DNA from: Halobacteriales archaeon QH_7_66_36 | GTDB taxonomy: Archaea; Halobacteriota; Halobacteria; Halobacteriales; Haloarculaceae | Length of the DNA stretch: 64,000 bases | NCBI GenBank assembly: GCA_003021175.1 | Contig: PXQV01000001.1 | Location: 125,869 to 189,868 of the forward strand | Direction of reading: 5' to 3' | Part shown: positions 1-64,000 of the stretch, one piece after another | How positions within the stretch are numbered: position 1 is the first letter of the stretch | How the letters are laid out: each line of letters begins with the position of its first letter | The notes under the pieces: model-generated | Database searches by the model: none | Seen by the model: only the letters and a program-made list of their open reading frames with translations | What the model was told of the DNA's origin: nothing | Position numbers and translations under genes: made by a program

Positions 1-873
1 CAGCGACGGGAGCGTCGAACAGCCGACGCCGCTCGCCTCGATGATCCCGTACACCCGCATCGCCTGAATGGTGCGGAACAGCATCGCCACCAGCACCGTC
101 GGCAGCACGATGGGGAGCGTGATGAGTTTGAACCGCTGCCACGTCGACGCGCCCGACACCCGGGCCACGTCGTAGAGGTCGCGGTTGACGCTCTGTAGGC
201 CCGCGAGGATCAACAGCGCCATGAACGCGGTCGTCTTCCAGATGTCGGCGACGATGGTGATCATCGCCGCGTCGATCGTCGTCTGGAGCGGCGAGTCCGA
301 CAGGATGCCGGCCTGCTGGAGCGACAGCGGCCCCTCACCCACGAACGGGCCGATCCCGGGGGCGAAGAACAGGTAGAAGATCATCCCTTGGATGACGATG
401 GGAACGGCCCATGGGATGATGATGACCACCCGCGCCCACCGACGCCCGCGGAAGTCCTGATCCAACACGAGCGCCTGTCCGAACCCGATGATCGTCTCGA
501 AGAACACGCTCGCGATGGTGAAGATGAGCGTCACCGTCAGGGCGCTCCCGAAGATCGCCTTCACCGAGAGCGAGGTCGGAATGAACGGGGCCGGCAGCAG
601 CGCGTTTCGCTCGCCGGTCAGCACGGCGAGGTAGTTCTGTATCCCGACGAACTCACCGACGGTCGACGTGCCGGTGATGGCGTCGGCGAACAGCGAGAGC
701 CGGAACGTGGAGAGGAGCGGCCAGAAGGCGATGGCGCCCAACAGCAGCAGCGCTGGCGTCAACAGGAAGTACGCGAACTGCGTCTCCGACAGATTCTCCA
801 TCCATCGGATGAACGAGGCGTACACTCCACCCCCTTCGCCCGGCAGCGTCTCTGTTTCGTGTTCCGTTGCCAT
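1..873 (-). CDS. ABC transporter permease, MalF/UgpA type (3' end outside window)
   Basis: Inner-membrane permease of a carbohydrate-type ABC importer. The 291 codons present hold several hydrophobic segments; the first runs from about residue 33 after a short hydrophilic N-terminus. Near residues 233-259 is the cytoplasmic EAA-type loop (DVARVSGAS, then ITLP), which docks on the ATPase subunit in this family. ATG at 871-873 is the first start after the binding-protein stop. The gene lies 27 bp downstream of the solute-binding protein on the same strand, so the two probably form an operon continuing leftward to a second permease and an ATPase outside the window. The sugar cannot be inferred. 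Confidence 0.93.
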   Translation of the reverse strand, partial: MATEHETETLPGEGGGVYASFIRWMENLSETQFAYFLLTPALLLLGAIAFWPLLSTFRLSLFADAITGTSTVGEFVGIQNYLAVLTGERNALLPAPFIPTSLSVKAIFGSALTVTLIFTIASVFFETIIGFGQALVLDQDFRGRRWARVVIIIPWAVPIVIQGMIFYLFFAPGIGPFVGEGPLSLQQAGILSDSPLQTTIDAAMITIVADIWKTTAFMALLILAGLQSVNRDLYDVARVSGASTWQRFKLITLPIVLPTVLVAMLFRTIQAMRVYGIIEASGVGCSTLPSL

Positions 874-900
874 GTTTGTTGTTACCAATTTGTGAGGTAT

Positions 901-2424
901 TTAACCCTGCCCCTCGAGCGAAACGAGGGTTTCTTGCAGTTCGGTCATCGCCTCCTCGGGCGTCTTCTCCTGTCGGATCGCGGCGTTGACCTGCTGTGAG
1001 ATCTTGCTCGACTGGGACGGCCAAACGGCGGTGACGGGTCGCGGCACCGAGTTCTCGCCGGCCACCTTCAGCGTGTCCACGTACCGACCGAGCGGGTCGA
1101 GTTCGCGAGCCTGATCCGAGTCGACCAGCTCCGGAATCGGCGGGATCCAGCCGACCGCTTTGAAGATGTCCAGCCGGACCTGATCCGTCTGGAGCGCGTC
1201 GAGCATCTGCACCGCGGCCCGCTTCTGCGTCTCCGGGGCGTGTGGGTTGAGCGCGAGATGCCAGCCGCCTAGCGCCGAGGTCGAGCCGCCGATCTCGGGC
1301 CCGTACGGCGAGTCGCTCGTCGACGTGTGGTACGGAATCGGCATCGCGCCCAGATCCTCGCCGAAGCCGGTGGTGTCGCCGCTTCCCGGCTCGCCGCCGT
1401 GGAGGTCGAACACGTACGGCCAGTTGCGCAGCGCCACCAGGTCGCCGTTCGCGAACGCTTTGCGCGACGGCTCCTCCGTGTACGAGACGGTGTTGGACGG
1501 CGAACACTGGGTGAAGTCGCTCAGCGCCTCCGGGTCGTCCTGTCCGTTGATGAACGTCCGCATCATCCGGACTGCGTCGATCACCTGTTCCTCGTCGACG
1601 GTGACCGGGCGGTCGTCGACCGGGCCGAACAGGTTGGAGAACTCGCCGAAGTAGGAGCCGCCCCACGACCCCATGAACTCGACGAAGTCACAGCACGCCA
1701 AGCCGACGTAGTTCTTCCCCTGCCAGCCGAAGCCGCCCTTCGTGCCGGTTTCGTCCCACACCTGCGCGACCGCTTCCGAGAACGTGCTCCACTCCATCGG
1801 CTCCGTCGCCCACGTCTCGAAGTCGGAGTCGGAGTATCCCGCCTCGCGGAACAGGTCCTTGCGGTACTGGACAGTCGGGAACGCCGCGAACAGCGGGACG
1901 CCGTACAGGTCGCCGTTCTGGTCCTGTGCCGTCGCGACCATCGAGTCGAAGTAATCCTCCTTCACCGTGCTCGTGATCGACTCCGGCAACGCCTCGCTGA
2001 GGTTGGTGAGCTCGTTGCGAGCGATGAACGGAATCGTCCACCCGTTGTCCATCATCAGCAGCGTCGGCTGTTCCTGTTCGGCGTTCAGCAACTGCTGATA
2101 CTTCGCCTGCCGGTCGCCGCTCTCGAAGGAGCCGGCGGTGACTTCGAGCGAGATGTTGTCCGGCATGCCACCGCTCTCGTGGAGCGACTGCTCGATGGCG
2201 TCGACGTTGTCGTTGAACAGGCTGTCGGCGCCAATCTGGAGGGTGACCTCCTCGTCGGGCGCCTCCGTGCTGATCGGCTCCGCGGTCGAGTCGTCGCTCT
2301 CGCCGCCGCCACCGGTACAGCCGGCGAGGCCGACGGTGATACCGGACGCGCCAGCAGCTTGGACGAACCGCCGCCGCGAAACGCTCGTGTTCTCCTCGTC
2401 GTCTCGGTTGAGTCCCCGTGACAT
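901..2424 (-). CDS. ABC transporter sugar-binding lipoprotein (extracellular solute-binding protein family 1)
   Basis: Secreted receptor that would capture a sugar outside the cell and deliver it to the permease next door. The 507-residue protein begins with a Tat signal (SRRRFVQ at 16-22), a hydrophobic stretch and a lipobox LAGC with Cys36 as the lipidation site, followed by a Gly-rich linker typical of haloarchaeal binding proteins. The start ATG at 2424 gives a proper Tat signal; an in-frame extension further upstream would run through the TATA box and palindrome and was rejected. The TATA-like box about 27 bp upstream of the ATG implies leaderless transcription. Similar to MalE/UgpB-type proteins; ligand unknown. 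Confidence 0.93.
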   Translation of the reverse strand: MSRGLNRDDEENTSVSRRRFVQAAGASGITVGLAGCTGGGGESDDSTAEPISTEAPDEEVTLQIGADSLFNDNVDAIEQSLHESGGMPDNISLEVTAGSFESGDRQAKYQQLLNAEQEQPTLLMMDNGWTIPFIARNELTNLSEALPESITSTVKEDYFDSMVATAQDQNGDLYGVPLFAAFPTVQYRKDLFREAGYSDSDFETWATEPMEWSTFSEAVAQVWDETGTKGGFGWQGKNYVGLACCDFVEFMGSWGGSYFGEFSNLFGPVDDRPVTVDEEQVIDAVRMMRTFINGQDDPEALSDFTQCSPSNTVSYTEEPSRKAFANGDLVALRNWPYVFDLHGGEPGSGDTTGFGEDLGAMPIPYHTSTSDSPYGPEIGGSTSALGGWHLALNPHAPETQKRAAVQMLDALQTDQVRLDIFKAVGWIPPIPELVDSDQARELDPLGRYVDTLKVAGENSVPRPVTAVWPSQSSKISQQVNAAIRQEKTPEEAMTELQETLVSLEGQG

Positions 2425-2446
2425 ACCTACCACTCGATTATTCCTG

Positions 2447-2456
2447 ATATATAAAA
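2447..2456 (-). promoter_or_regulatory. TATA box of the sugar-binding protein promoter
   Basis: Read on the minus strand the sequence is TTTTATATAT, centred about 27 bp upstream of the ATG at 2424. This is the expected spacing for a leaderless haloarchaeal transcript. Confidence 0.7.
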
Positions 2457-2466
2457 TAGGTGGCGG

Positions 2467-2488
2467 ATTTACAACTGCTGTTGTAAAT
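2467..2488. promoter_or_regulatory. Perfect palindrome, probable TrmB-family operator
   Basis: ATTTACAAC (2467-2475), TGCT, GTTGTAAAT (2480-2488): perfect 9-bp arms around a 4-bp spacer. It sits just upstream of the BRE/TATA of the binding-protein gene and just after the regulator gene, in an otherwise very short intergenic region. A site upstream of BRE/TATA suits an activator better than a repressor; TrmB proteins can be either. The link to this particular regulator is inferred from position. Confidence 0.65.
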
Positions 2489-2514
2489 GCCGTATTCGCA
2501 CCCAAGCGGGCCAA

Positions 2515-3621
2515 TTACAGTCGGCTGAGGACGCCGGCCGCCGGCTGGTCGTCGGGGACAGAGACGTCCTCGACGATGACTCGTTCTGCTTCGACGTCTT
2601 CCACCATCGCTCCCCAACCACCGACCGTCAGCGCGGAGCCGTCGTCGGTGACGACGACGACGGTGACCCGCCCCGACAAGCGGAGCGCCGTGTCCGGGGC
2701 CTCGGGCGCGCCGGTGAACAGCGCCTCGCTGACGGTGCCGCTGACGGCGACGTCCGCCCCGGTGTCGACCCGAACGCCGTCGACGTGGACCCTGACGGTC
2801 GCATCCGATTCGAGCAGCGGCTGGAGGTCGCGAACGCACTGTCTGATGTCGACGTACGCCACCGGGAACGACCCCGCGGAGTCGCTGTACACGGTCTCCC
2901 ACCGCTCCCACAGGCAGGTGAGGAAGTACCAGTGGAACACGTACGTGTGCGTCCGGTCGTTCACCAGCACGCCGTACAGGTCGACGGAGCCGGGGTGGTG
3001 ACAGAAGCAGGTCTTCTCCCGGTCGACGAGCGCGACGAACGGGGCGGGGAGCCGGCGGTGGCGCGCCTCCAAGCAGGCGCCGGCGAGAAGGTCGGACGAG
3101 GGCGGGTCGTCTTCCGGTTCCGTGTGGACCGACACCCGCACGGAGACGCCGCGCTCGTGTGCGTCCTGCAGGAGCGGTCGGAGTTGCTCGAACTCGCGGG
3201 GCGTCACCGAGAGCTGTATCTGGTACTCTGCCTCCCGGATGAACGCCTTCGCGCGCTCCAGCACGGTCTGAAACCGCTTGACGACGCTCGTTCCGGCGTT
3301 CTCGATATCCGGCTGTTCCCACCGCTGTTCCACCTCCGCTGCGGCCGCCTCGAATCGGTCGGCGCGCTCCCGGAGGTCTTCGAGCACGTCGGCGGGACTG
3401 TGTGCTCGCGCGCCGAGCGTGTCGGTCTCGTACGTCTCGACGTACCCCTGCGCTTCGAGCGCATCGATGACGTCGTAGATGCGCGGCTTCGGGACGCCGC
3501 TCGCGTCGGCCACCTCGGTGGCGGACGCGGTGCCGAGTTCCAACAGCGTGACGTACGCCTCCGCCTGGTACGGCGACAAGCCCGCCGTCTCCAGCGTCTC
3601 GACTAACTCCCCTGTATCCAT
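2515..3621 (-). CDS. TrmB-family sugar-responsive transcription regulator
   Basis: The 368-residue protein has an N-terminal winged helix (about 10-75) with the TrmB pattern: an SPYQAEAYVTLLELG helix, then PKPRIYDVIDALEAQGYVE as recognition helix and wing. A predicted helical linker (about 80-115) and a C-terminal sensor region with a PLD-like fold in family members follow. TrmB proteins bind sugars and control sugar transport or central carbon genes. It lies directly upstream of, and co-directional with, the sugar-binding protein gene, with the palindrome at 2467-2488 between them, so local control of this transporter is likely. The short spacer to the aldo/keto reductase stop (3660) leaves that gene as a possible upstream operon partner. 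Confidence 0.9.
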   Translation of the reverse strand: MDTGELVETLETAGLSPYQAEAYVTLLELGTASATEVADASGVPKPRIYDVIDALEAQGYVETYETDTLGARAHSPADVLEDLRERADRFEAAAAEVEQRWEQPDIENAGTSVVKRFQTVLERAKAFIREAEYQIQLSVTPREFEQLRPLLQDAHERGVSVRVSVHTEPEDDPPSSDLLAGACLEARHRRLPAPFVALVDREKTCFCHHPGSVDLYGVLVNDRTHTYVFHWYFLTCLWERWETVYSDSAGSFPVAYVDIRQCVRDLQPLLESDATVRVHVDGVRVDTGADVAVSGTVSEALFTGAPEAPDTALRLSGRVTVVVVTDDGSALTVGGWGAMVEDVEAERVIVEDVSVPDDQPAAGVLSRL

Positions 3622-3659
3622 ACCTCCGAGTGGGGCCCTTCCCCTCTAAACTCACCGGG

Positions 3660-4646
3660 CTAGTCCTTGTTCGGCGCGGGCCACCGCGGCGTGATGGGCG
3701 CTTCGATGCGAGCCATCTCCTCGTCGGTCAGCGACACGTCCAGCGCCGCCACGTTTTCCTTCAAGTGTTCCGTGCGTCGCGGCCCGATGATCGGCGCATC
3801 GACGACGTCCTTGTGGAGGAGCCACGCTATCGACACCTGCGCGGGGGTCGCGTCCTTCTCGTCGGCGATGGCCCGTATCGCGTCGAGCACCTGCCAGTTC
3901 TCGTCGGTGAACCGCGCCGCCGTGTAGTCGTCCTCGGCCGCGCGGCCGCTCACGGGGTCGCTGTCGCGTTCGTATTTGCCGGCGAGGAAGCCGCCGGCCA
4001 GCGGCGACCACGGGATGACGCCCACGTCCTCCGCCGCGCAGGCCGGGAGGACGTTCGCCTCCTCGTGGCGGTCGACGGCGTTGTACTCCGGCTGCATCGA
4101 GACGAACCGCTCGTGGTTCCCCGCGTCGGCCTGATACAGCGCCTTCGTGAACTTCCACGCCGACATCGTGCTCGCGCCGACGTACCGGATCAGCCCCTCC
4201 TCGACGAGATGATCGAGCGCGGCCAGCGTCTCCGACAGCGGCGTCTCGTCGTCGAACCGGTGAATCTGATACAGGTCGATGTAGTCGGTGCCGAGTCGTT
4301 CGAGCGAGGCGTGACACTGGTCGATGATGTGTTTGCGCGACAGGCCGTCCTGATTCGGCCCGTCGCCCATCGAGTGGTACACCTTCGTCGCCACGACGAG
4401 TTCCGAGCGGTCCCGCTCCGCGATGGCGTCGCCGACGATGCGCTCGCTCTCGCCGCGCGAGTAGACGTTCGCCGTGTCGAGGAAGTTGATGCCGGCGTCC
4501 ATGGCGGCCGCGAGCAGTTCGTGACTCTCCGCCTCGTCGTGGATCATCCACGGCTGTTCGGTGCCGAAGTTCATGCAGCCGAGACAGAGCCGCGACACCT
4601 CCAGTCCGGTCGCGCCGAGCCGCGTGTACTCCATATCCGTCGACAT
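3660..4646 (-). CDS. Aldo/keto reductase
   Basis: NAD(P)H-dependent reductase of carbonyl compounds, 328 residues, a full-length (alpha/beta)8 barrel. The catalytic tetrad is visible: Asp57 and Tyr62 in FLDTANVYSRGESE, Lys88 in VVATKVY, and His129 in YQIHRFD. The C-terminal IIGPRR segment matches the cofactor-binding region of the YhdN/Tas-like AKR branch. The ATG at 4646 (MSTDMEYTRLG) was preferred because the family begins at YTRLG; the in-frame extension to 4721 lacks homology-like sequence. It lies 38 bp upstream of the TrmB gene on the same strand, which would fit sugar or polyol metabolism, but the substrate is unknown. Confidence 0.92.
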   Translation of the reverse strand: MSTDMEYTRLGATGLEVSRLCLGCMNFGTEQPWMIHDEAESHELLAAAMDAGINFLDTANVYSRGESERIVGDAIAERDRSELVVATKVYHSMGDGPNQDGLSRKHIIDQCHASLERLGTDYIDLYQIHRFDDETPLSETLAALDHLVEEGLIRYVGASTMSAWKFTKALYQADAGNHERFVSMQPEYNAVDRHEEANVLPACAAEDVGVIPWSPLAGGFLAGKYERDSDPVSGRAAEDDYTAARFTDENWQVLDAIRAIADEKDATPAQVSIAWLLHKDVVDAPIIGPRRTEHLKENVAALDVSLTDEEMARIEAPITPRWPAPNKD

Positions 4647-4719
4647 GCGTGGAACGACAACGTCTCCGATCAAAGTTCTGACGGAATGCTGAAACGCGCC
4701 CGGACCGGTAGCCGACCGC

Positions 4720-5529
4720 ATGGACCGACTCGACGCGCTCCGGCCCCCGGCTCACACCGGCGACGACCGCTGCAGGCCGTGTACGGTCGTGAACGTCGCT
4801 ATCGTCGCCATCGCCGCGCTCCTGCTCGGTCGCCGTCGCCGCGGAGCGGGTCTCGCGGTGGCGGCGGTCGGCCTGCTGGTCGTGTGGCTCCGGGGGTACG
4901 TCGTCCCCTTCACGCCGCGGTTCGCGCCGGCGCTCGTCGCGGCGTCGCCGGTTCCCGACGAGTGGTTCGGCCACGAGCGCGCGCCTGCCCCCGGCCCGAC
5001 GGAGGGACTCGGAGACGACGTGGACGGCGAGGAACTGCTGGGACGGCTCGTGGAGGCGGGCGTGCTGACGGCCGACGGAGAGGCGGTCGACCTCGCCCCT
5101 GACTTCGCCGCTGCGTGGGAGGCAGAGATGGAACGGCTCGCGGCGCTGTCGACAGAGGCGCTCGCGGACGCGACGTTCGACGTCGCCCGCGCCGCCGACG
5201 CCTCCGTCGTCGACGGAACTCGTCGCGAGTGGATCGTCCTCGGGGACGGGAGCGGCGACGTGGACGCACAGACGTGGCTCTCGCGGCCGGTCGCTGTCGC
5301 GGAGACGGCCGCCGCCACCACGCTCGCCGGGTGGCTATCGGACCCGACCATCCGTCGCGCGGCCGCCGGTCCGCTCCGCGTCTTCCTCTCGGAGTGTCCC
5401 GACTGCGGGACGGCGCTGGTAGAGTCTTCGACGATGGCCTGCTGTGGCGGCACCACGACGCCCCGCGAGGAACCGGACGACGTGCTCGCCTGTCCCGACT
5501 GTGACGCACGGCTCCACACCTTCGAGTAA
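4720..5529 (+). CDS. Haloarchaeal membrane-anchored protein with C-terminal zinc-ribbon-like cysteines
   Basis: Not recognised as a characterised family. The 269 residues start with two closely spaced hydrophobic segments (about 24-60) separated by an Arg-rich turn, suggesting a hairpin membrane anchor. An acidic, Ala-rich middle region follows. At the C-terminus are CPDC, ACCGG and a second CPDC spread over about 45 residues, probably a zinc ribbon on the cytoplasmic side. It is divergently transcribed from the aldo/keto reductase (74 bp between starts) and its TAA is close to the promoter of the ROK gene. The function is unknown; zinc binding is inferred from cysteine spacing only. Confidence 0.75.
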   Translation: MDRLDALRPPAHTGDDRCRPCTVVNVAIVAIAALLLGRRRRGAGLAVAAVGLLVVWLRGYVVPFTPRFAPALVAASPVPDEWFGHERAPAPGPTEGLGDDVDGEELLGRLVEAGVLTADGEAVDLAPDFAAAWEAEMERLAALSTEALADATFDVARAADASVVDGTRREWIVLGDGSGDVDAQTWLSRPVAVAETAAATTLAGWLSDPTIRRAAAGPLRVFLSECPDCGTALVESSTMACCGGTTTPREEPDDVLACPDCDARLHTFE

Positions 5530-5584
5530 ACTCGCGCGCGAATAAATCTCAGTCGTTAAGTGGCGTCCTGCGCGTGTCCGAGAC

Positions 5585-6553
5585 ATGTATGCGGGCGTGG
5601 ACCTCGGGGCGACGAACGTCCGTGCGGTCGTCGCCGACACCGACGGCACGGTGCTCGGGCGGGACCGGCGGCGAACGCCGACCGGCCCGACTGGCATCGC
5701 CGTGACCGAGGCCGTGCTGGACGCGCTCCGGACAGCCTGCGACGAAGCCGGCGCGAGTCCCGACGAGGTGTGGGCGGCCGGTATCGCCTCCTTCGGCCCG
5801 TTCGACCTCGCGGCAGGGGCCATCGAGAACCCCGCGAACCTGCCGGACCACATCGAGACCATCCCGCTGACCGGACCGGCCGAGAATCTCTTCGACACCG
5901 ACCGGGTGTATCTCCACAACGACACCAGCGCGGGCGTCATCGGCGAGCGGTTTCACAGCGACCGCAACCCCGACGACATGGCGTATCTCACTATCTCCTC
6001 CGGTATCGGGGCCGGCGTCTGCGTCGACGGGAGCGTCCTCGGCGGATGGGACGGCAACGCCGGCGAGGTGGGCCACATGACGGTCGACCCGGACGGCGTG
6101 ATGCGCTGTGGCTGTGGCAAAGACGGCCACTGGGAGGCGTACTGCTCTGGTAACAATATCCCGCGCTACGCCGAGTACCTGTACGAGGAGGGAACGGTCG
6201 AAACGTCGGTGCCGGTCGGCACCGCCGACTTCGATGCGGCCGACGTGTTTGCTCATGCTGGCGACGACGCCTTCGCCGACCACGTGATCGATCAACTGGC
6301 ACACTGGAACGCGATGGGCGTCGCCAATCTCGTCCACGCGTACGCGCCGCTGGTCGTCAACGTCGGTGGGGCCGTCGCGCTCGAAAACCCCGAGCGGGTG
6401 CTCGATCCGATTCGCGAGCGGCTCCCGGAGATGGTGATGAGCAACGTGCCGGAGTTGCGCCTCACGACCCTCGGTGACAGCGTGGTCGTGCGGGGAGCGC
6501 TCGCGTCCGCGATGACCGCCGGCACGGGGGACCGGTCGCGAGTGAAACGCTGA
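5585..6553 (+). CDS. ROK-family sugar kinase (glucokinase-like)
   Basis: Probable ATP-dependent sugar kinase, or ROK-type regulator lacking a DNA-binding domain, of 322 residues. It has the N-terminal phosphate-binding motif DLGATNVR, the NDTSAG segment with the expected catalytic Asp, and the ROK zinc site. The zinc signature (GHMTV, then CGCGKDGHWE) is unusual: the third cysteine of the canonical CxCGxxGCxE is His here, which could still bind zinc. No HTH precedes the kinase domain, so an enzyme is likelier than a repressor. It is monocistronic, followed by an imperfect duplication of its own 3' end (6577-6610). Substrate is inferred as glucose or a related hexose. Confidence 0.9.
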   Translation: MYAGVDLGATNVRAVVADTDGTVLGRDRRRTPTGPTGIAVTEAVLDALRTACDEAGASPDEVWAAGIASFGPFDLAAGAIENPANLPDHIETIPLTGPAENLFDTDRVYLHNDTSAGVIGERFHSDRNPDDMAYLTISSGIGAGVCVDGSVLGGWDGNAGEVGHMTVDPDGVMRCGCGKDGHWEAYCSGNNIPRYAEYLYEEGTVETSVPVGTADFDAADVFAHAGDDAFADHVIDQLAHWNAMGVANLVHAYAPLVVNVGGAVALENPERVLDPIRERLPEMVMSNVPELRLTTLGDSVVVRGALASAMTAGTGDRSRVKR

Positions 6554-6610
6554 GCGACAGCGACCGTGTCGGCGTTGCCGGCACAGGCGACCGGTCGCGA
6601 ATGAAACGCT
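6518..6610. repeat. Imperfect direct repeat: last codons of the ROK gene duplicated downstream
   Basis: A 34-bp segment at 6518-6551, covering the last codons and most of the stop, recurs at 6577-6610 with three mismatches. Both contain CCGGTCGCGA and TGAAACGCT. Between them CGGTCGC and GCGACCG can pair. This looks like a slippage or unequal-recombination footprint, or a doubled 3' stem-loop. Confidence 0.8.
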
Positions 6611-6626
6611 CATAAAAGAACTTCGT

Positions 6627-7076
6627 TCAGTCGTTGCGGACGAACGTGACCGGACACGGGGAGTTCAGCAGGATCTCCTGCGGCGTGGAGCCGAAGACGG
6701 CCTTCCCCGTCGGGGAGCGAGACTTCCCGCCGATGACGACGAGGTCGGCGTCGGCGTCCTCGGCGAGTTCGACGACCTCTTCGCTCCGCTGGCCGATGGA
6801 GCCGTGCGTCTCGAAGTCGATATCTGCGGCGTCGAGTGCCTCGCCGAGTTCGCGGACGTTGACCTGTCGCCCGGCGACGACCGTCGGTGTCACCTCTGCG
6901 TCGCGGTCGAAGTCCAGCTGGTCACGGAACTGGTCGTACTCGTCGTCCGAGAACACGTGTGCGAGATGCACCGTGGCTCCCGTCGGGCCCGCGATGTCGA
7001 TGACCGTTTGTTCGATGGCGTCGATCTGATGCTCGGCGTCGTCGCCGACAGCGACGACTACTTCGTCTAAGCTCAT
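6627..7076 (-). CDS. Universal stress protein (UspA domain)
   Basis: Single-domain USP of 149 residues. It starts with the strand pattern DEVVVAVG and ends with the ATP-binding signature in GGKSRSPTGKAVFGS followed by CPVTFVR, so it belongs to the nucleotide-binding subclass. Haloarchaeal genomes carry many paralogues, usually connected with starvation or stress, and the specific role cannot be assigned. The ATG at 7076 was chosen because the beta1 strand begins immediately after; a longer in-frame reading to 7481 crosses the promoter region and the fumarase gene. It converges on the ROK gene, with only the duplicated tail between them. Confidence 0.92.
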   Translation of the reverse strand: MSLDEVVVAVGDDAEHQIDAIEQTVIDIAGPTGATVHLAHVFSDDEYDQFRDQLDFDRDAEVTPTVVAGRQVNVRELGEALDAADIDFETHGSIGQRSEEVVELAEDADADLVVIGGKSRSPTGKAVFGSTPQEILLNSPCPVTFVRND

Positions 7077-7214
7077 ATTGCGAGCTACGAAGCTCTGCAA
7101 CTTAACAGTTCGCATACTATTTGAATAGCGAGTAAATATCTGATACCAGTTCGAGCGCTGTCCATCGGGGAGGCTTTCGGTACCTTTTCGACCGCCTACG
7201 GCGAGCCATCGCAC

Positions 7215-8630
7215 ATGAGCGAGGGCGGCGACGATTACCGAATCGAACGGGACAGCCTCGGCGAGATTGAGGTTCCGGCGGACGCCTACTGGGGCGCACA
7301 GACCCAGCGGGCGGTCGCGAACTTCCCCATCTCCGGGATCACCTTCTCGCGGCGGTTCGTCCGCGCGCTCGGCGTGGTGAAGAAGGCCGCCGCGCGCGCC
7401 AACCGCGAACTGGGGCTGATCGACGAGCGGCAGGCCGACGCCATCGTCGATGCGGCCGACGAGGTCATCGCCGGCGACCACGACGACCAGTTCCCCGTCG
7501 ACGTGTTCCAGACCGGCTCCGGCACCTCCTCGAACATGAACGCCAACGAGGTGATCGCCAACCGCGCCGCGGAGCTACTCGGACAGGAGATCGGCGACCG
7601 AGTCGTCCACCCGAACGACCACGTCAACTACGGCCAGTCGAGCAACGACGTGATCCCGACCGCGATGCACGTCGCCGCGCTCGAAGCCGCACAGAAGGAC
7701 GTGATCCCGGCACTGGAGACGCTCGCTGCGGAACTCGAAGCGAAGGAAGCCGAGTTCGACGACGCGGTCAAGACCGGGCGAACCCACCTACAGGACGCCA
7801 CGCCCGTCCGACTCGGACAGGAGTTCGGCGGCTACCGCACGCAGGTAGAGAAGGGCGTCGCGCGCGTCAAGTCCACGACGGACCGGCTCGCGGAGCTGGC
7901 GCTCGGCGGCACCGCCGTCGGCACCGGTCTCAACACCCATCCCGAGTTCCCCGAACTCGCGGCCGAGTACATCGCCGAGGAGACGGACCTGCCCTTCCGC
8001 GAGGCCGACGACCACTTCGAGGCGCAGGCGGCCCACGACGCCATGAGCGAGGCCCACGGCGCGCTCCGCGTCGTGGCGGGGTCGCTCAACAAGATAGCGA
8101 ACGACCTCCGCTTGCTCGCCTCCGGCCCGCGCAACGGTCTCGGCGAACTCGACCAGCCGGAGAACCAGCCCGGCTCCTCCATCATGCCGGGGAAAATCAA
8201 CCCGGTCGTCGCCGAGGCGGTCAATCAGGTCCACAAGCAGGTCGTCGGCAACGACGCGGCCGTCTCCGCGGGCGCGGCGGAGGGCCAGATCGACCTCAAC
8301 CTCTACAAGCCCGTCATCGCGCACAACTATCTCGAATCCGCAGGAATGCTGGCGAACGCTTCCGAGGCGTTCGCCGAGACGTTCGTCGCTGAACTGGAGG
8401 CGGACCGCGCAGGGATGGAGGCGCAGGTCGAACAGTCGATGGCGCTCGCCACCGCGCTCAACCCGACCATCGGCTACGACAAGGCCTCGAAGGTGGCGAA
8501 GCAGGCGCTCGCGGAGGGGAAGACGGTCAAGGAAGTCGTCGTCAGCGAGGGGTATCTCTCGGAAGACGAGGCGGAGCAGGTGCTCGACCCCGAGCGGATG
8601 ACGCATCGCGGCATCCTCGGCGAGGAGTAA
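7215..8630 (+). CDS. fumC: Fumarate hydratase, class II
   Basis: Interconverts fumarate and L-malate in the citric-acid cycle (cytoplasm, homotetramer, no iron-sulfur cluster). The protein has 471 residues, normal length. Visible family features are the N-terminal DAYWGAQTQRAV, the GSGTSSNMN loop, the catalytic-His region TGRTHLQDATP, and the mobile signature loop GSSIMPGKINP at about 320-332. These, with HxN-type active-site residues, favour fumarase over argininosuccinate lyase or aspartase. It is transcribed divergently from the universal stress protein. Its 3' end carries a tandem pair of hairpins (8619-8678), the first overlapping the stop codon. Confidence 0.97.
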   Translation: MSEGGDDYRIERDSLGEIEVPADAYWGAQTQRAVANFPISGITFSRRFVRALGVVKKAAARANRELGLIDERQADAIVDAADEVIAGDHDDQFPVDVFQTGSGTSSNMNANEVIANRAAELLGQEIGDRVVHPNDHVNYGQSSNDVIPTAMHVAALEAAQKDVIPALETLAAELEAKEAEFDDAVKTGRTHLQDATPVRLGQEFGGYRTQVEKGVARVKSTTDRLAELALGGTAVGTGLNTHPEFPELAAEYIAEETDLPFREADDHFEAQAAHDAMSEAHGALRVVAGSLNKIANDLRLLASGPRNGLGELDQPENQPGSSIMPGKINPVVAEAVNQVHKQVVGNDAAVSAGAAEGQIDLNLYKPVIAHNYLESAGMLANASEAFAETFVAELEADRAGMEAQVEQSMALATALNPTIGYDKASKVAKQALAEGKTVKEVVVSEGYLSEDEAEQVLDPERMTHRGILGEE

Positions 8631-8691
8631 GACTGCTCGCCGACTGCCGACCGGCCGGTGAGGAGTAGCACTCTCACCGACTGCCGAACGG
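8619..8691 (+). terminator. Tandem stem-loops at the fumC 3' end with compensatory base changes
   Basis: Two about 36-bp units with a 38-bp period. Unit 1 pairs GGCGAG (8619-8624) with CTCGCC (8636-8641); unit 2 pairs GGTGAG (8657-8662) with CTCACC (8673-8678). Both loops contain GAGTA and both units are followed by GACTGCCGA. The C-to-T and G-to-A changes keep the stem paired, so the structure may be selected, for example as a transcript 3'-end element. Confidence 0.55.
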
Positions 8692-8742
8692 AGAGAGGAC
8701 GACGCGACGCTCACGACGCCCACACAGCCGAGAGCTTACAAA

Positions 8743-9504
8743 TCATGTCGGCCGTCGTCTCGCGTCCGTCTCGGTTCGCGCCCACGTCGGCGGCTCGAAC
8801 GTTGCGGACCGGTCCAGTCTGAACCTGACGAGTCGCACCTCGTCGTCCGTCGCGAACACGGCGTCGAACCGAATCACCGTCCCGTCTGGAGCGACCAGCG
8901 CCTGCAGCGAGTAGTTTCGCCACTCGTCGCGGGCGATGCCGCGACCCGTCACCCGAACCGAGCCGTTCGGCTGCTGCTCCACGCGGACCGACGCCGCGGT
9001 GAGATACCGAGCGACGAGCGTGCCGGCGAGCCGTGCCCCGACGCCCGCGTCCCGCTGAGTGAGCGGCCGAGCGCGAGTGTCGTTCCCGTCGTAGCGGAGC
9101 AGTCGGTCGCCGGTCGCGTAGCTCGCGTTCTCGAACCGTTCGAGCGTGAGCGCAGCATCTCGTGTCGTGAGGGTGACGTTCCGCCGGACGTAGCGGCGCG
9201 GCGAGGCCACACGGACGCGCGTTCGCGGGCCGACGAACGTCGTCGTCAGCGACTGGTCGGGGACGCCACGCAGCCGGTCGGCCGTCAGCGCGTACGTCGA
9301 GCCGTTCAGCGACCGAGCGGTCGTGGCCGCAAGGCGGGTGGCGTTCACGTCGTCGGACGAGACGCCGGGCGGGTACGCCTCGGCGCTCGTCGGGACTGGG
9401 GCTGGCGTCGCCGTCTGCGGTGGCGTGTCGGGCGAATCGCCGGCGAGTGGGCCGCCACAGCCGGCGACAACGAGGAGGCAGACGACGGCCAGCGCCCGAC
9501 GCAT
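8743..9504 (-). CDS. Haloarchaeal lipoprotein of unknown function
   Basis: A 253-residue secreted protein. From ATG 9504 it has an N-terminal hydrophobic signal ending in a lipobox VVAGC (Cys16), then a Pro/Thr-rich linker (about 20-45) and a beta-rich body with repeated NVT/NGS sequons that could be N-glycosylated on the outer surface. No Arg pair is present, so Sec rather than Tat export is likely. The resemblance is to haloarchaeal DUF-type lipoproteins with a LolA/LppX-like cup (YALTADRL, RYVRRNVTL, VIRFDAVFAT), but this is only a pattern impression. It is transcribed divergently from gatE. Confidence 0.75.
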   Translation of the reverse strand: MRRALAVVCLLVVAGCGGPLAGDSPDTPPQTATPAPVPTSAEAYPPGVSSDDVNATRLAATTARSLNGSTYALTADRLRGVPDQSLTTTFVGPRTRVRVASPRRYVRRNVTLTTRDAALTLERFENASYATGDRLLRYDGNDTRARPLTQRDAGVGARLAGTLVARYLTAASVRVEQQPNGSVRVTGRGIARDEWRNYSLQALVAPDGTVIRFDAVFATDDEVRLVRFRLDRSATFEPPTWARTETDARRRPT

Positions 9505-9620
9505 ACCGGCAGGTGGCCGCCGCGCCGCAAAGCCCCGCGAGTAGCGGCTTCGGTTGCCGACTCTTCCGGCGTCGGGGACGAGAGCGTGGTTTTTTGCTGT
9601 CCCGTCGCCCATCCTCCTCC

Positions 9621-11477
9621 ATGACCGCGTACGACTACGACGAACTCGGGCTGGTCGCCGGGCTGGAGATCCACCAGCAGCTCGACACGCCGACGAAGCT
9701 CTTCTGTCGCTGTCCGACAGGCCGGCGAGAGCCGGAGGAGTCGACCCGCTCGTTCACCCGCTATCTCCACCCGACCCGCTCCGAGTTGGGCGAGATCGAC
9801 GAGGCCGCCCTCGAAGAGTCGCGCGTCGACCGCGAGTTCACCTACCTCGCCTACGACTCGACGTGTCTCGTCGAGGAGGACGACGAACCGCCCCACCAAC
9901 TCGACGGGGAGGCGCTGGAGACGACGCTCGAAATCGCCGAACTGCTCGACGCGACCGTCCTCGACGGCGTCCACGTGATGCGGAAGATCGTCGTCGACGG
10001 CTCCAACACCACCGGCTTCCAGCGGTCGGCGCTCGTCGCGACTGAGGGGGAAATCGAGACCAGCGATGGGAGCGTCGGCATCGAGGACCTGATGCTCGAA
10101 GAGGAGTCCGCCGCGCGAATCGAGGAAACGGACGGCGGAGTCACCTTCGGGCTCGACCGGCTGGGGATTCCGCTGGTCGAAATCGGCACGAAGCCGGACA
10201 TCCGCTCGCCGGAACAGGCCCGCGAGGCCGCCGAGCGCATCGGGATGCTGCTCCGCTCGACGGGGCAGGTCAAGCGCGGACTCGGCACCATCCGGCAGGA
10301 CGTGAACGTCTCCATCGCGGAGGGGGCACGCGTCGAACTGAAGGGCGTCCAGTCGCTCGACGACCTCGACGACATCGTGCGCGGCGAGGTCGACCGACAG
10401 GTGAAACTGCTCGACGTCGCCGCGGAACTCCGCGAGCGCGACGCGTCGGTCGGCGACCCGACTGACGTGACCGAGGTGTTCGTGGACACCGATTCGGGTG
10501 TCATCGCCGGCGCGGAGAGCGTGCGCGCCGTGCCGCTGTACGGCTTCGACGGACTGGTCGGCCGCGAGATACAACCGGACCGGCGGCTCGGCACCGAGCT
10601 CTCCGACCACGCCAAGCGGCAGGGCGCGGGCGGCATCTTCCACACCGACGAACTGCCGGCCTACGGCGTCACGAGCGACGAGGTGGAAGCCCTGCGGGCG
10701 GCCGTCGGCGCGGGCGAGCGGGACGCGGTCGCGCTCGTCGCGGCCGACGACGCAGTCGCCGAGCGATCCATCGAGGCGGCGGCCGACCGCGCGCGAGATG
10801 CCATCGAGGGCGTCCCCGAGGAGACGCGCGACGCCAAGCGGGACGGCACCTCCAGCTATCTGCGGCCGCTTCCCGGGGCCGCGCGGATGTACCCCGAGAC
10901 GGACGTACCGGCCGTCGAACCGGACCCGAGCGGCGTGGAGACGCCGGAGCTGCTCACCGAGCGAGTCGAGCGCTACCAGTCCGAACACGGCCTCAGCACC
11001 GAACTCGCAGAGCAGGTCGCGTACGGCCAGCGGATGCCCGTCTTCGAGGCGGCCGTCGACGCCGGCGTGGACGCGACGTTCGCCGCGACGACGCTCGAAT
11101 CGACGCTCACCGAACTCCGCCGCGACGACGTGCCGGTGGAGCGACTCACCGACGACCACCTGCTCGACACGCTCGAACTCGTCGCGGACGACGACCTCGC
11201 GACGGAGGGGGTAAACGAGGTGTTGACGACGCTCGCGGCGGAGCCGTCGCTGTCCGCCGAGACGGCCGTCGAGGAGACCGGGCTCTCCGGCGTGAGCGAA
11301 AGCGAGGTGCGCGAGGCGGTCGTCGGCGTCGTGGAGCGGAACGCCGAACAGGTCGAGGAGGAGGGGATGGGGGCGTTCTCCGCGCTGATGGGTGAGGCGA
11401 TGGGCGCGCTCCGCGGGAAGGCCGACGGCGACCTCGTCTCGTCCGTGCTGCGCGAGGAGATCAGCAAGCGTAGCTAA
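9621..11477 (+). CDS. gatE: Glu-tRNA(Gln) amidotransferase subunit E
   Basis: tRNA-recognising, kinase-type subunit of the archaeal GatDE complex, which converts Glu-tRNA(Gln) to Gln-tRNA(Gln) in organisms without GlnRS; GatD supplies ammonia and is not in the window. The 618 residues are of normal length. Visible are the GatB/GatE cradle signature LGLVAGLEIHQQLDTPTKLFCRCP, the KPDIRSPEQA segment, LGTIRQDVNVSIAEG, the GatE-specific AspRS-like insertion, and a helical YqeY-type tail. ATG 9621 begins exactly at the family N-terminus (MTAYDYDELG). A T-rich stretch near 9591-9596, about 27 bp upstream, can act as the promoter of a leaderless mRNA. Confidence 0.97.
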   Translation: MTAYDYDELGLVAGLEIHQQLDTPTKLFCRCPTGRREPEESTRSFTRYLHPTRSELGEIDEAALEESRVDREFTYLAYDSTCLVEEDDEPPHQLDGEALETTLEIAELLDATVLDGVHVMRKIVVDGSNTTGFQRSALVATEGEIETSDGSVGIEDLMLEEESAARIEETDGGVTFGLDRLGIPLVEIGTKPDIRSPEQAREAAERIGMLLRSTGQVKRGLGTIRQDVNVSIAEGARVELKGVQSLDDLDDIVRGEVDRQVKLLDVAAELRERDASVGDPTDVTEVFVDTDSGVIAGAESVRAVPLYGFDGLVGREIQPDRRLGTELSDHAKRQGAGGIFHTDELPAYGVTSDEVEALRAAVGAGERDAVALVAADDAVAERSIEAAADRARDAIEGVPEETRDAKRDGTSSYLRPLPGAARMYPETDVPAVEPDPSGVETPELLTERVERYQSEHGLSTELAEQVAYGQRMPVFEAAVDAGVDATFAATTLESTLTELRRDDVPVERLTDDHLLDTLELVADDDLATEGVNEVLTTLAAEPSLSAETAVEETGLSGVSESEVREAVVGVVERNAEQVEEEGMGAFSALMGEAMGALRGKADGDLVSSVLREEISKRS

Positions 11478-12208
11478 CGCTCCTCATCGCCGTCGGTGGG
11501 CGGCTCCGCGAACTGACTCGCGCGTCTGAGCACCCCCCGCAGGGTGCGGGTCTCACGAGGCGTCGGATGCGCTCGGCCGAGCAGACGGCGGAACAGCCGT
11601 CGGGTTTTCGCGCGCTTTCCGTCCGGATGGTTGATCCGTTCCAACAGGGTGGCGAACTGGTCGTGGAGACCGTCGATGTCGCTCTCGTCGGCCCGCTCGA
11701 TAGCGTCGGGGTGTTGCGTCTCCTCGACGGTCAGGTCCCGGAGTTCGTACAGGACGATTGTCGCTGCCTGCCCGAGATTCAACACGGGGTAGTCGGCGCT
11801 CGCGGGGATGGAGACCACCTCGTCGACCTGCGCGAGTTCCTCGTTCGTGAGGCCGACGCGCTCGCGGCCGAAGACGATGCAGGTGTCCGTCTCGACGGCC
11901 GAGAGCGACTCGGCGAGTTCGGCCGGCGTCTCGAACGGGTAGCGGACGTGTTTCCGGGCGTCCTCGTTCGTCGTGGCAGTGGTGGCGACGGTGTGGAACT
12001 CCTCGACGAGCGCGTCGAAGGTCGTCTCCGTCGCGTTCGGCAGCACGTCCTCGCGGGCGCTACCGGCGAATCCGTACGCCTCGCCCTCCGGATCGAGGTC
12101 GGGCGGGTCGACGAGATACAGGTCGCGGAGGCCGAAGTTCTTCATCGCGCGGGCGATGGTCCCGACGTTGCCGGACGTCTCCGCGTCGACGACGGCGACG
12201 GCGATCAT
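11474..12208 (-). CDS. SPOUT tRNA/rRNA methyltransferase, TrmJ-like (TrmH family group 1)
   Basis: S-adenosylmethionine-dependent RNA ribose methyltransferase of the trefoil-knot superfamily, 244 residues. Motif 1 is at the N-terminus (VVDAETSGNVGTIARAMKNFG) and the knot with SAM-binding loops is IVFGRERVGLTNEEL, then IPASADYPVLNLGQA. Family members methylate 2'-O of nucleotide 32 in tRNAs, which is the likely role. The C-terminal helical tail (about 165-244) carries basic residues suited to RNA binding. Its ATG overlaps the stop of the upstream gene (ATGA), showing translational coupling, and its 3' end overlaps that of gatE convergently by 4 bp. Confidence 0.9.
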   Translation of the reverse strand: MIAVAVVDAETSGNVGTIARAMKNFGLRDLYLVDPPDLDPEGEAYGFAGSAREDVLPNATETTFDALVEEFHTVATTATTNEDARKHVRYPFETPAELAESLSAVETDTCIVFGRERVGLTNEELAQVDEVVSIPASADYPVLNLGQAATIVLYELRDLTVEETQHPDAIERADESDIDGLHDQFATLLERINHPDGKRAKTRRLFRRLLGRAHPTPRETRTLRGVLRRASQFAEPPTDGDEER

Positions 12209-12732
12209 ACGTCGAGGTCGCTTAGGTCGACGCCGAGCGCGTCCAGCTCCTCGTCGTCCATCTCCGCGAGTTCCTCTTCGAGGGTCGGTACGTCCACGTC
12301 CGGCTGCGGATTGGGCACCTCGTCTGGCTCGGTGGTGACGTACTCCATGCCGCCGTAGCCGTCGGGCGCGCGGCTGCCGTCGTCGAACCACTCGTAGAAG
12401 CCGTCCTCGAAGGCGCTCGGTCGGTCGGTGAGGTCCTCGCCGCCGGTCTCGCGGAACCAGTAGAGGAAGTCCGGTTCGTGGTCGGCACACAACACGACTT
12501 CGTGGAGCGGTTCGCCGTAGACGATGCGGGCCACGTTGCACTGCTCGATGTTCGCGTCGCCGTAGGTGAGCCAGCAGGCGTCACACGGCTGGCCGGCGAC
12601 GGCCGTCAGCCGGACGATCCGCTCGCGGATCTCCTCGTCCATCTCGTCGATGGGCCGGAGTTCACCGTCGTCGGTGAACACGTCGTCCTCGTCGAAGCGC
12701 CAGCCCCGCAGAGCGATAGAGACCTTACCCAT
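12205..12732 (-). CDS. Conserved haloarchaeal protein of unknown function with putative metal-binding Cys/His
   Basis: A 175-residue very acidic cytoplasmic protein of no recognised function. Features: CDAC at about 49-52, a single Cys about 16 residues later (IEQCNVARIVYGEP), and a CADHEPDF segment, which together could bind one zinc ion; then an aromatic-rich middle (FLYWFRE, FYEWFDDGS) and an acidic Leu-rich C-terminal helix. It is translationally coupled (ATGA overlap) to the SPOUT methyltransferase, so a role in RNA modification is possible by context only. ATG 12732 starts at GKVSIALRGWRF, the first plausible strand. Confidence 0.8.
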   Translation of the reverse strand: MGKVSIALRGWRFDEDDVFTDDGELRPIDEMDEEIRERIVRLTAVAGQPCDACWLTYGDANIEQCNVARIVYGEPLHEVVLCADHEPDFLYWFRETGGEDLTDRPSAFEDGFYEWFDDGSRAPDGYGGMEYVTTEPDEVPNPQPDVDVPTLEEELAEMDDEELDALGVDLSDLDV

Positions 12733-12772
12733 ACCCGTGGTTCGACGCGCCGGAGTAAAAGCGACGCGAAGC

Positions 12773-12976
12773 CTCTTATACGAGAACGCGGCCAGCGGAC
12801 GCGTGCGCTGACCGTCCGTCCCGGCGGGTCGAGACGGGTGTGCGGGACGCCCGCCGGGGAAAGCGTGGTCGCCTGCCGACCACGGGCCACGTCCCGCCTG
12901 CTCGCCACACACAGTTGTCGGGCCGAACTCTGCCGGAACTGTCCCACTTTTCCCGCCGCCGCCCGTCGATAGAGGC
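12773..12976 (+). promoter_or_regulatory. folP promoter and structured 5' leader
   Basis: A TATA box CTTATA at 12775-12780 predicts a start near 12803, leaving about 170 nt before the folP ATG. This is unusual in a genome rich in leaderless genes. The leader contains a long-range stem GCGGGACG (12842-12849) with CGTCCCGC (12890-12897), enclosing a perfect hairpin GTGGTCG/CGACCAC (12865-12883). A segment GCCTGCCGACCAC recurs with one change in the leader of the pterin gene mptE. A regulatory RNA is possible but unproven. Confidence 0.45.
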
Positions 12977-14098
12977 ATGCGAAACGTGGACGCCGCCGGG
13001 TTGGGGATCGGCGACGACTATCCGACTCGGATCATGGGCGTACTCAACGTCTCCAAGGAGTCGCCGTACGACCCAAGCGTGTACGACGACCCCGGCGAAG
13101 CCGCCGCGTACGTCGACGAGGAGCTCATCGGGGAGGGCGCAGACATCGTCGACGTGGGGCTCGAATCGGCGAACAAGAAGTTCGACGTTCTCAGCGCCGA
13201 AGGAGAGCTGGAGCGGCTGGACACGGCGATAGAGACGATGGAGTCCGTCTCCGGCGACGCCGTCTTCTCCATCGAGACGCGCTATCACGAGGTCGCCGAG
13301 GCGGCGCTCGACGCCGGCTTCGACATGGTGAACGACATCTGCGGCTTCGCCGACTCGGAGATGCCACGCGTCTGCGAGGAATACGGCGTGGCAGTCGGGA
13401 AGATGGCCTCGCCGCCGGATCTCGAACGCCCCGGCGCAATCGAGGATGTGGACGATATCTACGACGCGCTCGCGATGAACGGGCTGACCGACAAGACCAT
13501 AATCGACCCGGCGTTCGGCGGCTGGTCGGAGGCGAAGACGGCCGCTGACGACCGGGAGACGTTCGACCGACTTCGCGAGTTCCGCGGCTACGGCCAGCCG
13601 ATACTCGTCTCCATCAACCGGAAGAACTTCCTCCGTGACCTCGCCGACCGGCCGACCGACCGGGCGCTGCCGGTGTCGCTGGCCGCGACGGCGATGGCGA
13701 TCGAACGCGGAGCACACGTCGTACGGACTCACGACGTGGCCGAGACGCTCGACGCGGCGAAGATCGGCGACCGGTTCACACCTGACCGAACGCGCGATCC
13801 GGCGACCGGCGTCGAGGAACTCGACGTGCAGACGCCCGGTGACGCCGCGCGCCATCTCGACCGCGTATCTGCGTCGGCCGATCCTGAGGCGGCCGTGAGC
13901 CGCGTCTTCGAACTGGGCGACCTGAGCGACACAGAGCGCGACACGCTCGACAGTCTCGCCGCAGAGTGCCCGGCCGTCCGAGTCGCCGACGGCGAGGACG
14001 GAACGCTGCTGTTCGGAACGGTCGCGGCGCTACGTGCCATCGCGGCCGACGCCGACGCGCCGGCCCCACTCGGCGCTATCGTCGCGGGGGAAGAGTGA
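12977..14098 (+). CDS. folP: Dihydropteroate synthase-type enzyme with C-terminal extension
   Basis: Pterin-binding TIM-barrel protein of 373 residues. The DHPS signatures are RIMGVLNVSKESPYDP near the N-terminus (RIMGVLNVTPDSF in bacteria), GADIVDVGLES, VNDICGF, and ILVSINRKNFL in place of the usual GxSRK segment. The barrel ends near residue 265 with GAHVVRTHDVAETLDA. Residues about 275-373 form an extra acidic domain absent from bacterial enzymes. In haloarchaea this enzyme should join a pterin to p-aminobenzoate or a relative. The next gene is mptE, also of pterin biosynthesis, supporting a folate or tetrahydropterin role. Confidence 0.9.
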   Translation: MRNVDAAGLGIGDDYPTRIMGVLNVSKESPYDPSVYDDPGEAAAYVDEELIGEGADIVDVGLESANKKFDVLSAEGELERLDTAIETMESVSGDAVFSIETRYHEVAEAALDAGFDMVNDICGFADSEMPRVCEEYGVAVGKMASPPDLERPGAIEDVDDIYDALAMNGLTDKTIIDPAFGGWSEAKTAADDRETFDRLREFRGYGQPILVSINRKNFLRDLADRPTDRALPVSLAATAMAIERGAHVVRTHDVAETLDAAKIGDRFTPDRTRDPATGVEELDVQTPGDAARHLDRVSASADPEAAVSRVFELGDLSDTERDTLDSLAAECPAVRVADGEDGTLLFGTVAALRAIAADADAPAPLGAIVAGEE

Positions 14099-14137
14099 CC
14101 CGACAGACGCCCGACGGTGGCGCGCCGGGGAGAGAAA

Positions 14138-14237
14138 ACTTATACCGTTGCCGGTGCCACCATCGCTCGGCAGCCTGCCGATCACACCGGGTAGGGGTAC
14201 TTGGTGGTCGGCGGGCCAGTGGTCCGTTCTTTCACTG
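14138..14237 (+). promoter_or_regulatory. mptE promoter and leader with inverted repeats
   Basis: TATA-like ACTTATAC (14138-14145) is followed by about 70 nt of leader before the ATG at 14238. CGGCAG/CTGCCG (14169-14181) forms a tight hairpin, and CCACCA (14157-14162) could pair with TGGTGG (14202-14207), although the left arm may lie just upstream of the predicted start. GCCTGCCGATCAC (14173-14185) resembles a segment in the folP leader. Confidence 0.4.
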
Positions 14238-14924
14238 ATGCGCTACCAGACGTGGGAGCCGGTGTACCGGCGGATACTCGCCGATTTCGGCTACGACCGG
14301 ACGGGCGACGAGCGAGCGCGCGACGCGCTCGCGAGGCTCTGCGAGCCGTTCGACCACCGTCGACTCCCCGCCCTCACCGGGACGAAGGTCGCGGTCTGTG
14401 GCGGTGCCGACACGCTCGCCGACGAACTCCGGATGGCCCGCGAGGCCGACGCCGTCGTCGCGGCCAGCGTCGCGGCCGACACGCTCCGCGAGGCGCGGAT
14501 CGACGTCGATCTGATGGTGACCGACCTCGACAAGAACCCGGACACAGCGCGCTTCCTGACGGCGGAGAGCGTCCCCGTCGCGGTCCACGCACACGGCGAC
14601 AACGTCGAGATGGTGCGCCAGCGGGTGCCCGGCTTCGACGACGAGTACGTGTTACCGACGGTGCAGTGTGAACCGACCGGTCCGACGGAGAACTTCGGCG
14701 GCTTCACCGACGGTGACCGCGCGGCGTTCATCGCCGACCGGTTCGGCGCGGCGGAACTGGTCTTCCCCGGCTGGTCGTTCGACGACCCCGACGTGACGGC
14801 CGAGAAACGCCGGAAGCTGGCGTGGGCCGAACGACTCCTCTACTGGCTGGAACAGCGGCGCGACGGCCGCTTCGCGCTACTCGATGACCGACGTGACGCC
14901 ATTGACATGTCGCCGCTCCCGTAG
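14238..14924 (+). CDS. mptE: 6-hydroxymethylpterin diphosphokinase, MptE-like
   Basis: Archaeal-type enzyme that activates 6-hydroxymethyl-7,8-dihydropterin to its diphosphate, the step before dihydropteroate synthase. It is 228 residues and belongs to the DUF115/MptE-like family. Motifs: VAVCGGADTLADEL (P-loop-like turn), DLMVTDLDKNPD with paired Asp residues for metal/ATP, and VHAHGDN; a C-terminal helical segment follows. The ATG at 14238 was chosen because the family starts MRYQTWEPVYRRIL; an upstream in-frame start would overlap folP and cross the promoter. The 139-bp gap from folP with its own TATA box suggests independent transcription. Confidence 0.9.
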   Translation: MRYQTWEPVYRRILADFGYDRTGDERARDALARLCEPFDHRRLPALTGTKVAVCGGADTLADELRMAREADAVVAASVAADTLREARIDVDLMVTDLDKNPDTARFLTAESVPVAVHAHGDNVEMVRQRVPGFDDEYVLPTVQCEPTGPTENFGGFTDGDRAAFIADRFGAAELVFPGWSFDDPDVTAEKRRKLAWAERLLYWLEQRRDGRFALLDDRRDAIDMSPLP

Positions 14925-15019
14925 CAGTACGTTCCTCGATGGCCGCTTCCGTTAGTTCCGTCAACCGATCCGTCGGAGTTCGTGCCGGACAGACGACAAC
15001 GCTGCTGACGGAGCGGTGA

Positions 15020-16567
15020 TCACTCCTCGCGGAGTTCGAACTTCTGAACCTTGCCGGTGGTCGTGCGGGGGAGTTCCTCGACGAACTCCACCTCGCGGGG
15101 GTGTTTGTACTCGGCGAGGTTGTTTAGACAGTACTGCTTGATGTCTTCGGGCGTCGCCTCGGCGTCCGGCGTCGGAACGATGAACGCCTTCACCGTCTCG
15201 CCGCGGCGTTCGTCCGGAATCCCGACGACAGCGGCGTCGGCCACGTTCTCGTGTTCGAAGAGGAGTTCCTCCACCTCGCGGGGGTAGACGTTGTAGCCGC
15301 CCGTGACGATCATGTGTTTCTCGCGGTCGACGACGTAGAAGAAGCCGTCCTCGTCGTGGTAGCCGAGGTCGCCCGTGTGGAACCACCGCGTGCCGTCGAT
15401 GTCGGTGAACGCCGCCTCGTTCGCCTCGGGCAGTTGGTAGTACCCCTCCATGACGTTCGGCCCGTGGACCACGAGTTCGCCGACCACGTCGTCGAGTTCC
15501 GTCTCGTCGTCGACCGGTCCCTCCGGAACGGGATCGAGTTCGTCGAACTCGTTGTCGACGACCATCGACTCGACGCCCGGAATGGGTTTGCCGATGGAAC
15601 CGGGACGGTTGTCGCCGGGGCGGTTGGCGTGGGTCACCGGGGCCGTCTCCGTGAGGCCGTACCCCTCGAAGAGGTCCACGTCGAAGGTCGACTGGAACGT
15701 CTCCAGCACCTCGATGGGGATGGACGCCCCGCCGGAGTTGGCGAACCGGACGGACGAGAGGTCGTACGCTTCCGCGCCCGGCGTGTTGATGACGTCGTTG
15801 TACATCGCCGGCACGCCGTGCATCAGGGTGATACCCTCGGACTCCACCAGTTCGAGCGCCGCCTCGGCGTCCCACTGCGACATCGGCCAGTACGAGCCGC
15901 CCTCGAACAGCGTGGCGATCATCGTGATGGTCATCCCGTAGATGTGGAACAGCGGCAGCACGCCCAGCATCTTGTCGTCTGCGCGGATTCCGTCGTGGAG
16001 TTTGGCCGACGCCCGTGCGTCGAACGCTAAATTACGGTGGGTGAGCAGGACGCCTTTCGGCTGGCCGGTGGTGCCGGAGGTGTACGGCTGGACGGCGACG
16101 TCGTCGTCCGCGCGGTCCTGCACGGGGAGCGTCTCGTCGGCGAGAAAGTCGTCGAACGTGGTCGCCCCGTCCATGTTGCCGGCGACCGAGACGATGGTGT
16201 GTACGTCCGTGTCCTCCTGCACCTCGACCACCTGCGGAACCAGATTCACGAGCGAGACGACGACCTCGGCCCCCGAATCAGCCAGCAGGTGGCTGATCTC
16301 GCGGGATTTGTACTGCGGATTCATCGGGACGACGATGCCGCCCGCGGTGAGCGTCCCGAAGAACGCCGTCACGAACTGCGGGAGATTCGGCAGATACAGC
16401 GCGACGCGGTCGCCGGGTTCGACGCCGGCGTCGGCGAGCGCCCGTGCAAACTGTCCCGTCTGCTCCCAGAACTGCTCGTAGGTGAACTCCTGTTCGTGGA
16501 AGCCGACCGCCGTCGCGGTCGGAGTCGCCTCGGCCGTCTCCGCGATGTCCGTGACGAGGTTGCTCAT
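15020..16567 (-). CDS. Acyl-CoA synthetase (AMP-forming), long-chain fatty-acid type
   Basis: Activates a carboxylic acid with ATP and CoA through an acyl-adenylate; 515 residues, a complete ANL-superfamily enzyme. The P-loop A3 motif YTSGTTGQPKG lies at about 162-172. A5 (GYGLTETAPVTH), A7 (WFHTGDLGYHDEDGF), A8 (DREKHMIVTGGYNVYPREVE) and the catalytic A10 lysine in TTGKVQKFELR follow. The best match by eye is the FadD3/long-chain class. ATG 16567 starts at the family N-terminus; the preceding in-frame extension is noncoding. An inverted repeat overlaps its probable TATA box. Divergent from the D-lactate dehydrogenase-like gene. Confidence 0.93.
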   Translation of the reverse strand: MSNLVTDIAETAEATPTATAVGFHEQEFTYEQFWEQTGQFARALADAGVEPGDRVALYLPNLPQFVTAFFGTLTAGGIVVPMNPQYKSREISHLLADSGAEVVVSLVNLVPQVVEVQEDTDVHTIVSVAGNMDGATTFDDFLADETLPVQDRADDDVAVQPYTSGTTGQPKGVLLTHRNLAFDARASAKLHDGIRADDKMLGVLPLFHIYGMTITMIATLFEGGSYWPMSQWDAEAALELVESEGITLMHGVPAMYNDVINTPGAEAYDLSSVRFANSGGASIPIEVLETFQSTFDVDLFEGYGLTETAPVTHANRPGDNRPGSIGKPIPGVESMVVDNEFDELDPVPEGPVDDETELDDVVGELVVHGPNVMEGYYQLPEANEAAFTDIDGTRWFHTGDLGYHDEDGFFYVVDREKHMIVTGGYNVYPREVEELLFEHENVADAAVVGIPDERRGETVKAFIVPTPDAEATPEDIKQYCLNNLAEYKHPREVEFVEELPRTTTGKVQKFELREE

Positions 16568-16600
16568 GCGTGAGAGGCTCTCACTCGCCGGTAGGAAAAG

Positions 16601-16628
16601 CTTGCCATCCCGCATGAACGATGGTAAG
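16601..16628. promoter_or_regulatory. Inverted repeat at the acyl-CoA synthetase promoter
   Basis: CTTGCCATC (16601-16609) and GATGGTAAG (16620-16628) form an inverted repeat with one mismatch, 10 bp apart. On the minus strand it abuts or overlaps AAGCTTTTCC, the most TATA-like element upstream of the ATG at 16567. It could be a repressor site for a fatty-acid-responsive regulator. Confidence 0.35.
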
Positions 16629-16746
16629 CAACTCGACCACTCGGTTCGGTGTCGTTAGCCCCTGCTCCGTGTGATGTTTCCATTATTGCGACGCGTCGGC
16701 GTGTCGTGTGGGTAGCTTTAACACATCTCGGCCGTCGGAGTGAGAC

Positions 16747-18192
16747 ATGAGTCACGACTGCGGGTTCCTCCGGGACGTGCTCTCGGACGACCAAGTCGCC
16801 TTCACGGACGCCACGCGAGAGGCCCACGCGGACGACTGGGGGACGGAAGCGACCGAGAAGGCCGAGACGCCCGACGCCGTGGTCTTTCCCGAGACGACCG
16901 GCGATGTCGCGGCCGTCCTCGCGGTCGCCGACGAGCGGGGCGTGCCCGTGACGCCGTACGCGGCCGGCACGTCGATGGAAGGAAATCCGGTGCCCGCGTT
17001 CGGCGGTATCAGCCTCGATCTGACCCGGATGAACGGGGTACTCGACGTTCGCCCCGACGACTTCCAGATCGACGTGCAGCCGGGCGCGCTCGGCTCCGCC
17101 GTCGACGAGGCCGTCGCCGACCACGGGCTGTTCTTCCCGCCGCTTCCCTCCTCCGGCGACATCTCCACTATCGGCGGAATGATCGCCAACGACGCGTCAG
17201 GGATGCAGACTGTCAAGTACGGCGAGGTGGCCGACTGGGTGCTCAAACTCGAAGCCGTCACCGCCTCCGGCGAGGTGTTCACGGCCGGGTCGAAGGCGAA
17301 GAAGACGAGCGCCGGCTACAACTTGGCGGACCTGCTCGTCGGGAGCGAGGGGACGCTCGCCGTCGTCACCCGGGCTACCCTCGAACTCGCGGGACGCCCC
17401 GACCAGATACGCGGCGGCCGCGCCGTCTTCCCGTCGCTGGGCGACGCCGCCGACGCCGTCGCCGACGCCGTTCGCTCCGGTGTAGACGTAGCGAAGATCG
17501 AACTGTTGGACGAGACGGCCGGCGCGATGGCGAACGACTACTTCGGGCTCGACCTGCCTAACTCGGCGATGATCTTCGTCGAGTTCCACGCCGACCACAA
17601 CGTCGACGACGAGATAGCCTTCTGTCGGAGCATCTTCGAGGCACACGACGCGCTCTCCTTCGAGATCGCCGGCGAGGACGAGATGGACGAGCTGTGGGAA
17701 GCCCGCGAGGAGTTGGCCTTTGCCCTCGGCTCGTACGACCCCGACCTCGCGCCGCTTCACCCGGGCGACATCACGGTGCCCATCTCGAAGCTCACCGACA
17801 TCATCCGCTACGCGAAGGATCTCAGCGAGGAGTACGACCTGCTCGTTCCCTGTTTCGGACACGCGGGCGACGGCAACGTCCACTACACCGTGCTCGCCGA
17901 CGAGTCCGACGAGGCGATGGTCGAACGGGGCGAGGAGCTGTACGCGGCGGTCGTGGACCGCGCCATCGAACTCGGGGGGACCGCCACCGGCGAACACGGC
18001 GTCGGGATGGGGAAGCGCGACTCCCTCGAACGCGAACACGGCGCGGTCGGCGTCGAACTGATGCGCCGCGTGAAGGGCGCGCTCGACCCGAACGACACGC
18101 TCAATCCCGGGAAGATATTCCCCGAGACGAGCGAGCCGGAGGGGCGCGTCCTGCTCGACGGCGTAGCGTCGCCGCCGGGGACGGACGACTGA
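16747..18192 (+). CDS. FAD-linked oxidase, D-lactate/glycolate dehydrogenase type
   Basis: Flavoprotein dehydrogenase of 481 residues that oxidises a 2-hydroxyacid (D-lactate or glycolate) and passes electrons to quinone or another carrier. The N-terminal PCMH-type FAD domain has TPYAAGTSMEGNPVP, SGDISTIGGMIANDASGMQTVKYG and GSEGTLAVVTRATLEL. The C-terminal cap has the HAGDGNVHYTVL metal/substrate motif and the EHGVGMGKRD end signature. No iron-sulfur domain is fused, so it resembles DLD/GlcD rather than the GlpC fusions. ATG 16747 follows a TATA-like TAGCTTTAAC at about 25 bp. It is followed by a T6 run at 18215-18220. Confidence 0.92.
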   Translation: MSHDCGFLRDVLSDDQVAFTDATREAHADDWGTEATEKAETPDAVVFPETTGDVAAVLAVADERGVPVTPYAAGTSMEGNPVPAFGGISLDLTRMNGVLDVRPDDFQIDVQPGALGSAVDEAVADHGLFFPPLPSSGDISTIGGMIANDASGMQTVKYGEVADWVLKLEAVTASGEVFTAGSKAKKTSAGYNLADLLVGSEGTLAVVTRATLELAGRPDQIRGGRAVFPSLGDAADAVADAVRSGVDVAKIELLDETAGAMANDYFGLDLPNSAMIFVEFHADHNVDDEIAFCRSIFEAHDALSFEIAGEDEMDELWEAREELAFALGSYDPDLAPLHPGDITVPISKLTDIIRYAKDLSEEYDLLVPCFGHAGDGNVHYTVLADESDEAMVERGEELYAAVVDRAIELGGTATGEHGVGMGKRDSLEREHGAVGVELMRRVKGALDPNDTLNPGKIFPETSEPEGRVLLDGVASPPGTDD

Positions 18193-18214
18193 GCGGCCGG
18201 GCGGCGAGCGGCGG

Positions 18215-18220
18215 TTTTTT
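18215..18220 (+). promoter_or_regulatory. T6 tract between oxidase and aldolase genes
   Basis: TTTTTT lies 22 bp after the oxidase stop and about 27 bp before the aldolase ATG. It may end the upstream transcript, act as the TATA-like box of a leaderless aldolase mRNA, or both. The sequence does not separate these uses. Confidence 0.4.
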
Positions 18221-18245
18221 CGGCCCCGAGCGTCGGGGTGTGGAC

Positions 18246-19004
18246 ATGTTCAGCGACCACCTCGGCTCCGAGCCGCTCGTCGGCACGTGGGTGTCGCTCG
18301 CCGACCCCGCAGTCGCCGAGATGACCGCCCCGGGCTTCGATTTTGTCATGCTCGACACCGAACACGCGCCCAACAGCGACGCCACCATAGCGGAGGGCGT
18401 GCGCGCCGTCGAGGCCGCAGACGGCGACGCCGTCCCGCTGGCGCGCCCGCTCGACAACGACCGCGGCAAGATCAAACGTCTGCTAGATCTGGGCGTCGGC
18501 GGCGTGATGGTGCCGCTCGTCGAGACGACCGCAGAGGCGGAGGCGGCGGTCGCGGCCGCCAAGTATCCACTCGACGGTGAGCGCGGCGTCGCGGCGACTC
18601 GCGCGTCCGGCTACGGGCGCTCGCTCGACGAGTACGTCGCCCGCGCGAACGACGATACGGTCGTCATCGTCCAGATCGAAACCGAGCGCGCGTCGGAGAA
18701 CGTCGGAGCCATCGCCGCGGTCGACGGCGTCGACGCGCTGTTCGTCGGCCCGGCGGACCTGTCGGCCAACCTCGGCGTCTTCGGCGAGTTCGAGAGCGAC
18801 CGCTTCCGGACGGCGGTCGAGACGGTGCTGGCGGCCGGTAACGACGCCGGTATCCCGGTCGGCACGCTCGCGACGAGTCACGAGGGGATCGACCGGTACA
18901 CCGACTGGGGCTTCGAGTATATCATCGCGGGGACAGACGCGGGCCACCTCCAGCGCGGGGCCAAGCGGATGCGTGAGGCGGCCCGCGAGGGACTTCAGCG
19001 GTAG
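18246..19004 (+). CDS. HpcH/HpaI-family aldolase
   Basis: Class II, metal-dependent pyruvate aldolase of 252 residues. It has VGTWVSLADPAVAEM at the N-terminus, DFVMLDTEHAPNS (the general-base region, His at EH), VPLVETTAEAEAAV with the metal-binding Glu, and FVGPADLSANLG with the metal-binding Asp. Members cleave 4-hydroxy-2-oxoacids to pyruvate plus an aldehyde; the aldehyde here is unknown (2-keto-3-deoxy sugar acids and 4-hydroxy-2-oxoheptanedioate are typical). It lies 53 bp after the 2-hydroxyacid oxidase, fitting two-carbon or lactaldehyde-type metabolism. The 3' end overlaps the convergent sulfatase by 10 bp. Confidence 0.9.
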   Translation: MFSDHLGSEPLVGTWVSLADPAVAEMTAPGFDFVMLDTEHAPNSDATIAEGVRAVEAADGDAVPLARPLDNDRGKIKRLLDLGVGGVMVPLVETTAEAEAAVAAAKYPLDGERGVAATRASGYGRSLDEYVARANDDTVVIVQIETERASENVGAIAAVDGVDALFVGPADLSANLGVFGEFESDRFRTAVETVLAAGNDAGIPVGTLATSHEGIDRYTDWGFEYIIAGTDAGHLQRGAKRMREAAREGLQR

Positions 19005-20362
19005 CCGAGCGTCTCCAGCCGGTCGGCGACCTCGTCGGGGAGTTCCTCGGTCTCGGCGTCGGATACGATTCGGTTGAGATGCGCCTCGGCCGCCTCGCGG
19101 AGCCGGTCGACCTCCGGCTCCTCGCTCGCTGTCGGCCACAGGTCCGTTTGCTCGCCGGGGTCGGCCCGGCGGTCGTACAGTTCGTGGCTCCCGTCGCTCG
19201 TGTTCCGGATGTACGTCCAGCGCCCGGAGCGGGCGGCGACGAGCAGGTCGCCGTCGTCTAACGTCCGCGGAATGGGCTGTTCGGTGACGCTGTCGCCCCG
19301 GAGCGCGACCGAGACCACCGGATCGGCGGGCGGCGTCTCGCCGTCGACGATAGTCGGGAGACTGCTCCGGCCGTCGAAGTCGGCATCGACGCCGAGCGCG
19401 TCTGTCACGGTCGCGGGCACCGTGTTGAGACCGACGGGCGTCGCCACGTCTCTCGCGTCGGCGTCCGGATGATCGACCACGAGCGGCACGCGGACCAGTT
19501 CGTCGTACACCTTCGGGTAGTGGGCGAGGTGGCCGTGTTCGGCGAACTCCTCGCCGTGGTCGCCCGCGACGACGACCATCGTCTCGTCGCGCAGTCCCGC
19601 CGCGTCGAGCGTGTCGAGCAGCCGGCTGAGCGTGTCGTCAACCTGCAGGGCGGCGGCGTCGTACAGCGCGCGAAGTCGGTCGAGGGTCGGTCCCGACACC
19701 TCGCGGCCGAGGCCCGTCCGGATGTGCGCCCGGAGCATCCCGACCGAGCCGACGGAGCCGTCCGTCACCTCGCGGAGATACCGCGGTGCGGGCACGTACG
19801 GCGTGTGCGTGTCCATCAGGTGAACCCACATGAAGAAGCGTTCGTCGACGGATTCGAGGAAGTCGGTCGCGCGCTCCTCGACGGCGAGCAGCTTCGACGT
19901 GTCGACGGCGTGGCGGTTCTCGTTCCCGGCGAGCCAGTCCTGCGCGCGCCGGAGCGGCCAGCCGGCGAACTGGAGCCAGCCGTGCGCGGTCGGGTGAGCG
20001 TCGAGCCACCCTGTCCCGTCGGTGAATGCCTCGAACCGGTCGAAGCCGCGGTCGTACCCCCAGTGTGGGGTGAGGAAGCCGTTGGCGGCGTTGAAGCCGG
20101 CGGTTTCGACGCCGGCGTCCGACAGTGTCTCCGCGAGCGTCGGGCGCTCCGAGGGGCCGAGCGAGCCGTCGGTCGTGAACACCGGGTCCGCGCCGAGCAG
20201 CGACGGGAACGAAAACGGCGTCCAGTTGCCGGTGGCGAAGGCGTGTTCGAACTGGCTCCCGCGGTCTCCCATCGACTGGAGTGTTGGCATCGTCGCCGTC
20301 GCGTCCGCCCGCAACGAGTCCACCGTCACGACTACCACCCCCCTGAGTTCGTCGGTCGTCAC
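18995..20362 (-). CDS. Sulfatase/alkaline-phosphatase superfamily protein
   Basis: A 455-residue metallohydrolase of the sulfatase fold. The GTG at 20362 starts MTTDELRGVVVVTVDSLRAD with the first metal-binding Asp at 15. The second metal site is VVAGDHGEEFAEHGHL. The position usually occupied by the formylglycine Cys/Ser in CxPxR instead reads NWTPFSFPSLL, so a classical sulfatase mechanism is doubtful. Phosphoryl- or sulfo-transfer with Thr/Ser, as in haloarchaeal surface-glycan proteins, is possible. There is no signal peptide or membrane segment. Substrate unknown. A TATA-like AGTATTTAG about 25-35 bp upstream supports the GTG start. Confidence 0.85.
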   Translation of the reverse strand: MTTDELRGVVVVTVDSLRADATATMPTLQSMGDRGSQFEHAFATGNWTPFSFPSLLGADPVFTTDGSLGPSERPTLAETLSDAGVETAGFNAANGFLTPHWGYDRGFDRFEAFTDGTGWLDAHPTAHGWLQFAGWPLRRAQDWLAGNENRHAVDTSKLLAVEERATDFLESVDERFFMWVHLMDTHTPYVPAPRYLREVTDGSVGSVGMLRAHIRTGLGREVSGPTLDRLRALYDAAALQVDDTLSRLLDTLDAAGLRDETMVVVAGDHGEEFAEHGHLAHYPKVYDELVRVPLVVDHPDADARDVATPVGLNTVPATVTDALGVDADFDGRSSLPTIVDGETPPADPVVSVALRGDSVTEQPIPRTLDDGDLLVAARSGRWTYIRNTSDGSHELYDRRADPGEQTDLWPTASEEPEVDRLREAAEAHLNRIVSDAETEELPDEVADRLETLGYR

Positions 20363-20464
20363 TATCTCCCCCGTCCACAGCCCCGGAACTAAATACTATC
20401 TGCCGAGGACGAGGTACTGTCTAAACAAGAGTGACTCTAGAGAATAGTCAACCGACGAGGTGTA

Positions 20465-20684
20465 GAAAGCCCCCGGTCGGTCGACTCGCGCGCAGCGTGG
20501 CGGCTCCGCCGCTACGGGCCGTGCGAGCGGCCTCCAGCCGCGAGCAGACCTCGCTGCGGTCCTCGGCCGTTGGCCTGCGGTCCTTGCGTCGGCGGACGTC
20601 GTCGAGCGCGAGGCCGGCTCTGCCGGCCTCGAATGGTCGCGGCGGCGCAGCCGCCGCGCACTCGGCCCCTTTCCGTCCCACCCG
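20465..20684 (-). repeat. Hairpin-rich intergenic repeat element (copy A)
   Basis: The 376-bp gap between the sulfatase start and the ThDP-enzyme stop holds no convincing gene. On the minus strand the element opens with GTGGGACGGAAAGGGGCC and closes with GGGGGCTTTC, the end motifs also found at 41867-42138. Inside are strong stems: GCGGCGG/CCGCCGC, AGGCCGG/CCGGCCT and GGCGG/CCGCC. Reading frames through it are Arg- and Ala-rich and are side effects of base composition. Confidence 0.7.
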
Positions 20685-20738
20685 CCACGGTTTTACAGTC
20701 GAGCGACGATCCGTGTATCCGAACACTACTGAAGACGG

Positions 20739-22427
20739 TCAGTCGTGGACGAGCGCGTCGACCACATCGACGCCGGAGCGCGCGAGCGCCGCCTCGACCG
20801 TCGAATCGATTTCGTCGGGTGACTCGACGAGGTGGCCGCGCGCGCCGTGGCTCTCCGCGTTCAGCGGAACGTCGACGTGCGGATCGAAGTCCATGCCGAC
20901 GTACTCGTGGTCATCGTCGTCACCGCCGAACATCCGGTTCGTGTTGTCCTTCAGGATGCGGTAGTTGCGGTTGTCGGCGACGACGACCGTCAGGTCCAGC
21001 CCGTGTCGCACTGCGGTGTAGGTGCTCTGTGGGTAGTAGAGGTAGGAGCCGTCACCGACGTAGCCGAGCACGTCGCGCGGGTCGTCGCGCAGCGACTCGG
21101 CGAAGGCCGCGCCGACCGCGGCCGGGAGTCCGTAGCCGAGACCGCCGCCCTTGTTCGAGACGTACCCCTGCGGTTCGAGCGGATACCGCCTCAGCATGGC
21201 GTACTTCGCCGTGACGCCCTCGTCGACGATGAACGGGTCGGCGTCCATCTCGATGAGCGCGTCGACGAGTTCGGCCTTCGAGGCGCGAGGGTCGTCGGCG
21301 TCGCCTTCGCCCATCGCTGCGAGCGAGTCGGCCATCGACGCCTTCACCTCGGTCACGTGGTCGATCCGCTCCTGTCTGGTCGCGTCGTCGAGACGCTCAC
21401 CGACGCGCCCGGCGACCGACTGCATGATCCGACCGGGGTCACCGACGATAGCCACGTCGGCTGGCTCGTTTTTTCCTACCTGCCACGCGTCGCTGGAGAG
21501 GTGAATTGTCGTCGCGCGCTCGGGAACCAGCGGCTCCTCGTGGCGCAACAGCGTCGTGTTCGTCGAACAGCCGGCGAAGACGATGGTGTCCGTGTTCTGT
21601 AGCTGGACGGCCAGCGACTCGCGGGGCGGGAGATACGATATCCACTGGTCGTGGCTGGTAGGGAAGTTCACCTCACAGCCGAGCATCTCGCCGTGGACCC
21701 GCGCGCCGGACGCCTCAGCCAACTCGACGGCAGCGCCGACGGCGTCACGACCGGCACGAGCGATGTGGTCGCCGACGACGAGCAGGGGGCGTTCGGCCGC
21801 CACGAGCGCGTCGGCCGCGGCTTCGATCTGTCGCGGGTCGCCGCCGCCCGCGTCCGGAATCGGTCCGAGCGGCTCCGGCCGGTTGTCGGTTTCGCTCAGC
21901 ATCACGTCGACCGGGAGCCCGAGAAACACCGGGCCGGTCGGCGGCGTGAGCGCGGTGCGGAACGCGCGCCGCACCTGCATCGCGAGCGAGTCGACGGCGG
22001 TCACCTCGGCCGCGTACTTGCAGAACTGGTCGGTGAGCCGTTTGAGGTCACCGGACAGGATCGGCTCTTCGTGGCGGAAGTCGAGCTCGTGGTTGCCGGC
22101 GGTGAGCACGAGCGGCGCGCCGGTCATCGACGCGCCGTAGAGATTGCCCAGTCCGTGTGCGAGCCCCGGCGTGACGTGAAGATTGGCGACCCCGACGGGA
22201 CGGATATCGGTGTCGCCGTCAGCGTGGTAGCGTCGCGTCTGCGCGAAGCCCGCGGCCGCGCCGACAGCCACGTCCTCGTGGAGGCCGAGCGCGTACTCCA
22301 CGTCGGCGTCCGGCAGCGCCTGCATCAGCGGTAGCTCCGTCGTCCCGGGATTGCCGAACAGATACGGCACGCCGTACTCGTCGAGCGCGTCGACGAACAG
22401 GTCCGCACCGGTGTACGATTCTGGCAT
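20739..22427 (-). CDS. Thiamine-diphosphate enzyme, acetolactate synthase/benzoylformate decarboxylase-like
   Basis: A 562-residue ThDP-dependent enzyme of the POX/AHAS family that would decarboxylate or condense a 2-oxoacid. The three domains are in order: Pyr (FGNPGTTELPLMQAL and catalytic Glu51 in LGLHEDVAVGAAAGFA), central (about 195-330), and PP with the ThDP motif GDGSYLYYPQ followed about 25 residues later by ADNRNY. It is not clearly ilvB: no small subunit is adjacent, and it resembles the benzoylformate decarboxylase/MdlC branch. The neighbouring hypothetical gene is co-directional 54 bp upstream. Substrate uncertain. Confidence 0.85.
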   Translation of the reverse strand: MPESYTGADLFVDALDEYGVPYLFGNPGTTELPLMQALPDADVEYALGLHEDVAVGAAAGFAQTRRYHADGDTDIRPVGVANLHVTPGLAHGLGNLYGASMTGAPLVLTAGNHELDFRHEEPILSGDLKRLTDQFCKYAAEVTAVDSLAMQVRRAFRTALTPPTGPVFLGLPVDVMLSETDNRPEPLGPIPDAGGGDPRQIEAAADALVAAERPLLVVGDHIARAGRDAVGAAVELAEASGARVHGEMLGCEVNFPTSHDQWISYLPPRESLAVQLQNTDTIVFAGCSTNTTLLRHEEPLVPERATTIHLSSDAWQVGKNEPADVAIVGDPGRIMQSVAGRVGERLDDATRQERIDHVTEVKASMADSLAAMGEGDADDPRASKAELVDALIEMDADPFIVDEGVTAKYAMLRRYPLEPQGYVSNKGGGLGYGLPAAVGAAFAESLRDDPRDVLGYVGDGSYLYYPQSTYTAVRHGLDLTVVVADNRNYRILKDNTNRMFGGDDDDHEYVGMDFDPHVDVPLNAESHGARGHLVESPDEIDSTVEAALARSGVDVVDALVHD

Positions 22428-22481
22428 GAGGCGACGTGTCGTTGCCGCTCGGATATAGTTGACGCCGCGCGGTCACTCGCT

Positions 22482-23447
22482 TCACTCGTGGAATCCGTGG
22501 ATCATCCCCACGTCCAGCGCGGCCTCGCCGACGGTGCCCTCGCGGTCGGTCGCGTCGTCGACCGCCTCCCGAACTGTGGGGGCCTCACAGAGCGGATGTT
22601 CGCCGGCGGAGTAGCGGTGTTCGAGCCGGTACAACGCGTTGAGCGCAGTCTCGGCGGTGTCGGCCTCGCCCTCGATAGCACGGGTCAGCGCGGCCGCGAC
22701 CTCGTCCGTCTCTGCGCGGCCGATAGCGTCCAGCGCGTCCGTCAGGTGACGCGGCGTCGGCTGGTCGACGGCGGTCCGCTCGTGGCCGAGCATCTCGACG
22801 AGTCCGTCGAGGTGGACGGCGACCGCGGCCGGATCCTCGCGCGCTGCCCGCGAGACGGCGTACGCCAGATCCACCGCGGCGGCGGCCCGGTCCCACGCCT
22901 CCGCGCTGTCGCCCGAGGTTTCGCCGTCACCGAGGTGGGCAGTGAGTAAGTCGACCAGCGTTCCGAGGCTGTCGACGACCTGTTCGGGGTGGTCCATCGC
23001 GACCCGGCGGACCGTGCCGCTGTGCTCGCCAACGTCGTCGTCGGCCGTCGCGCCGTCGAGCGCCACGAGCAGCGAATCGGGGTCGGCGTCGACCGGGCCG
23101 TCGGTGAGTACGACCCCCGTGTCGTGGCTCGTCTCCTCGACGAGACGCTGCCCGTATTCGGAGAGTGCACGCCACGGCTGGGCCTCGTCGGCGATGTAGA
23201 GGATGTACTCGCCGGGGGTGAGTTCTACCTCGTCGAGCGGGAAATCCGACGGGAGGCCGCGTTCGGGCGGCGGCACGCGAAGCGAGCCGTCGATACCGAG
23301 GACCGCCAGCGTCACCGTGTCGTCCGTCGCGTAGGCGGCGTTGCCCGAGACGTTGATGCCGACGAGTCGGCCGTGGTCGGTCTCGCTTGGATAAGAATCG
23401 ACGCCGTTGCCGAACTTGTCGCAGCGAAACGCCGGTGTGTCGGGCAT
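22482..23447 (-). CDS. Haloarchaeal protein of unknown function, helical C-terminal part
   Basis: Not recognised. The 321-residue soluble acidic protein starts at ATG 23447 (MPDTPAFRCDKFGNG). Residues about 25-150 look like a beta domain (TLAVLGIDGSLRVPPPE, VELTPGEYILYIADE). Residues about 170-321 are a run of Ala-rich amphipathic helices with repeating EAW/AVDLAYAVSRA and LDAIGRAETDEVAAALT units, suggestive of a HEAT-like or four-helix scaffold. A longer in-frame reading to 24005 passes antisense through the peroxiredoxin and was discarded. It starts 78 bp from the divergent peroxiredoxin. Confidence 0.7.
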   Translation of the reverse strand: MPDTPAFRCDKFGNGVDSYPSETDHGRLVGINVSGNAAYATDDTVTLAVLGIDGSLRVPPPERGLPSDFPLDEVELTPGEYILYIADEAQPWRALSEYGQRLVEETSHDTGVVLTDGPVDADPDSLLVALDGATADDDVGEHSGTVRRVAMDHPEQVVDSLGTLVDLLTAHLGDGETSGDSAEAWDRAAAAVDLAYAVSRAAREDPAAVAVHLDGLVEMLGHERTAVDQPTPRHLTDALDAIGRAETDEVAAALTRAIEGEADTAETALNALYRLEHRYSAGEHPLCEAPTVREAVDDATDREGTVGEAALDVGMIHGFHE

Positions 23448-23525
23448 ACTTCTCGTACGTGAGACAGTGACAGAAAGGTTCCGACGTACCGGGGCTAATA
23501 AGTCATCCGAGCACGTTAATGTGTT

Positions 23526-24080
23526 ATGCCAGATGCACCGGGGCTGGCGGTCGGCGACACCGCCCCCGATTTCACGACCGATCTCGTCACCCCGGACGAG
23601 GAAGTTACGGAGAGGAGTCTCTCGGAACTCCTCGAAGACAGCCCGGTGTTGTTGACCTTCTACACGGTCGACTTCAGTCCGGACTGTATCGAAGAGTGGT
23701 GTTCGTTCCGCGACTTCGGCTGGTTCGCCGCCAGCGATCAGGTGCAGGTCGTCGGCATCAGCAAGTCGCGGAGCTATCTCCACAAGCGGTTCATCTCGTA
23801 TCTGGACCTGAACTTCCCGCTGTTCTCCGATCCGGACCTCGAGGTGGCCGAGAAGTTCGACGTGAAGTATCGTGCGCTCAATCTGTTCGCCCGCTCGCGG
23901 CGCTCCTGTTTCCTCGTCGACACCGACCGGACGGTGCGATACCGCTGGCTCGGCGAACACTGGCTCGACCCCACGCGAGATACGCCGCCGGTCGGCGACA
24001 TCCACGAGGCGCTACAGGGGATTCTCGGCACCGGCGGCCTCGACGAGGAGAGCGGGGAGCCGGACGACGCCTTCGCCTGA
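23526..24080 (+). CDS. Peroxiredoxin, PrxQ/Bcp type
   Basis: Thiol peroxidase of 184 residues that would reduce hydrogen and organic peroxides. Aligned by eye to Bcp, the active site TFYTVDFSPDCIEEWCSFRD puts the peroxidatic Cys at 54 and the PrxQ-type resolving Cys at 59. The usual Thr of the PxxxTxxC motif is Ser51, a substitution accepted in many family members. The thioredoxin fold is complete (PLFSDPDLEVAEKF, RRSCFLVDTDRTVRYRW). A methionine sulfoxide reductase follows 42 bp downstream, giving an oxidative-damage pair. Confidence 0.92.
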   Translation: MPDAPGLAVGDTAPDFTTDLVTPDEEVTERSLSELLEDSPVLLTFYTVDFSPDCIEEWCSFRDFGWFAASDQVQVVGISKSRSYLHKRFISYLDLNFPLFSDPDLEVAEKFDVKYRALNLFARSRRSCFLVDTDRTVRYRWLGEHWLDPTRDTPPVGDIHEALQGILGTGGLDEESGEPDDAFA

Positions 24081-24122
24081 CGCGAGCGTAGCGTTGATGA
24101 CTCGCAGGCGCGTACCGAGTGT

Positions 24123-24668
24123 ATGAGCGAAACGGCGACGTTCGGCGGCGGGTGCTTCTGGTGTATCGAGGCGGCGTTCAAACAACTCGACGGCGTCCAC
24201 GGCGTCACTTCCGGCTACGCCGGCGGCCACGCCACGGATCCGACGTACCGCGAGGTGTGCCGTGGCAACACCGGCCACGCAGAGGTCGTCCGCGTCGAGT
24301 ACGAGCCCGACGCAATCGGCTACGACGAACTGCTGCGCGTCTTCTTCACCGTCCACGACCCGACGACGCTGAACCGCGAGGGGCCGGACGTCGGGTCGCA
24401 GTACCGCTCCATCGTGCTGTACGAGTCGGAGACACAGCGGGACGCCGTCGAGTCGTTCATCGCGGGCTTGGAGAGCGAGGGCGTCTACGACGACATCGTC
24501 ACGGAAATCGAACCGCTGGAGACGTTCCACGTGGCAGAGGAGAAACACCAGGACTACTACGAGAAGAACCCCGGCGACGCCTACTGTCAGTTCAACGCCG
24601 ACCCGAAGATAGAGAAGGTCCGCGAGAAGTTCGCGGAGCACGCTGTCGACGCGCCGGCGGACGACTAA
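24123..24668 (+). CDS. msrA: Peptide-methionine (S)-S-oxide reductase
   Basis: Repairs S-methionine sulfoxide in proteins with thioredoxin as electron donor. The 181 residues are a complete single-domain MsrA. The catalytic signature GGGCFWCIEAAF places the nucleophilic Cys at 11 and a second Cys at 14; HDPTTLNREGPDVGSQYRS and EKHQDYYEKNP are further family marks. No MsrB domain is fused. It is co-directional with the peroxiredoxin and overlaps the convergent F420-type oxidoreductase by 4 bp at the 3' end. Confidence 0.97.
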   Translation: MSETATFGGGCFWCIEAAFKQLDGVHGVTSGYAGGHATDPTYREVCRGNTGHAEVVRVEYEPDAIGYDELLRVFFTVHDPTTLNREGPDVGSQYRSIVLYESETQRDAVESFIAGLESEGVYDDIVTEIEPLETFHVAEEKHQDYYEKNPGDAYCQFNADPKIEKVREKFAEHAVDAPADD

Positions 24669-25663
24669 GGCGACAGCGCGCGCGTCGTCTGCTCGATCTC
24701 TTCGAGCGTCGCTTCCCGCGGGAACGACACCGAGACGGCGTCGACCTCGTCCATCGCCTCCCACTCGGCGAGCGCGGCGCTGGCCTCGGCTGGCGTGCCG
24801 GCGACCGCGAACTCGTCGAGGATCTCGTCGGTGATCGCCTCAACCGCCGCCGCGTGGTCGCCGGACTGCCACGTGTCGTACACCTCGTGTGCGATCTCGT
24901 CGTACCCCTGTCGGGCGACGGAGTCGCGGTAGAAGGTGCCCATCGACCCGATGTAGAAACCGAGATGCTGGCGCGTGATCTCGCGGGCGCGCTCGCGGTC
25001 GGCGAGCGCCGCGCAGGTGAGCGACATCGTCGTGCGGCGACCCGCGGGGTCTGCGTCGCCCATCTCGGCACCGCGCACGAGGTCGGCGTGGCGCTCGCGG
25101 AGGCCGTCTCTGCTCAGCATGAGGCCGTGCCAGCCGTCGGCGAAGCGCCCGGAGAGTTCGACGGCCTTCGGGCCCATGCCGGCCGTGTCGACCGGCGGCG
25201 CGGGGTCGGGCGGGTCACAGCGCAGACGGAACCCCGAGAGGTCGAACTTGTCGCCGTCGTACTCGACCGGGTCGCCCGAGAGGACGCTCGTCACGATTTC
25301 GACCGTCTCGCGGGTGCGTTTCAGCGGATTACCGTAGTCGACGCCGTGCCAGTTCTCGACGACGATAGGTCCGGAGGGACCGAGGCCGAGTCGGAACCGG
25401 CCGTCCGAGACCTCTTGGAGCGTGGCGGCCGTCTGGCCGATGAGCGCGGGCGACCGCGAGTACACCGGCATGATCGAGGTGCCGATGCCGATCTCCTCGG
25501 TGGCGTTGGCGATGCTGGTCAGGACGGTGACGGCGTCGCGGCCCCACGTCTCCGGGAGCCACGCGCGGCCGTAGCCGAGTTCCTCCGCCGTCCGGGCCGT
25601 GTCGACGAGCGCGTCGATGCTCGGCTGGGCCGCGACGGGCAGGAACACCTCGCGGTCGGTCAT
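24665..25663 (-). CDS. LLM-class F420-dependent oxidoreductase
   Basis: Luciferase-like TIM-barrel protein of 332 residues. The N-terminus reads AEELGYGRAWLPETWGRDAVTVL, followed by GIGTSIMPVYSRSPALIGQTAATLQEVSDGRFRLGLG, the typical strand 3-4 region of F420-dependent glucose-6-phosphate dehydrogenase and methylene-H4MPT reductase relatives. Haloarchaea make coenzyme F420, so hydride transfer to or from F420 is likely; the substrate is unknown. The ATG overlaps the stop of the upstream SDR gene (ATGA), so the two dehydrogenases are translationally coupled and probably act in one pathway. Confidence 0.88.
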   Translation of the reverse strand: MTDREVFLPVAAQPSIDALVDTARTAEELGYGRAWLPETWGRDAVTVLTSIANATEEIGIGTSIMPVYSRSPALIGQTAATLQEVSDGRFRLGLGPSGPIVVENWHGVDYGNPLKRTRETVEIVTSVLSGDPVEYDGDKFDLSGFRLRCDPPDPAPPVDTAGMGPKAVELSGRFADGWHGLMLSRDGLRERHADLVRGAEMGDADPAGRRTTMSLTCAALADRERAREITRQHLGFYIGSMGTFYRDSVARQGYDEIAHEVYDTWQSGDHAAAVEAITDEILDEFAVAGTPAEASAALAEWEAMDEVDAVSVSFPREATLEEIEQTTRALSP

Positions 25664-26445
25664 ACCTCGGGACTCTCCTCGATCGGAGGTACGCCTTTCG
25701 CCTGAATCGTCTCGCCCACGACGTACGAGGAGGCGTCGCTCGCGAGGAACTGGACGAGGTCGGCGATCTCCTCGGAGTGGCCGATGCGGCGCTCGACGGC
25801 GGTGCGGTCGATGTCCTCGGCGGAGACGCCCATCTGTGATTCGACGCCGGGCGTGGCGACGAAGCCGGGGGCGATGCAGTTCACGCGGACGTCGTGGGGG
25901 GCGTACTCGTAGGCGAGCGTCGTCGTGAAGTTGACGACAGCGGCCTTTGCCGCGCCGTAGTGACTCATCCGCGGCGACCCCTTCGTCCCGGCGACGGACG
26001 CGAAGTTGACGATGCGCCCGCCGCCCTCTTGTGCCTGCATCCGCTCGCCTGCGGCCTGCGCGCAGTGGTACGTGCCGTGGAGGTTGATGTCGACGATGGT
26101 CTTCCAGCCGTTCTCGGAGATGTCGTCGAAGTCGGCCATGAACGACGCGCCGGCGTTGTTGACGAGCGTGTCGATGCGGCCGAACGCCTTGACGGTGGCG
26201 TCCATCAGCGCCTCGACGGCGTCCCGGTCGCGCACGTCACACTCGACGGCGATGGCCTCGCCGGGCGCGTCCGACGCGTTGATGGCCGCGGCCACGTCGT
26301 CGACCTTCTCCTGTGACCGCGAGGAGACGACGACGTTCGCGCCGTCGGCCGCGAGCACCTCGGCGGTGACCTTCCCGATACCCTGACTCGACCCCGTGAT
26401 GACGACCGTGTCGCCGTCGACGCTGAATCGTGAGTTGCGTGCCAT
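25660..26445 (-). CDS. Short-chain dehydrogenase/reductase
   Basis: Classical SDR of 261 residues: cofactor motif T17GSSQGIG24, NNAG at 97-100, and catalytic Ser150, Tyr163 and Lys167 (NFAS, SHYGAAKAAV). The loop after beta2 (VVSSRSQEKVDD) carries basic residues that usually select NADP(H). The substrate cannot be read from sequence; 3-oxoacyl or sugar alcohols are common for this branch. ATG 26445 is placed just before the Rossmann strand; an in-frame extension to 26499 crosses the promoter. It is translationally coupled to the LLM-family oxidoreductase downstream. Confidence 0.92.
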   Translation of the reverse strand: MARNSRFSVDGDTVVITGSSQGIGKVTAEVLAADGANVVVSSRSQEKVDDVAAAINASDAPGEAIAVECDVRDRDAVEALMDATVKAFGRIDTLVNNAGASFMADFDDISENGWKTIVDINLHGTYHCAQAAGERMQAQEGGGRIVNFASVAGTKGSPRMSHYGAAKAAVVNFTTTLAYEYAPHDVRVNCIAPGFVATPGVESQMGVSAEDIDRTAVERRIGHSEEIADLVQFLASDASSYVVGETIQAKGVPPIEESPEV

Positions 26446-26594
26446 GTTTACAGTGGTAAGTACGTCTCCCGACAGAGAAGCGAGCGTAAATAAACTCACC
26501 GGGGAGCGCGGGCGTTGTTTCCGAAACGAGTATCAAGATGAACGTGTCGCTACGGGAGAAGTAACGCTTATTCGGCCGCGTTGCCCGTCGTCAG

Positions 26595-27569
26595 GTGATG
26601 AGCCGAGACCGCGGTCCGCCGGTCCACCGGATCGAGTTCGAGATGGAGTGGCCGCCGGGTCACGTCGCCTGTTATCTCCTCGCCGCCGACGAGCCGGTGC
26701 TGTTCGACGCCGGCGCGCCCGACGGTCTCACGGACGGCCCGCGAGAGTCGGAGACGCTGCGCGAGGGCGTCGCCGCGGCGGGCTACGCGCTGAGCGACAT
26801 CGAGCATCTCGTCGTCACGCATCCACACCTCGACCACGTGGGACAGGTGCCGACCGTCGTCGACGCAGCCGACCCGACCGTGTACGCCCCCGTCGGAGTC
26901 CGCGAGCGGTTCGCACAGGACGCCGACGCACTGGCCGAACGGGTCCGCGCGAACGCCCGCGCCGGCGGCCTGCGCGGCGACCGACTGACCAGCGCCGTCG
27001 AGGACGCCGTCGAGTCGCTGGAGCGGGACCGCACCCTTCTCGCGCCCGACCGCGTCGACGAGTGGGTCAAACCCGGGCCAGTCTCGTTCGGTTCCGTCAC
27101 CGCCGAGGCGGTCCACACACCCGGCCATCAGGCGGACCATCTCGCGTACTTCGTCGACGGCGACGACCGGCTCCTGCTCTCCGGGGATACCGTCATGGAG
27201 CCGTTTCGCGCCGTCGTGCTCCACGACGGGATGGACGACGGCCATCGCGAGGCGTTCGCCGCCTACTTCGACGGGCTGGACCGGCTCGCGACGCGGGACG
27301 CAGACCGCGCGTATCCGGGCCACGGCAGCGTCCACGAGCGGTTTTCCGAACTCGTCGAACGGGACCGCGAGAGCCTCGACCGGCGACTCGACACGGTGGC
27401 GTCGCTCGTCGCAGACGGTCACGAAACTGTCCCGGCAGTGGCCGGCGCACTCGCCGGTGACCGCCCGTCGCGGTATCTGTTCACCGAGGCGATGAGCGCG
27501 CTCGCACGGCTCCGCGAACGGGGGCGGCTCGACGCCGCGGTCGGGGACGGGGTGAGCCGACACCGATGA
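26595..27569 (+). CDS. MBL-fold metallo-hydrolase
   Basis: Metallo-beta-lactamase-fold hydrolase of 324 residues. The HxHxDH motif THPHLDHVG (His76, His78, Asp80, His81), HTPGHQADHLAYF and LLSGDT complete the dinuclear metal site. The C-terminal helices (about 235-320) match the cap of the LACTB2/hydrolase branch that acts on thioesters or RNA. ATG 26595 or the next Met (26598) may be the true start; a TATA-like TAACGCTTATT just upstream supports this region. Its stop overlaps the start of the HAD gene, so they form an operon. Confidence 0.88.
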   Translation: MMSRDRGPPVHRIEFEMEWPPGHVACYLLAADEPVLFDAGAPDGLTDGPRESETLREGVAAAGYALSDIEHLVVTHPHLDHVGQVPTVVDAADPTVYAPVGVRERFAQDADALAERVRANARAGGLRGDRLTSAVEDAVESLERDRTLLAPDRVDEWVKPGPVSFGSVTAEAVHTPGHQADHLAYFVDGDDRLLLSGDTVMEPFRAVVLHDGMDDGHREAFAAYFDGLDRLATRDADRAYPGHGSVHERFSELVERDRESLDRRLDTVASLVADGHETVPAVAGALAGDRPSRYLFTEAMSALARLRERGRLDAAVGDGVSRHR

Positions 27570-28246
27570 GCTACGACGCCGTCTTCTTCGATCTGGGCGG
27601 GGTGCTGGTCGAGCTAAGGAGCATCCGCGAGGGGTACGCGCTGTTCATCGACCGGCTCGCCGCCGAGCACGACCTCCCGAGCGACGCGCTCGACCGCTGG
27701 AAGTCGGCGCTCGGCGACTACTTCAGGGGCCGCGAGGGGACCGAGTACCGCACGGCCCGCGAGGGCTATCGCGTCGCGACGCGGGAGCTGTTCGACGGAT
27801 CACCCCCGCCGGAGTCGACGTGGCGCGAGACGTTCGAAGCTGCGAGCGAGGAGACCGCGCGCCCGGTCGACGGTGCGGTCGAGGCCATCCACGCCGTCGC
27901 GAGCGAGGACACACACGTCGGCGTCGTCAGCGACATCGACACCGACCGCGCCCACGGGCTGTTAGACCAGTTCGGCGTCGCCGGCTGCTTCGACGCGGTG
28001 ACGACGAGCGAGGCCGTCGGCTACACGAAGCCCGACCCGCGGATGTACGACACCGCGCTCGACACGTGGGGCGGTGACCCGGCCGACGCGGTGATGGTCG
28101 GCGACCGCTACGAGCACGACGTGGCCGGCGCGGTCGACGCCGGACTCGACGCCGTCGCCTTCGGCCCGGACGCCCGCGGCCCGAAGGCGACCTACGAGAT
28201 CAGCGACTTCCGGAAGCTTCCCGACATCGTCCGCGGAACGCGATAG
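27566..28246 (+). CDS. HAD-superfamily hydrolase, subfamily IA
   Basis: Probable small-molecule phosphatase of 226 residues. Motif I is FFDLGGVLVE with nucleophile Asp9; the second Asp of DxD is replaced by Gly, as in many members of this subfamily. Motif II is VGVVSDIDTDR, motif III Lys in YTKPDPRMYD, and motif IV MVGDRYEHDVAGAVDAG. The helical C1 cap lies at about 17-95. It is coupled (ATGA) to the MBL hydrolase, so the two may act successively on one compound. Substrate unknown. Confidence 0.9.
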   Translation: MSYDAVFFDLGGVLVELRSIREGYALFIDRLAAEHDLPSDALDRWKSALGDYFRGREGTEYRTAREGYRVATRELFDGSPPPESTWRETFEAASEETARPVDGAVEAIHAVASEDTHVGVVSDIDTDRAHGLLDQFGVAGCFDAVTTSEAVGYTKPDPRMYDTALDTWGGDPADAVMVGDRYEHDVAGAVDAGLDAVAFGPDARGPKATYEISDFRKLPDIVRGTR

Positions 28247-28326
28247 CCGGGGCGAACATCGCGTCGTGACGCGCCGGCGAACTCGATGCCACAAGAGTGA
28301 TACCGGCGCACTGCACGTCTCTCGAT

Positions 28327-28647
28327 ATGGCCATCGACATCAACCTCCAGCAACTCGGGCTCGAATTCGGGTCCGGGGCCGCAATCGGCGGTATCATCGG
28401 CTTCGCCGCGAAGAAGGTCGCGAAGCTCATCGCGGTTCTCGTCGGTCTCGAACTCGCGCTCTTCAAGTTCCTCGAATCGCGCGGCATCCTCACCGTCGAC
28501 TGGGAGCAGCTGACGGCCGGCTTCGTGCAGGCGAGTCAGGACGCCGCCGGCGGCGCGCCCCCCTCGTGGCTCCAGACGATTCTCTCGACGCTGTCCGTCT
28601 CTGCCGGCTTCATCGGCGGCTTCGTGCTCGGTTTCAGACGAGGATAG
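28327..28647 (+). CDS. FUN14-family membrane protein
   Basis: A small 106-residue membrane protein of the FUN14 family. It has a GSGAAIGGIIGFAAKKVAKLIAVLVGLELALFKFLE segment, which gives two helices split by a Lys-rich turn, and a third hydrophobic helix at the C-terminus (VSAGFIGGFVLGFRRG). Eukaryotic FUNDC1 is a mitochondrial mitophagy receptor; archaeal members are uncharacterised. ATG 28327 (MAIDINLQQLG) was preferred over an upstream Met that adds a nonhydrophobic leader. It is convergent with the DUF4350 gene. A degraded copy of its last codons is found at 31467-31529. Confidence 0.82.
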   Translation: MAIDINLQQLGLEFGSGAAIGGIIGFAAKKVAKLIAVLVGLELALFKFLESRGILTVDWEQLTAGFVQASQDAAGGAPPSWLQTILSTLSVSAGFIGGFVLGFRRG

Positions 28648-28657
28648 CGGGAGAGAG

Positions 28658-29626
28658 TTAGGCGCGCGGCGGCCGCTCCCCGCCGGTTCGCTCTCTGCCG
28701 TCCTCCGACGGCGCCGGCGCGTCGGACGGCCGTTTGTCCCCCGTGACGAGGAACGTCAACAGCGCGCTCGTGAACTCCTCGTTGGCTTCGTTCTGATACC
28801 CGTCGGTGGCGAACACGCTGGTCGAGCCGACCGCGACCACGTTACCCGACCGGACGGCGACCGCGTACTGGCCGGAGTCACGCGTCGTCGACAGTTCGGC
28901 ACCCTCGCCGGTGACCAGCAGTCGCGTGCCGTCGCGGACGGTCACCGCGCGGGCGTTCCGGAACGTCGTCCGCTCCACGTCGCTCGCGAAGCCGCCACCG
29001 GGCGTCGCGTAGACGCTCCGGTAGTTGCTGTCGTACGTGCCGGTGTTGTAGACGTAGCCGTCGTTGAAGCCGATGCCGGCCTGCGAGGCGAGCGCCGACA
29101 TGCCCGGCGCGCTCGACCCGCGGTCTCCCGGGAATCCGAAGAACGAGAACGACGGCGTCTGTGGGTCGTCGGCGAGCAGCAGCCGGCCGCCGGCGTCGGT
29201 AAACGCGTCGACGCCGTTCAGCTGCGCCTGCGTGAACGGCCGCTCCGGCGAGATGACGACGAACACGTCGGCCTGTCGGAGCGTCGCGTTGAACTCCGAC
29301 CCGCGGCGGGCGTCGCGGTCGGTGAACCGCACCTCGTGGCCGGCCGCCGAGAGCGCCGACACCATCGCCGAGAGTTTCCCCTCGCCGATGTCGTTGCCGT
29401 GGACGGTGTCGATGAGCACGACCTTCGACTCGTCGCCGCCGACCTCGATTTGCCCGGTCTCTTCCTCCGCGGTGACGACCCGCTCGTCGGGGCTGTGCGC
29501 CGACGCCTCGACCGACTGTTCCGGCGTCGACTGTTGGCCGACCCCGAGCAGCCCGGCACCGGCGGCGGAGCCGACGACCACCGCGGCGACGACGAGCGTG
29601 ACGGCGATGCTTCGGGCGGCGCTCAT
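28658..29626 (-). CDS. DUF4350-domain exported protein
   Basis: A 322-residue protein with an N-terminal signal/anchor helix (about 6-30) and an extracytoplasmic domain. Core motifs KVVLIDTVHGNDIGEGKLSAMVSAL, VFVVISPERPFTQAQ and GRLLLADD resemble DUF4350/GATase-like Rossmann domains (ABC-2 accessory or GldG type) that lack a catalytic Cys. The C-terminal 25 residues are charged and disordered. Its ATG overlaps the stop of the S49 protease, so the two are translationally coupled; an exported partner or substrate of that protease is a reasonable guess. Confidence 0.78.
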   Translation of the reverse strand: MSAARSIAVTLVVAAVVVGSAAGAGLLGVGQQSTPEQSVEASAHSPDERVVTAEEETGQIEVGGDESKVVLIDTVHGNDIGEGKLSAMVSALSAAGHEVRFTDRDARRGSEFNATLRQADVFVVISPERPFTQAQLNGVDAFTDAGGRLLLADDPQTPSFSFFGFPGDRGSSAPGMSALASQAGIGFNDGYVYNTGTYDSNYRSVYATPGGGFASDVERTTFRNARAVTVRDGTRLLVTGEGAELSTTRDSGQYAVAVRSGNVVAVGSTSVFATDGYQNEANEEFTSALLTFLVTGDKRPSDAPAPSEDGRERTGGERPPRA

Positions 29627-30510
29627 GAGTGCACCTCCTGTGCGGGAGCGACCGCACGCGCCGCCTCGGTTTCGTTCGTGGCCTCGGTGGCGTCGACTTC
29701 GCCGTACAACATTAGATAGCGGACACGGTCGACGCTTCCCTCTTCGGAACCGAACAGGAAGAGGCCGCGGCTCACCTCGGGACCGCGGTAGACCACGTCG
29801 TAGCTGTCGACGCCGGCCTCGCTCGCGGCACGGGCGATAGCGGCGTCGATGCCGCCGATTTCGTCGGCGAGACCGTTGTTCACGGCGCGTTTGCCGCTGT
29901 ACACCTTCGCCTGTCCGACCTCTTCACGCGAGAGCGACAGTTCGTCGCCGCGCTCGCTCATGACGCTGCCGAGGAACGCCTGTCGGAGCGTCTCGGTGCG
30001 GGCGAGCGCCTCCTCGGCGGTGCCGCCCGACGCCTTGTCGGGGCCGGTGGTGACGCCGCGCGGGAGCGTACTTCCGTCGGGGAGCGACGCCCGGACGCCG
30101 ACGCTTCCGACGATGGAGGCCGGCGTCACGTAGATGCTGTCGGCCGGAGCCGCGGCGTAGTAGCCGCCCGACGCCGCGACGCCGCCGACCGAGACGACGG
30201 TCGGTTTCGCCGCGGCGGTGCGCTTCACGGCGAGATACAGCGCCTCGCTCGCGCCGGCACCGCCACCGGGGCTGTCGATGCGGAGAACTACCGCGTCGAT
30301 GCTCTCGTTGTTGCGGACGGCGCGCAGTTCACGCACCACTGGCTGTGCAGTCGTGCCGGCGATTGGGTTGGTCAACTCGACCACCGCAACCGTTCCGGTG
30401 TCGTCGCTCGTGTCGGCGGTGTACCCGTACGCGACCGGGGCGACGGCGGCCCCGATGAGGACACCGGCGACGACAGCGACGACCAGCGGAGACTGATCGG
30501 TAGATGCCAT
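29623..30510 (-). CDS. S49-family signal peptide peptidase (SppA-like)
   Basis: Membrane-anchored serine protease of 295 residues, the single-domain type. An N-terminal transmembrane helix (about 8-30) is followed by the ClpP/crotonase-like fold. RIDSPGGGAGASEAL forms the oxyanion region, Ser114 in GGVAASGGYYAA is the nucleophile and Lys159 in GPDKASG is the expected general base, 45 residues later. AKVYSGKRAVNNGLADEIGG is the family C-terminal mark. It probably digests cleaved signal peptides or membrane proteins. It is coupled by ATGA to the DUF4350 gene, an arrangement that suggests joint action. Confidence 0.9.
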   Translation of the reverse strand: MASTDQSPLVVAVVAGVLIGAAVAPVAYGYTADTSDDTGTVAVVELTNPIAGTTAQPVVRELRAVRNNESIDAVVLRIDSPGGGAGASEALYLAVKRTAAAKPTVVSVGGVAASGGYYAAAPADSIYVTPASIVGSVGVRASLPDGSTLPRGVTTGPDKASGGTAEEALARTETLRQAFLGSVMSERGDELSLSREEVGQAKVYSGKRAVNNGLADEIGGIDAAIARAASEAGVDSYDVVYRGPEVSRGLFLFGSEEGSVDRVRYLMLYGEVDATEATNETEAARAVAPAQEVHS

Positions 30511-30628
30511 CGGTACGTTGATAGCGCGGTCACCGTACTGTAATTACCTCCCGTAACACACTTCGCTCTGTCACTCCGGCTGAGATTCCACCGGGATTTT
30601 TCACGCCGCGTAACAGTAGCAGACGAGT

Positions 30629-31447
30629 ATGTCCCTGCACGGACAAGCCCTCCCCGAAGTTGCCGAGTCAGACGGCCACGAGTTGCTCCGGTTCCTCGCC
30701 GGGTCGCCACACCGGACTGCGGTGCTCGAACGGCTCGCCCGCTCGCCGGCGACGCCGGCCGAAACCGTGACCGCAGTCGACTGCTCGCGCACCAGCGTCC
30801 ACCGGCATCTCACGGCGCTGACCGAGCACGGATGGGTCGAGAAGGCGAACGGTCGCTACCGGCTCACCGACACCGGTACGCGCGTCCAGCGCGTCCTCGC
30901 CGACTGCACGACGCGGCTGGCAAGCCTCGACCGGTTCGGCCCGCTGTTGCGACGACTGGACGGAACGGCACCACCCGACGCGGCGACGCTCGCAGACGCG
31001 ACGCTCACCGTCGCCGACGACGAACACCCGTACGCGCCCGTCGACCGGTACGTCGACCGGCTCACCGCGCTCGCGGACCGTGCGCCCACGGCCCTCAAGG
31101 CCGTGCTCGTCACGCGGTGTTCGGTGCTCCATCGGGCGCTCGAAGGCGTGTTCGACGCCGGCGCGACGGTCGATCTGGTCGTCGCCGAGCCAGTGGTCGA
31201 CGACGCGCTCGCGGCCCGGGCGAGCGAGACGCCGGCGCTGTCGCTCACGACGGTGCCGACCCGTCCCGACGCGGCGCTGGTCGTGAGCGACGAGTGGGCG
31301 CTGCTCGGCGCACACGACGGCCAAGGGCGGCTCGTCGCGACCGCCGACGGCGAGGCAGACCGATTCGTCTCGTGGTGTCACCGGCAGTATCAGACGCTCG
31401 GCCGGAGCGCCGACGCGACCGGCGTGACCGCGGCCGGCGACGACTGA
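30629..31447 (+). CDS. Haloarchaeal winged-helix transcription regulator
   Basis: A 272-residue regulator. Residues about 15-80 form an ArsR/GntR-like winged helix (HRTAVLERLARS, TVDCSRTSVHRHLTALTEHGWVEKANGRYRLTDTG). The C-terminal domain (about 125-255) has the layout of the methanogen/haloarchaeal regulator family with a YVDRLTALADRAPTALKAVLVTRC helix and a phospholipase-D-like or ligand pocket fold, comparable to TrmB relatives. Target genes are unknown; it is divergent from the S49 protease with 118 bp between, so this region may be controlled by it. A TATA-like box is not obvious close to the ATG. Confidence 0.8.
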   Translation: MSLHGQALPEVAESDGHELLRFLAGSPHRTAVLERLARSPATPAETVTAVDCSRTSVHRHLTALTEHGWVEKANGRYRLTDTGTRVQRVLADCTTRLASLDRFGPLLRRLDGTAPPDAATLADATLTVADDEHPYAPVDRYVDRLTALADRAPTALKAVLVTRCSVLHRALEGVFDAGATVDLVVAEPVVDDALAARASETPALSLTTVPTRPDAALVVSDEWALLGAHDGQGRLVATADGEADRFVSWCHRQYQTLGRSADATGVTAAGDD

Positions 31448-31466
31448 GCTATCGCGTGTCGACCTC

Positions 31467-31529
31467 GTCCGTGCCCTCTCGACGCTCTCGGTGTCGGCGA
31501 GCTTCACCGACGGCTTCAGGCGCGGGTAG
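31467..31529 (+). pseudogene. Remnant of a FUN14 gene 3' end
   Basis: Twenty codons and a TAG read RALSTLSVSASFTDGFRRG, close to the last residues of the FUN14 protein at 28327-28647 (ILSTLSVSAGFIGGFVLGFRRG), with a four-codon gap. The match extends past the stop (TAGCGG in both). No start or upstream FUN14 sequence remains, so this is a decayed duplicate lying between the regulator and a membrane protein gene. Confidence 0.55.
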
Positions 31530-31533
31530 CGGC

Positions 31534-31965
31534 TCAGGCCCCTCCAGACGATTCTGCCCCGTACGCGGGCCACCGTCGCGACAGGTAGCCGCTCAGTAGT
31601 GCCGCAAACACACACGCCGGCAGCGTAACCGAGAGCACGCCGGCGACGGTGTTCTCGAACTGTAGTCCGATACCGACTGCTGCCCCGCCGAACAGTGCGA
31701 CCGAGGCGAGCCGCCCCCGGCGGGACAGCCGACGGTCGGCCGCGGGGTACGCTGCACTGACCGCCACGCTGACCAGCAGCGCCCCGACGACCGAGCTATC
31801 GAGCAGCCACGCGGTCGTTGTCGCACCGGCGAGCGCGGTCATCGCCGCGCCGGCGGGGGCTGGAACCGGGCGGGCCTCCCCGACGGCGACGAGCGAGAGC
31901 AGCATCACGAAGAGCACCGCGGGCATCACCACTAACGGAAGGAGGGACAGTCCTGGAGTATTCAT
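31534..31965 (-). CDS. Small haloarchaeal four-helix membrane protein
   Basis: Not recognised. The 143 residues hold four hydrophobic segments (about 6-25, 33-60, 65-85, 92-120) joined by short loops, one with DRRLSRRGR. Its size and pattern suit a DUF-type integral membrane protein or small transporter subunit. The ATG at 31965 was selected because the longer frame adds a charged leader (MYGEHDGSRDRR) that would disrupt the first helix. The next upstream gene on this strand is SBDS (32048-32773), 82 bp away. Confidence 0.6.
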   Translation of the reverse strand: MNTPGLSLLPLVVMPAVLFVMLLSLVAVGEARPVPAPAGAAMTALAGATTTAWLLDSSVVGALLVSVAVSAAYPAADRRLSRRGRLASVALFGGAAVGIGLQFENTVAGVLSVTLPACVFAALLSGYLSRRWPAYGAESSGGA

Positions 31966-32047
31966 TCTTCGGTCCCGCGAACCATCGTGTTCGCCGTACA
32001 TTCGACTCCGAGCTGCCTGTATTTAAATCTGGTCGCCCGGAGCGTGC

Positions 32048-32773
32048 TTACCGCGTATCCAGTTCGTCCTTCTCCTTGATGACCTGCGTCTCGGCCTCGC
32101 CGGAGGACACCTCGTTGGCGAGGTCGTAGAAGTCGTCCTGCATCCCGGCCGGGAACGTCACCACGCCGACCCACGAGCCGTCGGACTGCCACTCCTCGCG
32201 TTCCAACTCGCCGAACTCCCGCACCTTCGCCTGTCCGGAGCCGGCGTAGTCGGCCGGCAGTTGGACAGCGACCGTCATCTCCTCGAACCGGATGGGAAGG
32301 ACGGGCCGGAGCTCGTCGAGCGCCTCGTCGACCTGTGGTTCGACCGGTTCCATCGGATCGATGGTGAAGCCGGCCTCCTCCAGCGCACGCTCGATTCGCT
32401 CCGGCGGGTGGGGTGTGTCGTTCTGCTGTGGGTTGATGGCGTTGCGCGCGATGATGTTGATCAGCCGCTTGCGCTTGCGCTCCTGCATCTCGCGGCGCTG
32501 GTCGGCGGTGATCTGTATCTCGCCGCGCTCGATCACCGCCGGAATGATCTCCAGCGGCTCGGTGGTGTCGAACACCTCTTCCAGCGCGTTCTCGGGTGGC
32601 CGGTCACCCGACGCGGCGTCCTCGAACACGTCCTCTGCGGCGATCACGTCTTCGAGGTCGTCCTCGAACTCGCCGCGAGAGATGGCGAGTGCGGCGTCCG
32701 GGTCCACGAGCACCTCGAACCGCTCGCCGTGCGACTCCAGTCGAGCGGTCACGGCCTCGTCCAGTGAGATCAT
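32048..32773 (-). CDS. Ribosome assembly factor SBDS
   Basis: Archaeal orthologue of the Shwachman-Bodian-Diamond protein, which helps release the anti-association factor aIF6 from the 50S subunit. The 241 residues hold the three domains: N-terminal FYSH-like ([28 protein letters not shown]), a central helical domain with [29 protein letters not shown], and a C-terminal ferredoxin-like domain ending at the acidic tail. This is normal length. In many archaea SBDS lies in a proteasome/exosome superoperon; here psmA is about 1.3 kb away with an APH-type gene between. Confidence 0.95.
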
Positions 32774-32907
32774 ACCCTCCGCTACGAGGGTCGGTGACTA
32801 AAAGTTGCTCTCGATGATCGAGCACCGATGGACGAAGCACGGCAACACTGACCCAGCGGGTCGGCCGGGTCGTGCAGATTTTTGTCTGGCGGTGCAATCA
32901 TTCGGAT

Positions 32908-33993
32908 ATGTCCGAGACCGCCCCGGACGTGACCCCCGCCATCGTGTCGTATCTCGAAGACACGCTGGAGGACAGGGTGACCGAGACGGAACGGCTCGCG
33001 GACGGTCTCAACCTAATCGTCAAGATCTCGACCGCGTCGACTGCCGACGCGTACGTGGTGCGTCGGCCGAACAAACTCCGAGACACTGACCTGTTCATCT
33101 CACCCGAACGCGAATACGGCGTGATAGAGGCGCTCGAAACGACGCCGATTACAGCGCCCGATCCGGTGTCGTTCTGCGCGGACGAGTCGATTGCCGACGC
33201 GCCGTTTCTCGTCACGACGTTTCTCGACGGCGAAGTGGTGGCGTCGGGAACTCTGCTGCCCGAGCGGTTCCAGACGCCTGCGGCCCGCAGACGCATCGGT
33301 GCGGAGCTGATAGACACGCTCGCCGAGATACACAGGGTCGACACCGACCTGTTCGACGAACTCTGTGAGCGACTGTCACCGCGCGAGCAGATTACGCGTG
33401 CGACTGCCCGACTCGACGCAGTGGTGGACGCGACAGACTGCGAGCGGCCGCGGCTTCGCGCCGTCGCGGAGTGGCTCCGCGAGAACGTCCCGACGACCAC
33501 AGAGTTGACGCTCGTCCACGGTGACTTCAGGCCAGGAAACGTGCTCTTCACCGACACGGAACAGCCGGCGGTGTCGGGCGTGCTCGACTGGGAGACGGCG
33601 ATGCTTGGCGACCCGTTGACCGAACTCGGCTATCTCCTGTTACGCTGGCGCGATGCCGACGACCCGCGACTCTCGCTCGACGGTATCGAGACGCGATACC
33701 CCGACACCGAGGCGATGGAGCGGGTGCGAATGTTGAACGAACGGGGCCTCACGCCCTTTGCGACGAAGGCCGGCAGTCCGAGCCGTCAGGAACTGATCGC
33801 TCGCTACGAGGCAGCGACCGGGCGATCCGTCGAAAATGAGCGTTTCTACCGGGTCCACGCGGCGTTCATGCTCGCAACCGTCTGGGCCGACCTCCACCGT
33901 GAGGCGCTCGAAGCGACCGGCGAGTCGGAGCAAGGCCCCTACGTCGATTACATGACGCTGGTCGCAGAACAGATCGTCGCCGACGCGTCGTGA
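32908..33993 (+). CDS. Phosphotransferase family protein (APH/ACAD10-like kinase fold)
   Basis: A 361-residue aminoglycoside-phosphotransferase-fold protein. Features are the Lys-containing N-lobe (NLIVKISTASTADAYVVRRP), the Brenner catalytic loop LVHGDFRPGNVLF with Asp, and the metal-binding GVLDWETAMLGDPLTELGYLLLRW. These resemble the APH domain of ACAD10/11, kinases for 4-hydroxyacyl-CoA degradation, more than antibiotic kinases. ATG 32908 (MSETAPD) starts at the family N-terminus. A second, clearly related gene is at 54786-55865. A TATA-like box (GATTTTTGTC) about 25-30 bp upstream supports this start. Confidence 0.88.
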   Translation: MSETAPDVTPAIVSYLEDTLEDRVTETERLADGLNLIVKISTASTADAYVVRRPNKLRDTDLFISPEREYGVIEALETTPITAPDPVSFCADESIADAPFLVTTFLDGEVVASGTLLPERFQTPAARRRIGAELIDTLAEIHRVDTDLFDELCERLSPREQITRATARLDAVVDATDCERPRLRAVAEWLRENVPTTTELTLVHGDFRPGNVLFTDTEQPAVSGVLDWETAMLGDPLTELGYLLLRWRDADDPRLSLDGIETRYPDTEAMERVRMLNERGLTPFATKAGSPSRQELIARYEAATGRSVENERFYRVHAAFMLATVWADLHREALEATGESEQGPYVDYMTLVAEQIVADAS

Positions 33994-34024
33994 CGGCGAC
34001 CGTGTCGAAAACCGAGCGGGCGCG

Positions 34025-34771
34025 TTACTCCTCGTCGTCTTCGGCGAGGATGTCGTGTTCCGCGAGGTGGCCGGCGATCTCCTCGTCGGAGAGGCCGGTG
34101 TACGACTCCGTCTCCACGTCGACGGTCGCGACGCCGACGCCTTCGGGGTCGAGTTCGCCGTCGTTGACGGACGCGAGCGCCGACAGCGCGAGTTCGACGC
34201 CCTCGTCGAGCGTCGCCTCGGGATCGTAGTTGGCTTCGAGATAGTCGTCGATCTCGCCGCGGTCGGCACCGACGGCGAGTGCCTGCCACTCGTAGGGTGT
34301 GCCCGAGGGGTCCGTCTCGAACAGCCGTGGCTCGCCGTCCTCGATGCCGCCGACGATGAGCGCGACGCCGAAGGGGCGTGCGCCGCCGACCTGCGTGTAC
34401 TGCTGGATGTGGTCGGTGATCTCCTTGGTCAGCGCCTCGACGCCGACCGGTTCGCCGTAGCGGAGGCGGTTCACCTGCGCCTGTCGACGGGCGAAGTCGA
34501 TGAGCTGGCGAGCGTCGGCGACGTGGCCGGCGCTCGCGATGCCGGCGTGGTCGTCGGCCTTGTGGAGTTTTTCGACCGACGAGGCCTCCATCAGCGGGGA
34601 GCGCGACCGCTTGTCCACGACGAGGACGACGCCGTCTGCCGTTCGTACACCGATACTCGCGGAGCCGCGCTTGACGGCCTCTCGCGCGTACTCGACCTGA
34701 TAGAGACGCCCGTCCGGAGAGAAGATAGTGATCCCCCGGTCGTACGCCTGCTGTTGGGATTGTCCCTGCAT
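34025..34771 (-). CDS. psmA: 20S proteasome alpha subunit
   Basis: Forms the outer heptameric rings of the archaeal 20S proteasome and the gate on which PAN/Cdc48 ATPases dock. The 248 residues are of normal length. They begin MQGQSQQQAYDRGITIFSPDGRLYQVEYAREAVKRGSASIGV, the alpha-subunit N-terminal signature including the YDR gating element. A highly acidic C-terminal tail (EDDEE) is typical of haloarchaea. It lies only 3 bp downstream of the Pop5 gene on the same strand. A TATA-like AATATATAC inside the Pop5 gene (about 34908-34920) might add an internal promoter. Confidence 0.98.
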   Translation of the reverse strand: MQGQSQQQAYDRGITIFSPDGRLYQVEYAREAVKRGSASIGVRTADGVVLVVDKRSRSPLMEASSVEKLHKADDHAGIASAGHVADARQLIDFARRQAQVNRLRYGEPVGVEALTKEITDHIQQYTQVGGARPFGVALIVGGIEDGEPRLFETDPSGTPYEWQALAVGADRGEIDDYLEANYDPEATLDEGVELALSALASVNDGELDPEGVGVATVDVETESYTGLSDEEIAGHLAEHDILAEDDEE

Positions 34772-34774
34772 AGT

Positions 34775-35254
34775 CTACTCGCAGTCGAGGTCGGTCGCCC
34801 CGAGGTGGCCGTCGCCGACGCGCGCATCGACGCGTTCGGACCGCACGACGGCACGCCGCTCGGAACCTGCGAGGGCGACGTATCTCTCCTCTGTCGGTAT
34901 CTCCGGCCCGCGTATATATTTTTCTTCACAGGCCCGCACGGTCCCCGAAACGCCGGTCACGCGCACCCCGACCGGGTGGCCGTCGACGCTATCGACACAC
35001 GCGAGCACCGCCCGGCCCCGCGACACCTCGTCGCGGCGCACCCGGACGACCGCGTGACCCGTGCCGTCCTCGAAGGCGAAGCTGTACACGGTGAGGTCGG
35101 CCTCCGCGCTCCCCGTATCGCCGACGAGATTCCGGGCCGCGGTCCACAGTTCCCGCTGGAACGCCCGCCGTGTCAGGTCGGTCTCGGGCCACGATTCAAG
35201 CGCGACGGCCAGATACCGCCAGCGCTGTCTGAGATGTTTCGGGAGGTGTTTCAT
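34775..35254 (-). CDS. RNase P protein component 2 (Pop5)
   Basis: Protein subunit Rnp2/Pop5 of archaeal RNase P, which matures the 5' ends of tRNAs. The 159 residues include the family N-terminus MKHLPKHLRQRWRYLAVALE, and a ferredoxin-like fold with LTVYSFAFEDGTGHAVVRVRRDEVSRGRAVLACVDSVDG and VRVTGVSGTVRACEEKYI. The C-terminal tail after about 125 is longer and acidic, a usual haloarchaeal trait. Its ATG lies next to the gltX stop (one base between), and psmA follows within 3 bp, so gltX, pop5 and psmA appear cotranscribed. The start at MKHL is the conserved one. Confidence 0.93.
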   Translation of the reverse strand: MKHLPKHLRQRWRYLAVALESWPETDLTRRAFQRELWTAARNLVGDTGSAEADLTVYSFAFEDGTGHAVVRVRRDEVSRGRAVLACVDSVDGHPVGVRVTGVSGTVRACEEKYIRGPEIPTEERYVALAGSERRAVVRSERVDARVGDGHLGATDLDCE

Positions 35255-35255
35255 C

Positions 35256-36971
35256 TCAACTGTGCGTGAAGTAGCAGGTCGTCTCGCGGTCATCGTGGGC
35301 GTCGACGCGCGCGAAGCCGACGCGCTCGAACTGGAGCAGGGCGTCCGGGTCGTACTCGCGGACCCCCGGCTCCGCGAAGCAGGCCACGTCGCCGTCCATC
35401 GTCCGCAGGCGGAGTGAGACGCTCTCCTCGACCGGTGCCCAGTGGACGACGGGCACGCCTCGCTCGCGGACGACCGCTATCGACTCGTCCGTGTAGACGA
35501 GCGTGTCGCCCTCCCGGCCGAACGGGCCGTACCCCTTCAGCCAGACGCGCTCGCCCGGCTCGGGCACGTCTTCGGGTTCGAGAAACACCGCGTCGCCGAC
35601 GGGGATCGTCCGCTCGCCGCGGTCCGGGTGTTCGGGATGGAGCGGCGGGTGTGCGGTGTCAGGTCCGCCGGCGATGTCGAAGCGGACGCCCTCGCGGACG
35701 GCGAAGGCGCGGTCGGTCTCGTCGTCGACGAGTTCGCGGTTGTGCGCGTAGATGTTCGACATCGGGAGGTCCACGTCCGACGTGGAGGTGCCGAGTTCGA
35801 CCATCGCGTTCACGATGGCCTCGCCGCGGACGCCGCGCCGACGGAGCGACTTGAGCGTCGGAACGCGCGGGTCGTCCCAGCCGTCGTACTCGCCGGCCGC
35901 GATCTTCTCCTTCAGCGTCGAGGTGGACAGCGCCACGTCGTAGGCGTCCACCTGCACGTGCCCCCAGTGGATCACCTCGGGGTACGCCCAGCCGAAGTAG
36001 TCGTAGACGAACCGCTGTTTCTTCGCGGAGTCCTGCAGGTCGATTCCCCGAATGATGTGGGTCACGCCGGTCAGCTGATCGTCGATGCCGGACTGGAAAT
36101 CCAGCATGGGCCAGCAGCGGTAGTCAGCGGCTTCCTCGCGTGGGTGCGGGGTGTCGACCATCCGGAACGCGACGAAGTCGCGCAGGGCGGGGTTCTTGTG
36201 GTCGATGTCGGTCCGCACCCGGAGCACGATGTCGCCGGCTTCGTGCTCGCCGTCGACCATCGCCTCGAACTCCGCGAGCACCGTCTCGGGGTTCTTGTCG
36301 CGGTGCGGGCACGCCTCGCCGGCGTTCTTCAGTTCGGAGAACTCCTCGCCCGGACAGGTACAGGTGTACGCCCCTTCCAGTTCGATGAGGTCGCGGGCGT
36401 ACTCGTAGTACGTCTCCACGCGGTCGCTGGCCCGGATCACGTCCGCCGGCTCGAAGCCGAGATACTCGACGTCGTCGAGGATGGCGTCGTACGCGTCTAT
36501 GTCGGGCCGTTTCGTCTCGGGGTCCGTGTCGTCGAACCGAACAATGAACGAGCCGTCGTACCGTTCGGCGTACGTGCCGATGACCGCCGGCATCCGCGCG
36601 TGGCCGATGTGCCACGGGCCGTTCGGGTTCGGCGCGGCCCGCATCCGTATCTCGTCGTACGCGTCGGCGTTCGGCAGGTCGGGCAGGTCGTGGTCGTCGC
36701 CCTCGTCATCGGCCTCTAATTCTGCGACGGCCTCGGGGTCGAGTTCCGCCAGTCGCTCGCGCTGTTCCTCGGCCGAGAGGCCGTTCACGCGCTCGATCAC
36801 CGGCCCGACGACGCCGGGAATCTCGTCGCCGTGGGGGCGGAACTCCGGGTTGTCGCCCATCAGCGGCCCCAGTATCGCCCCGACCTGCGCATCGCTGTCG
36901 TGTTTGAGCGCGTTGAACAGCGCGGCCTGCTCGGCCGCACGCTCGACGCGCTCGCGGAGGTCATCGTCCAT
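35256..36971 (-). CDS. gltX: Glutamyl-tRNA synthetase, archaeal non-discriminating type
   Basis: Charges tRNA(Glu) and tRNA(Gln) with glutamate; the latter product is the GatDE substrate (gatE is at 9621). The 571 residues carry an N-terminal archaeal helical domain, the class I HIGH signature in PNPNGPWHIGHARM, the GIDLQDSAKKQRF region, and a KMSKS-equivalent STSTLK. CTCPGEEFSELKNAGEACPH is a possible zinc-binding insertion. ATG 36971 fits a TATA-like CTTTTTCG about 27 bp upstream (leaderless). A 99-bp segment within this gene (36611-36709) is repeated exactly upstream at 37233-37331. Confidence 0.97.
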   Translation of the reverse strand: MDDDLRERVERAAEQAALFNALKHDSDAQVGAILGPLMGDNPEFRPHGDEIPGVVGPVIERVNGLSAEEQRERLAELDPEAVAELEADDEGDDHDLPDLPNADAYDEIRMRAAPNPNGPWHIGHARMPAVIGTYAERYDGSFIVRFDDTDPETKRPDIDAYDAILDDVEYLGFEPADVIRASDRVETYYEYARDLIELEGAYTCTCPGEEFSELKNAGEACPHRDKNPETVLAEFEAMVDGEHEAGDIVLRVRTDIDHKNPALRDFVAFRMVDTPHPREEAADYRCWPMLDFQSGIDDQLTGVTHIIRGIDLQDSAKKQRFVYDYFGWAYPEVIHWGHVQVDAYDVALSTSTLKEKIAAGEYDGWDDPRVPTLKSLRRRGVRGEAIVNAMVELGTSTSDVDLPMSNIYAHNRELVDDETDRAFAVREGVRFDIAGGPDTAHPPLHPEHPDRGERTIPVGDAVFLEPEDVPEPGERVWLKGYGPFGREGDTLVYTDESIAVVRERGVPVVHWAPVEESVSLRLRTMDGDVACFAEPGVREYDPDALLQFERVGFARVDAHDDRETTCYFTHS

Positions 36972-37331
36972 TACCGTCACCTCGGCGGGCGAGAGGCGAA
37001 AAAGCGTCGGGTTCTACCTACTGCCACACCCGAAGTCGGGTCTCCATCGGGCTGACATCTCCGTTGATAACAGCCGAGTGCTGCCACGAGACAAGCAACT
37101 TGTGGTCGCACGGGTTTCTTATCAGACAGCCTCAACGCATCCGCGAGCGGAGTGAGCGGGTTGCCGGCCGAACGAAGTGAGGCCGGTAGCGGGCGACGAC
37201 TACCGCGCGGTGAGCAGCGTGGCGGCGAAGCCGCCACGGGCCGTTCGGGTTCGGCGCGGCCCGCATCCGTATCTCGTCGTACGCGTCGGCGTTCGGCAGG
37301 TCGGGCAGGTCGTGGTCGTCGCCCTCGTCAT
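36611..37331. repeat. Exact 99-bp direct repeat (gltX interior at 36611-36709; copy at 37233-37331)
   Basis: The two 99-bp blocks agree base for base, from GCCACGGGCC to CCTCGTCAT. The right copy lies outside gltX and runs into the 3' end of the GGPP synthase gene, for which it supplies the TGA (37328-37330, read on the minus strand). Identity at synonymous positions indicates a recent event. The 356-bp gap 36972-37327 otherwise holds the gltX promoter and a hairpin-rich stretch (37138-37232). Confidence 0.95.
37138..37232. repeat. Hairpin-rich repeat fragment next to the duplicated gltX piece
   Basis: Begins with GCATCCGCGAGCGGAGTGA, the same opening as the element at 53165-53398. It contains the small stems TTGCCGGCC/GGCCGGTAG and GTGGCGGC/GCCGCCAC. 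The stretch CAGCGTGGCGG also occurs in copy A at 20465-20684, so this piece looks like a mosaic of the two repeat families. No coding potential is visible. Confidence 0.5.
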
Positions 37332-38329
37332 AACAGCGCACGCGACTCGTTGTCCGGGAGCCGTTCGAGTCGCCCTTTGCCGGAGGCGACGAGGTCAGAC
37401 GCCAGCTCGCGGGCGTAGTCGATGGAGCCGGCCGCCTCCAGGTCGGTCACGGCCTCGTCGATGGTCGACTCGTCGACTGCTTCGGGGTCGTCCGTGCCGA
37501 CGAGGTCGTCCACGGCGACCCCGTTGTCGCGGGCGTGGAGCGTGATGACCGTCTCCTTCCCCTCCACGAGGTCGGAGCCGCGCTGTTTGCCGAGCTTCTC
37601 CGACGGCGTCGTCAGGTCGAGCACGTCGTCCTGAATCTGGAAGGCCTGCCCGATGTCGACGCCGTAGCCGTGGAGCGCGTCGACGGTCTCACCGTCCGCG
37701 CCGAGCAGGATGGCGGGAATCGCCGCGGCCGCCGCGTAGAGGACGGCCGTCTTCAGCTCCACCATCTCCAGATACTCGTCGGTCGTCACGTCGAGCCGCC
37801 CCTCGAAGTCCACGTCAAACGCCTGACCCTCGCAGATCTCGGTGCAGGTGGTGGCGAGCTCGTCGAGCGCACGAACCGCGCGGCTCGGCGGCGCGTCAGT
37901 GGTGAGCATACACTCGAACGCCTTCGAGTAGAGCGTGTCGCCGGCGAGGATCGCCGTCTCAACGTCGTACTCGCGGTGGACGGCCGGCACGCCGCGCCGG
38001 AGGTCGTCGTCGTCCATGATGTCGTCGTGAATCAGGGTAAAGGACTGGATCACCTCGATGGAGACGGCGGCGCTCATGATGTCGACGTGGTTCTCGGCCA
38101 CGTCGGGAAAGGAGCGATACGGCTCCGCGTGCGGCTCCGTGTCGGTGAGCGCCTCCGCGACGAGCAGCAGGATGGTCGGGCGGAGCCGCTTGCCGCCCGC
38201 GTCGAGCAGATACCGGGAGGCTTCGTACAGCCGCTCCGGTCGCTGGATCGGGAGCTGTTCGCGGATGGCAGCGTTCACCTCCTCCCGCCGCCCCTCGATT
38301 GCACCGCGAACGCGCTCTTCGGTGCTCAT
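37328..38329 (-). CDS. idsA: Geranylgeranyl diphosphate synthase (polyprenyl synthetase), probably C-terminally truncated
   Basis: Makes the C20 prenyl diphosphate from which archaeal ether lipids and carotenoids are built. The 333 residues include the first Asp-rich motif ([16 protein letters not shown]), the second ([13 protein letters not shown]), and KGKETVI-type Lys/Thr in [12 protein letters not shown]. The protein ends ...[10 protein letters not shown], where haloarchaeal homologues usually continue for about 15 residues (an LADYLVERGY-like tail). The stop codon belongs to the duplicated gltX fragment. Hence the last helix was probably lost, which is inferred from recollection of family C-termini. 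ATG overlaps the RNase J stop. Confidence 0.92.
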
Positions 38330-39678
38330 TCGACCAGATTGATGATGTTGCCGTTGCGGGTGACGTGGAGGTCACGCCCGAGCTGATACCCCTTCTCCGA
38401 GGCGAGGTCGACGTAGGGCGCGAACCCTTTCATGTCTTGGTGGGCCGGAATGACGTGTTTCGGTTCAAGCGCGTCCAGCATCTCGTAGTGGCCCTCCTCT
38501 CGGAGGTGGCCGGAGACGTGGATGTCGTCGTAGATGCGAGCGCCCTGCATGCCGAGCAGCTTCTCGGACTGGTAGCGCTGGCCCTCGTTCGTCGGCTCCG
38601 GAATGACCCGCGCCGAGAAGATGACCTTGTCGCCTTCGGAGAGCTCGTACGGCGTCTCGCCGCGACCCATCCGGGTGAGCATGGCGCGCGGCTCGCCCTG
38701 GTGGCCGGTGACGATGGGGAGGTAGTTCTCCTTCCCCTCGTTCATGATCCGCTTGAACGTCCGGTCGACGGACTTGCGGTGGCCGTACATCCCCACGTCG
38801 CCGGGGAAGTCGACGAAGCCGAGCCGCTCGGCCGTGCCGGAGTACTTCTCCATCGACCGACCGAGCAACACGGGCTGGCGGCCGATGTCGCGCGCGAACT
38901 CGACGAGCGACGAGACGCGGGCGATGTGACTGGAGAACGTGGTGGCGACGATGCCGCCGTCGTAATCCTCGACGGAGGTGAGCACATCCTTCAGGTGGCG
39001 GCGCGCGACCGACTCCGACGGAGTGCGCCCCTTCCGGCCGGCGTTCGTACAGTCTTCCAGATACGCGAGCACGCCGTTGCCCTCGCGGCCGATCTCGCGG
39101 AACCGCTTCATGTCGATGGGGTCGCCGATGACCGGCGAGTGGTCCATCCGCTTGTCGAGCCCGTAGACGATGGCACCCTCCGGCGTGTGGACGACCGGAT
39201 TGATCGCGTCGATGATCGAGTGGGTGACGTTGACGAACTCCAGCTGGACGTTGCCGGAGTCGCCGATCTGCATCTGCGCGCCCGCGTCCATCTTCACGAG
39301 GTCGTTCTCGACGCCGAACTTCTGTTCGCCCTCGATCTGCTGTTTGACGAGTTCGATGGTGTACGGCGTGGCGACGATGGGTGCGTCGTACCGGTGGGCA
39401 AGCTTGGCGATGGCCCCGATGTGGTCGAGGTGGCCGTGCGTCGGCACGATGGCCTGCACGTCACCCTCGATGTCGCTCATCACCCGGTCGTCCGGGATGG
39501 CCCCCATGTCGATGAGGTCCAGACTGTGCATTCGTTCCGTCTCTACGTTGTCGTGAATGAGGACCTTCGACAGGTTGAGCCCCATGTCGAAGATGACGAC
39601 GTCGTCGCCGGCACGGACGGCAGTCATCTGCCGACCGACCTCCTCGTAGCCGCCGATAGTTGCGATATCGATTTCCAT
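38326..39678 (-). CDS. rnj: Ribonuclease J, archaeal beta-CASP family
   Basis: 5'-to-3' exoribonuclease of the metallo-beta-lactamase/beta-CASP family, important in archaeal mRNA decay. The 450 residues have motif 2 [10 protein letters not shown], the [21 protein letters not shown] beta-CASP segment, [13 protein letters not shown] and HVIPAHQDM (His of the metal site). The translation begins [18 protein letters not shown], matching the family start. It is followed, with ATGA overlap, by idsA: a conserved archaeal pair. Upstream is an about 178-nt structured leader instead of the usual leaderless start, hinting at autoregulation. Confidence 0.95.
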
Positions 39679-39856
39679 GATTGAACGCCGAGGGGACAGC
39701 CGCGGGGCGGAGACCGGCGAGTACCCGCGACTGTCATCCGACGACGACCGTCGCGGCACGGCCGTCGGATCCGGACAGGCTGGAAGCCTGCCCGGCCGTC
39801 TCCGGCCGCGTGGCCGGTCGCCCGCTCATCCCGGGGCGACCGCATCTCGGTTACGT
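39679..39856 (-). promoter_or_regulatory. Structured 5' leader of the RNase J gene
   Basis: The TATA-like TTTTTAAG (minus strand, 39875-39882) predicts a start near 39855 and a leader of about 178 nt. It holds perfect stems: GGTCGCCC/GGGCGACC (39816-39841), CCGGCC/GGCCGG (39802-39817, competing with the first by 2 bp), CAGGCT/AGCCTG (39776-39790) and CCGACG/CGTCGG (39738-39768). The rest of the gap, 39883-39988, shows nothing recognisable. The leader may mediate control of mRNA decay. Confidence 0.45.
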
Positions 39857-39988
39857 GTCGTTTCCGCTCCCAGACTTAAAAACATCGTGGGTCGGGCGAC
39901 GGCGGCGGGGTCGGCGGAGAGACACCACGAACATGACGAAATGGAGGGCACGCGCCCCGAGCGAGGTGACTCGGCGGAACGCTCCGAC

Positions 39989-40723
39989 TCAGTCGATCCG
40001 CGTTCCGGGCGAGTCGCCGGCGAGGAACGCAGCCGCGCTATCGGCGTCGAACACGTGTGCCGGCGCGGACAGCCCGAGCAGTTCCCGCACCTTCGTCGCC
40101 ATCCCGCCGGTCACGTCCGTCGCGTCGCTCTCGCCGAGCGCGTCCGCCACCGCGTCGAACGACTCGATGGTCGACACCACCTCGCCGTCGGTGTCGAGCA
40201 CGCCCGGAACCGCCGAGCAGAGGCCCACCCGGTCGGCGGCCAGCGACTCCGCGAGTGCGACGACGAGTTCGTCGCCCGAGAGGATGGTGACGCCCTCGCC
40301 GGCGTGCGTGATGACATCGCCGTGCAGCACGGGGACGAATCCCTCGTCGAGCATCCCGGCGACAGCAGCCGTCGGGAGCGTCAGCGATCCGTCCTCGTCG
40401 CGAGCGGCGACCGAGAACGGATGCACCGGGACCGCGGGGACGCCGGCGTCCGCGAGCGCGCCGACGACTGCGTCGTTGAGTTCCCGCATCGCGTCGGTAA
40501 TCGCTCTGGCTGCGGCGGCGTCGGTCGACCCCGTCGTGCGCGAGACGCCGTGTTCGCTTGCGTGGTAGTGGCCGAAGCTCCCGCCACCGTGGACGACGAC
40601 GAGCGACCCGTCGAAGGCGGCGAGGTCGGCTGCGAGCGCGGCGAGTCGCTCGGCGGCGACCGTCTCCGGCTGGTCCTTCTCGGTGACGACGCTTCCGCCG
40701 AGCTTGAGGACGACCCTACTCAC
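39989..40723 (-). CDS. Isopentenyl phosphate kinase
   Basis: Phosphorylates isopentenyl phosphate to IPP in the archaeal mevalonate route. The 244-residue amino-acid-kinase fold has KLGGSVVTEK at the N-terminus, GGGSFGHYHASEHG with the IPK-specific catalytic His, HGDVI and LSGDELVVALAE for nucleotide binding, and DVTGGMATKVREL. The start is GTG 40723 (VSRVVLKLGG); its first codons overlap the 3' end of mevalonate kinase by 8 bp. The length is normal and no residue is missing. It forms a tight operon with mvk, supplying substrate for idsA further downstream. Confidence 0.94.
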   Translation of the reverse strand: MSRVVLKLGGSVVTEKDQPETVAAERLAALAADLAAFDGSLVVVHGGGSFGHYHASEHGVSRTTGSTDAAAARAITDAMRELNDAVVGALADAGVPAVPVHPFSVAARDEDGSLTLPTAAVAGMLDEGFVPVLHGDVITHAGEGVTILSGDELVVALAESLAADRVGLCSAVPGVLDTDGEVVSTIESFDAVADALGESDATDVTGGMATKVRELLGLSAPAHVFDADSAAAFLAGDSPGTRID

Positions 40724-41699
40724 GCCGGACCCCCTCCGTGTCGAGTTCGGCGCGGAACGCCGCCTCACAGCCGGGGGTGTATTCGAGCGCGAGCCGCGTG
40801 CTCGTCGTCTCGTCGAGGGCGACGATACAGCCGCCGCCGCCCGCCCCGGTGAGTTTCGCCCCCCTCGCACCCGCGTCGCGGGCGGCCCACACCATCGTCT
40901 CCAGCGAGCGCGAGGAGACGCCGAGCGCCGACAGCAACCCGTGGTTGAAGTCCATCAGTTCGCCGAGTTGTGCTACGTCGTCGTCCCGCAGCGCCCGCCG
41001 GCCCTGCCGGACGAGGTCACCGATTGCCTCGACCGTATCCGCCGCGAAGCCGTACTGCTCGCGCCGCTCGCGGACCCCGGCGACGAGCTTGCCCGTGTTG
41101 CCAGCCTCGCCGTCGTAGCCGACGACGAACGGCAGCTCCGGCGGGTCGTCGATCCGCGCACAGTCGTCGCCCTCGACGCGGACGGCACCCCCCATCGCGG
41201 AGCAGAACGTGTCCGCCCGCGAGGCCTGTCCCTCCTGCACCTCGTGTTCGACCCGATACGCTCGCTCGGCGAGTTCGTCGGCCGACAACTCGACGCCGAG
41301 TTCGCGGGTCGCGGCGTCGATGCCGGCGACGACGACGGCCGCCGAGGAGCCGAGGCCCGCGCCGAGCGGAATCTCCGACTCGATTTCGACGTTGAATCCC
41401 GCACTGGGCGCGTCCGCTGCGTCGCGCGCCTGCTCGACGGCTCCGTTGACGTAGCCGGTCGCCGCCTCCACGAGGTCGCCCGGCACGTCCACGTTCGCCT
41501 CGTCTGGGTTCTCGCCGTACGTGACGGTGAACCCGTCCAAGGAGAGATCGTTCGCCTCGACGCGGATGCGGTCGTCCTCGCGGGACTCGACGTGGACGGT
41601 CGCCCGCCGCTCGATGGCACACGGGACCGCCGGCTCCCCGTAAACGACTGCGTGCTCCCCGAACAGGTACACCTTCCCGGGGGCGCTCGACGTGATCAT
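40716..41699 (-). CDS. mvk: Mevalonate kinase
   Basis: GHMP-family kinase that makes mevalonate 5-phosphate, the first ATP-using step of isoprenoid synthesis. The 327 residues begin MITSSAPGKVYLFGEHAVVYGEPA, with the typical KVILFGEHAVVYG motif near the start. Motif 2 is IPLGAGLGSSAAVVVA and motif 3 AKLTGAGGGGCIVAL, followed by the C-terminal strand. The start at 41699 is set by this motif. Upstream is a 518-bp gap filled by repeats (41767-42138) and a nudix promoter. The 3' end overlaps isopentenyl phosphate kinase. Confidence 0.96.
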   Translation of the reverse strand: MITSSAPGKVYLFGEHAVVYGEPAVPCAIERRATVHVESREDDRIRVEANDLSLDGFTVTYGENPDEANVDVPGDLVEAATGYVNGAVEQARDAADAPSAGFNVEIESEIPLGAGLGSSAAVVVAGIDAATRELGVELSADELAERAYRVEHEVQEGQASRADTFCSAMGGAVRVEGDDCARIDDPPELPFVVGYDGEAGNTGKLVAGVRERREQYGFAADTVEAIGDLVRQGRRALRDDDVAQLGELMDFNHGLLSALGVSSRSLETMVWAARDAGARGAKLTGAGGGGCIVALDETTSTRLALEYTPGCEAAFRAELDTEGVRRE

Positions 41700-41766
41700 G
41701 TCTTCCTGAGAGAGTGGAGGGCGCAAAAACGGCTTGGGTTGTCGTGCGGGTGGCGTCGAGATGACG

Positions 41767-41875
41767 GAAGCGGGAATAGTGACACCGTCGTGACCACCTC
41801 GAACGGTCGAGGCAGTCGCGGGGACCGCGCGGGAGTCCGAAGCGGAAATGCCGACACGGCTGTGACCACCTCGAA
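41767..41875. repeat. Two imperfect direct repeats upstream of mvk
   Basis: A 37-bp segment starting GAAGCGG and ending ACCACCTCGAA occurs at 41767-41803 and again at 41839-41875 with several mismatches, 72 bp apart. The terminal CACCTCGAA is also the outer end of the composite element that starts at 41867. The mvk promoter must lie in or near these repeats. Confidence 0.65.
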
Positions 41876-42138
41876 AGCCCCGGCGGGCTACGGTCGCGCG
41901 GCTCGCTGCGCTCCTCGGCCTTCGGCCTGTGGTGCTTACTTCGCCGAGCTTCCCGTAGCCCGCCGCCCCTTTCAGTCCCACCCACATCGCTTGCCCGTCT
42001 GTCGGTATGGGTGGGACTGAAAAGGGCCGTTATCGGCGGCTTCGCCGCCGATTGCTCGGGAGAGCCTCGATGCGAACGGGGAGCGAAGCGACCCGTGAGC
42101 GAGGCACAGGCGACGAACGGCCGGGGGCTTTCGAGGTG
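41867..42138. repeat. Composite inverted repeat of two hairpin-rich elements (copies B and C)
   Basis: Two elements face each other. The outer ends CACCTCGAAAGCCCC (41867-41881) and the inverted GGGGGCTTTCGAGGTG (42123-42138) bracket the pair. The inner ends CTTTCAGTCCCACCCA (41969-41984) and TGGGTGGGACTGAAAAG (42008-42024) mirror each other. Copy B closes with a perfect 12-bp stem GGCGGGCTACGG/CCGTAGCCCGCC (41882-41893, 41953-41964). Copy C contains GGCGGC/GCCGCC. The end motifs GTGGGACTGAAAGGGGC and GGGGGCTTTC match copy A. No gene is visible here. Confidence 0.85.
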
Positions 42139-42218
42139 TGCACAGTCCGAACTGCGTGCGTGAACAATGCAGTTCGCACCGGCCGAGAAGTTTAGTCCCG
42201 GGTAATCGGAGCGGACCC

Positions 42219-42749
42219 GTGCACGACCTCACCCGTCGCTCCCGTGAGCGCACCGATAAGGTACTGATCGACCACGCCGCCGAGCACGGCCCGTTCCGCG
42301 TCCGCGAACTGGAGTGGGAACTCGACGCCGCCGCCTACGACCGGCTCCGCGAGCGGTTCGACACCGCGGGCGGCGCGGGTGTCTGGCTCACCCGCGATGA
42401 CACCGTGCTCTGTGTCCGCCACGAGGACGATGACGCCTGGTCTGGCCCCGGCGGCAAGCGCGAGGCCGGCGAGACGTTCGCCGAGACAGCGAAACGGGAG
42501 ACCCGCGAGGAGGCGGGCGTCGAGGTGACCATCGAAGGGGTCATCGAAGTCCACGTCGTCAGCCACGTCACCTCCGACCACCTGTCGCTAGTCTCACCTA
42601 CCGTCATGTTCGACGGGCGCTACGCGGGCGGCGAGCCCGAGCCGAACGCCAACGACCGGGTCGCGGAGGTCCGGTGGTTCACCGAGCGACCGGACCCGCT
42701 CCGCTACGACGCGCTCACCGACTTCCCGATGCCAACGGACAACCACTAA
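42219..42749 (+). CDS. NUDIX hydrolase
   Basis: Hydrolase of nucleoside diphosphates linked to another moiety, 176 residues. The full Nudix box is present: GGKREAGETFAETAKRETREEAGVEV contains the GX5EX7REUXEEXGU pattern. An N-terminal region (about 1-50) with an HAAEHGPFRVRELEWEL helix precedes it. The substrate is unknown. The start is uncertain: GTG 42219 lies about 26 bp after a TATA-like AAGTTTAG and would be leaderless, while an upstream in-frame ATG at 42138 would place the protein start in the repeat region. It is followed 24 bp later by a degenerate relative. Confidence 0.85.
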   Translation: MHDLTRRSRERTDKVLIDHAAEHGPFRVRELEWELDAAAYDRLRERFDTAGGAGVWLTRDDTVLCVRHEDDDAWSGPGGKREAGETFAETAKRETREEAGVEVTIEGVIEVHVVSHVTSDHLSLVSPTVMFDGRYAGGEPEPNANDRVAEVRWFTERPDPLRYDALTDFPMPTDNH

Positions 42750-42773
42750 GCCGCGCGCCGTTCAAGCACGGGT

Positions 42774-43268
42774 GTGCAAGCTACGGCCGCCTGTCGGCAT
42801 CTCGACCGCACGCTCTCGGAGTTGGCGGCAGAGTACGGCCGCGTCGAGGTCGTCCGCGAGCGCCGCGAGGTCGAGCCGGACGAGTACGACCGGGTCCGTA
42901 GCCGCGCCGACGCGATGGACGCTCCCGGCGGGGCGGGCGCGTGGGTCCGCGACCCAGACGGCCGGCTACTGCTCGTCGAAACCGACGAGGGATGGGCCGA
43001 GCCGGGCGCGCCGCTCCGGCCCGGACAGGAGTACGTCGAGTGCGCCACGGCGGCCGTCAGCGATCTGGGCGTCGACCCGGCAGTGACGGGCCTGTCGCAC
43101 GTCCACGTCCGGTATCTCGTCGACTGGACCGACCGGCGGCCGCTGCCACAGCCCTTCGCCGTCTTCGGGGCGCGGGCCGACGGTCGACCGGACGAGTCGG
43201 CGGCGTGTGCGTGGCACGCGACGCTGCCGGACGCGCTGCTGTACGAGTATCTGCGAGAGTCGATTTAA
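42774..43268 (+). CDS. Degenerate NUDIX-like protein, tandem paralogue
   Basis: A 164-residue protein from a GTG start at 42774. It follows the same plan as the preceding NUDIX hydrolase (LSELAAEYGRVEVVRERREVEPDEYDRVRSRADAMDAPGGAGAWV against the neighbouring helix and GGAGVWL). In place of the Nudix box it has GAPLRPGQEYVECATAAVSDLGVDP, where the REUXEE glutamates that bind metal are lost. It is therefore probably not a hydrolase and may be a regulatory or structural partner of its neighbour. It is cotranscribed, 24 bp downstream; its 3' end faces rpsB. Confidence 0.8.
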   Translation: MQATAACRHLDRTLSELAAEYGRVEVVRERREVEPDEYDRVRSRADAMDAPGGAGAWVRDPDGRLLLVETDEGWAEPGAPLRPGQEYVECATAAVSDLGVDPAVTGLSHVHVRYLVDWTDRRPLPQPFAVFGARADGRPDESAACAWHATLPDALLYEYLRESI

Positions 43269-43280
43269 AAGCGTGTGCGG

Positions 43281-44063
43281 CTACAGCTCCGTCTCGAAGT
43301 CTTCGAGCGCGTAGCCCGGCTCCGCGCCGCGGCGGTCGAGCGTCTCGTTGGCGAGCAGCCAGTAGACGACCGACAGCGCCTTCCGTCCCTTGTTGTTCGT
43401 CGGGACGACGAGGTCCACGTTCGACGTGGTGTTGTTCGAGTCGCACATCGCGATGACCGGGATGCCGACCGTGATGGCCTCCTTGACGGCCTGCGAGTCG
43501 CCGATGGGGTCGGTGACCACGACGACGTCCGGCTCGATGTAGCCGTCGTAGTCCGGGTTCGTCAGCGTCCCCGGGATGAACCGGCCCGTGCGGGCGCGTG
43601 CGCCGACGGCGTCGGCGAACTTCTCCGCGGGGAACCGACCGTACTGTCGCGAGGAGGCGACGAGTATCTGCTCGGGGTCGTAGTTCGCGAGGAACGACGC
43701 CGCCGTGCGGATGCGGTCGTCCGTCTGCGAGATGTCCAGCACGTAGAGCCCGTCCGTCCGGACGCGGTGGATGAACCGCTCCATGGACTTGGTCTTCTGC
43801 TGGGTGCCGATGTGTGCCCCGGCGGCGAGATAATCCTCCACGGGGATGAGGAGGTCCGCCTCGTCGTCGGGCATGACGTCCTCGTCGAGGACGGCGGGTT
43901 GTTCGTCTGCTTCTGCCTCGGCGTCGGTCGCCTCGGCGTCCGATTCGTCGGTGTCGTCGGTCTCGGCGACCGGCTCGTCGTCGGCGGGGGCCTCGCCGGC
44001 GTCGGCGGGCACCTCGTCGATCTCGGAGTCGGCCTCCTCGAGACCTTCCTCGTTGTCGCTCAT
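43281..44063 (-). CDS. rpsB: 30S ribosomal protein uS2
   Basis: Structural protein of the small ribosomal subunit, 260 residues. The conserved part starts near residue 65 ([41 protein letters not shown]) and includes [29 protein letters not shown] and [25 protein letters not shown]. The first about 60 residues are an extra acidic, disordered extension ([24 protein letters not shown]) common in haloarchaeal uS2. The ATG overlaps the enolase stop (ATGA). It is the last gene of the uS13-to-uS2 operon. Confidence 0.98.
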
Positions 44064-45256
44064 GCGTTTGCCTCGATTCTGATGAGTTCGTTCAGCTTCG
44101 CGGTTCGCTCGCCGCCGACCGCGCCCGTCTTGATGAACGGGGCGTCGGTCGCCACGGCGAGGTGTGCGATGGTCGTGTCCTCGGTCTCGCCGCTCCGGTG
44201 GGAGACGACGGCGTCGTAGCCGTGTTCGCGCGCCACTTCGATGGCATCGAACGCGTCCGACAGCGTGCCGATCTGGTTCGGCTTCACGAGGATCGAGTTC
44301 GCGGCCCCTTGCGCGATACCCTCGCGCAGGCGGTCCGTGTTCGTGACGAACAGGTCGTCGCCACAGACGAGCGTTTGGTCGCTCACCCGCTCGGTCAGTT
44401 CCGCGAACCCCTCGTAGTCGTCCTCGTCGAGCGGGTCCTCGACGTACGCCAGCCCGTAGTCGGCGACGAGTTCGGCCATGTACTCGACCTGTTCGGCGGG
44501 GGTGCGCGTCGTGTCCGAGTAGACGTACGCCTCGCCGTCGAACAGCTCCGCACCGGCCACGTCCAGCCCCATGCGGATCTCGAAGCCGACCTCGTCTCCG
44601 ACCCGTTCGATGGCCGTCGAGACGAGCGCCAGCGCTTCCTCGTCATCGATGGCGGGGGCCCACGCCCCCTCGTCACCCTTCGCGGCCGGAATCCCCCGCT
44701 CGTCGAGCAGGTCGGCGACCGCGTCGTGGACGGCTGCGTTCGCGAAGACGGCGTCCGCGACGCCGGGTGCGCCGACCGGCGCGGCGAGGAACTCCTGAAT
44801 GTCGGTCGCGTCGGCGGCGTGTTCGCCGCCGCCGACGACGTTGCCGAGCGGCGTCGGGAACTCGTTGCCGCGGAACGCGCCACCGAGGTGCTGGTACAGC
44901 GGCGCACCGAGCATGTCGGCACCCGCCTTCGCCGCGGCCATCGAGATCGCGACGGCCGCGTTCGCGCCGATTTCGGAGAGGTCGGCCGTCCCGTCGGCAC
45001 CGCGAAGCGCGGCATCGACGGAGCGCTGGTCGCCCGCGTACACCTGTCCCTCGATGCGAGGGACGGCGCGTTCGCGAGCCTTCGCGATAGCCTCCTCCGG
45101 CGGCAGTTCGACGGCCTCGTACTCGCCGGTCGACGCCCCGGAGGGGGCCGCGGCGCGGCCGAAGCCGCCGGACTCCGTCGTGACCTCCGCCTCGACCGTC
45201 GGGTCGCCCCGCGAGTCGAGCACGCGGCGGAGTCGCACCTCGGTGACGAGCGTCAC
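44060..45256 (-). CDS. eno: Enolase
   Basis: Converts 2-phosphoglycerate to phosphoenolpyruvate in glycolysis/gluconeogenesis; 398 residues, the usual archaeal length. The motifs are [15 protein letters not shown] at the N-terminus, [16 protein letters not shown] (mobile loop), the metal-binding Asp/Glu residues in [10 protein letters not shown] and [26 protein letters not shown] with the catalytic Lys, and the signature [20 protein letters not shown]. It is within the ribosomal operon, coupled by overlap to rpoK upstream and rpsB downstream, as in other archaea. Confidence 0.98.
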
Positions 45257-45429
45257 TCCGCGTCACCCCGCCGCACGGTGAAGGGGAGCACGTCCGCGTC
45301 GTACTCCTCGGCGGCGATGAGTATCGGCTCCGTCTGATCGGTGTCCACGAGCACGGGCGCACCGTAGCTCACCTGCAGGGCTCGCGCCCCGAGGATGCGC
45401 GCCTTCTCGTAGCGGTTGTCCGTCTTCAT
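45253..45429 (-). CDS. rpoK: DNA-directed RNA polymerase subunit K
   Basis: Small archaeal RNA polymerase subunit (omega/Rpb6 equivalent), 58 residues, that clamps RpoA'. Translation from ATG 45429 reads [20 protein letters not shown], followed by [10 protein letters not shown] and ends [24 protein letters not shown] is the family signature. Stop overlaps the enolase ATG (ATGA) and the start overlaps the rpoN stop, so translation is coupled across rpoN, rpoK and eno. Confidence 0.95.
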
Positions 45430-45620
45430 TGGTAGGGTGCCACGATGTCGACGAGGTCCTTGTGCGAGACGAGCATGCGCCGACAGCAGGCGCGCTCGAC
45501 GCCGAGTTCGTCGAGCACCGCCTTCGGGTTCTCGTCGTCCTCTCGCGTGCGAGCCTTGAACTCCTCCCAGTGCTCGCCGACGACGTTACCGCACGTGAAA
45601 CACCGGACCGGGACCATCAT
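45426..45620 (-). CDS. rpoN: DNA-directed RNA polymerase subunit N
   Basis: Zinc-binding RNA polymerase subunit of 64 residues (Rpb10 equivalent), part of the D/L/N/P assembly platform. The atypical zinc site is complete: CFTCGN near residue 7 and RACCRRML near 44. [29 protein letters not shown] is the family C-terminus. ATG 45620 (MMVPV) or the next Met may be the start. It sits 12 bp after uS9 and overlaps rpoK. Confidence 0.97.
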
Positions 45621-45631
45621 GCGTGAATCAC

Positions 45632-46030
45632 CTAGCGGTAGGACTTCTGGTAGCGGGCCCGTGCGCCGGGACCGCCCCACTTCTTCTGTTCGGACTGGCG
45701 TACGTCGTTGACCAGCAGCGAGCGGTCGAACGCCATGAAGGCGTCCCGCAGCTCCGCGTCGTTGTTGTGCTGGACGAGACCGCGAGCGATGGCCGTGCGG
45801 GCCGCGTCGGCCCGACCGGCGAAGCCGCCGCCGTTGATCTCCACGTCGATGTCGACGTCCTCGCGCAGGTCGTCCTCGGCAATCCGGAACGGTTCGAGTA
45901 TCTTCAGCCGCGCGCTCTCGGGCTCGACGAGCTCGACCGGCTCGCTGTTGATCCGCACTTTGCCGGTGCCGTCGCTCACGGTGGCGCGAGCGATGGCCGT
46001 CTTCTTCTTCCCGGATGTGTTCGTTACCAT
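45632..46030 (-). CDS. rpsI: 30S ribosomal protein uS9
   Basis: Small-subunit protein of 132 residues whose C-terminal tail reaches the P site. Visible are the N-terminal [25 protein letters not shown] and the [30 protein letters not shown] tail ending in the conserved SYR. Normal length. It overlaps uL13 by 7 bp at its start. Confidence 0.98.
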
Positions 46031-46458
46031 GTGACGTTAGCACCCAACTGCTCGGCGATGTCACCGAGCGTGGTGAACTTGATGTTCGACAGCCTGTCGA
46101 GGGAGGTGCCCTCGAGCACCTCGCCCTCCTCGAACGGGTTACCCACGTAGACGCGGACGTTCTCGAACGCCTCGCGCCCGTCCGTGGACTTGTACGGGAG
46201 CATGCCGCGGATCGATCGCTTGAGGATGCCGTCGGGCCGCTTCGGATAGTAGGGACCGCTCTCGGCACCGACCTCCACCCGCTTGCGGAACACGTCCATC
46301 GTGGCCTCCTCGTTGCCGGTGATGACCGCGCTCTGTGCGTTCACCACGGCGACGCGCTCGCCGTCGAGCGCGCGCTGTGCGACGTTCGAGGCGACGCGAC
46401 CGACGATGCAGTCCCGCGCGTCAACGACCACGTCGGCGTCGAACTCTGCGGTACTCAT
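46024..46458 (-). CDS. rplM: 50S ribosomal protein uL13
   Basis: Large-subunit protein of 144 residues. [36 protein letters not shown] at the N-terminus and [41 protein letters not shown] are family signatures. Length and motifs are normal, in contrast to its neighbour eL18. The ATG overlaps the eL18 stop (ATGA), so translation of uL13 is probably coupled to that of the shortened eL18 reading frame. Confidence 0.98.
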
Positions 46459-46673
46459 CGGATCACCCGCACGTCGGAGCCGTCTGGGTTGTTTTCGAGC
46501 GCTTCTTCCAGTTGCACTGCCTCACCGACGGCCTCGATCTTCGTCTCGGCGGAGCCGGAGAAGTCGACGGCGGCGACGGTCACGTCCTTGCGGAGCGCGC
46601 CGGAGCCGAGCACCTTGCCCGGCACGATGAGGTCGGCGATGAGACTGTTGAGTCTCGGATTCGTCTTGCTCAT
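46455..46673 (-). CDS. 50S ribosomal protein eL18 (L18e) with internal in-frame deletion
   Basis: The reading frame encodes 72 residues. The first 15, [15 protein letters not shown], and the last 57, beginning [25 protein letters not shown] and ending [12 protein letters not shown], are textbook haloarchaeal L18e. The family has about 116 residues, so about 44 (roughly residues 16-59, including the RxxRTHxEVNLGRI-type core) are missing without a change of frame. The normal protein binds 23S rRNA in the large subunit. The frame remains open and coupled to uL13. It may be a true natural deletion, an assembly error, or a case where another eL18 copy exists. Confidence 0.9.
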
Positions 46674-46703
46674 TCGGTATCACTCTCCGTCAGGAAAAGC
46701 GAG

Positions 46704-46788
46704 TGCAGGGAGCAGGATTTGAACCTGCGGACGTCTACACGACAGCGCCCTGAACGCTGCGCCGTTGGCCTAACTTGGCTATCCCTGC
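46704..46788 (-). tRNA. tRNA-Leu (anticodon CAG)
   Basis: An 85-nt tRNA read on the minus strand. The acceptor stem GCAGGGA (46782-46788) pairs with TCCCTGC (46705-46711); discriminator A is at 46704. The anticodon stem is CAGCG/CGCTG with the loop TTCAGGG, giving anticodon CAG for CUG codons. The T arm is GCAGG-TTCAAAT-CCTGC. The long variable arm (TCGTGTAGACGTCC region) confirms a class II Leu tRNA. CCA is not encoded. It lies between rpoD and eL18 in the ribosomal operon, so processing may separate transcripts. Confidence 0.95.
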
Positions 46789-46884
46789 TCGCGTCGTTCG
46801 GTATTGCGCCCCCGTTCCTAACGCTTTCGATGTGCCCGAACCCGCCGACGGAGCCGGCGGTGGCGAGGCGTTCAGTCTCGGAAC

Positions 46885-46911
46885 CCGCTCGCGGCGCGAG
46901 ACCGCGAGCGG
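46885..46911 (-). terminator. Perfect 10-bp hairpin between rpoD and tRNA-Leu
   Basis: CCGCTCGCGG (46885-46894), a 7-nt loop, and CCGCGAGCGG (46902-46911) form a strong hairpin 46 bp after the rpoD stop. It may be a terminator, a processing site or an attenuator for the downstream tRNA-Leu/eL18 part. No T-run follows on the minus strand. Confidence 0.4.
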
Positions 46912-46956
46912 AGTGGGCAGACACGTGAGGACGGGTGCGCGTGGTCATGTTGCAGT

Positions 46957-47703
46957 TTACAGTTGGACTGCCGCTGCGAGTTCGTCGGCGCGGTCGCCGA
47001 TGGAGTCGACGGCGGCCAACACGAGGTCGTCGACGCTCATCGAGCCGTCCGTCTCCACGTCGAAGACGAAGGCGTTGGGCACGTCGTGGACCTCGACCTC
47101 CTTCCCCTCGTAGCGGTTCGTGAGGTCGTTGCCGAAGGACTCGGCGGGGACGAGTTCACCCTCTGCCTCGATGACGCCGCGGACGATACGGGGGTCGTCC
47201 TGCTCGAACGCCTCGTTGTCGCCGACGACCTCGATCCGCTGGAGATGTCGGTAACCGACGGCCACGCCGCCCTGATGTTTGGCGTGTTCCTTCCCGGTAT
47301 CCATCACCGCGTCGGCTTCGATTTCGAGCCGTTGGCCCTCCTTCAGGTCGATGATCGGGACGTTCTCCTCGGCGGGCGACACGAGGTCGTCCGACGAGAC
47401 GAGGTCGCCGGAGTAGGCGGTGCCCGGCCCCTCCACGTCGAGCGCGAGCGTCACCGTCTCGCCCTCGCTGAACTCGTCGCGGGGGGTCGTCAGCGGCACG
47501 AGCCCGAGCCGGAGCCCGATCTGTTCGTCGAACATCACCGACGAGTTCTCGACGACGCGAACCTCGTCGATGGACAGCGTGGGCACGTCGGCGAGCATCG
47601 CTCGGCGGACGCCGTTGGCGAACGCCGGCGTGACGCCGCGGACGAGGAACGTCGCCTCGCGGTCGCCGCGTTCGATGAACTCGACCTCGTACTGTTCGCT
47701 CAT
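46957..47703 (-). CDS. rpoD: DNA-directed RNA polymerase subunit D
   Basis: Archaeal alpha-like assembly subunit (Rpb3 equivalent) of 248 residues; not a sigma factor. Family motifs are [70 protein letters not shown] and the C-terminal [31 protein letters not shown] helix. No cysteine iron-sulfur ligands are visible in the insertion region (about 165-205), consistent with haloarchaeal subunits that lack the cluster. It lies one base after uS11 and is co-oriented. Confidence 0.98.
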
Positions 47704-47704
47704 C

Positions 47705-48088
47705 TCAGAACCCGCTGTTCTTGGGTGCCCGCGTACCGTCGTGCGGGATGGGTGTTACGTCCTCGATACGGCCGATCTCCAGTCCGGCGCGGGCGAGCGC
47801 ACGGATCGTCGCCTGTGCGCCCGGCCCGGGCGACTTGTTGAGATTGCCGCCGGGACCGCGCACGCGGACGTGGAGTCCCGTGATGCCCGCGGCCTTGATC
47901 TCCTCGGCGACGGCCTCGGCCATCTGCATCGCGGCGTACGGCGACGCCTCGTCGCGGTTCTGCTTCACGACCGTGCCGCCGGAGGATTTCACGATGGTCT
48001 CCGCGCCGGTCATGTCCGTTACCGTGATGATCGTGTTGTTGAACGAGGCGTACACGTGTGCGACGCCCCACGTCTCGTCGGAACTCAT
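47705..48088 (-). CDS. rpsK: 30S ribosomal protein uS11
   Basis: Small-subunit platform protein of 127 residues. [52 protein letters not shown] and [48 protein letters not shown] are diagnostic. The C-terminus is intact (RAPKNSGF). It overlaps uS4 by 4 bp (ATGA). Confidence 0.98.
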
Positions 48089-48615
48089 TCTTGGTCACCT
48101 CCGGCACGCTCCGGATGCAGGTCGTCGGCGAGCGGACTGCGCTCCTCGTACTCGATGGTGTCTTCCGTCGCGACGTCCACCTTCAGCGACGGCGACCCGA
48201 CGCGGGCACCGTCCATCGTGATGTGGCCGTGGACGATGAACTGCCGCGCCTGTTCGGCCGTGTTCGCCAGCCCCTGTCGGTAGACGACCGTCTGGAGGCG
48301 GCGTTCGAGCACGTCGGTCACGTCCAGCGACAGGATGTCGTCGAGACTCTCGTTCTCGCCGAGGACGCCGATCCGCTGCAGCCGCGAGAGGAACTCCTCG
48401 CCCGCCTGTGCGGCGGTGTCGGCGTCGCCCTGCGCCTCGCCGAGCAGGCGGCGGGCCTCGCGTCGGTAGTCACGCAGTTCCGACTGGGCGCGCCACAGTT
48501 CCTCTTTGTTCTTCAGGCCGTACGTGTCGAGCAGACGGGCTTCGTCGTCGATACGCTCGCCCTGATACGGGTGATTCGGCGTCTCGTACGCCTTGGTGTT
48601 GCTACCGAGCGGCAT
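48085..48615 (-). CDS. rpsD: 30S ribosomal protein uS4
   Basis: Assembly-initiating small-subunit protein of 176 residues. It has the archaeal N-terminus ([29 protein letters not shown]) and an S4 RNA-binding domain [42 protein letters not shown]. There are no zinc cysteines in the N-terminal region. Normal length; its start overlaps the uS13 stop by one base. Confidence 0.98.
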
Positions 48616-49133
48616 TACTCCTCACCACCCTCGCTGTCCTCGGAGCGTTCCTCCTTGATCGCCTCGACGTTGACGCCGATGGTGCCTTCCGTCCGGCCCG
48701 TCGACTTGGTGCGCTGGCCGCGCACCTTCTGGCCCCGCCTGTGGCGGACGCCCTTGTACGAGTCGATCATCTTCATCCGGTTGATGTCCCGGCGACGGGA
48801 CATCTGGAGGTCGTTGCCGGTCTCGTGGGTGGACTCGCCGTCGAAGTAGCCGTCCTGGTGGTTCACCATCCACTCGGGCACCTCGTCGGCGTAGCTCCGG
48901 ACGAGTCCGACGATCTCGTCGATCTCGTCGTCGTCGAGTTTGCCGATGACTTCCCGGCGGTCGATCTCTGCCTTGCGTGCGATGATGCGGGCCGTTCGCT
49001 GGCCGATACCGTTCATCTCCATCAGCGACCGCTCGACGGACTTCGTGCCGTCGAGGTCGGTCTGGCCGATGCGGACGAAGTAGCGGATGTCCTCCTCCTC
49101 TTCGCCCTCGGTGTCTGGTTCTTCCGCGCTCAT
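48615..49133 (-). CDS. rpsM: 30S ribosomal protein uS13
   Basis: Head protein of the small subunit, 172 residues, the first protein gene of the operon. After an acidic leader (about 1-14) come [38 protein letters not shown] and [43 protein letters not shown] 49133 (MSAEEPD) was chosen because further upstream the frame runs into tRNA-Ser. The tRNA ends 20 bp before this start, so cotranscription with tRNA-Ser is likely. Confidence 0.97.
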
Positions 49134-49152
49134 GTGTATGTGTCTCTGCGAG

Positions 49153-49235
49153 CGTCGCGGCGGGGATTCGAACCCCGGGGGCATGACGCCACTGAGTTAG
49201 CAACCCAGCGCCTTGGGCCACTTGGCTACCGCGAC
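49153..49235 (-). tRNA. tRNA-Ser (anticodon GCT)
   Basis: An 83-nt class II tRNA on the minus strand. Acceptor GTCGCGG (49229-49235) pairs with CCGCGAC (49154-49160); discriminator G is at 49153. The anticodon arm CTGGG-TTGCTAA-CTCAG has anticodon GCT for AGC/AGU codons. The T arm GGGG-TTCGAAT-CCCC and a long variable arm follow. It heads the ribosomal operon. Confidence 0.95.
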
Positions 49236-49362
49236 ACGCGGTCGTGTATCCTCGCCCGGCCGTCCGGACTCGGGGACGGGGTCCCCTGCATCGATTGCAT
49301 ACTGAAGCACTCGACACCGACACTTAAGGCTCACGAAGCGCACGCCGCCGTGAGACACCGGA

Positions 49363-49581
49363 TCACCCGCTCCCGATGAACGTCACGCCGCCACAGACGT
49401 GACACTCGACGGCGTCGGCGGTCGACGGCGTCGCCTCTCCCGTGCCGAAGGTGACCAACACCTCGTCCACGTCTGCGAACTGGCGACCGCAGAGCGGACA
49501 CTCGACGACGCCGCACTCGACGGCCTGCCGTGGGATCTGATTTACCGTGTCGCCATCGTCGCTGTCGCCGTCGCTGTCCAT
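49363..49581 (-). CDS. Small haloarchaeal zinc-ribbon-like protein
   Basis: A 72-residue protein with an acidic N-terminus (MDSDGDSDDGD) and two CxxC pairs, CPLCG at about 28-31 and CHVCGG at about 59-62, the arrangement of a treble-clef or zinc-ribbon domain. It has no other recognisable feature and its function is unknown. It is last in a three-gene run (Mrp ATPase, 76-residue protein, this gene) on one strand with almost no spacing, so a link to metal or iron-sulfur handling is possible. Confidence 0.75.
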   Translation of the reverse strand: MDSDGDSDDGDTVNQIPRQAVECGVVECPLCGRQFADVDEVLVTFGTGEATPSTADAVECHVCGGVTFIGSG

Positions 49582-49582
49582 C

Positions 49583-49813
49583 TCAGTCGCGGGCGAGCGT
49601 CCCTCGCTCGGTCACGCGCAGAATGTTTCGCATGTTCCGGTACACCGCCTCGGGCGTCGTCTCCTCGTCGGGGTCGTACAGGTCCGAGACGCGGTACAGC
49701 ATGGCGGCGACCAGCTCGGATTCCGAGCTGTCACCGCGCACGTCGCGAGCGATTTCGCGGAGCAGTTCCGCACGCTCCGGGTCGGGTCCGGGCTCGCCGT
49801 CGGTGTCGCTCAT
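49583..49813 (-). CDS. Small acidic haloarchaeal protein, unknown function
   Basis: A 76-residue protein with no cysteine. Two helices are likely (ERAELLREIARDVRGDSSESELVAAMLYRVSDLYD and PEAVYRNMRNILRVTERG). Its start overlaps the Mrp stop by 4 bp and it is directly followed by the zinc-ribbon gene, so the three are translationally linked. A partner of Mrp is a context-only guess. Confidence 0.72.
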   Translation of the reverse strand: MSDTDGEPGPDPERAELLREIARDVRGDSSESELVAAMLYRVSDLYDPDEETTPEAVYRNMRNILRVTERGTLARD

Positions 49814-50850
49814 CGCTGGGAAGTGCGCTGTCGGTGGATGATCCCCTGCATGTTGGCCGTCGAGCGGGCGAACGTGCGGAACGCCGCGCCCGTGTCGCTG
49901 TCATCATCGAGCACAACCGGCCGCCCGAGGTCACCGCCCTCGCGCACGTCGGGGTCGAGCGGCACGTCGCCGAGGAACGGCAGGTCGTTCTCCCCGGCGA
50001 ACCGCTCGCCGCCGCCGGTGCCGAAGATGTCGTGCACCTCGCCACAGTCCGGGCAGGTGAAACTCGACATGTTCTCGACGATGCCGAGCACGGGCGTGTC
50101 GTGTTTGCCGAACATCCGCAGCCCCTTGCGCGCGTCGTCTAACGCCACCTCCTGTGGCGTCGTGACGATGACCGACCCGGAGATAGGTACGGACTGGAGT
50201 AGGGTCAGCTGTGTGTCGCCTGTCCCCGGCGGGAGGTCGACGACCATGTAATCCAGCGTTCCCCACTCCACATCCTCCACGAGCTGGGTGATGAGCTTGT
50301 GGATCATCGGTCCCCGCCAGATGACGGGGTCGTCCTCGCCGACGAGGAAGGCCATGCTCATCAGCTTCATCCCGAACCGCTCGGGCGGGATAATGGTCTC
50401 GTCGGCCGTCGCCTGCGGCTGCTGGTCGGCCTCGACCATCCGCGGCACGTTCGGCCCGTACACGTCGGCGTCGAACAGCCCGACGCTCGCGCCCATGTCC
50501 GCGAGGCCGGCCGCGAGGTTCACCGCGACCGTCGACTTCCCGACGCCGCCCTTCCCAGAGGAGACGGCGATGATGTTCTTCACGCCCGGCAGTACCTGCT
50601 CTTCGGGGTCCAGCCCGCGGTCGACGTTGGCGGAGAGTTCGACCTCCAGTCCCGCGTCGAGCAGTCGCTCGCGCACCTCGTCGGCCAGCGCCGTCTCTGT
50701 CGGCGAGTACGGGGCACCCAACGCGAGGTCGACGGCGACTCGCTCACCGTCCACCTCGACGCTGTTGACCAGCCCGAGCGAGACGATGTCGTCCCCCAGA
50801 TCGGGGTCCTCGACCTCCGTTAAGAGATCGCGGACGGCGTTCGCATCCAT
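49810..50850 (-). CDS. Mrp/NBP35-family iron-sulfur carrier ATPase
   Basis: P-loop ATPase of 346 residues that binds and transfers Fe-S clusters (ApbC/Mrp). An N-terminal MIP18/DUF59-like domain (LLTEVEDPDLGDDIVSLGLVNSVEVDGE, about 7-85) precedes the deviant Walker A SSGKGGVGKST (about 95-106). Walker B/switch regions are GLFDADVYGPNVPRM and DYMVVDLPPGTGDTQLTLLQ. The cluster-bridging CxxC is FTCPDCGEVHDIFG. A TATA-like CTTATTCG about 25 bp upstream of the ATG implies leaderless transcription, and a perfect 8-bp inverted repeat lies just beyond. Confidence 0.95.
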   Translation of the reverse strand: MDANAVRDLLTEVEDPDLGDDIVSLGLVNSVEVDGERVAVDLALGAPYSPTETALADEVRERLLDAGLEVELSANVDRGLDPEEQVLPGVKNIIAVSSGKGGVGKSTVAVNLAAGLADMGASVGLFDADVYGPNVPRMVEADQQPQATADETIIPPERFGMKLMSMAFLVGEDDPVIWRGPMIHKLITQLVEDVEWGTLDYMVVDLPPGTGDTQLTLLQSVPISGSVIVTTPQEVALDDARKGLRMFGKHDTPVLGIVENMSSFTCPDCGEVHDIFGTGGGERFAGENDLPFLGDVPLDPDVREGGDLGRPVVLDDDSDTGAAFRTFARSTANMQGIIHRQRTSQR

Positions 50851-50885
50851 AGCGGCGGGTAGCCGAGGGCCGCGAATAAGGGTTG

Positions 50886-50907
50886 TGTCACCGGTTGCGC
50901 GGTGACA
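50886..50907. promoter_or_regulatory. Inverted repeat upstream of the Mrp promoter
   Basis: TGTCACCG (50886-50893), 6 bp, CGGTGACA (50900-50907): perfect 8-bp arms placed directly upstream of the CTTATT box of the Mrp gene. Its position suits a regulator site. The remainder of the 237-bp gap to 51087 shows no feature. Confidence 0.4.
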
Positions 50908-51087
50908 TCAGCGATTACGGTCGACGAGCGCCGTGCCCGCGACCGGTCGCCCGGTGTCGGCCCGCCTCGCGAACAGACGCACCCGAATGTCTCTCCGGGC
51001 CGCCGGCGTCGGAAATCACAGAACTCGACGAGTGAGCGCCGACCCCGGACTGAGCGAGTCGCGGCGGTGCAGTCAATGATCGGCGAC

Positions 51088-51558
51088 TCACAGCGCCGCG
51101 ACCGCCGTCTCGATATCCTCGCGCGGCACCGGGGTGATCCAGTCGTCGCTCACCCACGCGTGGCGAATCTCGCGGTCCGAATCGAGGACGAGGATCGCTC
51201 GCCGTGCCGTCCGAACGTCGGCCATCCCGTCGCGCTCGGCGAGTAGGTCGTAGGCGTCGGCGGCCCGGCCCTCCACGTCGGCGAAGGCTCCGAACGGCGA
51301 GTCGATGTCGCGGAGGAAGGCGTTCACCGCGTACGGGCCGTCTCGCGCGACGGCGACCACCGGCACGTCAAACTCGTCCCAGTCGGCCCGGTCGTACTGT
51401 TTGAACCAGTTCTCGTTGATAGCGTTGAAGACGAAGCCGGAGAAGACGAGGACCGCGCCGTCGTCGGCGACGGCAGACAGCGACCGCTCGCGGAACGTCT
51501 CTCCGTCGCAGTACAGCGCCTCGAAGTCGAGCGCAGTCTCCCCTTCGGTCGGTGGCAT
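51088..51558 (-). CDS. Peroxiredoxin-like (AhpC/TSA fold) protein without peroxidatic cysteine
   Basis: A 156-residue thioredoxin-fold protein resembling haloarchaeal redoxins: FEALYCDGETFRERSLSAV, AVLVFSGFVFNAINENWFKQYDRADWDEFDVPVVAVARD and the AILVLDSDREIRHAWVSDD strand. Where peroxiredoxins have PxxxT/SxxC, this protein reads FSGFVFNAINENW, so the catalytic Cys is absent; the only Cys (17) is outside the active site. It is likely non-catalytic or uses another chemistry. It is divergent from the CPYC glutaredoxin-like gene (87 bp between starts), a possible functional partner. Confidence 0.78.
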   Translation of the reverse strand: MPPTEGETALDFEALYCDGETFRERSLSAVADDGAVLVFSGFVFNAINENWFKQYDRADWDEFDVPVVAVARDGPYAVNAFLRDIDSPFGAFADVEGRAADAYDLLAERDGMADVRTARRAILVLDSDREIRHAWVSDDWITPVPREDIETAVAAL

Positions 51559-51644
51559 GGTCGTCGGTCGCGGTGACGCGACTAAAACGGTTCCCCGCTC
51601 GCGGCGACGGTGCCGTTATGTACCACGCGACTCTCCGCACATAC

Positions 51645-51926
51645 ATGAGCGAAGGGATGACTCTGTACCGATTGGAAGGCTGTCCGTACTGCGAACTGAT
51701 CGCCGACGAACTCGACGACCTCGGACTCGAATACGACTCCGTGTGGGTGGAAGGCCTCCACTCCAAGCGCAACGAGGTGCAGTCGGTGTCGGGCCAGCGG
51801 CAGGTGCCGGTGCTCATCGACGATGCCTGCGGCGTTACGATGGCCGAATCGGAGCGGATCGTCGAGTATCTCACCACCACCTACGGCGACGACGCGAGCG
51901 CCGACGAGGCCGAAGCGACCGCCTAG
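51645..51926 (+). CDS. Glutaredoxin-like/GST N-terminal domain protein
   Basis: A small thioredoxin-fold protein of 93 residues. The active site LYRLEGCPYCELIADELDDLGLEYD has the CPYC motif of classical glutaredoxins; QRQVPVLID with a cis-Pro and TMAESERIVEYL complete the fold. Without glutathione in haloarchaea the natural thiol may be gamma-glutamylcysteine, an inference from known haloarchaeal biology. Start choices are 51618, 51645 (MSEGMTLY, used here) or 51657. The 3' end overlaps the convergent cupin by 4 bp. Confidence 0.85.
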   Translation: MSEGMTLYRLEGCPYCELIADELDDLGLEYDSVWVEGLHSKRNEVQSVSGQRQVPVLIDDACGVTMAESERIVEYLTTTYGDDASADEAEATA

Positions 51927-52330
51927 TCCTCGTCGAGCGAGTGCGGGTCGAGGCCGGGATCCTCGACGAACGGCGCGCCGATAGCGAGCACCGCGCCGCG
52001 GTCGTCACCGACGTAACGATGGCCGTGACCCGTCTCCGGGCCCGCGACCCAGAACGTCCCGGGGCCGACCTCGACGTACTCTTCGTCGCCCGACGGCCCG
52101 ATCTTCAGCGAGAACTCTCCCTCCAGCACGTAGTAGAGTTCCTCCTGTTCGGCGTGGGCGTGATAGCCGATCTCCTCGCCGGGTTCGAAGTACCATATCT
52201 TCACGCCCACTTCCTCCGTGCCGAGCGCCTCGTCGACCGCGCGGATGTTCAGGTTCGGCGGTATCTCTTCGATCTCCGAGAGGTCCGTCTCCTCGACCTC
52301 CCCCGTGTCGACGATCTCGTAACGTGGCAT
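51923..52330 (-). CDS. Cupin-domain protein
   Basis: Single cupin fold of 135 residues. Cupin motif 1 is GYHAHAEQEELYYVLEGEFSLKIG with two His, a Glu and the following Gly; motif 2 is AGPETGHGHRYVGDDRG with His, but the exact PxGxxHxxxN pattern is weak. Such proteins are sugar-phosphate isomerases, oxygenases or simple metal/sugar binders, so the activity is open. ATG 52330 (MPRYEIVDTGEVEETD) was chosen over an upstream GTG/ATG that extends 5 residues. It is followed by a convergent glutaredoxin-like gene. Confidence 0.88.
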   Translation of the reverse strand: MPRYEIVDTGEVEETDLSEIEEIPPNLNIRAVDEALGTEEVGVKIWYFEPGEEIGYHAHAEQEELYYVLEGEFSLKIGPSGDEEYVEVGPGTFWVAGPETGHGHRYVGDDRGAVLAIGAPFVEDPGLDPHSLDED

Positions 52331-52369
52331 GCGACCCGACACCACACCCCAACTGAACTAAAAGCTATC

Positions 52370-53128
52370 TCAGCCGTCGAGCACCGCACGGCGGAGCGCC
52401 GGCAGTGCCTCCGTCACGTCGGCGCGGATGTCGACCGCCGCTCGGTCCGCGACGTGCGTCTCGTCGAGATTCACGACGACGAGATCCGCACCGGTGTCGA
52501 CCGCCAACTCGGGGAGCGACGCGACGGGTTCGACCGTGAGCGAGGAGCCGGCGACGAGGAAGCAGTCGGCCGCGCGCGCCAGCGACCGCGCCTCGCTCAG
52601 TCCGTGCGCCGGCAGGCGCTCGCCGAACAGCACCACGTCCGGCTTCAACAGGCCGTCACAGCGGGGACACTGCGGTGCGCCGTCGACATCCCCCGGCCGG
52701 ACCGCGGCGTGGTGCGGGTCCGCGTCGAATCGGTCGCCGCAGTCCCGGCAGGCGACCCGACCGCCGTTGCCGTGGATCTCGATGACCTCCTCGCTGCCGG
52801 CGTCCGCGTGGACGCCGTCGACGTTCTGTGTCACGATGCGGTCGAGCGCGCCCGCGTCTTCCAGCGCCGCGAGCGCTTCGTGCGCGGCGTTCGGCTCGGG
52901 ACCGTCGTAGACTTCTGCCACGAGCGCGGCGCGGTCCCGCCAGAAGCCGTCCGGGTCGGACCTGAACCGCTGGATGTGGAAGTCGTTCGGGTCGTAGCGG
53001 TCCCAGATGCCGCCGTCGCTCCGGAAGTCGGGAATTCCCGAGGCCGTCGACACCCCGGCCCCTGTGAGCGCGACCGCGGTGTCGGCCTCGCGGAGCAGGT
53101 CTGCGGCACGCTCGATGTCCTCGTCCAT
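52370..53128 (-). CDS. NAD-dependent protein deacylase (sirtuin, CobB/Sir2)
   Basis: Removes acetyl or other acyl groups from lysines using NAD. The 252 residues have GAGVSTASGIPDFRS for NAD, TQNVDGVHADAG with IEIHGNG (catalytic His), two zinc pairs (CRDCGD and CPRCDG), LKPDVVLFGE, and VAGSSLTVEPVASLP. The ATG at 53128 (MDEDIERAADLLREADTAVAL) is the family start. An in-frame extension further upstream would translate a hairpin repeat and is rejected. Its promoter may lie at the edge of the repeat element (GGCTTTTGTCC about 25 bp upstream). Confidence 0.95.
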   Translation of the reverse strand: MDEDIERAADLLREADTAVALTGAGVSTASGIPDFRSDGGIWDRYDPNDFHIQRFRSDPDGFWRDRAALVAEVYDGPEPNAAHEALAALEDAGALDRIVTQNVDGVHADAGSEEVIEIHGNGGRVACRDCGDRFDADPHHAAVRPGDVDGAPQCPRCDGLLKPDVVLFGERLPAHGLSEARSLARAADCFLVAGSSLTVEPVASLPELAVDTGADLVVVNLDETHVADRAAVDIRADVTEALPALRRAVLDG

Positions 53129-53164
53129 GAGCGCGATACAGGCTCGTCGGACAAAAGCCTCGGA

Positions 53165-53398
53165 AGCAATCACCCACAGCATCCGCGAGCGAGTGAAACG
53201 AGCGAGCGGTTTGGTTCGAGAGACGCCGTCGGCGTCTCTCGTCGTGACGAAAATCGTAGATTTTCGAACACACCGGGCCCGAACGGAGTGAGGGCTCGGG
53301 ACCAAGGGCCGACCATCGGGAGGCCCGCCGTGTCTTTTTGATGCAGATTTTTGCCCGACCGAGCGCGCCTGCGGCGCGCGAGGGAGGTGCAAAAAGGT
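53165..53398. repeat. Multi-hairpin intergenic repeat element (copy D)
   Basis: Fills the gap between the sirtuin start and the acyl-CoA dehydrogenase stop. From left to right: GCATCCGCGAGCGAGTGA, the perfect stem CGAGAGACGCCG/CGGCGTCTCTCG, the stem CGAAAATC/GATTTTCG, CCGGGCCCG/GGGCTCGG, a segment TTTTTGATGCAGATTTTTGC, then GCGCGCCTGCGGCGCGC, and GGTGCAAAAAGG. The opening is shared with 37138-37232. It has no convincing gene; the long open frame across it is a composition effect. Confidence 0.7.
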
Positions 53399-53399
53399 G

Positions 53400-54662
53400 C
53401 TAGAACGTCGGGAGGTTCTCCAGCTCGTCGGGGTTCTCGGCGTCCTCGAAGGCGTGGCGGGCGATGACGCGCTTGTGGACCTCGTCGGCCCCGTCGACGA
53501 TGCGGAACGCGCGCACGGACTCGTGGAAGTCGGCGAGCGGGAGATGCCGGGAAATGCCGGAGCCGCCGGTACACTGGATGGCGAGGTCGATGGCCTCCTG
53601 TGTCGTGTTGGCGGCGAACACCTTGCTCATCGAGACGGGGATGCGCGCCTCCCTCTCGGAGGCGATCTGGCGGGCGGCGTGGCGCACCATCGTCCGGACG
53701 GCGTGGAGCCGCGTCTCCATCCCCGCGATGTCGAACCGCTGTGACTGCTTCTCCGAGAGCTTCGAGTCGAACGCCTCGCGGTCGTGCATGTACGCCTTCG
53801 CGACGTTGAGCGCGCGGGTCGCCATCCCGGTGTAGCGCATACAGTGGGTGAGGCGGGCGGGGCTGAGCCGTTCCTGCGCGTGAGTGAATCCTTCGTTCAG
53901 TTCGCCGAGCAGGTTCTCTTCGGGGATGCGAACGTTGTCGTACCGGATCTCCGCGTGGCTGCTGTGGACGACCGACGGGCCGAGATGCGGCGTCGGCTCG
54001 ACGATTTCGACGCCGGGGTTGTCGGCGTCGACGAGGAACAGCGACGTGCCGTTGTACGGGTGGGCGTCGGGGTCGGTGCGGGCCATGACGATGAGGAAGT
54101 CCGCCTCGTCGCCCTGCGTCGTCCACCACTTGTGGCCGTCGATGACCCACTCGTCGCCGTTCTGCGTGGCCTCCGGCCGCGCAGAGCCCGCCGAGCTTTG
54201 CTCGGCTCTGTCCTTCTCGGCGCGGGTCTGCATCATCTTCGGGTCCGACCCCGCGCCCGAGCGCGGTTCCGTCATCGAGAAGCCGGAGGAGATGTCGCCG
54301 GCCACCAGCGGTTCGAGATACTCCTCCTTCTGCCACTCCGTGCCGACGAGTTCGATGGTGTGCATGTTCCCCTCGTCGGGGGCGTCGACGCGCATCGCGG
54401 TCGCGCCGAGCAGCGAGCGGCCGGCTTCCTCGAACAGCGGGAGCACGTCGTCGAAGTCGTAGCCACCCCCGCCGTGTTCTGCGCCGATCTGCGGACAGTA
54501 GATGCCGCGCTCGCGCGCCTCGTCGCGTAGCTCCGCGATGACGCCCTCGGGAACCGGCCCGTCGCCGAGATACTCGCGCTCGGTCGGGATGACGCGCTCG
54601 TTCATGAACTCGCGGGCCTCAGCCGCGAGTTCCTGTGCCTGCTCGGAGTCGTGATACTCCAT
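53400..54662 (-). CDS. Acyl-CoA dehydrogenase with a short hairpin-encoded insertion
   Basis: FAD-dependent alpha,beta-dehydrogenase of acyl-CoA, 420 residues. Motifs: GFSMTEPRSGAGSDPKMMQT, VIDGHKWWTTQGDEADFLIVMARTD, SHAEIRYDNVRIPEENLLG, and QCTGGSGISRHLPLADFHESVRAFRIVDGADEVHKRVIAR at the C-terminus. Between MMQTRAEKD and EWVIDGHKWW about 15 extra residues (RAEQSSAGSARPEATQNG region) interrupt a loop that is normally shorter; the DNA there holds a perfect 7-bp hairpin (54190-54206). The start MEYHDSEQAQ at 54662 is favoured. It is divergent from an APH-type kinase gene, resembling split ACAD10/11. Confidence 0.93.
   Translation of the reverse strand: MEYHDSEQAQELAAEAREFMNERVIPTEREYLGDGPVPEGVIAELRDEARERGIYCPQIGAEHGGGGYDFDDVLPLFEEAGRSLLGATAMRVDAPDEGNMHTIELVGTEWQKEEYLEPLVAGDISSGFSMTEPRSGAGSDPKMMQTRAEKDRAEQSSAGSARPEATQNGDEWVIDGHKWWTTQGDEADFLIVMARTDPDAHPYNGTSLFLVDADNPGVEIVEPTPHLGPSVVHSSHAEIRYDNVRIPEENLLGELNEGFTHAQERLSPARLTHCMRYTGMATRALNVAKAYMHDREAFDSKLSEKQSQRFDIAGMETRLHAVRTMVRHAARQIASEREARIPVSMSKVFAANTTQEAIDLAIQCTGGSGISRHLPLADFHESVRAFRIVDGADEVHKRVIARHAFEDAENPDELENLPTF
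54190..54206. repeat. Small hairpin inside the acyl-CoA dehydrogenase gene
   Basis: GCCGAGC (54190-54196), TTT, GCTCGGC (54200-54206): perfect arms, with a further partial match outwards (AGAGCC/GGCTCT). It coincides with the extra residues in the protein, so a small mobile hairpin may have inserted in frame into the loop. Confidence 0.6.
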
Positions 54663-54785
54663 ACTCACCCCTTCGGGCACACCATTGTAAAACAATCGAC
54701 CGGATAGCAACCGTAATTCGACGCCAATGACTAAGTGTTCGTACCTCGGACAGAATGTATAGCTAACAATGTTAGTGGAGGCAGC

Positions 54786-55865
54786 ATGACCAGCGACGAG
54801 GCGTACTTTCGTCGCATCGTCGATGAGGACCGGTTAGCGGACTATCTGGCGGCGGAACTCGGTCCGGTCGACGAGTACGATGTCCGCCATCATCAGGAGG
54901 GCCATTCGAACGAGACGCTGTTCGTCACGTGGGGCGACGCGGAACTCGTCGTTCGCCGCCCCCCGCCGGGCGAGACGGCCGACAAGGCACACGACGTGCT
55001 CCGGGAGTATCGCGTCGTCCACGCCCTCCAGGACACCGAGGTTCGCGTCCCCGAGACGGTGCTGGCCTGTGACGACCACGCCGTCCTCGGCTCTGACTTC
55101 TACGTCATGCGCCGCGAGGAGGGCGACGTGCTCCGCTACGACGAGCCCGACCGGTTCGCCACGCCGGCGAAGCGCGAGCGGATCGGCTACGAACTCGTCG
55201 AGAACCTCGCGCGCGTCCACGAGGTGAATTACGACGCCGTCGGGCTGGAACACGGCGACTTCGGCTATCCGCCGGGCTTCACGGAGCGGCAGGTGGAGCG
55301 GTGGACCGAACAGATCGAGTGGGGCTTCGAGGTCACCACCGAGGAGCGCGAGGTGCCGGAGCTGTACGACGTGATGGAGTGGCTGCGGGACAACGTGCCC
55401 GAGGATCCGCCGGCCACGCTCGTCCACGGCGACTACAAGCTCGACAACGTGATGTACGGCCCCGGCGAGCGGCCGGAGATCGCCGCGCTCTTCGACTGGG
55501 AGATGTCCACGCTCGGCGACCCGTTCACCGATCTCGGCTGGATGCTGCTCTACTGGCACGACGCGAAGGACCCCGAACGGATGGATGCCACCGAGACGCT
55601 ATCGAAGACGTTCACGACTCGCGAGGGGTATCCGATGCGGCAGGAACTGGTCGCCCGCTACGAGGAACTGACCGGCTTCAGCTACGACAACGACCGCTTC
55701 TACCGTGCGCTCGCCGCGTACAAGCTCGCCGGTCTCGGCGAGATGTTCTTCCGCCGCCACTTGGAGGGGAACAGCGACGACGACATGTATCCCCAGATGC
55801 GCGAGGGTGTCCCCCTGCTCGCGGAGCGCGCGCTCCGCATCATCAACGGCGGAGAGCCGCTGTAG
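54786..55865 (+). CDS. Phosphotransferase family protein (ACAD11-type APH kinase)
   Basis: A 359-residue APH-fold kinase. The N-lobe carries NETLFVTWGDAELVVRRPPP; the catalytic loop is LVHGDYKLDNVMY with Asp; the metal segment is LFDWEMSTLGDPFTDLGWMLLYW. The whole matches ACAD10/11-like kinases, which phosphorylate 4-hydroxyacyl-CoA so that it can be routed to beta-oxidation. Being next to and divergent from an acyl-CoA dehydrogenase supports that role. ATG 54786 (MTSDEAY) was chosen. A paralogue, more distant in sequence, is at 32908-33993. Not an antibiotic-resistance gene by context. Confidence 0.9.
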   Translation: MTSDEAYFRRIVDEDRLADYLAAELGPVDEYDVRHHQEGHSNETLFVTWGDAELVVRRPPPGETADKAHDVLREYRVVHALQDTEVRVPETVLACDDHAVLGSDFYVMRREEGDVLRYDEPDRFATPAKRERIGYELVENLARVHEVNYDAVGLEHGDFGYPPGFTERQVERWTEQIEWGFEVTTEEREVPELYDVMEWLRDNVPEDPPATLVHGDYKLDNVMYGPGERPEIAALFDWEMSTLGDPFTDLGWMLLYWHDAKDPERMDATETLSKTFTTREGYPMRQELVARYEELTGFSYDNDRFYRALAAYKLAGLGEMFFRRHLEGNSDDDMYPQMREGVPLLAERALRIINGGEPL

Positions 55866-55958
55866 ATTCTCGCCGGGGACGATTCGTCGCCGTCCCGCGT
55901 CTCGCCGTGACCTGCCGCGGGGCGAAGCTTTTCCCGTCGGCTGGCGGACCCGCCACGC

Positions 55959-56966
55959 ATGCGCGTCGCAGCCTTCAGCGAACTCGTCGGCCCGCCGGAG
56001 GGCGTGGAGCTACTCGAACAGGACGACCCGACGCCCGACGCGGGCGAGGCCATCATCGACGTGGAAGCCTGCTCGCTCAACCGCCACGACCTCTGGATAC
56101 TGCAGGGCCACAGCGCGATGATCGAGGGGGACGAACTCCCGTTCGTCTCGGGGCTCGACCCCGCAGGCGTAGTGCGGGAGGCTTCCGCCGACGCGCACGT
56201 GAGCGAGGGTGATCGCGTCCTCCTGTGTGCCAATCAGGCCTGTGGCGTCTGTGACCGCTGTCGCGAGGGACCGGAGAACCACTGCGAGTCGTTCTCGCTG
56301 TATCACGGCGGCTTCGCGGAGCAGGCGGCGGTCGCGGCCGACCGACTCGTCCCGCTGCCGGACGCGCTCTCCTTCGCCGAGGCGACGGCCCTACCGACGG
56401 CGTATCTCACCGCGTGGCACATGCTGAAGAAGGCCGACGTGACCGCCGGCGACCGGGTGTTCATTCCCGGAGCGACTGGTGGTGTCGGCCTCGCGGGCGT
56501 GCAGTTGGCCGGCGTGCTCGGCGCGACCAGCGTCGGAACGACGACCTCCGAGTCGAAGGCCGAACGTCTCCGCGACTTCGCGGACGAGGTCGTCGTCGGG
56601 CGCGACCCCGCTGATCTCGTCGCCGGGGCGGGCGAGAACAGCGCCGACGCCGCGCTCAATCACCTCTCCGGCGAATTCACGAACGTCTGCGGACGCGTCA
56701 TGCGAACCGGTGGGACGCAGATCGTCTGTGGCCGCACAGCCGGCGAGTCGCTCGATCAGTTGTCAGCGCCGTTTTTCCTCTCCCAGCAGGAGATACTCGG
56801 GAGCACGATGGGGACCCAGCCCGAGCTGGCACGGCTCGTCGACCTCGCGGCCGAAGGGGCATTCGACCCCGTCGTCGACCGGACGTACGCGCTCGACGCG
56901 ACCGGCGAGGCGTTCGCCGACATGGAGACGCGCGACGCGTTCGGAAAGCTCGTCGTCACCCCATAG
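55959..56966 (+). CDS. Zinc-dependent alcohol dehydrogenase/quinone oxidoreductase (MDR family)
   Basis: Medium-chain dehydrogenase of 335 residues. The N-terminal GroES-like domain has SLNRHDLWILQG and GLDPAGVV; the structural zinc lobe is CANQACGVCDRCREGPENHC. The Rossmann domain has IPGATGGVGLAGVQLAG and the TTTSESKAERL loop. The catalytic zinc Cys of classical ADHs is not evident at the N-terminal position (NRHD instead of the Cys motif), so it looks closer to quinone oxidoreductases that kept the structural zinc. NADPH is likely from SESK. The substrate is unknown. Confidence 0.9.
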   Translation: MRVAAFSELVGPPEGVELLEQDDPTPDAGEAIIDVEACSLNRHDLWILQGHSAMIEGDELPFVSGLDPAGVVREASADAHVSEGDRVLLCANQACGVCDRCREGPENHCESFSLYHGGFAEQAAVAADRLVPLPDALSFAEATALPTAYLTAWHMLKKADVTAGDRVFIPGATGGVGLAGVQLAGVLGATSVGTTTSESKAERLRDFADEVVVGRDPADLVAGAGENSADAALNHLSGEFTNVCGRVMRTGGTQIVCGRTAGESLDQLSAPFFLSQQEILGSTMGTQPELARLVDLAAEGAFDPVVDRTYALDATGEAFADMETRDAFGKLVVTP

Positions 56967-56996
56967 TAGTAAAGGCGGGGCCACACACGACTCGGT

Positions 56997-58619
56997 ATGG
57001 AACCCGTCGCGACAGCGTCGCGGGCGTTGCTCCTCGCGGGGGCAATCGTCTCGGTTGTCGTCTTGATCGCGCTCGTCCGTCCCGGCGGTCGGTGGGGGCG
57101 ACGGCTCCGGCGTCGGCTCCTGCTCGGCGTCCCGTGGGGAACGCTCCTGACGGTCGCGCTCGTCGTCGGCTTCTATCTGTTCGTGCAGGGGGGACTCGAC
57201 AGCTGGTATCGGCCGGTCGTCATCCCGTTTCGCGCGTGGTCGTACTTCTATCCGCTCGGCGTGCTCACGGCGGGGCTGGCCCACTCCGGGCCGGGGCATC
57301 TGACGGGGAACGTCCTCGGGACGCTCGTGTTCGGGAGCCTCGCGGAGTACGCGTGGAGTCACTTCTCGACGGAGCGTGGCACGCAGTCGTTTACCTCGCT
57401 CCGGACGAATCCGTTCGCTCGCGTGCTCGCCGTTCCCGCCGCCGCCGTCGCGCTCGCGGTGCTGACGAGCGCGTTCGCGCTGGGGCCCGTCGTCGGCTTC
57501 TCCGGCGTCGTATTCGCCCTCGCCGGCGTGGCCGTCGTCCGGTATCCGGTGACCACGGTCGTCCTGCTCGCGATCAGCGACGTCGTCGGGCTCGTGTTCC
57601 GGTCGCTCCGCAATCCCGTCATCGAGGCGTCCGGCTCCGTCGGCTACTCGACGCCGTGGTGGTCGAACATCGCGATTCAGGGGCACGCGCTCGGTGTCCT
57701 CGCAGGGTTCGCCACTGCCGTCGTCCTCTTTCGCGCTCGCGGGGCGTTGCCGTCGCCGAGCCGGGTCTGGCTCGGCGTCGCCGCCTACGCCGTCTCACGG
57801 GGGCTGTGGGCCGTCTATCTCTTCGAGGGCGGCGACAGCTTCGTCCTCTATCGGGCCGCGGGGCTCGGACTCGTGTTCCTGCTCGCGGCGCTCGTGACGG
57901 TCGCCGCAGCGGCATCGCCCCGCGCGCTGGTCGCGCGCATCGACCTCTCGCGCCGTGAGGCGGCCGTCGGCCTGCTCGTGGCCGTCTTCCTCGCGGTCGC
58001 GGCCGTCGCCGTGCCGTACAATCTCTTACTCGTCGGCGACACCGCTCCCGAGACGGGGAGCGTCGAGGTGCACGATTACACCGTGTTCTACGCGGAGGAC
58101 GTACAGGACGAGTACGTCGCGGCCTACGACCTCCCCTTCTACAACGCCTCCGGCGTGACGACGAGCGGCGTCGTCGTCGCCAGTGCCGACCGACAGGTGT
58201 GGTGGACAGTCGCGCCGACGGACCGACTCGCGTTCGCCGGCGAGCAGCGCGTCCGTCTCGGCGGCGTCGGGTGGCGGAGCACCGTCGTCGCGAACCGGAC
58301 CGGCTGGAACGTCGTCGGCAACGGCACCGTCTACGCGGTTCGGCTACGCCACGACGGGAACGAGACGCTCGCGTACACCGCCGGCTCGGCTCGCGCCGAG
58401 CCAACTATCGCCGGTCGGAACGTCACGCTGTCCACGACTGCCGGCTACTTCACCGTCGCCGTCTCACGTGACAACGAGACGCTCGACCGTGCGCCGATTC
58501 CGGCGCGAAACGAGACGGTGACGATCGGCGGCATCGAACTGCAAAACGAGGACGGACGGCTGTTCGCGGTGCGCAACGGAACCCGGGTCCGAGTCGCGAA
58601 GCGGGAGTCCTATCGCTGA
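56997..58619 (+). CDS. Rhomboid-family intramembrane serine protease with C-terminal exported domain
   Basis: A 540-residue membrane protein. About seven hydrophobic segments lie in the first 345 residues. The rhomboid active site is complete: HSGPGHLTGNVLGTLVFG in the region before TM4, the nucleophile Ser169 in VVGFSGVVFALAG, and His230 in IQGHALGVLAGF. After a last helix ending near residue 345, the remaining about 195 residues form an extracytoplasmic beta-rich domain with several NxT/NxS sequons. Haloarchaeal rhomboids act in membrane quality control or surface-protein maturation; the target here is unknown. 3' end overlaps the convergent methyltransferase by 10 bp. Confidence 0.93.
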   Translation: MEPVATASRALLLAGAIVSVVVLIALVRPGGRWGRRLRRRLLLGVPWGTLLTVALVVGFYLFVQGGLDSWYRPVVIPFRAWSYFYPLGVLTAGLAHSGPGHLTGNVLGTLVFGSLAEYAWSHFSTERGTQSFTSLRTNPFARVLAVPAAAVALAVLTSAFALGPVVGFSGVVFALAGVAVVRYPVTTVVLLAISDVVGLVFRSLRNPVIEASGSVGYSTPWWSNIAIQGHALGVLAGFATAVVLFRARGALPSPSRVWLGVAAYAVSRGLWAVYLFEGGDSFVLYRAAGLGLVFLLAALVTVAAAASPRALVARIDLSRREAAVGLLVAVFLAVAAVAVPYNLLLVGDTAPETGSVEVHDYTVFYAEDVQDEYVAAYDLPFYNASGVTTSGVVVASADRQVWWTVAPTDRLAFAGEQRVRLGGVGWRSTVVANRTGWNVVGNGTVYAVRLRHDGNETLAYTAGSARAEPTIAGRNVTLSTTAGYFTVAVSRDNETLDRAPIPARNETVTIGGIELQNEDGRLFAVRNGTRVRVAKRESYR

Positions 58620-59236
58620 TCCCAGACGGTGCGAAACACCTCGACGTCGACCGTCTGCGCCTCGTTGTCGTGGTGGTCGAACTGCCGGGGGAGATCGAAC
58701 TCCGCGGCGAAGGCGTGCGTCACCTCGCCGCCGGCGTCGGCGGCGAACGACTCCGCGAAGTCGCGACTCCCCTCGTTGTGGACGGAGTACGAGACGCGCG
58801 CAATCTCGGCCGCGGTGTCGAGGAACGCCCGGTCGGCGTGCTCGTTGCCGTCCTGCGCACCGAAGGGGGGATTCATGAGAACGGTCGCGTCGTCGAGGGC
58901 GAGCGGCAGGTCGGTGGCGTCGCCGCGTACCCAGTCGACATCCGCGCGAGCGGCGACCCGCCGCTCGTTCTCGCCGGCAGTGGCGAGCGGCGCGGGGTCG
59001 ATTTCGACGCCTACGACTCGGTTCGGTCCGCGGAGCGCGGCCCCGAGCGCGAGCATCCCCGTGCCACAACCCAGATCGACGACCGTGCTGTCCTCGATGT
59101 CGTCGTTCAGGTCGGCGACGTGGACGATGTGCGCCGCGAGGCCCGGCGGCGTGTTGTACTGTTCGAGCGGCGCACGTGGCTCCTCGAAGCCGGCGACGAC
59201 GCCCAACTCCCCCGCGAGGCGACGGCGAGATGTCAC
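58610..59236 (-). CDS. METTL5-like RNA N6-adenine methyltransferase
   Basis: SAM-dependent methyltransferase of 208 residues. The order is LEQYNTPPGLAAHIVHVAD, motif I VVDLGCGTGMLALGAAL, an acidic turn GVEIDP, and the catalytic NPPFG (MNPPFGAQDGNEHADRAFLD), which defines N6-adenine methylation. The arrangement matches METTL5/archaeal homologues that methylate small-subunit rRNA. rRNA methylation is inferred from the family. ATG 59236 precedes the conserved region by only a few residues. It converges on the rhomboid gene. Confidence 0.92.
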   Translation of the reverse strand: MTSRRRLAGELGVVAGFEEPRAPLEQYNTPPGLAAHIVHVADLNDDIEDSTVVDLGCGTGMLALGAALRGPNRVVGVEIDPAPLATAGENERRVAARADVDWVRGDATDLPLALDDATVLMNPPFGAQDGNEHADRAFLDTAAEIARVSYSVHNEGSRDFAESFAADAGGEVTHAFAAEFDLPRQFDHHDNEAQTVDVEVFRTVWDQR

Positions 59237-59399
59237 GCGACGCCACCACCCTCGAACGCTGCCACGATCACACTCTGGATACCCAAGGCGAATACTAATA
59301 TATTTTCGTATGCGTGATAAGAATCAGACGGCCGACCGTCGTCTCGGTAGAACCGCGCGCCGGCGGGAGCATTAAGACCGGTCGCGGGGAAGGAGTTGT

Positions 59400-59585
59400 A
59401 TGGACTGTCCGCGGTGTGGAGAGTCGCTCGTCGTCTACGCGTCAGACGACCAGCGCGCGCTGCGGTGTGACGCCTGCGGCTACGCGGGGATCAAGGTGGA
59501 TCACAGCGTTGAGCGTCGCGACGGGGAGACGTGGGCGGAGGCGCTCCGGCGGTTCGCCGCGGCGCAGGGAGCCGACGGCGAGTAG
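59400..59585 (+). CDS. Small haloarchaeal zinc-ribbon protein
   Basis: A 61-residue protein with a CPRCG knuckle at residue 3 and CDACGY at about 23-26, an archetypal zinc ribbon, then an amphipathic helix ETWAEALRRFAAAQ. A TATA-like CATTAAGACC lies about 25 bp before the ATG, so it is leaderless. Its 3' end abuts the convergent actin-like gene (stop at 59587) with one base between. Function unknown; zinc ribbons of this size often act in transcription or RNA binding. Confidence 0.85.
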   Translation: MDCPRCGESLVVYASDDQRALRCDACGYAGIKVDHSVERRDGETWAEALRRFAAAQGADGE

Positions 59586-59586
59586 C

Positions 59587-60606
59587 TCAGTCCTCGGCCT
59601 CGGCGCTGGCGTCCGACTCCGCCTGCTGGCCCTCCTCGGAGCGGGCGGCGACGAGCGCGCCACGCGCCACGGAGTAGAGCGGGTCGTCGACCTTCGAGAC
59701 GCTGGAGATGTTGAACGGGATGTCCGCCTGTTCGAACCGCTCCTCGAACAGTCCCTCGAAGCCGGTCGGGGAGGCGGTGCCGCCGGTGACGACGACGGGC
59801 ACGTCGAGACCCTCCTCGACGTCCTCCTCGTTGACCTCCTCGCTGATCTTCGAGATGACGTAATCGAGCAGGTTGTCGTAGTAGATGGAGAGTGCGCCCT
59901 CGACGCCGCCGGCGTCGGTGGTGAAGTCGAGGCGGAAGTCGTCTTCCTTGATCGAGGTGACCTTGTCGACGGTTTCGCCGGTGGCGGTCGCGGTCTGACT
60001 GTCCACCCAGTCGCCGCCGCGAGCGACGGAGAACGTCATCACGGGCACCGCGTAGTAGGAGAGACAGACGTTCGTCATCCCGGCACCGAAGGAGATGCCG
60101 AGGCCGGTGAAGTTCGAGTCGGCGAGTTCCGAGTAGATGACGGCCATCCCCTCGTTGATCGGCTCGGGGTCGTAGCCCATGTCGCTCAGGAACGACTCCA
60201 GCGTCTTCTGGTGGTACAGCGTCGAGAGGTCGGAGTCGATGGGGTCGGCGGGCGTGGAGTAGTAGACGCGCTCGCCCGCCGGTTCCGGCTCGCCGAGCAC
60301 CTGCTCGATAATGAGTTTGATCATCGGGATGGCCGACTGTTCCTCTGAGGAGAGGATACCCTGCTTCATCGGTCGGCGCGTCTCCTGATTGAAGATGTTC
60401 GCGAAGTTGAGCGCGTCGTCGCCGACGACGTACACCTGATCACCCTTCCGGATGTGGAGGACATCCGACCGCGAGAGCATCTGCTCTGCCATGTCGGAGT
60501 AGTCGATTTCGACGAAGGAGTTCCGCTGCTGTACGAACAGCGTGTCCGACCCCTCCTGCTTGGCCGACACGATGTTCATCGTACCGATGTCGATGCCGCG
60601 TGCCAT
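59587..60606 (-). CDS. Salactin-type actin-like ATPase
   Basis: An actin/Hsp70/ParM-superfamily protein of 339 residues. Phosphate-1 is [14 protein letters not shown], phosphate-2 [15 protein letters not shown], and the adenosine motif [17 protein letters not shown]. The pattern and length agree with the haloarchaeal actin homologue known as salactin, which forms dynamically unstable filaments and affects chromosome distribution in Halobacterium salinarum. The identification rests on recollected family features. The acidic C-terminal tail ([16 protein letters not shown]) is disordered. A GATTTAATACC box about 26 bp before the ATG gives it its own leaderless promoter, downstream of the membrane protein gene. 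Confidence 0.85.
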
Positions 60607-60663
60607 ACTCCGAGGCGGGGGGCGCAGGTATTAAATCCACCTCACCGTGGCGTCCGTCGGGCG

Positions 60664-61605
60664 TCACTCGATCCCGAGCCGGTCCTTGAGCTTCCCGACG
60701 ACGCCCTCCTCCTGCTTTCGCTGTTGCTCCTCGTGTGCCTGCTGTTCGCGCAACTCGGCGAGCGCCGCCGCCTGATCGTCGGTCGTTCCCTCCGACCGCT
60801 CCGCCTCGGGGTCCGCGCCGCGCATCGCGTTGAGTCCCTCAACCGCGGCGTCGACACTCGACGACGACGACCGCGTCTGGGTGGCGCTGTCCGGGTCGAA
60901 GCCGGAGGTGTCCACGTCGTCGACCTCGCCCGTGTCCACCGAGAGCCGGCGGCTCACGTCCGTCTTCTCGACGCCGCCCCACGAGATGTCGGCGTCTTCC
61001 ATCGCCTCCTCGTAGTCGCGTTGCGCCTGCTCGGCCACCGCCTCCTCGTCGAGCGCGGAACCGGCCGTCCCGTCGGTGGCCGCGCTACCGCTTCCATCGC
61101 CCGTCTCTGCCTCCGCCGCGTCCCCTGCGGGCACGCCCTGCGTGCGTTCGACATGGTATGAGACGAGTGCCGCGCCGGTGGCCGAGACGACGGTCACCAA
61201 GCCGACGGCGTAGACGACCACCCCCTGAAACGAGAAGTCCCGTCCGGCCGTCACGTTCCACTGACTCGGATACACGGAGACGAAGAACGCCGCGGCAGCG
61301 AGGGTGATCGCCGCGCCGACGCCCGCGGCGTAGGAGGCCCGCCGGTCGACCGGGAGCAGGACGGTGACGCCGAGCAGCAGTATCGGCAGTCCGAGCGCCC
61401 CGACGACGAACGCCAGTTCGCGGAGCGCCCACAGCGGCCCGTCGCTCGCGACGGCGCGCTCGACGCCGAACAGGAGCAGGCCCACGATACCGAGCGCGAT
61501 CCCGCCGATGAACAGCGTGAAGCCCAGATACACGTCGAGATCCCGTTCCGGCTCCCCGAGATAGCGCCGGTATATCTCGTCTGCGCGTGCGTTAAGATCC
61601 GCCAT
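60664..61605 (-). CDS. Haloarchaeal membrane protein upstream of the actin-like gene
   Basis: A 313-residue protein with four or five hydrophobic helices between about residues 28 and 165, then a long soluble C-terminal half. The latter is acidic, carries DADISWGGVEKTDVSRRLSVDTGEVDDVDTSGFDP, and ends in a charged coiled coil (ALAELREQQAHEEQQRKQEEG) and a basic-acidic tail. It is not a recognised family by eye. A TATA-like GCTATTATCCC about 27 bp before ATG 61605 supports this start over a TTG 9 bp upstream. It precedes the salactin-type gene by 57 bp, so it is a candidate membrane anchor or regulator of the filament. Confidence 0.8.
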   Translation of the reverse strand: MADLNARADEIYRRYLGEPERDLDVYLGFTLFIGGIALGIVGLLLFGVERAVASDGPLWALRELAFVVGALGLPILLLGVTVLLPVDRRASYAAGVGAAITLAAAAFFVSVYPSQWNVTAGRDFSFQGVVVYAVGLVTVVSATGAALVSYHVERTQGVPAGDAAEAETGDGSGSAATDGTAGSALDEEAVAEQAQRDYEEAMEDADISWGGVEKTDVSRRLSVDTGEVDDVDTSGFDPDSATQTRSSSSSVDAAVEGLNAMRGADPEAERSEGTTDDQAAALAELREQQAHEEQQRKQEEGVVGKLKDRLGIE

Positions 61606-62050
61606 GCGACTCAATTGCTACCGAGGGATAATAGCGGTTTGGTGGCGTCGGACGGTCGGCTGACGCCGTTGTGAACAGGCCGCCCTCGCTCCGCACGCGA
61701 GCGGGTGGGCCACGCTCCCGCTTCGACTGTGCCCGAAGCCATCCCTCGTGCTGATGCTTTGGCTCCAGAACATCGTCACAGCCGCTATGCGTCATGTGAT
61801 TTGTACGTGGCTGGTTGCACCCACTAAGATACATCGCTAATCACTCTCAAGATATAGAATATGAGGCTATTCGATATGCCGACCAACCGAGTGCCCCTAT
61901 GCACAGGTGAATTAGGATTCTGAGGATCAAAAAAGAGTTGTACCCCGATTTGTTGTACCCTTGGCTGTAGTAATCTGCCGTTAATTACTCAAAAGTGTTT
62001 ATAATTGATACGTCGAAAGTAATAATACTAACCGGTTGTGTGACCATGTC
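61606..62050. other. Intergenic boundary of the AT-richer accessory tail
   Basis: From about 61800 on the base composition drops sharply below that of the preceding genes. The gap holds the promoter of the membrane protein (near 61630) and a repeated GTTGTACCC pair (near 61936 and 61953). A TATA box GTTTATAATTG (61997-62007) serves the following protease gene. A reading frame of about 80 codons on the minus strand (61592-61834) shows no domain, signal or start signal and is not called a gene. Confidence 0.6.
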
Positions 62051-63155
62051 ATGGGAAACGAAAACAACTCCCACACCAAGAACAGTAGGCGAGCATTTCT
62101 GAAACGAACGGGCCTGAGTGCCACACTCGTGGGATTCGTAGGCTCTGCATCGGCCACCGAGTATGTCGAAATAGTGACCCACGTTCAGGGGGACCAACCA
62201 AAGTTCACTAAAGAGGTCCCGAAATCTTGGGTCGACCATCACGAAGCAGCCAAGCAAGCGAAAGAAACTCTCAGAAACAAATACTTTAATACTGAGGGAT
62301 TTAGTCGGGTTTCCGTTGGGCCGTTCGATCACTACTTCGGGGGAAAGCGCGGTTTTGCGGTCTACGTCGGGATCACGAGTAGTGACTTGGCCGACCAGCT
62401 CCCATCCAATGTCAATGGGGTTCCTGTCGTTACAGAGGAGTACGAAGAGCCAACCAACCTATCAGCCTGTTACAATGATATAAATAAAGACGATGTCCCC
62501 GGTGGAATCATTTTTGATGGAACTGGGACATCCGGCTCGCAGTTCTACATAGATACCGACGGTGACGGCAGTTACGAACAATATCTAATGACTGCTGCCC
62601 ACGTCACCGGCGACGAATGTTATGATCAGACTGGAACAGATGTCACGCAGAAGGACGACACGTGGGGGTACGATTATCCAGCAGTCGTCCAGTACGGATA
62701 CGGTGGTGTGCGATCCTTACTACGGGTATAGCGTGACAAACGAAATTCGAGAGCAAGACGGTTCAACTAAATTTGTCGTCGGGTCTGTTAGCGAGAGCGG
62801 TTTAGCTGATATTATCTCATCCAGTACGGAAACTGTTAGAAAGACAGGAATTGCTCTAGGAACGAACTATGCTGGTGTTATCCGCAAGGATGTCTCTGAT
62901 GGCTTCTCCTCATGTGTCGATTATAACCACGAAGGAGTTAGAGTGGAAAATAACGGGGCACCGGGAGACTCTGGTGGCCCTATTTATGACGTTCAAGATG
63001 GGGATGCCTACATCGTCTCATTCACATCAAAGGGCGAAGACCCAACAGATAGCTACGATTGCGACGGGGCTCAGATTTATGATAAAGTTGTCGGCCCCTC
63101 CGCACACAATCTGAAAGATACCTATAACGGGGTATTTACTGCCCCCGTCGGCTGA
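62051..63155 (+). pseudogene. Secreted trypsin-like serine protease, frameshifted
   Basis: A Tat signal (NSRRAFLKRTG then a hydrophobic region and SASA) begins a protein whose catalytic triad is divided between two frames. His is in LMTAAHV before the shift; Asp is in STDTVV and Ser in GAPGDSGGPI in the next frame. The shift can be placed at the GGGGG run 62664-62668: with one G fewer the frame would read TWGTIIQQSSSTDTVV and continue to 63155. As read, translation ends at 62729-62731. An alternative ATG at 62036 is possible. It may be an inactivated gene or a sequencing error. Base composition is unlike that of most of the window. Confidence 0.85.
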
Positions 63156-63227
63156 TCGTAACGTGATCTTTCGGAAGTTCAAATACGCGTTTTATGATTC
63201 CACATGATTATGATTACTGACAATCAA

Positions 63228-63902
63228 ATGCTCAATATGAACCGACGCCAGCTCTGTGGCGGCATCTGTGCGGGAGCCGCCATCTTAGTGGCGGGCTGTA
63301 CGGGAACGAATGGCGGCCAAGATCCGTCCTCGGAGACGGATACAGAGTCGGAGCCGACACCTCCATCCGGAGATGTTCAGCGGCGCGTCACTCTCGCTGA
63401 ACAGGATAGTGCCCCTGACCAAACGGCCATCGAGCTGACTGCGGAAGTCACTCAGCCTTGGATTACAACTGAGAAGACTGCTCTCGTCCGTATCTCGACT
63501 ACAAATCGCGGCTCTGAGCGAGCCCTTTCAGTCGGAGAGAGTCGATGCGCGATATTCAATCGCAATCAAAAAGGCAGTGATAAGCCGGCCGGCCTGTGGT
63601 TGCACCGACAACCTGAAGAAACGCCTACACGGGTAAACAACAAGTGGGTTGCAGACAAGCCCGCCGGCGAAGCTCGAGGACAGGCGTTGTACTACTGCCC
63701 CCCACGGACCTACGAATCAGGAGAAACGGTGTCGACCACGTATCAGGTGTGGCACGATTACCGAGAAGACGGCTACCTTGACCCCGGAGAGTATCGGTGG
63801 GAGCAGGGAATCAAAGTGTGGGATGACCCAGAAGCGGATGGAAGCCCGGACCCCGGCGAGAAGTTTAGCTGGGGATTCACCCTTCGCGTCAGTGAAGGGT
63901 AG
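63228..63902 (+). CDS. Tat-exported lipoprotein of unknown function
   Basis: A 224-residue protein starting MLNMNRRQLCGGICAGAAILVAGC: a twin-Arg pair, a hydrophobic helix and a lipobox LVAGC. A Ser/Thr/Pro-rich linker follows and then a single beta-sandwich-like domain (ITTEKTALVRISTTNRGSERALSVGESRC; TYESGETVSTTYQVWHDY; PGEYRWEQGIKVWDDP; FSWGFTLRVSEG). The latter resembles haloarchaeal intracellular-proteinase-inhibitor/BsuPI-like folds by pattern only. It follows the protease gene by 72 bp; a role beside it is possible. Starts at 63204, 63228 or 63237 are all in frame. Confidence 0.75.
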   Translation: MLNMNRRQLCGGICAGAAILVAGCTGTNGGQDPSSETDTESEPTPPSGDVQRRVTLAEQDSAPDQTAIELTAEVTQPWITTEKTALVRISTTNRGSERALSVGESRCAIFNRNQKGSDKPAGLWLHRQPEETPTRVNNKWVADKPAGEARGQALYYCPPRTYESGETVSTTYQVWHDYREDGYLDPGEYRWEQGIKVWDDPEADGSPDPGEKFSWGFTLRVSEG

Positions 63903-63913
63903 GCCCTGAGCGG

Positions 63914-63929
63914 CAGGTAAGGTTACCTG
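63914..63929 (+). terminator. Hairpin after the lipoprotein gene
   Basis: CAGGTAA (63914-63920), GG, TTACCTG (63923-63929): perfect 7-bp arms, 11 bp after the TAG. The remaining sequence to 64000 shows no further feature. Confidence 0.45.
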
Positions 63930-64000
63930 TCGAGAGTGTGGCAGGCTCCCTTCATACTGGTGACCGCGTACGCACTTCATTCTATCGTCTGTGTGAGTAA

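Follow-up and report, generated by a model that had tools for sequence, protein, structure and literature searches.

The question raised by this locus is what purpose is served by an inverted repeat lying between the gene for a TrmB-type regulator and the promoter of a sugar transporter. The locus is part of a 64,000-nucleotide stretch of DNA from Halobacteriales archaeon QH_7_66_36, which was analysed as a whole and is called the window here. The original prediction described a perfect 9-4-9 palindrome at 2467-2488, and direct reading of the window found exactly this element, ATTTACAAC-TGCT-GTTGTAAAT, to which no strand is assigned. On the minus strand, the trmB gene (2515-3621) ends with its stop at 2515, the palindrome follows 26 bp past this stop, and the TATA-like element TTTTATATAT (2456-2447, minus strand, read from the sequence) and the start codon of the solute-binding protein (SBP) gene at 2424 come next. 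The SBP gene (901-2424, minus strand; SBP_bac_8 in the domain search) is the first gene of a carbohydrate ABC operon, in which it is followed by a permease gene (1-873, minus strand; BPD_transp_1 in the domain search) and, beyond the window, by genes for a second permease and then a MalK-type ATPase. The SBP searches described below used 931-2424, which is nine residues short at the C-terminus.

The position of the TATA-like element suggests that the SBP transcript is likely to be leaderless. In the bases between the palindrome and this element (2466-2457, minus strand) no clear purine-rich BRE could be found, and the term BRE denotes a position, not a sequence, in this report. The earlier description of the palindrome as lying between trmB and the BRE/TATA of the SBP gene was thus right about the gene order and the TATA-like element, while the BRE could be seen as a position only. 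Genes for pyruvate kinase, a PfkB kinase, an aldehyde dehydrogenase and an enolase-superfamily protein are located on the same contig as the ABC operon, on the opposite strand, which led us to infer a glucose-type catabolism; glucose or a glucoside is the likeliest ligand judging from this gene neighbourhood (pyruvate kinase, enolase-superfamily protein and PfkB kinase). On the other side of trmB lies a gene for an aldo/keto reductase (3660-4646, minus strand; domain search), which the loci of relatives revealed as a common neighbour of this type of regulator. It is followed at 4720-5529 (plus strand) by a gene whose uncharacterised product has a CxPCT motif close to the N-terminus and no Pfam match; look-alikes of this product adjoin the regulator or its neighbour in several loci, some with a palindrome of their own. 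At the far end of the window (61500-64000), the G+C content drops from about 0.68 to 0.49-0.57, possibly marking a mobile or foreign segment.

With up to 3 mismatches allowed, the palindrome matched the window at its own place only (100 dinucleotide shuffles gave an expectation of 0.00). Its inner 20-mer, TTTACAAC-N4-GTTGTAAA, was found in the 2.6 Mb genome at one exact place and at one place with 3 mismatches, with no second site in this genome at ≤2 mismatches and no match in the 2.6 Mb to the reversed control. A genome search for further copies had been suggested; at ≤2 mismatches the 16-mer core gave 14 places in this genome versus 22 for its reversed control, so that no further copies above chance emerged, and none of the places beyond the palindrome was exceptional.

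The protein encoded at 2515-3621 (minus strand) matched PF01978 with 58.7 bits (cut-off 25.6; TrmB winged helix, residues 10-65) and PF11495 with 190.5 bits (cut-off 22.2; sugar-binding domain, residues 112-351), as is characteristic of the two-domain sugar-sensing TrmB family. Its score against NF047392, the haloarchaeal TrmB equivalog, was 158.3 bits, under the curated cut-off of 500. In trees, which contained clade-B proteins of this and other genomes rather than VNG1451C itself, and for which loci L003 and L004 served only as members, the window protein fell in clade A ('TrmB3'), apart from clade B of Halobacterium/Haloarcula-type TrmB. The one other PF11495 protein of this genome, encoded on contig 18 beside gfcR and glucose dehydrogenase, belongs to clade B. 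By domain scores and tree placement, the regulator is thus classed as a TrmB3 (HAH_1557-like) paralogue and not as a Halobacterium-type TrmB. This fits the proposal that the palindrome may define the site of a different TrmB subgroup, the adjacent TrmB being in a clade separate from that of the TrmB with the known motif. Pyrococcus TrmB contacts sugar through G320 and E326; in an alignment with 3qph, G335 and E341 of the window protein stand opposite these two, in a stretch that scores only -0.4 bits.

Conservation was examined in 391 genomes of the class, 224 of which encode a protein matching the window TrmB at E≤1e-60; such matches are called TrmB3-like here, their clade being assumed and not taken from individual tree placement. 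Eighty loci were fetched by a thinned walk down the ranked TrmB matches, and exclusion of L154-L156, which had been picked from motif hits, left 77; the stretches taken for L108 and L111 were extended as far as a motif hit already known. An SBP homologue was present in 55 of the 77 loci, and 53 SBP promoters could be scored, L100 and L105 being dropped when the script found no start codon (although dropped, L100 does carry a site with 2 mismatches, 49 bp away from its SBP). The scored motif was derived from the window, which is itself outside the 53 promoters. The site was found at ≤1 mismatch in 15 promoters, at ≤2 in 24, at ≤3 in 37 and at ≤4 of 16 in 46, and 300 permuted half-sites gave means of 0.07 (maximum 2) at ≤3 and 0.51 (maximum 5) at ≤4 in the same promoters. 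When spacers of 0-12 were compared, spacer 4 gave 37 promoters, spacer 7 gave 3 and all others gave none. A motif-blind count of spaced dyads in one 110-bp promoter per genus (n=22) placed its top pairs in the same element: ACA-N5-TGT in 19 (1.05 expected), CAA-N6-TTG in 13 (0.54) and AAC-N4-GTT in 12 (0.97).

Positions 4, 5, 7, 14, 16 and 17 of the 20-mer were invariant in all 46 sites. The consensus was TTWACAACASCTGTTGTAMM, with the core ACWAC-N4-GTWGT, which occurred exactly in 38 of the 53 promoters (mean of 0.035 in mononucleotide shuffles). Failure of conservation in relatives had been set beforehand as grounds for refuting the prediction; instead, the site recurred at ≤4 mismatches in the large majority of promoters and in at least one locus of all 22 genera, from six families, at a fixed distance from the SBP gene, although the 53 loci share descent and these counts are therefore not independent. 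At ≤4 mismatches the upstream site was absent from six of the 53 promoters (L091, L092, L095, L099, L104 and L106, five of them loci of genus g20), and L117 has 5 mismatches at the expected place. The recognition helix of TrmB3 (residues 44-50 in the window protein) reads PxPRIYD or PxARIYD, and among the regulator-site pairs compared the P form went with GTTGT-type and the A form with GTAGT-type sites. Of 7 A rows, 6 had a GTAGT-type site (in one case on the opposite strand), compared with 4 of the 42 P rows that have a core; phylogeny confounds this difference.

The site was centred 49-58 bp before the SBP start (-49 to -58) in 41 of the 46 promoters, and the other five were at -27, probably through wrong picks of the SBP start. 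In those 41, a distance of 39-48 bp separates the end of the 20-mer from the start codon, which places the element upstream of the expected TATA if the transcript is leaderless. The activator-like placement that had been proposed was thereby borne out as a placement only. The gap from the site to a TATA-like 8-mer was 5-12 nt, with a median of 9, in 47 promoters including the window when the search was restricted to the downstream side; when the most AT-rich 8-mer was sought anywhere between -70 and -18, 25 of 41 promoters had it downstream, with a gap of 5-11, whereas in the remaining 16 it overlapped the site or lay upstream of it. Only the distance to the start codon, and not the TATA gap, can therefore be relied on. 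Spacing to trmB varied from tens of bp to 3.1 kb, and where the SBP gene is unlinked to TrmB3 the SBP promoters still keep the core near -57.

These distances also bear on the idea that trmB transcripts end in an RNA hairpin or terminator formed by the palindrome. A 9-bp stem could form on transcription from the trmB strand, but its folding was unexceptional (z -1.76, with 12 of 200 shuffles equally good), the T-rich stretch about 10 nt further on is the TATA element, and in relatives it is the spacing to the SBP gene, rather than to trmB, that is retained, even where the SBP gene is unlinked. On the ordinary folding and the spacing, this explanation was rejected as the main one, and the chance that it is correct appears negligible.

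In four loci of g20 (L092, L095, L104 and L106), a core with 1 mismatch adjoins the start codon (centre at -5), on the downstream side of a TATA-like stretch. Such start-proximal near-cores were found in 4 of the 53 promoters (mean 0.19, maximum 2 in shuffles); the placement is repressor-like and, coming from four related promoters, is a lead only.

Across the 391 genomes, a site at ≤1 mismatch was found in 45, at one place each, and the reversed pattern in none. A TrmB3-like protein was encoded in 41 of these 45 genomes versus 183 of the 346 others (Fisher 2.5e-7, from a hand count that ignores phylogeny). TrmB3 lies within 8 kb of 24 of the 45 sites. Of the rest, 7 accompany other SBP genes, 2 accompany GH68/GH32 genes, 8 (all in genus g3) have a chorismate-synthase gene nearby, and the last 4 are at genes for a GntP permease (G336) and CbtA (G037), inside a Polysacc_synt gene (G208) and between MCP and S12 genes (G227). 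The g3 copies (L007 and L012-L018, from eight genomes) are apparently unrelated to sugar genes. The G336 palindrome (L165, 6826-6845) lies about 100 bp upstream of the GntP-family permease gene, possibly a sugar-acid target.

A second set of loci was chosen by SBP rank and TrmB3 status and not by the motif, leaving out L236, in which no SBP N-terminus was found, and G355 and G345, which had been chosen by the motif. The exact core was present in 22 of 29 TrmB3-positive loci versus 1 of 7 TrmB3-negative loci (Fisher 0.005), and was thus missing from 7 and 6 of them, respectively. In G318 and G144 the site lies about 160 bp upstream of trmB3 itself. From these associations, TrmB3 is very likely the protein that binds the palindrome. 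The counter-cases are three genomes lacking TrmB3, two with a ≤1-mismatch site (G355 and G345, the latter assembly 91% complete in 450 contigs) and one with the exact core (G123), which are the main evidence that something other than TrmB3 can maintain or use the site. The three genomes drawn from the window's own genus (G228, G314 and G342) lack TrmB3 (E≤1e-60), a ≤1-mismatch palindrome, the SBP (E≤1e-95) and gfcR (E≤1e-50) together, which suggests gain or loss within the genus.

All three counter-cases have a clade-B TrmB, and the Halobacterium-type TrmB, encoded in this genome on another contig, might therefore be the protein that binds the site, with the outer TAC-N10-GTA frame common to both motifs. 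However, the six TrmB3-negative genomes without the core also have PF11495 proteins, and those placed in the tree include clade-B members for five of the six (all but G156), and the usual neighbour of the site in the loci examined is the TrmB3 gene, so that binding by the clade-B TrmB is quite improbable.

Further copies of the site in relatives raised a similar question about GfcR, the activator of glucose and fructose degradation. Sites at ≤3 mismatches precede gfcR in L118, L124, L133 and L138, and lie farther off in L122; G355, which is without TrmB3, has two gfcR copies. Assignment of the site to GfcR is nevertheless contradicted by G318, which has the site and no gfcR at E≤1e-5, and by G144, in which only three frame-broken pieces of gfcR were found. 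In addition, gfcR occurs in 349 of the 391 genomes, compared with 224 for TrmB3-like proteins, and all seven TrmB3-negative genomes of the SBP-chosen set have it, yet six of them are without the core. GfcR acts on the pyruvate kinase gene in Haloferax volcanii (PMC11519228), but in this genome that gene has no site, as follows from the lack of a second 20-mer match at ≤2 mismatches. GfcR was rejected as the main binder because the site is present without an intact gfcR and the core is missing from gfcR-bearing genomes, and we regard its ownership of the site as highly improbable.

Sites at ≤3 mismatches were also found before GH13-like genes (identified from their N-termini only) and before a gene for a protein resembling, by eye, that at 4720-5529 of the window. 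Sites at ≤1 mismatch precede a GH68 gene with an adjoining GH32 gene in G292 and a GH32 gene in G031. Taken with the copies before gfcR, these positions suggest that the operator probably couples uptake to sugar breakdown in some lineages.

With TrmB3 as the putative binder, the remaining question is the direction of control. In archaea, activators usually occupy a position upstream of BRE/TATA, from which TFB or TBP is recruited (PMC5937170), and for members of the TrmB family a site upstream of BRE/TATA means activation and one downstream of it repression (PMC4158304). The palindrome is located at the upstream-activator position, just upstream of BRE/TATA, by reading in the window and by SBP distance in the relatives. 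By analogy with archaeal activators, GvpE and TrmB-family members, TrmB3, if it is the binder, would likely activate the SBP operon rather than repress it. A TrmB3 dimer would occupy the two half-sites, which immediately precede the BRE/TATA position of the SBP promoter, and help TFB and TBP to assemble, turning on the sugar-ABC operon under the control of sugar bound to the C-terminal domain of TrmB3. Haloarchaea of many genera keep the palindrome in the same place, and a protein bound there would be expected to switch the gene on.

A site so near the TATA could, however, also hinder TFB. It is conceivable that the bound TrmB3 dimer denies TFB access to the BRE and is released only by sugar, in the manner of Pyrococcus TrmB at malE. 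Pfu TrmB represses the TM operon from a site at BRE/TATA (PMC4158304), repressed genes of Haloarcula hispanica have motifs overlapping the BRE, with one exception (PMC10817205), and in six promoters of g3 and g5 the most AT-rich 8-mer overlaps the end of the site. Nevertheless, the motifs of H. hispanica are generally upstream of the initiation elements, consistent with activation (PMC10817205), and in the 41 promoters with the usual spacing the 20-mer ends upstream of the expected TATA of a leaderless transcript. Repression thus appears rather unlikely, and we favour, with moderate confidence, the palindrome as the operator from which the adjacent TrmB3-type regulator activates the SBP operon. 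A class-wide TrmB3 regulon, absent from the papers searched, in which ACWAC-N4-GTWGT activates uptake from a GvpE-like position and drives gfcR and glycan-cleaving enzymes in some lineages, with start-shifted repression in g20 and an A/P change in the helix matching GTAGT versus GTTGT, can be drawn from the same sequences only as a tentative and somewhat doubtful extension.

Haloarchaea have an average of three sugar-sensing TrmB homologues per genome, and before the 2024 study of H. hispanica, which added HAH_1548, only VNG_1451C had been characterised in haloarchaea (PMC10817205). In H. hispanica, HAH_1557 (trmB3) flanks a carbohydrate ABC system that is also flanked by the TrmB orthologue HAH_1548 (PMC10817205), and gfcR is HAH_1560 (PMC11519228). 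Genus g3 was dubbed 'Haloarcula-like' because its genome G016, in which roughly 10 kb separate a clade-A from a clade-B gene and gfcR lies some 2.3 kb from the former, shows the layout of these three genes. Judged from gene order alone, HAH_1557 is very probably the orthologue of the window TrmB3. Within the literature searched, it is mentioned only in PMC10817205, the available parts of which give no function or site for it. No report of the palindrome as a site was found among the matches listed for literature on the motif, haloarchaeal TrmB, GfcR and HAH_1557, closed-access papers being covered only in small part.

GvpE, a leucine-zipper-like protein unrelated to TrmB, offers a likeness in layout: its UAS in gas-vesicle promoters has 20 nt, with two 8-nt elements and a 4-nt spacer, adjoins the BRE, and requires this close distance (PMC4390858). 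Thermococcales TrmBL1/Tgr resembles TrmB3 in sensing sugar and in having a palindrome at an activating position upstream of BRE/TATA (PMC4158304). On direct reading, however, the palindrome does not match the Thermococcales glycolytic motif (TGM) TATCAC-N5-GTGATA, which has another half-site and another spacer. MalR of Sulfolobus acidocaldarius serves the maltose operon, and its site, two repeats of ATAATACT, has no such palindrome. Like TrmB3, MalR belongs to the TrmB family, and it is listed as an activator in a table of PMC4158304.

The closest comparison is with Halobacterium salinarum TrmB (VNG1451C), a member of the same two-domain family with a palindromic site, TACT-N(7-8)-GAGTA (PMC3794607, PMC4158304), that activates from upstream sites (PMC4158304). 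Its gene is not next to a transporter, whereas the trmB3 gene here adjoins one. The palindrome, reading TACAAC-N4-GTTGTA, does not match the Halobacterium motif, and the original prediction was correct that the two differ, since the inner bases are AAC/GTT; it overstated the difference, as the outer TAC-N10-GTA is shared with the N7 form and 6+4+6 equals the 16 positions (4+7+5) of TACT-N7-GAGTA. As a putative operator, the palindrome would be of a new type within an established family of regulators. It provides a concrete, testable operator and a likely target set for a further group of TrmB paralogues in many genera, and a natural comparison in which paralogues retain one spacing frame and change the inner bases.
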